A program made the translations under genes and the position numbers. DNA of 26,274 bases from a virus. Under the pieces are notes generated by a model. The model did not search any database, was not told where the DNA came from, and worked only from the letters and a program-made list of their open reading frames with translations. The stretch covers positions 1 to 26,274 of IMG/VR virus record IMGVR_UViG_3300042691_000298. One strand, given 5' to 3'. Below, piece after piece: positions 1 through 26,274 of the stretch. Each line of letters starts with the position of its first letter. The first letter of the stretch is position 1.

Positions 1-203
1 CGGCTGTCTCCCCCGCAGTCAAGGCTGACCTGATCAAGTCCACCGTGAAGTGGGCGGGGCTGGAACCCAAAGATGCAGTCTCTGGCGACGCTGGCGCGGG
101 CGGTGTGAAAATCACCATCAATCTCGGGCCAGACCCCCGGGACTCTCGTACGATCGAGGCGACAACCATTGAGGCCGAGGATGCAACTGCCATCGAACAT
201 TGA
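1..203 (+). CDS. C-terminal fragment, possible terminase small subunit
   Basis: The reading frame is open from the window edge (first full codon at base 3) to TGA at 201-203, giving 66 residues of a truncated protein. The visible part contains a short helical segment with the string LIKSTVKWAGLEP followed by VKITINLGPDP and an acidic tail. I associate this 'helical segment, then hydrophobic beta strand near the C-terminus' with small terminase subunits, which recognise phage DNA and load the large subunit. Its place two genes upstream of terL supports that. The DNA-binding domain that would decide the matter lies outside the window. Its end overlaps the next start by 23 bases. Seen: the ORF and its position. 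Inferred: the function. Confidence 0.45.
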   Translation, partial: AVSPAVKADLIKSTVKWAGLEPKDAVSGDAGAGGVKITINLGPDPRDSRTIEATTIEAEDATAIEH

Positions 204-390
204 AGACCTGTTCACTCAGAATTTCAACGGCTTTCGATCCGTGAAGGTACGCAGTGCCACCGAGGCGGTGGCCGTGGAGAGCGCCCTGCGCAAAGCGGCC
301 CTCTCGTTCCAGACCAAGATCACCCGCAGCAAGAAGCACGGGCGAGAGTTCGTGGTGATGCTGGTCGGCGGGGCACCACATGCCGCTTGA
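181..390 (+). CDS. small hypothetical protein upstream of terL
   Basis: This 69-residue protein begins at ATG 181 with a purine-rich GAGGCCGAGG directly before it; a TTG at 169 in the same frame is possible but less likely. It overlaps the preceding gene by 23 bases and the terL start by 11 bases, so the three are probably translated as a unit. The sequence has a mixed N-terminal half and a basic stretch (TKITRSKKHGREF) followed by a hydrophobic strand VVMLVGG. No family is recognised. Possible roles are a packaging accessory factor or a second small DNA-binding protein, based only on position and basic charge. Confidence 0.6.
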   Translation: MQLPSNIEDLFTQNFNGFRSVKVRSATEAVAVESALRKAALSFQTKITRSKKHGREFVVMLVGGAPHAA

Positions 391-1768
391 CATCAACTAC
401 ACCCCTCCGCCGACGGGCAAGAGGTTCATGGCCTCGGACGCCAAAATGCGCGTCCTCATGGGGCCGGTCGGCTCGGGCAAGAGCGTCACCTGCTCCTTCG
501 AGGTGGTGCGCCGTGCGTCGATGCAAAAGCCCAACGCCAACGGCATCCGCAGAACGCGGGCGGCTATCGTGCGCGAGACGGCTCGGCAGCTTCAGGACAC
601 CACCATCAAGACCTTCCTCGACTGGTTCCCGCCCGGACAGTGCGGGGAGTACATGCGCACCACCAAGACCTACTTCTTCAAGGTGGGCGATGTGGAGTGC
701 GAGATTATGTTCCGGGCGCTCGACGACGCCGACGACGTTGCCAACCTGAACTCGTTGGAGTTGTCCTTCGCGTGGTTCAACGAGTGCCGCGACATCCACC
801 CGGACATCGTGGACGCCATGTCCAAACGGATCGGACGCTTCCCATCGGCCAAGGACGGCGGGCCGACATGGCACGGCATGTGGGGCGATACTAACCCGCC
901 GACGATGGATACGTGGTGGTACTACCAGATGGAAGGACTGGATGTCAAAGATGGCGTCAGTCCGAACAACAATGGCTGGGCTGTGTTCCGCCAACCCTCG
1001 GGGCGCAGCCCCTACGCCGAGAACATCGAGAACTTGCCGGAGGGCTACTATGACACCCAAGGTCGAAGTGAGGAATACATCCGGGTCTACATCGACGGAG
1101 AGTACGGGCTGTCCTCCGCAGGGATGCCCGTCTACAAATACTTCCGCCCCGATTACCATATGGCAAAGGATCGTCTGCGCGTCATACTTAATGGTGTCAG
1201 ACCTGTGGTGGTCGGTATGGACTTGGGGCTTACTCCCGCCGCCGTGGTGGGGCAGCAAGACCCGAGAGGGCGAGCACTGATACTTGACGAAGCTGTATCG
1301 TTTGATATGGGCATCCAGCGGTTTGTCCGCACCATGCTCAAGCCTCTGCTGTACGAGCGGTTTCCCGGCGCACCAGTGCTTGTCGTTGTTGACCCAGCGG
1401 GTATCCAGCGGGCGCAGACCGACGAGCGCAGCGCGGTGGATATCATCAAAGCCGAGGGGCTTAGGGTTATCCCTGCCAAGACCAACAACGTCTCGGCGCG
1501 GATCAATGCGGTCGACGAGTACCTCATGCGGCAGGTGGACGGCGATCCGGGCTTCCTGCTCGATCCGCGCTGCACGCAACTCAAGGCCGCGATGATGGGT
1601 GGGTATAGGTATAAACCCCGAGGCGATGGCGACATCGACAAGAACAAGCACTCCCACGTAGCCGAGGCGCTCCAGTACCTGATGCTGCATATTGCCAGTG
1701 CCGGGGAGGGGCACGCCCTCCAGCAAAAGCGGGAGGTCGTCCGGACTTCCGCTTTGGGTTGGACGTGA
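380..1768 (+). CDS. terL: terminase large subunit (packaging ATPase/nuclease)
   Basis: This 462-residue protein is the motor that translocates DNA through the portal and cuts the concatemer. The ATPase domain has Walker A GPVGSGKS at residues 28-35 and a Walker B-like stretch LSFAWFNE at 128-135, with E135 as the likely catalytic glutamate. The C-terminal nuclease part starts near residue 275 with VVVGMDLGLTPAA (D281), has VLVVVDPAG (D338), and ends with a DIDKNKHSHVAEALQYL region near residue 420 that would supply the last acidic metal ligand. This RNase H-like order is typical of phage large terminases; the length is within the usual range, slightly short. ATG 380 overlaps the preceding gene. 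A strong terminator follows, so terL appears to end a transcription unit. Confidence 0.95.
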   Translation: MPLDINYTPPPTGKRFMASDAKMRVLMGPVGSGKSVTCSFEVVRRASMQKPNANGIRRTRAAIVRETARQLQDTTIKTFLDWFPPGQCGEYMRTTKTYFFKVGDVECEIMFRALDDADDVANLNSLELSFAWFNECRDIHPDIVDAMSKRIGRFPSAKDGGPTWHGMWGDTNPPTMDTWWYYQMEGLDVKDGVSPNNNGWAVFRQPSGRSPYAENIENLPEGYYDTQGRSEEYIRVYIDGEYGLSSAGMPVYKYFRPDYHMAKDRLRVILNGVRPVVVGMDLGLTPAAVVGQQDPRGRALILDEAVSFDMGIQRFVRTMLKPLLYERFPGAPVLVVVDPAGIQRAQTDERSAVDIIKAEGLRVIPAKTNNVSARINAVDEYLMRQVDGDPGFLLDPRCTQLKAAMMGGYRYKPRGDGDIDKNKHSHVAEALQYLMLHIASAGEGHALQQKREVVRTSALGWT

Positions 1769-1826
1769 TATGATGGCTGCACTGCACTCGCAGTTGTCAC
1801 CTCCTGTCGTCCTTCCTTGGGACTTG

Positions 1827-1865
1827 CCCCCCGTCCAGCGAAAGCTGCGGGGGGGTTTCTTTTTA
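1827..1865 (+). terminator. rho-independent terminator after terL
   Basis: CCCCCCG at 1827-1833 pairs with CGGGGGG at 1848-1854. Inside, CAGC (1836-1839) pairs with GCTG (1844-1847) around a GAAA tetraloop, with T1834-C1835 bulged. The T-rich run TTTCTTTTTA follows from 1856. Stem, GNRA loop and T tract together make a textbook intrinsic terminator, 58 bases after the terL stop. Confidence 0.9.
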
Positions 1866-1866
1866 T

Positions 1867-1895
1867 TTGACCATGTGTATACTTCATGGTAGAAC
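1867..1895 (+). promoter_or_regulatory. candidate sigma70-type promoter
   Basis: Directly after the terminator there is TTGACC (1867-1872, five of six -35 consensus bases), then a 17-base spacer, then TAGAAC (1890-1895, four of six -10 bases). Transcription would start close to 1902, leaving only a very short leader before the AAGGAGG at 1904-1910. An alternative -10, TATACT at 1878-1883, has no convincing -35 partner. The location, between a terminator and the first head gene, is where a promoter would be expected, but the match is weak. Confidence 0.3.
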
Positions 1896-1915
1896 CCTGC
1901 CGTAAGGAGGCTGAT

Positions 1916-2233
1916 ATGGCAACTAAACCGTCCACGATCTTCTCAACAAACCCCAAGATGGATACATCTGGGATTCGGGCAAAGATGCCGCAGATGGGCT
2001 ACGACATGCGCCCTCTGCCGCCCAAGGAGATCACTGGTGGCAAGTTGTTTATGAAGGCTCTCCGCGAGGAGGAGAACTTCAATAAGACCGAGACGATCAC
2101 CAATGTGCCCAAGCTCAAACAAGCTGCCAAGCTGGTTAACGGAGGCACTTCGCCGTATATGGCGATGGAGATTGTCAAGGGTGAAGAACTCGATATCGGC
2201 GAATACGGCAACGGCTGCTCTCACTGGAAATAA
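1916..2233 (+). CDS. small hypothetical head-operon protein
   Basis: A 105-residue protein. ATG 1916 is chosen over an in-frame ATG at 1886 because TAAGGAGG (1903-1910) lies five bases before it. The sequence is mixed-charge, with a Met/Pro-rich N-terminal third (KMPQMGYDMRPLPPKE) and a helical middle, and no membrane segment or known motif. It is the first gene after the terminator/candidate promoter and lies six bases before the portal gene. A head-assembly or virion role is possible from position only; the family is not recognised. Confidence 0.75.
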   Translation: MATKPSTIFSTNPKMDTSGIRAKMPQMGYDMRPLPPKEITGGKLFMKALREEENFNKTETITNVPKLKQAAKLVNGGTSPYMAMEIVKGEELDIGEYGNGCSHWK

Positions 2234-2239
2234 CCCCAA

Positions 2240-4306
2240 ATGGCTGGACTGACTTTCCTGCGCGTCGTATCAAACTCTGAACTTGCACGGCAAGAGAAAG
2301 AGGCGTCCGACCGCGCTTTGCAGGAGCGGCAGAATCAGCCCGTTATTCTTGGGCTTGCCGGGTATCTACGTGGCTGCTGGGATCGTGCCCAGATGGCGAA
2401 GAAGCCCATTGAGACGATCATGCTGCGTGCGCTGCGGCAGCGCAACGGCGAGTACGAAGCCAACAAGTTGCAGCAGATTCGTGCGCAGGGTGGCTCCGAG
2501 ATTTACATGATGATCACAGAGGTCAAGTGCCGCGCTGCGGAGTCTTGGCTGCGCGATATCTTGCTCGATAACGGCTCACCCCCGTGGGACTTGCAGGCTA
2601 CCCCCATCCCTGATCTCAGTCCTGCGCAGACCAAGGATGTGCAGGGTATATTCGCCGAGCGCGTACTCAAGATGGTCGAGGAGTACGGCAAGGCTCCCAA
2701 TCGCGAGGAGATGGCCGAGTTGCGTGAGATGGTCAGTCAGGACTATCGTTTCGCGATCTTGCAACAGGCGCAGCTTCGTGCCGACCGGATGAAGATCAAG
2801 ATTCAAGACCAGTTCGCCCAAGGCGGCTGGGAGGCTTCGTTCAATGACTTCATCACCGACCTTGTAACCTTCCCTGCGGCGTTCATCAAGGGGCCGGTTG
2901 TGCGGCGGCAGCGAGCGCTGGGGTGGAAGACCAATGCAATGGGTCAGACGGTTGTCGAACCTATCGAGCGCCTTGGGCCGGAATATGAGCGGGTCGATCC
3001 GTTCTACATCTACCCCGAGCCGGGGATCAGCAACATCAACGAAGGCTATCTGTTCGAGTATCACCCCCTGAGTCGGATGCAGCTATCCGATCTCATCGGA
3101 GTTCCGGGCTACGACGAGGACGCCATTCGCAAGGTGCTGGAGATCGGCAACGGGCAGTCGTGGATCAATGAGGACGTGGAGCTTCAGAAGAACGAGGAGG
3201 AGCGCAAGTACTACTCGTACATGAAGCCAACCACTGAGTTCGATGCGCTGGAGTTTTGGGGCAAGGTCAGCGGCAAGATGCTGCGCGAGTGGGGGCTGTC
3301 CGAGGAGGATGTCCCTGATGACGCTCGCGAGTATGACGCCAACGTCTGGATGGTTGGCAACGTGGTGATCAAGGCGGTGTTGAACTACGACCCCCTTGGA
3401 GAGAAGCCCTACGCTAAGACCTCGTTCATCAAGTGTCCCGGTGCGTTCTGGGGCAAAGGCATCCCTGAGATCATCGAAGACTTGCAGGGCGTGTGCAACG
3501 CTGCTGCGCGTGCGTTGGTCAACAACATGGGGATCAGCAGCGGGCCGCAGGTTGAGGTCAACGTCGAGCGCCTGCCGCCCAACGAAGATATCACGCAGCT
3601 TACGCCGTGGAAAATCTGGCAGACGATCAATGATCCTGTGGGGTCAAGTGCGCCTGCTATCCGGTTCACGCAGCCCGATTCGCGGGCCAGTGAACTCATG
3701 GCCGTGTATGAGAAGTTCAGCCGTTTGGCTGACGATCACTCCGGCATCCCTGCCTATGTGTATGGCGATCTCAATGTGCAAGGCGCTGGTCGTACCTCGT
3801 CCGGTCTGTCCATGCTGATGGGCGCTGCCGGTAAAGGTATTCGGCAGGTGGTCATGCACATAGACACGGATGTCGTCAAACCTATCGTCCTGCGCCAGTT
3901 CGTCTACAACATGCGCTACGACGAAGACGAGTCAATCAAGGGGGATGTTGAGGTTATCGCCAAGGGTGCGATCAACCTTGCAGTCAAGGAGACTGTCAAC
4001 ATCCGCCGTATCGAGTTCCTCAATGCAACCGCCAATCCTATTGATCTTGAGATCATGGGCAAGGAAGGACGCGCTACCATCCTGCGGGAAGTGGCGAAAG
4101 GGTTGCAGATGCCTACGGACGACGTCGTACCGTCTCGGGAGAAGGAAGGGTATACCGGACGTATCACCGCACGCGCTGCGATGGCCGCTGCTCAGCAGCA
4201 GGCGCAGCAGCCGCAAGGCGGTACTCCCCAACTACCTGACGGTTCTCCCAAAGGTGGCATGGCGGCGAACACCGTTGTCAGTCGCGCTGGGGGTGTGGCT
4301 GCATGA
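2240..4306 (+). CDS. portal protein (podovirus-type head-to-tail connector)
   Basis: This 688-residue protein forms the dodecameric DNA gate at one capsid vertex, which binds terminase during packaging and the tail afterwards. Length and position between terL and the scaffold fit a podovirus portal. Supporting features are a helix-rich N-terminal part, a central alpha/beta region (FWGKGIPEIIEDLQGVCNAA, then NNMGISSGPQVEVN), a conserved-looking YVYGDLNVQGAGRTSSG-type stretch and the following helix GAAGKGIRQVVMHI. The C-terminus is a low-complexity Gln/Gly/Pro tail (AAQQQAQQPQGG), common at the end of the portal barrel. The Shine-Dalgarno site is weak, so translation may be coupled to the preceding gene. 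Its stop overlaps the next start as ATGA. Confidence 0.88.
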   Translation: MAGLTFLRVVSNSELARQEKEASDRALQERQNQPVILGLAGYLRGCWDRAQMAKKPIETIMLRALRQRNGEYEANKLQQIRAQGGSEIYMMITEVKCRAAESWLRDILLDNGSPPWDLQATPIPDLSPAQTKDVQGIFAERVLKMVEEYGKAPNREEMAELREMVSQDYRFAILQQAQLRADRMKIKIQDQFAQGGWEASFNDFITDLVTFPAAFIKGPVVRRQRALGWKTNAMGQTVVEPIERLGPEYERVDPFYIYPEPGISNINEGYLFEYHPLSRMQLSDLIGVPGYDEDAIRKVLEIGNGQSWINEDVELQKNEEERKYYSYMKPTTEFDALEFWGKVSGKMLREWGLSEEDVPDDAREYDANVWMVGNVVIKAVLNYDPLGEKPYAKTSFIKCPGAFWGKGIPEIIEDLQGVCNAAARALVNNMGISSGPQVEVNVERLPPNEDITQLTPWKIWQTINDPVGSSAPAIRFTQPDSRASELMAVYEKFSRLADDHSGIPAYVYGDLNVQGAGRTSSGLSMLMGAAGKGIRQVVMHIDTDVVKPIVLRQFVYNMRYDEDESIKGDVEVIAKGAINLAVKETVNIRRIEFLNATANPIDLEIMGKEGRATILREVAKGLQMPTDDVVPSREKEGYTGRITARAAMAAAQQQAQQPQGGTPQLPDGSPKGGMAANTVVSRAGGVAA

Positions 4307-4518
4307 TTAAGCCAGAACCACAGATCGTGAAGGCGCTTGCGCTCTTTGTCCGGCAGCATCCAGAGTTTCTGGAGTGGCTCAAGGGCTGGGAGTTGCGGGA
4401 GTTGAAGCGGTTGCCCAGTGCGGTTGAACACCCAGCAGTCTTTCAGGGGCGCTGTCAGGTGTTGGGTGAGATCACCAATCTCGCCGAAGAAGCCCCTGCC
4501 TTGGCGGCAAAGTTATGA
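4303..4518 (+). CDS. small hypothetical protein between portal and scaffold
   Basis: A 71-residue protein starting with ATG 4303, overlapping the portal stop (ATGA), so it is probably translated by re-initiation after the portal. It is predicted mostly helical (LFVRQHPEFLEWLKGWELRE), with alternating basic and acidic residues and no Cys pair or membrane segment. Small helical proteins in this slot are common in podoviruses and often unassigned; an assembly accessory role is possible. No family recognised. Confidence 0.75.
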   Translation: MIKPEPQIVKALALFVRQHPEFLEWLKGWELRELKRLPSAVEHPAVFQGRCQVLGEITNLAEEAPALAAKL

Positions 4519-4564
4519 CGAAACTCGCCGTCTTTAATCACGCACACCGATAGGAGCGTTCAAC

Positions 4565-5608
4565 ATGGCCCTTCCAGAGCAAATTCGTAAACAGACCGAG
4601 GCTGTACAGCAGTTGTACGAGCAACTCAACAGTGACGCCAACACAGGCAAACTTGCCGATGGTACCGTCACGCCCGCTGAGAATGCTGCGTCTATCTCTG
4701 CCTCTGCCGACGAGAATCCTGTATCGGATGCCGCTGCTCCGTCACCCGTAGGTGAGCAGAAACCGGGTGATGTACCAAATTCGGAAGACCCCAATTCTGA
4801 GACGTATGCTCAGAAGTGGCGCACTCTCCAAGGTATGTATAACGCTGAAGTCCCGCGCCTGCATCAGCAGAATCGCGAGATGTCCCAGCGCGTGCAGCAT
4901 ATGGAGCAGTTGTTGGCTTCGCTTTCTGCTCAGCAAACGTATACCCCCGCGCAGCCGGTCGTTGACAAGCTTGTCACCGACAAGGATGTTGAGGAGTATG
5001 GTGAATCGCTCGATGTGATGCGCAAGGTGTCCCGTGAGGAACTCGGTTCCGTGGCCCAGCGCATTGCCCAGATTGAACAGGCGCTGCGTCAGATGCAGAC
5101 CAGTGTGGTGCCGCAGGTGCAAGCCGTAGCCCACCGTCAGCAAATGACCGCAGAGCAACAGTTCTGGGCTGATCTCAGCGGTGCTGTCCCCAACTTCCGG
5201 CAGGTTAACGACCACCCTGACTTCCAGTCGTGGTTGCTACAGGCCGATCCGTTGACGGGCATCACGCGACAGACCTACCTCGACGATGCACAGCGTTCGC
5301 TGGATGCAGGGCGCGTTGCGAATTTCTTCCGTGCTTGGCTAGAGTCCACTGGACAAGCCGCCGTTGCTCAATCCACCGTTCCCGCCGCAAGCTCTGAGTT
5401 GGAGAAGCAGGTTTCCCCCGGTCGTTCAAGAAGTACCGGGACGCCCGCAGCTTCCAAGCAAGGCAAGGTATATACCCCGCAGGACATCCAGAAATTTTTC
5501 AATGATGTTCGGCAGGGTAAGTACAAAGGCCGAGAGCAAGATCGGGATCGTATCGAACGCGATATTTTCGCTGCCCAGCGGGAAAATCGCATCCAAGCTA
5601 ATGCCTGA
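4565..5608 (+). CDS. capsid scaffolding protein
   Basis: This 347-residue protein probably forms the internal scaffold that directs coat assembly and is then removed. It lies immediately before the major coat gene and has the composition of a scaffold: Ala/Glu/Gln rich, a disordered acidic N-terminal region (about residues 20-80), long coiled-coil helices from about 85 to 210 (with MSQRVQHMEQLLASLSAQQ), and a charged C-terminal helix-turn-helix (VYTPQDIQKFFNDV, then a KGREQDRDRIERDIFAAQR stretch) of the type that contacts coat. TAGGAG at 4551-4556 precedes ATG 4565. There is no protease motif, so removal by exit rather than by self-cleavage is possible but not shown. Confidence 0.85.
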   Translation: MALPEQIRKQTEAVQQLYEQLNSDANTGKLADGTVTPAENAASISASADENPVSDAAAPSPVGEQKPGDVPNSEDPNSETYAQKWRTLQGMYNAEVPRLHQQNREMSQRVQHMEQLLASLSAQQTYTPAQPVVDKLVTDKDVEEYGESLDVMRKVSREELGSVAQRIAQIEQALRQMQTSVVPQVQAVAHRQQMTAEQQFWADLSGAVPNFRQVNDHPDFQSWLLQADPLTGITRQTYLDDAQRSLDAGRVANFFRAWLESTGQAAVAQSTVPAASSELEKQVSPGRSRSTGTPAASKQGKVYTPQDIQKFFNDVRQGKYKGREQDRDRIERDIFAAQRENRIQANA

Positions 5609-5624
5609 TTAAAGGAGTTTCATC

Positions 5625-6548
5625 ATGTCTTATCCCGTTTCCCCCGGCCGCCCGAATTACAGCGGCAACTTCATCCCCGAGATTTGGTCGGGCAAACTGA
5701 TCGAGAATTTCTACGACGCCACCGTGCTCGCAGCGATCTCGAACACCGACTATGAAGGTGAGATTCGCCAGTACGGCGACACCGTGAACATCCGCACCAC
5801 CCCGGAAATCACGATTCGCGACTACGTGAAGGGTCAGACCCTGACCGTGGAGAACCCGGACAAGCCGAAGATTCAGTTGGTCATTGACAAGGGCGAATAT
5901 TTTGCCTGCGTTGAGGACGATGTGGACAAGGTTCAGTCGGACATCAACCTGATGGACACTTGGACTAAGGACGCTTCGGAGCGTATGAAGATCAAGATCG
6001 ACCAGCGCGTTCTGACTGATATCTTGCCCGGTATCGCCTCGACCAATAAAGGTGCTACCGCCGGTGAGCAGTCTGCGTCGTTCAATCTTGGTACCAATGC
6101 TGCCCCGCTGACTGTGACCAAGGATGGCGCTGCAAGTACCACCTCTGTTGTCGATCTATTGGTTGACCTCGGCACTGTGCTGGATGAGGCTAACGCTCCT
6201 GAAGGTGATCGCTTCGTGGTTATTCCCGCCAAGATGGCTGGTCTGATCAAGAAGTCCGAACTGAAGGATGCTTCGCTGACTGGCGACAGCATGTCCATCG
6301 TTCGCAATGGTCGTCTGGGTATGGTGGATCGCTTCACCATCTACGTCAGCCACAACCTGAGCGTGTCTTCGGGTAAGTACAGCATCATTGCTGGTCACAA
6401 GATGGGCTTCACCTTCGCATCGCAGATGACGAATATGGAAACCATCCGTTCTGAGTCTACCTTCGGCAACATCGTCCGTGGCCTTCAGGTCTACGGTTAC
6501 AAGGTTGTCAAGGGCGAGGCTCTGGCTCAGGCTGTTGTGCAGTTCTGA
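5625..6548 (+). CDS. major capsid (coat) protein
   Basis: A 307-residue protein directly after the scaffold, preceded by AAAGGAG (5612-5618). The N-terminus (SGNFIPEIWSGKLIENFYDA) and the following EIRQYGDTVNIRTTPEITI stretch match the pattern of HK97-fold coat proteins of podoviruses and related phages ('IPEIWS..l...y...tv'). A central DDVDKVQSD helix, the RFVVIPAKMAGLI strand-helix and the C-terminal GLQVYGYKVVK strand are also typical. The size is normal for this class, with no obvious N-terminal delta domain beyond the separate scaffold gene. A UUCG stem-loop follows six bases after its stop. Confidence 0.92.
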   Translation: MSYPVSPGRPNYSGNFIPEIWSGKLIENFYDATVLAAISNTDYEGEIRQYGDTVNIRTTPEITIRDYVKGQTLTVENPDKPKIQLVIDKGEYFACVEDDVDKVQSDINLMDTWTKDASERMKIKIDQRVLTDILPGIASTNKGATAGEQSASFNLGTNAAPLTVTKDGAASTTSVVDLLVDLGTVLDEANAPEGDRFVVIPAKMAGLIKKSELKDASLTGDSMSIVRNGRLGMVDRFTIYVSHNLSVSSGKYSIIAGHKMGFTFASQMTNMETIRSESTFGNIVRGLQVYGYKVVKGEALAQAVVQF

Positions 6549-6553
6549 TGATT

Positions 6554-6572
6554 GGGGCTTCGGCCCCTTTCT
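6554..6572 (+). terminator. UUCG stem-loop after coat gene, possible weak terminator
   Basis: GGGGC (6554-6558), TTCG loop (6559-6562) and GCCCC (6563-6567) form a very stable UUCG hairpin, followed by TTTCT. The T run is short, so this may be a partial terminator or an mRNA 3'-end stabiliser for the highly expressed coat transcript. Confidence 0.5.
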
Positions 6573-6600
6573 CACAAGATCACTTTGAAAGGATATCCAA

Positions 6601-7056
6601 ATGGCTGCTTATACCGATTCTTTGGGGTTCAATAAAGGCACTGCTGCCTACCCCGCCAATGTCAGCGAAGTCTCGAAATTCGAGGTGGAGTTGGATTTTG
6701 CTGCGATCATCGCGGCGCGTGCTGCTGCTGGCGCTACCGCGCTGGCAGCGGGGGACACCCTTCAGGTCATTAACCTGCCCGCCTACTCGGTGGTGCTGGC
6801 TGCTGGCTTGAATTTGACCAAGGTGGAGTCTACCAACACCACGGCCACGTTTGACTTTGGCTACACCGGCGGTACCCCCGCCGCTGCCAACGTGTACTGC
6901 GATGACTTCGCTTGTACCGCTGTGGCAATGGATTCCGATAACCTCGCGAATCCGACCGTCATCAAGACTGCCGATACCATCGACCTCCTGCTCAACACTG
7001 CGGTTCCCACGAACTGCGTGCTGAAGGCTTGGGCCATCGTTGCAAATTGCGGCTAA
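6601..7056 (+). CDS. probable virion surface/decoration protein
   Basis: A 151-residue protein, AAAGGA at 6587-6592 before ATG 6601. It is low in charge, rich in Ala, Thr, Val and Gly, and predicted mainly beta, as in capsid decoration or stabilising proteins. It contains an Ala-rich helix (AAIIAARAAAGATALAAG), a strand-rich core with TATFDFGYTGGTP, and Cys residues near YCDDFAC and at the last NCG. It lies directly after the coat gene behind a UUCG stem-loop, which suggests a separate expression level. I know similar genes next to coat genes in aquatic phages but cannot name a family. Head decoration is inference. Confidence 0.7.
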   Translation: MAAYTDSLGFNKGTAAYPANVSEVSKFEVELDFAAIIAARAAAGATALAAGDTLQVINLPAYSVVLAAGLNLTKVESTNTTATFDFGYTGGTPAAANVYCDDFACTAVAMDSDNLANPTVIKTADTIDLLLNTAVPTNCVLKAWAIVANCG

Positions 7057-7061
7057 ACCTG

Positions 7062-7081
7062 ATGGGGGCTTCGGCCCCTAT
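7062..7081 (+). promoter_or_regulatory. UUCG stem-loop, second copy
   Basis: GGGGC (7065-7069), TTCG (7070-7073) and GCCCC (7074-7078), extended outward by A-T, T-A and a G-T pair. The core is identical to the hairpin after the coat gene (6554-6567), but there is no T tract, which argues for mRNA processing or stability rather than full termination. Confidence 0.45.
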
Positions 7082-7099
7082 CTCTACTAGGAGAACATC

Positions 7100-7351
7100 A
7101 TGGGTGTTTATAAAGGTATAGCCCAAGACAACGTGACGATCAATAGCGGCACTGCAACTTTGCAGGGGCTGACTATGACCGCTCCGTTGGCCTTGGCTAC
7201 GTACACGGTTGCCACCGTGCCTGCTGCGGCGTCGTTCACCGGCGACTTGATCTATGTTTCGAATGGTGCTGCCGGTAACCCGGTGGTTGCCTTCAGTAAC
7301 GGGACAAGCTGGCTGCGTGTTGATACTCTCGCGGCCATTGCGGCGGCGTGA
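7100..7351 (+). CDS. small structural protein with fibre-type beta motif
   Basis: An 83-residue protein with TAGGAG upstream of ATG 7100. The second half (TVPAAASFTGDLIYVSNGAA then PVVAFSNGTSWLRV) resembles a motif I know from phage fibre and surface proteins, in which a 'YVSNGA' turn is followed by 'FSNGT.W.R'. It is uncharged and beta-rich, without a signal peptide. It lies between two UUCG stem-loops among virion genes, so a small head or tail surface component is the best guess. Exact role unknown. Confidence 0.65.
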   Translation: MGVYKGIAQDNVTINSGTATLQGLTMTAPLALATYTVATVPAAASFTGDLIYVSNGAAGNPVVAFSNGTSWLRVDTLAAIAAA

Positions 7352-7364
7352 TGTAGATGGATTG

Positions 7365-7387
7365 ACAGGGGGCTTCGTGCCCCCTGT
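7365..7387 (+). promoter_or_regulatory. long G/C stem-loop, third intergenic hairpin
   Basis: ACAGGGGGC (7365-7373) and GCCCCCTGT (7379-7387) form a perfect nine-base-pair stem around TTCGT. There is no T tract. It lies 16 bases before the next gene's ATG and ends right before that gene's AGGAG site, so it could affect either mRNA stability or access to the ribosome site. Confidence 0.45.
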
Positions 7388-7403
7388 TGAACAGGAGACT
7401 TAG

Positions 7404-8417
7404 ATGCCAATTAACCTTACTGGTAGTACGATTGCGAGCACCTACGATCAGCTTCTGCACGTAGATGACGGCCCGACTGCGACCGAAAAGACCGTCTATA
7501 GCGGTACGGGTGTGGCAACGGCGCTCAAGGTAGGTACGGTATCAGCATCGGTCGGCAATATCCAGTTGGCGACCAATACCATACAGGCCACTGCGGGTGA
7601 TCTTACGCTAGGGTCTGCGATTGCTTTTGCCAGTGCCAGTAATGCTCGTACTGCGTTGGGCCTTGGCACGATTGCCACGCAGGCGGCGAACAACGTCAGT
7701 ATTACAGGCGGTTCGATTTCTAACGTCACTTTCACCGGCTCGTTTTCTGGTATCACCTCCATCGAGTCTGGCACATTTGCTACCAGTGCAGCAGCCGCCG
7801 GAGTAAACCTCAATGGTAATACGTTGGCCGCAGATGGTACAGACGCCAACATTGACATCAATATTACGCCCAAGGGTACCGGCGAGGTGAACGTCACCAA
7901 TATTGACGTTCTCAGCGGCAAGGTACCGTTCGGCGTTATCACCAGTCGTGCGTATGCCGCGTTTTCAGACATCACCGATCAGACGGGTAGCACGACGACC
8001 GCGACAGCGGTGAAATTTGGCACGTCTGAGGTAGCTGGCTCTGGGATCACGGTGGTGACAGATGGCTCGAACCTCACCCGACTGACGTTCGCGGCAGCGG
8101 GAACCTATGCCGTGATGCCGAACCTTCAGTTTGCGAACTCTGATACGGCTGACCATGATGTGACTGTTTGGTTTGCGCTTGACGGAGCGAACATCGCCCG
8201 TTCCGCTACCAAGATATCCGTGCCAAAAAGTACGGACGGCGGTAGTGCGTTCTTTCAGATCGTGTTTTACCTTACCGTATCGGCGGGGCAGTATGTGCAG
8301 GTTCTGTGGCTTCCTGAGAATACTGCTGTTACGCTTGAACACATCGCTGCGGTTGCTGGCCCTCCATCAATCCCGGCGATCCCCTCTGCAATTATTTCCG
8401 CCGAAAGGATCGCGTAA
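7404..8417 (+). CDS. fibre-like virion protein with C1q/TNF-like C-terminal domain
   Basis: A 337-residue protein preceded by AGGAG. The N-terminal ~170 residues are repetitive Gly/Thr/Ser/Ile strands (NVSITGGSISNVTFTGSF, DANIDINITPKGTGEVNVTN), as in trimeric phage fibre shafts. From about residue 178 there is a compact beta domain (SRAYAAFSDITDQTGS, then LTFAAAGTYAVMPNLQF, FFQIVFYLTVSAGQYVQVLW) that resembles the C1q/TNF-like jelly-roll used by aquatic phage receptor-binding proteins. Its position in the head region, before the adaptor genes, leaves open a capsid fibre rather than a tail fibre. The TAATG overlap at 8415-8419 couples it to the next gene. Confidence 0.72.
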   Translation: MPINLTGSTIASTYDQLLHVDDGPTATEKTVYSGTGVATALKVGTVSASVGNIQLATNTIQATAGDLTLGSAIAFASASNARTALGLGTIATQAANNVSITGGSISNVTFTGSFSGITSIESGTFATSAAAAGVNLNGNTLAADGTDANIDINITPKGTGEVNVTNIDVLSGKVPFGVITSRAYAAFSDITDQTGSTTTATAVKFGTSEVAGSGITVVTDGSNLTRLTFAAAGTYAVMPNLQFANSDTADHDVTVWFALDGANIARSATKISVPKSTDGGSAFFQIVFYLTVSAGQYVQVLWLPENTAVTLEHIAAVAGPPSIPAIPSAIISAERIA

Positions 8418-8671
8418 TGGCTAAGACCCCAGCATGGCAGCGCAAGGAGGGGAAAGACCCGAAAGGCGGACTCAACGCCAAGGGGCGTGCCTCCTACAAC
8501 AAAGCCAATCCGGGTAAACCTGGACTCAAGCCTCCGCAGCCTGAAGGTGGGCCACGGCGGGATTCTTTTTGCGCTCGGATGGAAGGCATGAAGAAGAAGC
8601 TGACCAGCGCTAAAACGGCCAAAGACCCGAACAGCCGGATCAACAAATCCCTGCGGGCGTGGAACTGCTGA
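8417..8671 (+). CDS. small basic conserved phage protein (DUF6321-like)
   Basis: An 84-residue protein whose ATG overlaps the upstream stop (TAATG). It carries 14 Lys and 7 Arg against 6 acidic residues, net about +15. The sequence resembles a conserved family of unknown function that I recall as DUF6321: an N-terminal AWQRKEGKDPKGGLNAKGRA block, a Pro-rich PGKPGLKPPQPEGG linker, and a second block RRDSFCARMEGMKKKL followed by DPNSRINKSLRAW. Two separate Cys residues are present. No function is established. Basic charge suggests binding to nucleic acid or to acidic virion surfaces. First of a run of four basic mini-genes. The family name is from memory. Confidence 0.8.
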   Translation: MAKTPAWQRKEGKDPKGGLNAKGRASYNKANPGKPGLKPPQPEGGPRRDSFCARMEGMKKKLTSAKTAKDPNSRINKSLRAWNC

Positions 8672-8672
8672 T

Positions 8673-8861
8673 ATGGCTACCAAACCCAAGTCCAAAGTAA
8701 ACGCCGCAGGCAATTACACGAAGCCCGAGATGCGCAAGCGCCTCTTTGAGTCTATCAAGGGGCGGGCGGTACAGGGCACTGCCGCAGGCCAGTGGAGCGC
8801 CCGCAAAGCACAACTTCTTGCCAAGGAGTATAAAGCGAAAGGCGGTGGGTATCGTGGCTGA
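8673..8861 (+). CDS. small basic protein with QWSARKAQLL motif
   Basis: A 62-residue protein, one base after the previous stop, 10 Lys and 5 Arg against 3 Glu (net about +12). The central and C-terminal stretch (MRKRLFESIKGRAVQGT, then GQWSARKAQLLAKEY and KGGGYRG) matches a short domain that I recall both from phages and from eukaryotic giant viruses (possibly DUF5872). Its function is unknown. Its end overlaps the next start by eight bases. The neighbours are equally small and basic, so the set probably acts or is packaged together, which is inference. Confidence 0.75.
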   Translation: MATKPKSKVNAAGNYTKPEMRKRLFESIKGRAVQGTAAGQWSARKAQLLAKEYKAKGGGYRG

Positions 8862-9030
8862 AAAGTGGATTAAAGGTGCGATCAAGAAGCCCGGTGCGCT
8901 CCGGGCCGCAATGGGCGTCAAGAAGGGCGAAACGATTCCGGTTGGAAAGTTGGCGGCTGCTGCCAAGAAACCCGGCAGGATGGGCCAGCGTGCCCGTCTG
9001 GCCCAGACTCTGCGGAAGCTCGGCAAGTGA
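8854..9030 (+). CDS. small basic protein with KWIKGAIKKPGAL motif
   Basis: A 58-residue protein starting at GTG 8854, inside the previous gene's last codons, with GGCGGTGGG just upstream. An ATG at 8746 in the same frame would overlap the previous gene by more than 100 bases and is rejected. It has 11 Lys and 5 Arg against 2 Glu. The motif KWIKGAIKKPGALRAAMGV followed by GETIPVGKL and a basic helix (RARLAQTLRKLGK) resembles a short conserved module found in phages and in some giant-virus proteins, which I recall but cannot name. The stop overlaps the next GTG start as GTGA. Confidence 0.75.
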   Translation: MAEKWIKGAIKKPGALRAAMGVKKGETIPVGKLAAAAKKPGRMGQRARLAQTLRKLGK

Positions 9031-9260
9031 AAGCCTCGCAGAAATCGCTTAAAGACTGGACTGCGCAGAAGTGGCGCACGAAGTCGGGTAAACCCTCATC
9101 TCAGACGGGCGAGCGGTATCTGCCTGAGCAGGCAATCAAGGCGCTGACGCCAGCCGAATACGCAGCAACAACTCGTGCCAAGCGTGCGGGTAAGGCGGCA
9201 GGCAAACAATTTGTAGCACAGCCGAAGGGCATAGCAAAGAAAACAGCGAGGTTCAGATGA
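9027..9260 (+). CDS. small basic protein, KSLKDWTAQKWRTKSGK family
   Basis: A 77-residue protein from GTG 9027 (GTGA overlap with the previous stop). It has 13 Lys and 6 Arg against 4 acidic residues. Conserved-looking blocks are SLKDWTAQKWRTKSGKPSS, TGERYLPEQAIKALTPAEYA, and a basic tail QPKGIAKKTARFR. I recall this arrangement from phage and giant-virus proteins of unknown function. The Lys/Arg-rich tail could bind DNA. The stop overlaps the next ATG (ATGA). Assigned function: none. Confidence 0.78.
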   Translation: MKASQKSLKDWTAQKWRTKSGKPSSQTGERYLPEQAIKALTPAEYAATTRAKRAGKAAGKQFVAQPKGIAKKTARFR

Positions 9261-9523
9261 GTAAGATGTACATTCGGGTTCGGAAAGACGGCTTCATTTA
9301 CGACTACAACGAGATTCTGGCGAAGAATCCGGAGTGCGAAGTCGTGTCTGAGGAGGTTGCTTATCCAGAGCGATTTATGCCTACCGAAGCGCCGAAGCGG
9401 GTTGCAACGGCTCGCAAGAAGCGCGGCGTGGTGCTTGATCTTTCGACTGATGACATTCCAGAAGCCCCGCCTTATACTCCCCCGGAGTTGGCTGAGGAAG
9501 CCTCGCGAGGATTACCGACATGA
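9257..9523 (+). CDS. small hypothetical protein before adaptor genes
   Basis: An 88-residue protein in ATGA overlap at both ends. Unlike its four basic upstream neighbours it is near neutral to acidic at the C-terminus. The N-terminus (MYIRVRKDGFIYDYNEILAKNP) looks like a small beta-hairpin domain that many phages carry as a separate 'IRVRKDGFIYPYN' type protein; the last third is Pro/Glu-rich and probably disordered. No role is known. Confidence 0.72.
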   Translation: MSKMYIRVRKDGFIYDYNEILAKNPECEVVSEEVAYPERFMPTEAPKRVATARKKRGVVLDLSTDDIPEAPPYTPPELAEEASRGLPT

Positions 9524-10161
9524 CACCAAACGAAGTCATCACCGAAGCGCGGCGGTTGATTCAAGATACCAAAGCTCCGTTTCGGTACACCGATACGCTG
9601 ATGCTGGGGTTCGTCAATCAGACGCTCAAGCGCATGGTGCTGCTTCGCCCCGATCTGTTCACTACGGTTGGGGATATTACGTTAACTGCGAACACGGTTT
9701 TGCAGGACTGCCCTGCGGGGGCGGTACGCCTTGTTGAGATTTTCCGGGTGAAGAATGGTGGCGCGATTGTCGAAGTATCGCGCAAGACCCTTGACCAGAC
9801 ATACCCCGATTGGGTAAACGATCCGGCGGATCAGCCCGTGAACTTCATGCGGCATGTACGCAACCCCACTAAGTTTTTCGTATACCCACGTCCGATAGCG
9901 GGAGTGGTGCTGGTGGGGGAGTATGTTGCCGCGCTCCCCGTGTACAGCATCGACGCGACGATTGCATTACCGGAGGCATATTTTTCAACGCTGATTGATG
10001 GCGTCGTGTTTCTGGCCGAGTCTGTTGATGATGAACACGTTAACAGCGGGCGGGCGAAGCTGTATCAGGATTCCTTCATACAGTCTCTTGGCATCGGACT
10101 ACAGTCCCGCAAAATTACCGACACCGAAGAAGGTGGTCTTGATCCGCAGGAGGTGGTCTGA
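9520..10161 (+). CDS. head-tail adaptor-like protein, first copy
   Basis: A 213-residue protein overlapping the previous stop (ATGA). The N-terminal helices (NEVITEARRLIQDTKAPFRYTDTLMLGFVNQTLKRM) followed by a beta domain (VGDITLTANTVLQDCP, AVRLVEIFRVKN) and a helical C-terminal part match the layout of podovirus adaptor proteins (DUF6682-type as I recall), which form a ring under the portal to attach the nozzle. Position immediately before a second adaptor-like gene supports this. A neck protein of another type is the main alternative. Confidence 0.72.
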   Translation: MTPNEVITEARRLIQDTKAPFRYTDTLMLGFVNQTLKRMVLLRPDLFTTVGDITLTANTVLQDCPAGAVRLVEIFRVKNGGAIVEVSRKTLDQTYPDWVNDPADQPVNFMRHVRNPTKFFVYPRPIAGVVLVGEYVAALPVYSIDATIALPEAYFSTLIDGVVFLAESVDDEHVNSGRAKLYQDSFIQSLGIGLQSRKITDTEEGGLDPQEVV

Positions 10162-10835
10162 TGTTTACCAGAGATTTCAGTACGCTTGCTGTCAGGTTAC
10201 AGCCTACGGTTCCGGGGTGTCCTCGGCAGACCATCGTGCAGTACATACGTGACGCCGCGATCAAGACGTGCGAGCGTACTTTGGCTTGGCGGTATCAGCA
10301 GCCGAAATTTAATCTGACCCCCGGCACCTATGTCTACGCATACAGCAAGCCTGCGGATACGCAGGTTCATGCGGTGTTCGGGGCTATGCTGAATGATGCC
10401 CCGCTTGAGGTGCTGACGTTAGATCGTGCGCTGCAACTCTACCCAGCATGGGGCGATAAGTACACCACCTCTGGAGATATTGCTACGTATGGGAGCCAAC
10501 CGCGTTCGCTGACTCAGATATCACCGCATCAGTTTGCTGTATTGCCGTTGCCGGATGCGCAGAGAACGTACACCATGCGGATGTTTTACGCGCTCAAGCC
10601 GTCTCGTTCGGCAACCGGCATGGATGAGGTGCTGTTTGATGAGCTTGAGGATGCCATCATGCACGGGGCTTTGCAGCAGTTGCTGGTGCTACCCAACGCC
10701 AACTGGTCGGATCGGGAACTGGCCGCATATCATGCTAAGCAGTACGCCTTCCAACTTGCCGAACGCCGTGCGCGGGCCAACCTAGGCAATGCTCGGGGTA
10801 CGATGCGGGCACAGGCGCAGCCTTTTGGAGCTTGA
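10161..10835 (+). CDS. head-tail adaptor-like protein, second copy
   Basis: A 224-residue protein starting in the TGATG overlap with the first adaptor-like gene. It has the same outline: N-terminal helices (RQTIVQYIRDAAIKTCERTLAW), a beta core (FNLTPGTYVYAYSKPAD, HQFAVLPLPDAQRTYTMRMFYALKP), and a long C-terminal helix rich in Ala, Arg and Leu (ELAAYHAKQYAFQLAERRARANLG) that suits a ring-forming tail adaptor. It could be the tail tube component (T7 gp11-like) while the first is the adaptor proper, or a diverged duplicate. The role is inferred from architecture and gene order. Confidence 0.68.
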   Translation: MFTRDFSTLAVRLQPTVPGCPRQTIVQYIRDAAIKTCERTLAWRYQQPKFNLTPGTYVYAYSKPADTQVHAVFGAMLNDAPLEVLTLDRALQLYPAWGDKYTTSGDIATYGSQPRSLTQISPHQFAVLPLPDAQRTYTMRMFYALKPSRSATGMDEVLFDELEDAIMHGALQQLLVLPNANWSDRELAAYHAKQYAFQLAERRARANLGNARGTMRAQAQPFGA

Positions 10836-10836
10836 T

Positions 10837-11166
10837 ATGGCAACCATCAAACTTGTTCGCAACGACACCGCGCCGCAGTTACGATTCACGATTACGGATT
10901 CGTTGACGGGCGATCCAATCGACTTGACAGGCGCGACAGTGACATTGCATTTTCGGGCTGCGGACTCCACGACTTTACTGTTTAGCCGTGCTGCGGTTGT
11001 TTTGTCTCCTCCGACCAATGGAATTGCGGCGCTTGCTTGGGCACCCGGCGACCTTAATCTCGCCGCCGGGGAGTACGTCGGTGAAGTCGAGACGGTGCTG
11101 TCTACAGGTCAGCGCGAGACAATCTTTGACGTATTGCAATTTGAACTCCGGGAGGACTTTGCGTGA
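10837..11166 (+). CDS. BppU N-terminal-like beta-sandwich protein
   Basis: A 109-residue protein from ATG 10837, preceded by TTGGAG; an in-frame ATG at 10789 lies within the previous gene and is rejected. The pattern IKLVRNDTAPQLRFTITDSLTGDPIDLTGATVTLHFRA, followed by LAAGEYVGEVETVLSTGQRETI and a final FELREDF, corresponds to the small Ig-like fold at the N-terminus of the lactococcal phage baseplate protein BppU, present as a stand-alone protein in many phages. Such domains anchor fibres to the tail. It is followed by the repeat protein through a GTGA overlap. Confidence 0.7.
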   Translation: MATIKLVRNDTAPQLRFTITDSLTGDPIDLTGATVTLHFRAADSTTLLFSRAAVVLSPPTNGIAALAWAPGDLNLAAGEYVGEVETVLSTGQRETIFDVLQFELREDFA

Positions 11167-12578
11167 GGCTACGGGTCGCCGTTAATGCGCTGGTGTTGCG
11201 TCTGGCAGCACCTGCTAAGCGGCTGCGCACTGCCATCCGTGGTGTGGGACTTCGGCTTGCCGTGCCTGCTAAGCGGCTACAGACTGCGATTGGGCAGTTT
11301 ATGGCAGTCCTCTACCCCACAGATACTGCTGCCACCTCAGAGAACACGGCTTTTTCTGTGGGGAAAGGGCTATCCGATACATCGACCGTCACCCCGTTGA
11401 TCGAGTTTGAGTTCCGCAAAGGTATTGACGAGGGGGCGGGGATTGACGCTGGAGCTTTTTATTTCGAGGAAGACTATGTTGAGGGAGCGCCGATTGAGCA
11501 GACTTATACCCTTGGTTTACAGTTAGTCAGGGATATTGGGAAACCTTTGGCTGACTCTACGACGGTATTGAGTCTTACCGCGATTCTCTCGTCGTACGGG
11601 CGTTCAGATTCCTACGTGGCAAGTGATGCCGATCTTCTGTTCTTTAATAAAGGCGTCACGGAGATACCTGTTCTCGGACAGCATATTGTTGACCTTGCGA
11701 CAACCAAGGCGCTATCGGACGGTGGGGGATTTGGGGGCGACTCTCAATATTTTGCCGAGGATTACGTAACGGGAGCGCCGAACTCACAAACTTACACTAT
11801 CGGGGTTCAGATAAGTAGAGCGGTGGGTAAGGGGGTCGCGGATTCTATCGCTGCTGCCAGCCTTGCAGTCATGTCTATGCAGTTTGGGCGTGTATTGTCT
11901 GACGCTTATGCCAGCGGAGACTCGCTTTTCAGGACGTTTAATAAGGTGCTTGGGCACGGCGTTGGGGCTACTGACGATCTCAATGGTGCGCTCCCGCTGG
12001 ATGATCAAACAATTGCATTTTTTAAGTCTCTCGGCCACATCGTTAGCACGGGGGATGCCCCCGCCAAGGTGTTTCAGCGGAGCTTGTTTGAAACCCCTCG
12101 TGTTCTGGACACCCCCGCAAAGCAGTCTGGGAAGTCGCTCTTAGAGGTATCGGTGGCTACGGAGATGCGGGCGCAGGCGGTTGGAAAGGTTCTATCTGAC
12201 CTGCCGCGCACTACTGATATTTCTGCTAAGGCTCTGCAACGTAGCCTGTCCGATGGGGCGGCTACCGCCGATTCAGGTGTGCGGGCTTTCGGGAGCGTGC
12301 GGTCGGATTCATTCTCTGTGTCTGATAGTATGGTCTATCAGTTCGCGGTTGCCAAAGCAGCGGCGGATATCGCCGTCGCACGCGATGCGCGGGCATTGAC
12401 AAACACCAAGATACTGGGGCACACTGCTAGGGCAGCGGAGGTCAGTACGCGCTTGGCAGGCAAAGTCTCATCAGATTCCGCAGGGGCAGATAGTTCTGGG
12501 GCGCTCTTGGCGCAGGGCTATACTGTAGATATGACGTACTTCGCGGAAGACTACGTAGGCGCATCTCGAACTTTTTGA
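11163..12578 (+). CDS. 18-residue-repeat virion protein
   Basis: A 471-residue protein starting at GTG 11163 (GTGA overlap). It opens with two near copies of a VLRLAAPAKRLRTAI-type helix. Residues 100 and 196 begin two copies of YF(E/A)EDYV.GAP...QTYT(L/I)G, 96 residues apart, and residue 459 begins a third (YFAEDYVGASRTF) that ends the protein. From residue 239 to about 455 there are about ten tandem repeats with an 18-residue period and a loose consensus xxxGKVLSDxxxxxDSxx, for example QAVGKVLSDLPRTTDISA and KALQRSLSDGAATADSGV. I know this repeat style and the YFAEDYVG ending from uncultured aquatic phages; function is unknown. A fibre or elongated virion filament is the best guess. Confidence 0.75.
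   Translation: MRLRVAVNALVLRLAAPAKRLRTAIRGVGLRLAVPAKRLQTAIGQFMAVLYPTDTAATSENTAFSVGKGLSDTSTVTPLIEFEFRKGIDEGAGIDAGAFYFEEDYVEGAPIEQTYTLGLQLVRDIGKPLADSTTVLSLTAILSSYGRSDSYVASDADLLFFNKGVTEIPVLGQHIVDLATTKALSDGGGFGGDSQYFAEDYVTGAPNSQTYTIGVQISRAVGKGVADSIAAASLAVMSMQFGRVLSDAYASGDSLFRTFNKVLGHGVGATDDLNGALPLDDQTIAFFKSLGHIVSTGDAPAKVFQRSLFETPRVLDTPAKQSGKSLLEVSVATEMRAQAVGKVLSDLPRTTDISAKALQRSLSDGAATADSGVRAFGSVRSDSFSVSDSMVYQFAVAKAAADIAVARDARALTNTKILGHTARAAEVSTRLAGKVSSDSAGADSSGALLAQGYTVDMTYFAEDYVGASRTF
11877..12527 (+). repeat. 18-residue (54-base) degenerate tandem repeats
   Basis: Protein-level tandem repeats with an 18-residue period start at MQFGRVLSDAYASGDSLF (11877) and run to about 12527 inside the repeat protein. 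Units retain K/R at position 5, S-D at positions 8-9 and D near position 15. They are strongly diverged in DNA, with one or more units altered by a two-residue insertion near the end. Confidence 0.65.
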
Positions 12579-12589
12579 AAGGGTAAAAA

Positions 12590-13051
12590 ATGAACTTCCA
12601 TGATCTCCCCCAGAGTCGGGGCAATGTTGATATCGTAGTTCGCTCCGCAAATGGCGACATCAAGGACATCCGCAAAATCCATAACCTTGTCGTAAACACT
12701 GGGTTGGCTTTTGTCATCAGCCGTATGGTGGGCACCTCCAAAGCGGTGATGAGCCACATGGGGATTGGTGCGGGGACGACTGCCGCTGCCGCTGGCGACA
12801 CCGCGCTTGGTAGTCCTCTCGGTTCCCGCGTGGCGCTGACCAGCACGACGATCAGCGGCGCGAATAACGAGAAAGTTGTCTACGTCGCAACTTTCGGCGC
12901 GGGAGTCGGCACTGGTGCAGTAACCGAAGCCGGTGTGTTCAACGCTTTGACCTCCGGTGATATGTTGTGCCGCACGGTATTCTCAGTCGTCAACAAGGCT
13001 GCTGATGACACAATGCAGATCACTTGGACGATCACGATGTCGGCAACCTAA
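12590..13051 (+). CDS. conserved fibre-associated structural protein
   Basis: A 153-residue protein, with GAAAGGG a few bases before ATG 12590. The sequence (DIKDIRKIHNLVVNTG, AVMSHMGIGAGTTAA, VTEAGVFNALTSGDMLCRTVFSVVNK, DTMQITWTITM) resembles a family of beta-rich structural proteins that I have seen directly next to phage tail fibre genes. It lies between the repeat protein and the long fibre. It probably belongs to the fibre or its attachment site. The exact role is not established. Confidence 0.75.
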   Translation: MNFHDLPQSRGNVDIVVRSANGDIKDIRKIHNLVVNTGLAFVISRMVGTSKAVMSHMGIGAGTTAAAAGDTALGSPLGSRVALTSTTISGANNEKVVYVATFGAGVGTGAVTEAGVFNALTSGDMLCRTVFSVVNKAADDTMQITWTITMSAT

Positions 13052-13063
13052 TTGGAGTGAGCT

Positions 13064-14887
13064 ATGGCGGCGATTACCACCAGAGCGGGGAAAGGTTCTC
13101 CGCTAACCAACGCTGAGTTGGACGCAAACTTCACCAATATCAACGCTGGCATCACAACAACAGCGGCAGTAACCGGCGGCACGATCACTGGGGTGACGAT
13201 CAATAACTCCGGTATTGGAAGCACGACACCGTCGACTGGCGCGTTCACCTCATTAACCGCAACGAGTGCTTCCGGCGTTGTTTCGCGTACTGCGGCGACG
13301 GAGGATGGTGTTGCGTTGATCGGTCGCGCTGGTGGGACATCATCGTATCGCGTGGCGCTTACCCCTACGACGTTGGCAGCAAGTAGGACGTTGACATTGC
13401 CAGATGTTGACGGTACTGTCCTAACGACAGGAGCGGCAGTTACAGTCCCGCAGGGTGGAACGGGGTTGACTTCTGGTACGTCGGGCGGCGTCCCGTATTT
13501 TTCTAGCGCCACGGCAATTACAAGCTCTGCTGCTCTTGCTGCGAATGCTCTAGTTGTTGGCGGCGGCGCTGGGGCGGCTCCGGCTACGGTTACGACTGGC
13601 ACGGGGGTTGTCACGGCGCTTGGGGTTAATACAGGCACTGCTGGCGCATTCGTTGTCAACGGCGGCGATTTGGGAACCCCTTCCAGCGGAACCCTGACCA
13701 ACGCAACTGGGCTACCGCTTTCTACAGGGGTAACTGGTACTCTACCTGTCGCCAACGGAGGGACTGGTCAAACTACGTTGGGCGGTGGCTATGTACTGCG
13801 CGGGAATGCTGGACTAGGAATTCTAGCAGATACCGAGTTAATTTATCAAAATCCCGGCGCACCAAATAATACAAAACAGCTTGCTATTCAGCCACCAAAT
13901 TCTGCTGGTGTCTTAGCAAGTGCTGGGCTGGCACTTACTGCCAATAATAATGGAAATGCTTATATAACATTTAGCCCCAACGGAACTGGCGTTAGTACTC
14001 AAAACACTACGGCAACTCATAGTTTTCAAAACAACGGCGCAACAACATTTTCGTATTCTGCTAACGGAATTAATCTAGCAAGCGGTAAGACCATAACCTT
14101 TAGTTACCCTTCAGGGTCGCCGACAAATACTTATATTATCCCATCGTCCCGAACCTTAGCTGGCGTAACTTCCAACGCCATAACAGCGCAATCTAGTGGC
14201 GGGGCGACGAATATTGTTATTGAGGCCGTGTCAGCGGGCGCCGCCGGACTTTGGTTGACGCCAAACAGCACTGGTAGCGGCACCGGTAATGTAGGCACCA
14301 CTAATAACCTTGATTTACGGTTATATAGAAACGGCACAGTATATCAGACCTTTGATACAAACGGTACTGTATTTGCTTCTGGCAGAAACATTGGCTTGGG
14401 TGGCACTTCTCCATCTACTTCTGGTGCCGGGATATCTTTTCCGGCGACTCAATCAGCATCTACCGATGCAAATACCCTCGATGATTATGAGAAGGGCACT
14501 TGGACGCCGACCTACGCGGGCGGTACTACCGCTGGAACATCCACCTACGCTACTTATGAACGTGCGGGCGGGTATACAAAAATCGGGAATGTGGTTACGG
14601 TTAGCGGCTATGTTGGAGTTACTGCGGCAACGGGGACAGGAGATATAACTATCACCGGGTTTCCTTTTTTGACTTCGGGCGCCGGTTTTCCGCCCGAGGC
14701 TTATGGCGCAGTCCGCGTATATGGTAACACCAATTTCCCAGCAGATGTAAAGAATTGTACTTTAAGGCTGGCGTCGAATACTTCCGTTGCAAGAATCGCC
14801 GTTTCGGCGGGTGCAACCACAGCGTCTACTTATTTACAGATGTCAAACGTCATAACCATCGCTTTCACTATAACCTATCGCACATGA
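13064..14887 (+). CDS. tail fibre / receptor-binding protein
   Basis: A 607-residue protein with TTGGAG before ATG 13064. The shaft contains typical trimeric fibre repeats: TGGTITGVTINNSGIGSTTPSTG near the start, VPQGGTGLTSGTSGGVPYF, and VANGGTGQTTLGGG. Near residue 470 is GISFPATQSASTDANTLDDYEKGTWTPTY, after which a C-terminal beta domain (GYTKIGNVVTVSGYVGV, GDITITGFPF) follows; this end is widespread in phage fibres and is the likely host-binding tip. The middle and end (from about 13830) are noticeably richer in A and T than the first part, which suggests module exchange. Confidence 0.85.
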   Translation: MAAITTRAGKGSPLTNAELDANFTNINAGITTTAAVTGGTITGVTINNSGIGSTTPSTGAFTSLTATSASGVVSRTAATEDGVALIGRAGGTSSYRVALTPTTLAASRTLTLPDVDGTVLTTGAAVTVPQGGTGLTSGTSGGVPYFSSATAITSSAALAANALVVGGGAGAAPATVTTGTGVVTALGVNTGTAGAFVVNGGDLGTPSSGTLTNATGLPLSTGVTGTLPVANGGTGQTTLGGGYVLRGNAGLGILADTELIYQNPGAPNNTKQLAIQPPNSAGVLASAGLALTANNNGNAYITFSPNGTGVSTQNTTATHSFQNNGATTFSYSANGINLASGKTITFSYPSGSPTNTYIIPSSRTLAGVTSNAITAQSSGGATNIVIEAVSAGAAGLWLTPNSTGSGTGNVGTTNNLDLRLYRNGTVYQTFDTNGTVFASGRNIGLGGTSPSTSGAGISFPATQSASTDANTLDDYEKGTWTPTYAGGTTAGTSTYATYERAGGYTKIGNVVTVSGYVGVTAATGTGDITITGFPFLTSGAGFPPEAYGAVRVYGNTNFPADVKNCTLRLASNTSVARIAVSAGATTASTYLQMSNVITIAFTITYRT

Positions 14888-14901
14888 TAAGGAGCATCAA
14901 A

Positions 14902-15285
14902 ATGCCAATTACCAAAGAAACTGCAATTGATCAAATTACCGTAACAGAGAACGGTATTGTTTTGTACCGCGAGGCCACGAGGATTGTTGAGGATGGGGTT
15001 ATGTTGACCCAGACTTATCACCGCTCCTCTTTGACGCCGGGTCAGGACTTGACTGGGGTGCCCGCCAATGTCGTTGCGATTTGCAATGTAGCATGGACGC
15101 CTGAGGTTATCGCTGCTTATCAAGCGCAGATGGCGGCGGCAGCGGCGGCAGCGGCGGCAGCGGCGGCAGCGGCGGCAGCAGCGGCAGCGGCAGCAGAAGC
15201 AGCGGCAGCAGAAGCAGCGGCACCGGCCCCGGCCCCGGCCCCGGCCCCGGCCCCGGCCCCGGCCCCGGCCCCCACCGAGGGGTGA
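14902..15285 (+). CDS. small fibre-associated protein with poly-Ala and (Pro-Ala)8 tail
   Basis: A 127-residue protein. ATG 14902 is chosen because ATAAGGAG (14888-14895) lies just upstream; earlier in-frame starts fall inside the fibre gene. The first 77 residues are a compact domain (IDQITVTENGIVLYREATRIVED, MLTQTYHRSSLTPGQDL, PANVVAICNVAWTPEVIAAYQAQM) common in phages just after fibre genes. Residues 78-98 are 21 consecutive Ala, followed by E-AAAA-E-AAA and (Pro-Ala)8-PTEG. This tail is coded by tandem repeats and is probably a helical then extended linker. Function of the domain is unknown; no partner can be read from the sequence. Confidence 0.75.
   Translation: MPITKETAIDQITVTENGIVLYREATRIVEDGVMLTQTYHRSSLTPGQDLTGVPANVVAICNVAWTPEVIAAYQAQMAAAAAAAAAAAAAAAAAAAAAEAAAAEAAAPAPAPAPAPAPAPAPAPTEG
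15133..15272 (+). repeat. GCN alanine tract plus (GGCCCC)8 hexanucleotide array
   Basis: The 9-base unit GCGGCGGCA is repeated five times from 15133, then irregular Ala codons follow, then GGCCCC is repeated eight times without error at 15225-15272. On the minus strand this is (GGGGCC)8, which can form G-quadruplexes. All units are multiples of three and stay in frame. Confidence 0.95.
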
Positions 15286-15289
15286 GTAG

Positions 15290-15469
15290 ATGGCCTCGGT
15301 CAACGAACTGGAGAACAAGTTGGTCACGCACGAGGCGATCTGTGCGGAGCGGTATAACACGTTCATCACCCGTGTTGACCGTCTGGAAAAGCTCTTGATC
15401 AAAGCCGCTGGGGTTCTGATCACGGGTATGGCTGGGGTGATTATTGCGATTTTGTTAAAAGGAGCTTGA
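15290..15469 (+). CDS. 59-aa membrane protein, XhlA/holin-like
   Basis: A 59-residue protein from ATG 15290 to TGA 15467-15469, with GAGGGGTGA upstream. The N-terminal half is charged with heptad-like spacing (VNELENKLVTHE, then YNTFITRVDRLEKLL), and the C-terminal residues 39-56 form a single membrane segment (AAGVLITGMAGVIIAILL) ending KGA. This soluble helix plus C-terminal TM is the layout of XhlA-type haemolysin and small holin accessory proteins. Next to the holin and endolysin genes it could be a holin partner or a pinholin-like regulator. The topology is visible; the role is inferred. Confidence 0.75.
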   Translation: MASVNELENKLVTHEAICAERYNTFITRVDRLEKLLIKAAGVLITGMAGVIIAILLKGA

Positions 15470-15470
15470 T

Positions 15471-15620
15471 ATGCCCGGAATGATGATGAACGCGAAGAAG
15501 CCTGCCGCAAAGCCAACGGCTTATAAGAAGGGCGGTATGGTGTTCAAGCCGTGCGCCCAGTGCCCGAATCCCGCCAAGTGCAAGGCGATGGGCAAGTGTA
15601 TGCTCAAAGCAAAGAAATAA
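15471..15620 (+). CDS. 49-aa basic cysteine-rich peptide
   Basis: A 49-residue protein from ATG 15471 with AAAAGGAG upstream (15457-15464). The N-terminal half is Met/Lys rich (PGMMMNAKKPAAK), then KKGGMVFKPCAQCPNPAKC and KAMGKCMLKAKK supply four Cys in a CxxC-x5-C-x5-C pattern, as in a small zinc knuckle or disulfide-bonded mini-domain. It lies between two membrane-protein genes in the lysis region. I do not recognise the family beyond similarity in style to KKGGM-containing phage peptides. Confidence 0.7.
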   Translation: MPGMMMNAKKPAAKPTAYKKGGMVFKPCAQCPNPAKCKAMGKCMLKAKK

Positions 15621-15626
15621 GGTGCC

Positions 15627-16106
15627 ATGATTGACCCCATCACCGCGTTAGCCGCTGTCTCCTCGGCGGTTAATCTTGTCAAGAAGGCTGTCAAAACCGT
15701 TCAGGATGTGCAGTCACTTGGCCCGGTGTTGGGGCAGTATTTCGATGCCAAGGCGCAGGCAATCGAAGTTGTGGAGAAGGCCAAGACGGGTACGTTCAAA
15801 GGCTCGGCTCTCGGCAAGGCGCTGGAGTTGGAGCTTGCACTAGAGCAGGCCAGAGAGTTTGAAGAACAGGTCAAAATGCTGTTCTTTCAGGCAAACAAGA
15901 TGGATGTTTGGATGCGGATCACACAACGCGCCAAGCAGATGGAAGCAGACGCAGCCCGTGCAGAAGGGCGGCGCAAGGCCGCAGCAAAGCGCAAACAGGC
16001 GGAGATCGACGACATGATCTTGATTGTTTGCGCGGTGGGCGCTGCCCTTGTTGTATTGGGTGTGACCTTCTACTTTGTGTTTGAAGCACTTCAAAGGCAG
16101 TACTGA
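15627..16106 (+). CDS. C-terminal transmembrane protein in lysis region
   Basis: A 159-residue protein, with TAAGGTG before ATG 15627. It has an N-terminal amphipathic helix region (ITALAAVSSAVNLVKKAVKTVQDV), a long charged helical middle (LELELALEQAREFEEQVKMLFF; RAKQMEADAARAEGRRKAAAKRKQ) and one C-terminal membrane segment (about 130-152, ILIVCAVGAALVVLGVTFYFVF). Long-coil plus single TM fits an envelope-bridging or spanin-like job, but no lipoprotein partner is visible, and the orientation is reversed from classical inner-membrane spanins (which have the TM at the N-terminus). I recall similar proteins near lysis genes in aquatic podoviruses. Function open. Confidence 0.78.
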   Translation: MIDPITALAAVSSAVNLVKKAVKTVQDVQSLGPVLGQYFDAKAQAIEVVEKAKTGTFKGSALGKALELELALEQAREFEEQVKMLFFQANKMDVWMRITQRAKQMEADAARAEGRRKAAAKRKQAEIDDMILIVCAVGAALVVLGVTFYFVFEALQRQY

Positions 16107-16107
16107 T

Positions 16108-16524
16108 ATGTTCCCTCTCACAGCATTACTGGGCATCGGCTCACAACTCATCGACAAGCTGATTCCTGACCCCGAAGCCAAAGCCAAGGCGCAGATGGAC
16201 TTGGCAAAGATGGCTCAGGACGGTGAGCTTGCCAAGATGGCGAACGACACCAAGCTCTTTGAGATTGAGCATACTGGCATCACCGAGCGATGGCGCTCTG
16301 ACATGGGCAGCGACTCATGGCTATCGAAGAACATCAGGCCGCTTGCGTTGATTGCCATCTTCGTGGCGTATTTCCTATTCACCGCGATGAGCGCCTTCGG
16401 CTATCACGCGCAGGAGACTTATGTGTCATTGCTCGGGCAATGGGGCCAGATCATCTTCCTCGCCTATTTCGGTGGCCGCACCGTCGAGAAGCTGGCCGAT
16501 ATGAAATACGGGAAAGACAAATGA
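16108..16524 (+). CDS. holin, 3-TM superfamily
   Basis: A 138-residue protein from ATG 16108 (AAAGG upstream; an earlier in-frame start at 16075 is inside the previous gene). It shows the pattern of the 3-TM holin family (Holin_3TMs): N-terminal hydrophobic stretch, LIDKLIPDPEAKAKAQ, acidic-basic helix, then WLSKNIRPLALIAIFVAYFLF (TM about 76-97) and a second TM (about 104-122) before FGGRTVEK. Holins make the membrane lesions that release the endolysin and time lysis. The stop overlaps the endolysin start (ATGA), which is strong contextual support. Confidence 0.88.
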   Translation: MFPLTALLGIGSQLIDKLIPDPEAKAKAQMDLAKMAQDGELAKMANDTKLFEIEHTGITERWRSDMGSDSWLSKNIRPLALIAIFVAYFLFTAMSAFGYHAQETYVSLLGQWGQIIFLAYFGGRTVEKLADMKYGKDK

Positions 16525-17030
16525 AGCACAACTGGGACGAAGCTATCAAGCATATCCTCAAGTGGGAAGGGGGGTACGTCAACCACCCGTCTGATCCGGG
16601 CGGCAGAACCAACCTTGGAGTAACTCAAAAGGTCTGGGAGGAGTGGAGTGGAAAACCTGCGACTGAAGCAGATATGCGGGCGCTCACCGTGGACATGGTT
16701 GCTCCTCTGTACAAGAAGCGTTATTGGGACGCTGTGCGCGGCGACGACCTTCCTTCTGGTGTTGATCTGTGCGTGTTTGATTGTGCCGTCAATGCTGGCG
16801 TTGGTCGGGCTAGTAAATTTCTACAGCAAACTGTTGGAGTAGCGGCAGATGGGCAGATTGGCCCCAAGACGCTGGCGGCAGTGACTGCAATGCCTGCGGA
16901 TGAGATCATCGACAAGTTTTGCGATCTGCGTGAAGCCCATTACAAGAGCCTCTCCACCTTCGCTACGTTCGGCAAGGGCTGGATGCGCAGGCTCGACGGT
17001 ATTGAAGCCGAGAGTAAACACTTGGCATAA
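16521..17030 (+). CDS. endolysin, GH108-type N-acetylmuramidase
   Basis: A 169-residue cell-wall hydrolase. ATG 16521 overlaps the holin stop; longer in-frame starts (from 16317) lie in the holin gene. The N-terminal motif KWEGGYVNHPSDPGGRTNLG is diagnostic of glycoside hydrolase family 108 (Pfam Glyco_hydro_108), with E16 as the catalytic glutamate. The region around residues 95-150 (GVAADGQIGPKTLAAV) is the usual C-terminal peptidoglycan-binding domain (PG_binding_3). Cys are at residues 84, 88 and 134. There is no signal peptide, so export depends on the holin. It is followed by AAGGA and the nozzle-like gene. Confidence 0.93.
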   Translation: MKHNWDEAIKHILKWEGGYVNHPSDPGGRTNLGVTQKVWEEWSGKPATEADMRALTVDMVAPLYKKRYWDAVRGDDLPSGVDLCVFDCAVNAGVGRASKFLQQTVGVAADGQIGPKTLAAVTAMPADEIIDKFCDLREAHYKSLSTFATFGKGWMRRLDGIEAESKHLA

Positions 17031-17039
17031 GGACAGACT

Positions 17040-19901
17040 ATGGCGGGCGTAAAGATCATCGGGTTCCTCGGCACTGCGCCGAAGATTTCGCCGGAGTTGC
17101 TGCCTAACGCGGCGGGGCAGATTGCGACCAACTGCAAGTTGTACTCCGGTGACCTGATCCCCTACCCGCAGCCTACGGTTGTCGCGAATACGGGGCGTAC
17201 CGGAACGATAAAGACGCTGTTTGCTCTACGCGATCCTATCACCGGGGCGAAGAAGTGGCTATCGTGGCTCACTGATGTAGATATTGCAGTTGCCTCGAAG
17301 ACTGACTTGGAGGAGCAGCGGTTCTACTACACTGGCGATGGGGTGCCGAAGGTCAGTAACTACCAGCGAGCGGTTAATGGCTACCCCGCCCCATATCCTG
17401 TAGGCAGTTACGATCTTGGACTTCCCGTTCCGCCCGATAGCGCTAAGCTCAGTGTAACGACCACTCCATTCGTCTCGAAGTCTGTGTATTCATATACTCG
17501 TGATGCCAATAATATCGTCACGATTCAGGTGCTTGGAGGGCATAATCTGAGGTCTGGGAACCTCATAACGATCTCTGGTTTTGCCTACATTGACGGTACG
17601 TATACCCAAGGGGGTACGTCAAAAAGCGGCACCATGTTGCAGTCATCGGCGCTTTTGACGGCCGAGATTTCAATAACAGCGCATGGCCTTCAGACTGGGG
17701 CAGTGGCTCGACTCGCGTTCAGTGGCTATGGGACTCTAAACGGCGCATACTCGGTAACCGTAATTAACCAAGACCTATTTGCCATCACAATGCCGACTGC
17801 GGCGGCGCGGTCAGGTAGCGTGACGCTGGATAACTACGGTACTTCGGCAGTCACAGTCACAATCAATAACCACGGACTTAGCAACGGAGCGCAGGTCACG
17901 CTCGACGTTACAAGCGGCACCTTGGCAGACGGTGCCTATGTTGTATCGAACGTGACTACAAATACTTTTCAGATCAACGCCTCGATTGCGCAATCAACCG
18001 GGGGCAACCTTCGGTGGGATATCCGTAGCCTCAACGTAACAAACGCCGAATGCACCGTTACCGGGGCAAATACCTTCACTTATTTCAGCCCCGGCCCGCA
18101 GATTGCTGAGACGTTCCCTTCGGTCGGGGCTGTAACGCTGGGTGGTATCGCGCAGGCGCGTAACTATGTCTTTACGTGGTACACGCCTTGGGAGGAGGAG
18201 TCTATCGCTTCTATCCCATCGGATACGCAGTACATCAAAGAGGGCACGATCACGGCTGTCACCAATGTACCGGCGGTGACGCCAAGCCTATCTACTTTTA
18301 TACGCGGCGTCCGTCTGTACCGAACGCTTGCTTCTGCCTCGGGCACCGAGTACTATCTTCTCAAGACATTGTGGTTCCCCACACTACTGTCTGGTACTGC
18401 GCAGCGCGTATCGAATGTCTCGCGGGTTACTACGGTCGACCCGCACAACCTTGATATCGATGATCGTTTTAAGATTTCTACCGCAGGGACGTTCAGTATT
18501 GCTGGGGGCATCGTTTCTGCGGTAATCAGTGATTATGTGTTTGAGTACGCGCAGACGGGTGCTGATGTAGCGCCCACCAACCTGCTCTCTGGGGTTCTTT
18601 ACCATGACGTGTCGGAAGACCCGCCTACGACGCCCCCTCGATATTGGGGGGATGCGTTTTACGCTACGTATACGCAGTCGGGTACACCTACGGTTACTGT
18701 TACGGCCCCCGGACACAGTCAAGCTGTAGGCTCTCGGATTTACCTGTCGATCACATCTGGCGCTCTGGCGTCCGGGGTCTATACAGTCAGTAGCATAACG
18801 ACGAATACATTCAATGTCGTTGCGACAACATCCGCTACAACCTCTGGGAATATTTTTGTCTCGGGGTTTGTTTTTGTAGATGATTTCGACTCCCGTGACC
18901 TGTTCGATATCCTTGCCTCTGATGATTACGACGCGCCGCCTGAAGACCTCCAAGGGTTGACTGCCATCCAGAACAATATCTTGTGTGGATTCGTTGGCAA
19001 CACGCTGTACTTCTCTGAGCCGGGGCTACCGCACGCTTGGCCTGCCAAGTACGCCGTGACGCTGGAACACAACATCGTTGGCATTGCCGCAATCAGCGGT
19101 TCTGCGCTTGTGGTCACCGACTCGTACCCCTACATCGTGTCGGGGTCTGATCCAGCAAATGGGATGTCGACGGCACGTATTGATGCCAACTTCCCGTGCC
19201 TGAATAAGAACAGCATTGTTACGATGGGCTACGGGATTGTGTACGCCACGCACGATGGGTTGGCAGTCTACTCCCCATCCAGTGGTGCCGCGATTATCAC
19301 CAAGCTGCTATACAACAACGATACGTGGCAGTCCGCGATTGATCCGTCGACGGTAATTGCCGAGTACTATGGCGACAACTATTTTGCGTCGCACTCTACG
19401 GGGGCGTTTATCTTTGAGCAGGATGCGAAGGTCGGCGGATTTTTTGTGAACGCTGATTACTCGTTTACTGCCTCTTGGTATGACGCGGTAGATGGAATCG
19501 TGTACTACGTTAGCGGGGTCAACGGCGATGTCTACGAGTGGGACGACCTCAGTCAGCCACCTACGACCCAAGAGTGGAAGTCTAAGGTCATCATCACCAA
19601 GGATATGATTAACCTCGGTGCGGCAAGAGTCGTCGCGGATTACGCCACAACCTCCGATGATTGGGACGCAGAAACAAGTCAGTGGGACGCAGCGTTCAGT
19701 AATTGGAACTTGCCCGATCAGATCACATTCCGCCTTTGGGTAGACAAAGAGTTGATTTTCTTTACAACCATTAACGATAGTGAAATTTTCAGGTTGCCGA
19801 CCGGGTATCGGACAGATACATTTGAGGTTGGCGTAGAGGGTAATGTCCGGGTGCGGGCTATCCATGTGGCAGAGACTCCGCTTGGGTTGCGGGAGGTGTG
19901 A
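17040..19901 (+). CDS. nozzle-like large tail protein with inserted repeat domains
   Basis: A 953-residue protein with TAAGGA before ATG 17040. The first ~130 residues (IIGFLGTAPKISPELLPNAAGQIATNCKL, WLSWLTDVDIAVA, EEQRFYYTGDGVPKV) and the last ~330 (NTLYFSEPGLPHAWPAKY, SALVVTDSYPYIVSGSDP, GIVYATHDGLAVYSP, VVADYATTSDDWDAETSQWD) have the repeated beta-strand look of podovirus tail nozzle proteins (T7 gp12-type tail tubular protein B), which form the tube tip as beta-propeller rings. Between them are at least four ~45-residue beta repeats with an HGL..G / SG.L..G.Y.V / TNTF core (residues 207-255, 270-325, 549-605 and a weaker one near 460-505). The nozzle role is inferred from size, order and motifs. 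Confidence 0.75.
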   Translation: MAGVKIIGFLGTAPKISPELLPNAAGQIATNCKLYSGDLIPYPQPTVVANTGRTGTIKTLFALRDPITGAKKWLSWLTDVDIAVASKTDLEEQRFYYTGDGVPKVSNYQRAVNGYPAPYPVGSYDLGLPVPPDSAKLSVTTTPFVSKSVYSYTRDANNIVTIQVLGGHNLRSGNLITISGFAYIDGTYTQGGTSKSGTMLQSSALLTAEISITAHGLQTGAVARLAFSGYGTLNGAYSVTVINQDLFAITMPTAAARSGSVTLDNYGTSAVTVTINNHGLSNGAQVTLDVTSGTLADGAYVVSNVTTNTFQINASIAQSTGGNLRWDIRSLNVTNAECTVTGANTFTYFSPGPQIAETFPSVGAVTLGGIAQARNYVFTWYTPWEEESIASIPSDTQYIKEGTITAVTNVPAVTPSLSTFIRGVRLYRTLASASGTEYYLLKTLWFPTLLSGTAQRVSNVSRVTTVDPHNLDIDDRFKISTAGTFSIAGGIVSAVISDYVFEYAQTGADVAPTNLLSGVLYHDVSEDPPTTPPRYWGDAFYATYTQSGTPTVTVTAPGHSQAVGSRIYLSITSGALASGVYTVSSITTNTFNVVATTSATTSGNIFVSGFVFVDDFDSRDLFDILASDDYDAPPEDLQGLTAIQNNILCGFVGNTLYFSEPGLPHAWPAKYAVTLEHNIVGIAAISGSALVVTDSYPYIVSGSDPANGMSTARIDANFPCLNKNSIVTMGYGIVYATHDGLAVYSPSSGAAIITKLLYNNDTWQSAIDPSTVIAEYYGDNYFASHSTGAFIFEQDAKVGGFFVNADYSFTASWYDAVDGIVYYVSGVNGDVYEWDDLSQPPTTQEWKSKVIITKDMINLGAARVVADYATTSDDWDAETSQWDAAFSNWNLPDQITFRLWVDKELIFFTTINDSEIFRLPTGYRTDTFEVGVEGNVRVRAIHVAETPLGLREV

Positions 19902-20257
19902 TGGCGACTCGTGGCCCTCGATTTGCTTCAATCCCCAGCATTCCACAGTCTGGGCTGAGCGACTGGCAGTTCAATACTTTGAACGCCATGAAAGAGAATC
20001 TTGAACTCCTGATGGGGGCGCGAGGGAGCGACAACTCAATCCGTGCTGTCGTGGCAGGGCAGATCACGGTCGACAACCCGCCAACACAGGCTATGCAGCG
20101 GGTATCCGCGCAGGGTGTCGGATTTACAATTGGTAGTGCAACGGTGCCAAGTCTTGACGACTATACAAAATTGGTGTCTGATGTCCAACAGCTTGCGAAC
20201 GATGTCGCCAATCTACGGACAGTAGTTAATGTGTTGGTAAACCAACTGAAAGGATGA
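19901..20257 (+). CDS. small structural protein after nozzle gene
   Basis: A 118-residue protein from ATG 19901, which overlaps the nozzle stop (TGATG) and has GGGAGG four bases upstream; the alternative GTG 19898 is too close to that site. N-terminus MATRGPRFASIPSIPQSGLSDWQF, middle region AVVAGQITV.NPPTQAMQRVSAQG, and a C-terminal coiled coil (LVSDVQQLANDVANLRTVVNVLVNQL) with heptad spacing. It may make a trimeric connection between fibre and tail. I recall this protein type after nozzle genes but not its function. Confidence 0.7.
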   Translation: MATRGPRFASIPSIPQSGLSDWQFNTLNAMKENLELLMGARGSDNSIRAVVAGQITVDNPPTQAMQRVSAQGVGFTIGSATVPSLDDYTKLVSDVQQLANDVANLRTVVNVLVNQLKG

Positions 20258-21054
20258 GTATGCAAAACCCCTACAACGTGTCGGCCCCGGATATCTCCCC
20301 GGCGCTTGCTGGCATCCTAAATGTCGGTTCGACTGGAGTGCCCGCCGAACGTACAAACCCCTCTGCTGGGCTGTCCGGAGCGATGCGGTCAGGCTCATCT
20401 TTCGCTCCGTCGTACCAACAGGGTGGCATGATCGGCCCCGGAGGTATGCCGGATATGTCGGGTACGCAAGCAGGGGTAAACCCTAATATCGTCGGGCAGG
20501 GCGGCGCGATGTCTCCACAGATGCTGGAGATGCAGATTAACCAGTTTGCCACTCAGCACCCGCAGCAGCTTGCGCAAATTCGACAGGTCATTCTCCAGCT
20601 TTTCCAGAGCGGGGAGTTGTCCCAAGAAGAACTTAACATGATTGTTCAGTTGGCGCAGGTTGCCGCGCAGAATCCAGAGATGTATCCGTATGTGCGGCGG
20701 TTCGCCATTCAACAGGGTATCGCCGCTGAACAGGATTTGCCGCCGCAGTACGATCAAGGGCTGGTGTTTGTGCTGTTGCTCGCGGCACGGGCGGTTCAGG
20801 CTGACCTCGGTGGGCAGAATATGATGCAGGGTGGCTCCCCCATGATGGCAGGTGGCCCAGAGGTCAGCGCTGCGCAAGTCTCCAGTGGGGCGATGCCCTC
20901 GATGGCGCGGGGTGGGGAAGTCCCGGCGTCAAAAAAATCAGACGGCTCTGTACTGATCAACGCACATGAGGGAGAATACGTCATCCCTGCCAACGTGGTG
21001 AAGATGAAGGGCAAGGAATTTTTTGACAGCCTTGTCGAGAAGTACAAAACATGA
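20254..21054 (+). CDS. virion protein with GEYVIPANVV C-terminal motif
   Basis: A 266-residue protein. ATG 20254 overlaps the previous stop; an alternative ATG at 20260 (third residue) has better spacing from the AAAGG at 20249-20253 and may be the true start. Residues 1-75 are Gly/Pro/Met-rich and disordered. The middle is helical and Gln-rich (QMLEMQINQFATQHPQQLAQIRQVILQL). The C-terminal segment DGSVLINAHEGEYVIPANVVKMKGKEFFDSLVEKY is a motif I know from the ends of phage internal virion or injection proteins. It is followed by ATGA overlap into the GNAT-like gene. A DNA-ejection or tail-internal role is likely but inferred. Confidence 0.7.
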   Translation: MSMQNPYNVSAPDISPALAGILNVGSTGVPAERTNPSAGLSGAMRSGSSFAPSYQQGGMIGPGGMPDMSGTQAGVNPNIVGQGGAMSPQMLEMQINQFATQHPQQLAQIRQVILQLFQSGELSQEELNMIVQLAQVAAQNPEMYPYVRRFAIQQGIAAEQDLPPQYDQGLVFVLLLAARAVQADLGGQNMMQGGSPMMAGGPEVSAAQVSSGAMPSMARGGEVPASKKSDGSVLINAHEGEYVIPANVVKMKGKEFFDSLVEKYKT

Positions 21055-21482
21055 GTCAGCTAACCCTCGAAATGTTGACGCCCGAACGGGTCACTGAACT
21101 GTGGCCCGTATTGGAGCCGTATTTCGAGGCTGCTTGCAATGGCAATGAGATCGCAAAGGACGAGATCGACGCCAAAGACATTTACGTTCTCGCCGTCACC
21201 GGGCTTGTGGCTATCTTCGTCGGGTTTGAGGACGGTGAGCCTGCGTTTGTGATGGGCATCCAGTTCAGTGTGGCAAACGGGCATAAATGTGCTGTTGTGA
21301 TGGCTCTGGCGGGACGCTCACTGATGAAGTTCAAGATCGGATACTGGCAGATTGTTTTGGAATGGCTTAAAGCCAACGACGTGGAGTTTCTTGATGCTTA
21401 CGCTCCGGAGCGTCTCGCCAAGTTGTATCTAAGCCGTTTCGGGTTCAATAGATCGTGTACATACGTCCGGATGACGTTATAA
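21051..21482 (+). CDS. GNAT-like protein, T7 gp13-type position
   Basis: A 143-residue protein in ATGA overlap with the preceding gene. The order of elements resembles small phage GNAT-fold proteins: helix TPERVTELWPVLEPYFEAA, strand-turn LVAIFVGFEDGEPAFVMGI, strand CAVVMALAG, helix YWQIVLEWLKANDVEF, and a terminal YLSRFGFNRSCTYVRMTL. It lies just before the three ejection proteins, the place of gp13 in T7. The classic acetyl-CoA loop (Q/RxxGxG/A) is not clear, so it may have lost enzyme activity and act as an assembly factor. Confidence in the fold is moderate; the job is inferred. Confidence 0.65.
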   Translation: MSQLTLEMLTPERVTELWPVLEPYFEAACNGNEIAKDEIDAKDIYVLAVTGLVAIFVGFEDGEPAFVMGIQFSVANGHKCAVVMALAGRSLMKFKIGYWQIVLEWLKANDVEFLDAYAPERLAKLYLSRFGFNRSCTYVRMTL

Positions 21483-21492
21483 GGAGATCAAA

Positions 21493-22905
21493 ATGAGTAG
21501 CGCAGTTAAAGCAGTTGTGAGCGTAGTGGTGGCAGTTGCGATCCCGTTTGTGGCTCCTGCGATTGCCTCGTCTATCGGGTTGTCTACGGCGATTGGCACC
21601 GCCGTCGGCTCTGCTACAGCAGGTAGTGTGCTTGGGGGCGCACTCGTTGGTGCGGGGATAGGAGCAGTCAATGCCAGTCTCACTGGGGGTAATGTCGGTC
21701 GAGGGGCGTTGATGGGCGGTATCGGGGGAGGCATCGGAGGGTATACATCCGCGCCTTCTAGCGCTCCGACGCCGCCTCCTACCCCCACCCCCACTGGCGG
21801 TGCGCCTGTGTATGATGTATCCGCAACAGGGCAACTCGTACCGGCTCCGGGGTATGGTTCGCCGCCACTGACCGGGGCTGCTCCTCCTGTTGCGCCCCCG
21901 TCTGCACCGCTGATGGCCCCGGTAGCCAGTCCGGGGGTAATGGCCCCGACGACCACGCCGTTCTTCCCCGGCGAAGGCGTTCTATCTGGGGTGCCCGAGT
22001 TTGATCTCGCTGCTGCTCGGGCGGGATTAGACTTCGGCCCGCAAACTGCGGCGCAACTTAGTACTGGTTTTGAGCAGCAGATGGCTACTGCGGGTATCTC
22101 CCCGACTGCTGCGGCTCCGACTGCTGCGGCTCCGACTGCTGCGGCTCCGACTGCTGCGGCTCCGACTGCCGCGACTTCGCCTGCTGGTGCGATGGGGCCG
22201 CAGACTGCTGCGCAGCTAAGCACTGGCTTTCAGCAGCAGATGACTGCTGCTGGTGTCGCTTCAAAGCCCGCGACGTTTATGGACGCGCTCAGCAGAGTCC
22301 CCGGCGAGATCGCTGCGAAGTTCACAGACCCTAAGGCGTTGGCCGACATGACACTTCGTGCCGCTGGTATGCTGGCTGGATCGGCTGTTGCAGGTTCTGG
22401 ATTGTCTGCGGATGAGCAGCAGCTTCTGGATGCGCAAGTGCAGGAGTTGCGCGATCTTCAGCAAACTAACGCCACGTTGTTTGCGCAACGACTGGAACAG
22501 GCGCAAGCTCTTGTCGGCGAGTCCAAGTATTTCGATCCCGAGTACTTCGGTCTGCAACGCGCTCGCCGTGCGCAGCTTGCTGGGGCGAAAGCCAAACGTG
22601 CGGGGCTGCGTGGGCTGACAGGTGCAGCGCGGGAAGCCGAAAGCCGCCGGTTCGATTTGGCGACTTCTCGCGACGTGGGTACCGCGTTTGATCAGGGGTA
22701 CCTCACGGGTGTAGGCGGGCGTTTGCAGACTATGCAGGCTGGCCTTAACATGATGCCTACCAGCTATCCGACTAGCTCCAGTGCGTATTCAAACCTGCGT
22801 AGCGCGTATAGTGACGCTGAAGCGCGTAGGCAACGCGAGGTTGGTGGTGTTCAGCGGCTGTTTGGTTCGCTGCTGGAAACTCCGCAAGCATCTTCAAGGG
22901 GTTGA
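21493..22905 (+). CDS. probable internal virion/ejection protein, small member
   Basis: A 470-residue protein with ATAAGGAG (21479-21486) upstream. Residues 3-56 are a long hydrophobic, Ala/Val/Gly-rich segment (VVSVVVAVAIPFVAPAIASS), membrane-active in appearance, followed by a Gly-rich run (GALMGGIGGGIGGY) and a Pro-rich linker. Residues 182-197 and 235-250 are two copies of GPQTAAQLSTGF(E/Q)QQM separated by five PTAAA-type repeats. The C-terminal part is helical and charged (LRDLQQTNATLFAQRLEQAQ, RARRAQLAGAKAKRA). Layout and place before two larger partners fit a DNA-ejection protein of a podovirus; no exact family is recognised. Confidence 0.72.
   Translation: MSSAVKAVVSVVVAVAIPFVAPAIASSIGLSTAIGTAVGSATAGSVLGGALVGAGIGAVNASLTGGNVGRGALMGGIGGGIGGYTSAPSSAPTPPPTPTPTGGAPVYDVSATGQLVPAPGYGSPPLTGAAPPVAPPSAPLMAPVASPGVMAPTTTPFFPGEGVLSGVPEFDLAAARAGLDFGPQTAAQLSTGFEQQMATAGISPTAAAPTAAAPTAAAPTAAAPTAATSPAGAMGPQTAAQLSTGFQQQMTAAGVASKPATFMDALSRVPGEIAAKFTDPKALADMTLRAAGMLAGSAVAGSGLSADEQQLLDAQVQELRDLQQTNATLFAQRLEQAQALVGESKYFDPEYFGLQRARRAQLAGAKAKRAGLRGLTGAAREAESRRFDLATSRDVGTAFDQGYLTGVGGRLQTMQAGLNMMPTSYPTSSSAYSNLRSAYSDAEARRQREVGGVQRLFGSLLETPQASSRG
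22036..22242 (+). repeat. duplicated segment with 15-base minisatellite inside
   Basis: The duplicated protein block (22036-22083 and 22195-22242) keeps its residues while the DNA differs at many synonymous positions, so the duplication is old. Between the copies, the unit CCGACTGCTGCGGCT is repeated four times exactly and once with changes (22102-22176), encoding PTAAA units. Confidence 0.9.
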
Positions 22906-22907
22906 TC

Positions 22908-25148
22908 ATGCGCCTAGGGCAAGTACTCAGCGATACCGGCTACGGTATGGAGGTCGCGCAGACAATCGCGGCCCGTGCCCGCCAAGAGCGACAGGATCAG
23001 CTTGCCATTGAGGAGCAGAACCGTCTGGCCGATCTCAAGGCGCAGATGGCTCGTTCGCAATATGGGTCGCTCCAGCCGCAGGCTGCTCCTGACTTTAATG
23101 CGTTGGCTACGGGAGGCGCGCAACCTACGCTGCCACAGGCTCAGGCCTACCCGGTTGACGTGATTGCGGCTCCTACAGCAGCGCCCTCGGGTGGTATCCG
23201 GCGTATGACCGCTGAGGAAGTTGGCAGACTCCTTCAAGACCCCTATGCTATGGGCAAGCCTGCGGCTGCTCCTGCGGCTGCTCCTGCGGCTGCCCCTCCT
23301 GCTGTCGAGCAGTATCAGTTAGGGGCAATGACTGTTTCGCCTGCTCCGGTTGTCTCAGCGCCGACGGCTGCACGGTTAACTCAAAACGCTTTGGAAATGA
23401 TCCGGATGCGCGAAATGCGCGTCAAAGATGTGCAAGCTGGGTTGGATCGACTGCTGGCGGGTAATGCTCCGGCCCGCATGATTGAGAACCAGAAACAACT
23501 CCTTGCGCGGGAGCAGCAACTTCTGGAAACAAGCCGTCGGGGTGCGGAGCGTGTCGAGGAAGGACGGCAGCGTGGGGAGCAACTTACCGCGCAGCAGGCA
23601 GCAGCACAGCGCGAGGCCAACGCGCAACGTGCTGGAGAGCAAGGCATTGCCTCATGGCAACTGAACGCCAAAGGCCAGCCGATCCGTGGACTGGTAAACA
23701 ACAACCCCGGCAACATCCGCCCCAGTGCCCAGTTCCAGTGGGATGGACAAGTCGGAGTCGACAAAGGCGAGAAGGAGCGGGCAGGGTTCGTCCAGTTTGC
23801 TACTCCTGAGGCGGGTATCCGCGCTATGACCATAAACTTGCTGAGCTACGAACAGCAGGGAATTGACACGGTAAAGGGTGTCATTGATCGCTGGGCACCT
23901 CCGTCGGATCAGCCCGGTAAGAGCAACAGCAACTACATCCGGGCTGTTTCGGATGCGCTCGGGGTTAAGCCGACTGACAAGATCAATCTCGCAGACCCGG
24001 TGACGATGCAGAAGCTGGTGCCTGCGCTCATCCAGTTTGAGAACGGCAAGCAGCCTTATTCCGCAGCCGTGTTGGCAACAGGCATCACAGCGGGGCTGAC
24101 TAAGCAACGTCTGGGGACTACGCTCACCGCAGGGGCCGCTGCTCCTGCCGCCGCTGCTCCTGCCGCCGCTGCTCCTGCCGCCGCTGCTCCTGCCGCTGGT
24201 ATCACCATTCCGGGTATCTCGTCTGCCCAAGCTGCGACTCCCACTGCTGCTCCTGCGCAGCAGGTTGCTCCTGCACGGGTGGATGCAGATTTCTATCTCG
24301 CCAATCCGCAGGCTATCCCCTACGAGCAGCAGCAACTGAATCGGATGCTCCAGCAGCAGATTGGGCTGGCTCAACAGCAAGCCGCGCTTCTGACTCGCCA
24401 GCGCAATGAAGCCGCACAGATGGCGCAGATGTACATGCGCAGTGGCACGGCTCAAGGTATCGAAGCGGCTACCCGGTTGCAGGGTGCCATCAACCAGTAC
24501 GATGGTAGTCTTCTCCAAGTGCAACAACAAGTCGCCGAAGCGCGGCAGAAGGTTGAGCAGGGGCGTACCTATCTTGAGGGGATGCAGGGGCTGCAAGAGT
24601 TCGCGCTCGCCAATGATCCTCGCCGCCTTGCCTCGGTGTGGTCGCTCTATGCTGGCGTACCCATCGGTATCCAGCCGCGCTCAGATGGTACGTTCAACAT
24701 CATGGTCAACGGCAAGAAGACCAAAGAAGGCGTCTCTGCCACGGAGTTGACCAACAGCGCCCGTCTGGCATTTGACCAGACCTACCGTCAGCAGCAGGCT
24801 ACGGCGGGTGCCGAATACAACAAGAAGATGTTTGAAGCCCGTCTGGATATCCAGAAGACTCAGGCTACGCAACTGGCGCAGATGATCCGCGAGATTGCAG
24901 TTGAGCGCGTCAAAGGCAACAATGCACAGGCACTGGAATGGGCCAAGTCTAACTACGGCTGGGACATCAAGCCTACTGGCGCTGGCGACGGCACCGTTAT
25001 CATCAGGGCACCCGGCTCGCCGCCATATATGTTCAACCCGACGGGCAAGACTGTGGAAATCGACGGTGTTAAGGTACAGTCGAATGCGGCGTATCCTATC
25101 GCTGGGCTACCATCTTTCGGTGGGCAAGCCGCAACTCCGACGAGGTAA
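22908..25148 (+). CDS. ejection protein with virion peptidoglycan-hydrolase-like domain
   Basis: A 746-residue protein. ATG 22908 has AAGGGG (22896-22901) six bases upstream; TTG 22902 in the same frame is less likely. Segments: a helical N-terminal ~55 residues, a (PAAA)3 linker at 118-129, coiled coil (about 155-245, RAQ/EQ-rich), a domain at about 247-390, (AAAPA)4 at 410-429, and a long Gln-rich helix region. The domain has NNNPGNIRP at 264-272, FVQFATPEAGIRAM, NYIRAVSDALGV and QFENGKQPYS, a pattern seen in phage virion proteins thought to cut peptidoglycan (often annotated as P5-like or transglycosylase-like structural proteins). It probably opens the cell wall during DNA entry, like T7 gp16's lytic domain. 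Confidence 0.8.
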   Translation: MRLGQVLSDTGYGMEVAQTIAARARQERQDQLAIEEQNRLADLKAQMARSQYGSLQPQAAPDFNALATGGAQPTLPQAQAYPVDVIAAPTAAPSGGIRRMTAEEVGRLLQDPYAMGKPAAAPAAAPAAAPPAVEQYQLGAMTVSPAPVVSAPTAARLTQNALEMIRMREMRVKDVQAGLDRLLAGNAPARMIENQKQLLAREQQLLETSRRGAERVEEGRQRGEQLTAQQAAAQREANAQRAGEQGIASWQLNAKGQPIRGLVNNNPGNIRPSAQFQWDGQVGVDKGEKERAGFVQFATPEAGIRAMTINLLSYEQQGIDTVKGVIDRWAPPSDQPGKSNSNYIRAVSDALGVKPTDKINLADPVTMQKLVPALIQFENGKQPYSAAVLATGITAGLTKQRLGTTLTAGAAAPAAAAPAAAAPAAAAPAAGITIPGISSAQAATPTAAPAQQVAPARVDADFYLANPQAIPYEQQQLNRMLQQQIGLAQQQAALLTRQRNEAAQMAQMYMRSGTAQGIEAATRLQGAINQYDGSLLQVQQQVAEARQKVEQGRTYLEGMQGLQEFALANDPRRLASVWSLYAGVPIGIQPRSDGTFNIMVNGKKTKEGVSATELTNSARLAFDQTYRQQQATAGAEYNKKMFEARLDIQKTQATQLAQMIREIAVERVKGNNAQALEWAKSNYGWDIKPTGAGDGTVIIRAPGSPPYMFNPTGKTVEIDGVKVQSNAAYPIAGLPSFGGQAATPTR
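23259..23294 (+). repeat. 12-base PAAA-coding tandem repeat
   Basis: CCTGCGGCTGCT is repeated twice exactly and a third time with one change (CCTGCGGCTGCC). It codes the (PAAA)3 linker in the N-terminal part of the ejection protein and is in frame. Confidence 0.9.
24135..24194 (+). repeat. 15-base AAAPA-coding tandem repeat, four perfect units
   Basis: GCCGCTGCTCCTGCC is repeated four times with no mismatch. It codes an (AAAPA)4 linker just after the hydrolase-like domain. Perfect identity implies recent expansion or active slippage. Confidence 0.95.
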
Positions 25149-25151
25149 TTC

Positions 25152-26274
25152 ATGGCAACAGCAGGACTCTCCTTCGCAAACCCGATGTTGGGTAGTATGG
25201 GTGTAGGTGAGGAGCCAAACCCCTACGCGCCGTACAGTCCTACATCGAGTATTGGTGCTGGGGGTCTTGCTCCATCTGCTGCTGACATGGCTGTCATGGG
25301 CGAGGCTCTGGTCAAGCAAAGTCAGTTCACGATGCCTGAGATGCGGCGTCCCCCGGCGATTGCCTTCAGCCCGTCATCCAAACAGTTGTTTGTCAACGGC
25401 TTGACGTTTGCTGCCGACGACGCAGCCACGGCGCTTCAGTCTGAGTCCTACCTGCGTGGCCCCGGAACCCAACTGCCCACTGGCGGCGACTGGGTGCCAC
25501 TCGACGAGCAAGCCTACGGACAGTATCTGCAATCTATCCGGCAACCCAGCCTCGGGCGTCTGGCGTCTAAGTCCTTTGGGCGCGGTGTGGATACCATGCA
25601 GGCGCTGGTCGGGCGTGGGCTGCAACTCGCTGGTGCTGAGGAGACGGGTGGCCGCATCGTGGCGGCGCAGGAAGAAGACCTACGCAAGACCAGTCCATTT
25701 GAACGGCAGTTCACTGACATTGAGTCTGGCCGTGGTGCCGTTGAGTGGTTCGTAGCCAACTTCGCCCAGCAAGGGCCGAACATGATCGAGTCGGTGCTTA
25801 CCGCTGGTCTGGGCTTCCTTGCCGGTACAGCGATGGGTGGCCCTGCTACGGGCGCTGGTGCTGCGCTGGCTGGGCTGATGGGTAAACAAGCGTTCAAAGA
25901 GTCGGTGATTGCGGCAGCAAAGAAAAAGGCCGCAGGCGAAGTCCTCAACACCGCTGAAAACAAGTTGCTGCGTGAGGCTGCGGGCTTGGCCGGTGCCGTT
26001 GCCACATCGTACGCGCAAAACGTAGCAACTGGTGCAGCGGATATCTATGGCGAGTTGCGTGAACAAGGCGCAAACGCTGAGGATGTTGATGCGCGTCTGA
26101 AAGCACTGGCTGGATCAATCCCGTATGCAGCACTCGAAACGCTCCCAGAATATCTCCTTGCTGGCCGAGTCTTTGGTGGTGTGGGCGCACCTCGCTCTAT
26201 CGCTGCTGGTGCTCCTGCCACTCGTCGTGGTGCTGAGTTGTTGCGCCGTGGTGCGGTGGGTTTTGGAGTCGGTG
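25152..26274 (+). CDS. large ejection-type virion protein, N-terminal part, runs off window
   Basis: From ATG 25152 (GAGG upstream) the frame is open for 374 codons to the last base with no stop, so the gene continues outside the window. The N-terminus is Gly/Pro/Met-rich. Around residues 210-245 there is a hydrophobic Gly/Ala-rich segment (NMIESVLTAGLGFLAGTAMGG, then GAGAALAGLMG), followed by a helical region (FKESVIAAAKKKAAGEVLN) and SYAQNVATGAADIYGEL. This order (Gly/Ala hydrophobic patch, then long helices) fits the largest internal ejection protein of podoviruses (T7 gp16 position). It follows the hydrolase-like ejection protein by three bases. Function inferred; full length unknown. Confidence 0.75.
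   Translation, partial: MATAGLSFANPMLGSMGVGEEPNPYAPYSPTSSIGAGGLAPSAADMAVMGEALVKQSQFTMPEMRRPPAIAFSPSSKQLFVNGLTFAADDAATALQSESYLRGPGTQLPTGGDWVPLDEQAYGQYLQSIRQPSLGRLASKSFGRGVDTMQALVGRGLQLAGAEETGGRIVAAQEEDLRKTSPFERQFTDIESGRGAVEWFVANFAQQGPNMIESVLTAGLGFLAGTAMGGPATGAGAALAGLMGKQAFKESVIAAAKKKAAGEVLNTAENKLLREAAGLAGAVATSYAQNVATGAADIYGELREQGANAEDVDARLKALAGSIPYAALETLPEYLLAGRVFGGVGAPRSIAAGAPATRRGAELLRRGAVGFGVG

Follow-up and report, generated by a model that had tools for sequence, protein, structure and literature searches.

The window (the whole stretch of DNA analyzed here, 26,274 nt) comprises positions 1 to 26,274 of the IMG/VR virus record IMGVR_UViG_3300042691_000298. On its plus strand, an SU10-type adaptor gene (9520..10161; PF24175, E 3.6e-22), a gene for a virion structural protein (10161..10835; PHROG match to phrog_437), and a phrog_1084 gene (10789..11166) precede a 471-aa open reading frame (ORF) with a GTG start (11163..12578), referred to here as the platform protein. 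It is followed by the gene for a 153-aa adaptor (12590..13051) and by that for a 607-aa putative tail fiber (13064..14887). The adaptor matches phrog_5417, a family listed as of unknown function in PHROGs (E 6.3e-27; residues 21-150 against positions 23-156 of a profile of 156). The first-pass annotation had placed the repeat-bearing platform protein in the virion, and its neighbors SU10_adaptor, phrog_437, and phrog_5417 bear this out.

The platform protein itself has no match among PHROG families, none in Pfam above cut-off, and none among PDB sequences below E 0.35. The putative fiber is likewise without a PHROG or Pfam match. The phrog_1084 gene shows a weak resemblance to BppU_N (15.9 bits, below the cut-off of 23.1). 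Elsewhere in the window, a 953-aa ORF at 17040-19901 has a weak match, under cut-off, to an endosialidase beta-barrel domain (phage), and short GC-rich tandem repeats (period 6 to 27 bases) lie at 15133-15272, 22102-22186, and 24135-24196.

Repeats of the platform protein

We find that the platform protein is built on an 18-residue period. In self-comparison against 500 shuffles, each represented by its best lag, lag 18 reached z 8.2 over the whole protein and was matched by 0/500 shuffles. Within residues 239-455, lags 18 (z 6.7) and 36 (z 4.4) were each matched by none of the 500, and the same was true of lag 96 within residues 60-239 (z 10.1). In-register K/R/S anchors at residues 243, 261, 288, 306, 324, 342, 360, 378, 398, 416, and 434 are spaced by 18, save one spacing of 27 and one of 20. 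Thus, the roughly ten units originally proposed are confirmed as about eleven (residues 239-445; 11877..12497). Two longer copies of 96 residues, at residues 98-193 (11454..11741; with YFEEDYVEGAP) and 194-289 (11742..12029; with YFAEDYVTGAP), share 31 of 96 residues. These had been described as preceding the short array. The 96-residue lag is real, but the short units begin inside the second copy, and the two arrays thus overlap rather than forming distinct blocks.

The repeats have diverged strongly at the DNA level. The first 61 residues of the 96-residue copies have 27 amino acids and 91/183 nucleotides in common, and 17 of these 27 identical residues are written with different codons. Mean identity among 14 listed 18-residue units is 23% for amino acids and 38% for nucleotides, and Tandem Repeats Finder listed nothing within the platform gene (11163-12578). 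Of 159 distinct relatives, the platform proteins of all viral loci, 132 reach p<=0.01 at some lag, and in 115 the strongest such lag is 18. This supports the earlier suggestion that selection acts on the retained spacing. The 14 T4-like proteins in that set (L022 at 740 aa, the others >900 aa) consist by length mostly of another domain, and lag 18 is best in 4 of them.

A conserved insert, TDDxxGxxxxxDDQxxxFxK (residues 258-297; 11934..12053), interrupts the 18-residue register in most of 32 aligned relatives, among which D271 and K288 are invariant. It is the sole part past the N-terminus with predicted structure, a low-confidence beta hairpin (pLDDT ~60), and could bind a metal ion. Within the first ~53 residues (11163-11321) are degenerate repeats (RLRVAV.., LRLAVPAKRL), and a helix is predicted with low confidence at residues 18-53.

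A profile of 1,316 distinct repeat units, with the K/R and the two acidic positions set by the anchor, is rich in large hydrophobics at -4, -2, +2, and +8 (0.58-0.79) and poorer in them at odd positions (0.13-0.32). This alternation suggests beta strands, and the repeats may form a stalk of strands within an oligomer. The first-pass annotation had instead envisaged a beta-solenoid or helical hairpin fiber. Left-handed beta-helices usually have 18 residues per turn, and the period of 18 together with a weak lag-6 signal across relatives (mean z 2.2) would fit such a helix or another single-chain beta-solenoid. However, an AlphaFold2 monomer built with 32 sequences showed no regular repeat fold (mean pLDDT 39.4, pTM 0.19), which leaves the single-chain solenoid and the helical hairpin unsupported, and strand-like alternation does not single out a solenoid. 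We consider a single-chain solenoid improbable.

The conserved C-terminus and the gene that follows it

The platform protein ends in TYFAEDYVGASRTF, as had been stated. Its last ~26 residues (residues 446-471; 12498..12575) follow a strongly conserved consensus, ..DSGxLxxQxYxDxTYFAEDYVGxSRxF. A search of IMG/VR with the DNA pattern of YFAEDYVG found it in at least 120 stretches. In 120 of the 120 listed, the distance from the motif start to the ORF end is 13 or 14 residues, or 19 in a single case. A whole-protein search added seven further loci. Across 162 distinct C-termini, Y, F, D, V, and G are kept in 152 to 161, and four aromatic positions are nearly invariant (Y at two of them, in 158 and 152; F in 158; Y/F in 161). 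Third codon positions over the motif vary freely among 134 sequences. This indicates selection on the protein, and we rejected an overlapping element acting at the DNA or RNA level.

This ending had been read as a third, short copy of the repeat motif. Internal YFxEDYV look-alikes do occur, in 37/162 distinct relatives, but the ending is not a mere repeat copy: it is the best-conserved segment in a large family and marks the junction to the fiber-adaptor gene. One relative (L040:4400-5164) has an almost complete tandem duplication of the terminal, docking-like peptide, with copies at residues ~201 and ~242 and a third, internal YFLEDYV beside them. Compared with PDB chains, the motif gave one weak match only (3ds8, E 0.87). 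No paper on this motif was found in the open-licence literature searched.

The gene after the motif gene is a homologue of the window's adaptor (12590-13051) in 124 of 129 oriented loci. The other five end 13-127 bases past the motif gene; thus, no sufficiently long locus lacks the adaptor. Two loci, L124 and L129, are outside this set because no terminal motif was found in them by pattern. Homologues of the upstream phrog_1084 gene are present in 107/129 loci. In 101/129, a start resembling that of the putative fiber gene at 13064 (its first 70 residues) recurs 3' of the adaptor, nearly always ~450-575 bases past the motif-gene stop. The annotated gene order of phage JWX is tape measure, gp22, gp23, and gp24 (tail fiber protein); its gp22, annotated as a virion structural protein, carries the motif, and gp23, annotated as hypothetical, is the adaptor by profile.

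The pairing also holds when loci are found by the adaptor alone. A search of IMG/VR with an adaptor profile (A1, 41 sequences) returned at least 600 stretches, and the relatives used were the best 80 of 590, with 57-86% identity to the adaptor of the window. We then trained a motif model on the motif-found loci (93 distinct C-termini) and applied it to a further 60 loci, none of which shared its final 60 residues with the training set. It matched at E<0.01, at the extreme C-terminus of the protein encoded upstream of the adaptor, in 53/60, or in 49/56 when the window, JWX, SE2, and Simon, which were not adaptor-found, are set aside. Other ORFs of the 60 held-out loci (3,620 ORFs in all) gave no match. 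The misses were L174, L182, L186, L188, L201, L207, and L209. By eye, the motif is recognizable in L207 and in the four L174-like endings (QDYVDGDFGSDYVGQVTYFN), and hardly so in L201 and L209. At L055, the true upstream ORF, read as 78 aa, fell below the 80-aa limit, and the wrong ORF was taken.

We also considered whether each internal motif copy is matched by an extra adaptor gene. At E<1e-3, none of the loci examined has a second adaptor, and this idea was rejected. The whole record of phage BUCT-ZZ01 holds a second, weaker adaptor (E 5.8e-11). The internal YFxEDYV copies have no second adaptor to pair with, so the core may also serve a further function.

Platforms and adaptors with and without the peptide

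As judged from sequence, the peptide is found on unlike platforms, whose N-terminal parts differ. One group comprises SU10-like loci, the window's short-tailed type, identified by a homologue of at least one of genes 9520, 10161, and 10789 of the window; of these loci, 173/178 have the motif. A T4-like group of 18 loci, assembled by similarity to the baseplate-wedge type PF23786, has it by model in 11. The other seven include L077, with YFAEDYVG and a longer tail; the rest are variants or doubtful (L201, L217). Three of these platforms match PF23786 Baseplate_wedge above cut-off (L107, L174, and L201) and L029 falls just under it, while the window's platform protein has no match. The siphophage family phrog_384 matches SE2 and Simon, to which JWX is similar, and the motif is present in 3/3.

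The peptide accompanies one part of the adaptor family, not all of it. Fifty contigs from bacterial genomes carry adaptor homologues with 33-61% identity to the query, and the model detects the motif upstream of the adaptor in only 4/50: Polynucleobacter (L218), Xenophilus (L219), Janthinobacterium (L220), and a gammaproteobacterial MAG (L221). Peptide variants are visible by eye in L217 and L222, and no other ORF of the bacterial contigs (5,326 examined) matched the model. In 19 of the 50, a J-like platform has a different C-terminus. The adaptor of BUCT-ZZ01 sits behind a gp5 hub gene, and a profile search found no motif at E<=10 anywhere in the record of BUCT-ZZ01 or of EBPR siphovirus 1. 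These mostly motif-less contigs and BUCT-ZZ01 tie the peptide to a part of the family. Among annotated phage records, the adaptor matches 4 of 50,697 (tblastn, E<=1e-3).

On a tree of 70 representatives of the 249 adaptors, the motif label clusters: it needs 12 changes, compared with a mean of 22.4 in shuffles, of which 0/500 were as low. However, 39/67 inner branches are open and three rows are very long-branched, so the order of exchanges is not readable from the tree.

Other C-termini occur beside adaptor homologues. In three Nitrospina-type loci (L225, L233, and L235), the protein before the homologue ends in a GWG-x-x-WG-x-x-x-GWGG-like pattern with three tryptophans, and in a fourth (L241) the same pattern is made with tyrosines (YG). 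These evenly spaced WG/YG motifs, three in each protein, are reminiscent of the SU10 dock loop and its three tryptophans. In seven further loci (L224, L227, L228, L230, L231, L236, and L238), from Desulfobulbaceae and other genomes, the homologue follows a small paired-cysteine ORF that is not tail-gene-like. In Anaerospora hongkongensis (L262), a J-like platform and the adaptor are fused in frame in one 1486-aa ORF, whose platform part shares 64% identity with the L243 platform along almost the full length and whose adaptor part is 65% identical. This fusion is an argument for a partnership between platform and adaptor, though the J-like group is without the peptide.

A proposed docking peptide for a fiber adaptor

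Computation thus shows a repeat array, a conserved C-terminus, and a tight pairing with one adaptor gene across differing platforms. We propose that the repeat protein is a tail platform arm, in which the 18-residue repeats would form an extended, beta-rich stalk. The last ~26 residues would be a docking peptide, or plug, for the small adaptor from the next gene, and the adaptor, as the socket, would carry the tail fiber encoded by the gene after it. On balance, we think that this arrangement is probably correct. The peptide would bind the adaptor physically, and the adaptor itself may be an oligomer, probably a trimer.

To model the adaptor, we folded the L029 homologue as the last part of a chain that starts with the final 36 platform residues and continues through 24 residues of translated intergenic sequence; the chain holds one adaptor copy. 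The adaptor is mostly confident (82 residues at >=90; residues 91-110 weaker, at 59-66), and its best fold matches are the HFTV1 hub (Z 10.3), A511 gp105 (Z 9.3 over 108 residues), and the phi812 arm segment (Z 9.2 over 115 residues). Ralstonia phage GP4 fiber I (8jou; Z 6.7) and T4 baseplate chains (~6) are weaker matches, and Z <8 may reflect a common arrangement only, with unrelated rows at about Z 4. Foldseek alone gave a single match below E 0.001, 9h4p. This HFTV1 baseplate hub domain (residues 380-510) also ranks first when the adaptor's sequence profile is searched (E 5.5e-5; 0.012 for the best single stretch). In this archaeal virus (PMC12494034), the counterpart is a domain inside a 954-aa hub protein, whereas the window has a separate small adaptor gene. 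A511 gp105 (6hhk) and the phi812 arm segment (9fko) resemble the adaptor in modeled fold, but at 15-16% identity they, like T4 gp8, are not among the sequence-profile matches. PF23140 Gp80, the family of GP4 fiber I, is a weak profile match of the adaptor at 17.5 bits (cut-off 27), and PF12571 Phage_tail_fib scores 14.9 bits (cut-off 23), both below. We know of no partner peptide of this kind for A511 gp105 or the phi812 arm segment, and a literature search for a description of the phi812 arm found none on the subject among the papers listed. According to PMC11406892, A511 gp105 attaches receptor-binding proteins. A comparable role is proposed for the window's adaptor from gene order only, a fiber-like gene being next in 101/129 loci.

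A precedent for the peptide is the dock of SU10, with which the window phage shares its SU10-type adaptor gene. As PMC9509320 describes it, Trp839, Trp847, and Trp857 of one dock loop of the nozzle protein are arranged with quasi-threefold symmetry and face the trimeric short tail fiber. In both systems, one tail-platform chain would offer aromatics to the fiber side. The SU10 dock is a beta-propeller loop that binds the fiber itself, whereas the window's peptide is the extreme C-terminus after a repeat array and has a separate adaptor gene. Conserved aromatics are present in the peptide (QxY, YF, and DY), and by analogy these near-invariant residues may occupy pseudo-equivalent sites on the adaptor.

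The docking proposal draws on the next-gene pairing, the held-out result (49/56), the motif on unlike platforms, protein-level selection, the A511- and phi812-like adaptor model, the L262 fusion, tree clustering, and the SU10 precedent. It is weakened by the bacterial contigs and BUCT-ZZ01, by the internal YFxEDYV copies, by an adaptor-found set limited to the best 80 of 590 (>=57% identical), by the open branches of the tree, and by evidence that is genetic throughout. It is also weakened by the L029 model, in which the peptide is mostly below pLDDT 50 and is not docked; with one adaptor copy in the chain, this is weak evidence either way but gives no support.

Several of these points would also suit a YFxEDYV that is a local cap or turn closing runs of 18-residue repeats, with the adaptor next door through conserved gene order only. 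The internal copies, for which no locus has extra adaptors, and the undocked L029 peptide agree with such a cap, as does the YAIDYFxEDYT at about residue 655 of the T4-like group. Yet what co-occurs with the adaptor is the whole ~26-residue terminal form, beyond the core, and it does so on platforms that otherwise share little, including T4-like loci without most of the window's neighbors; we regard a mere cap as unlikely. Still less probable, in our estimation, is a C-terminus whose target is the host or a different component of the virion and which is simply co-inherited with the fiber genes. Fiber-cassette genes are often exchanged together, but host-binding ends usually diversify, whereas Y, F, D, V, and G are kept here in nearly all distinct C-termini.

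Docking thus remains our preferred reading, and the presence of peptide and adaptor in very different environmental phages suggests a shared plug-and-socket for tail fibers. More tentatively, this connection might be portable: one asymmetric peptide would use three pseudo-equivalent aromatics to read a trimeric adaptor, and short-tailed, contractile-tailed, and long flexible-tailed phages could swap whole fiber cassettes by recombining in the 18-residue repeats before the peptide. Host range depends on fibers, and fiber exchange among unrelated phages is poorly understood. A peptide tag at the attachment point, present in hundreds of uncultured phages, would make fiber and adaptor genes findable in metagenomes and would offer a short, testable interface.
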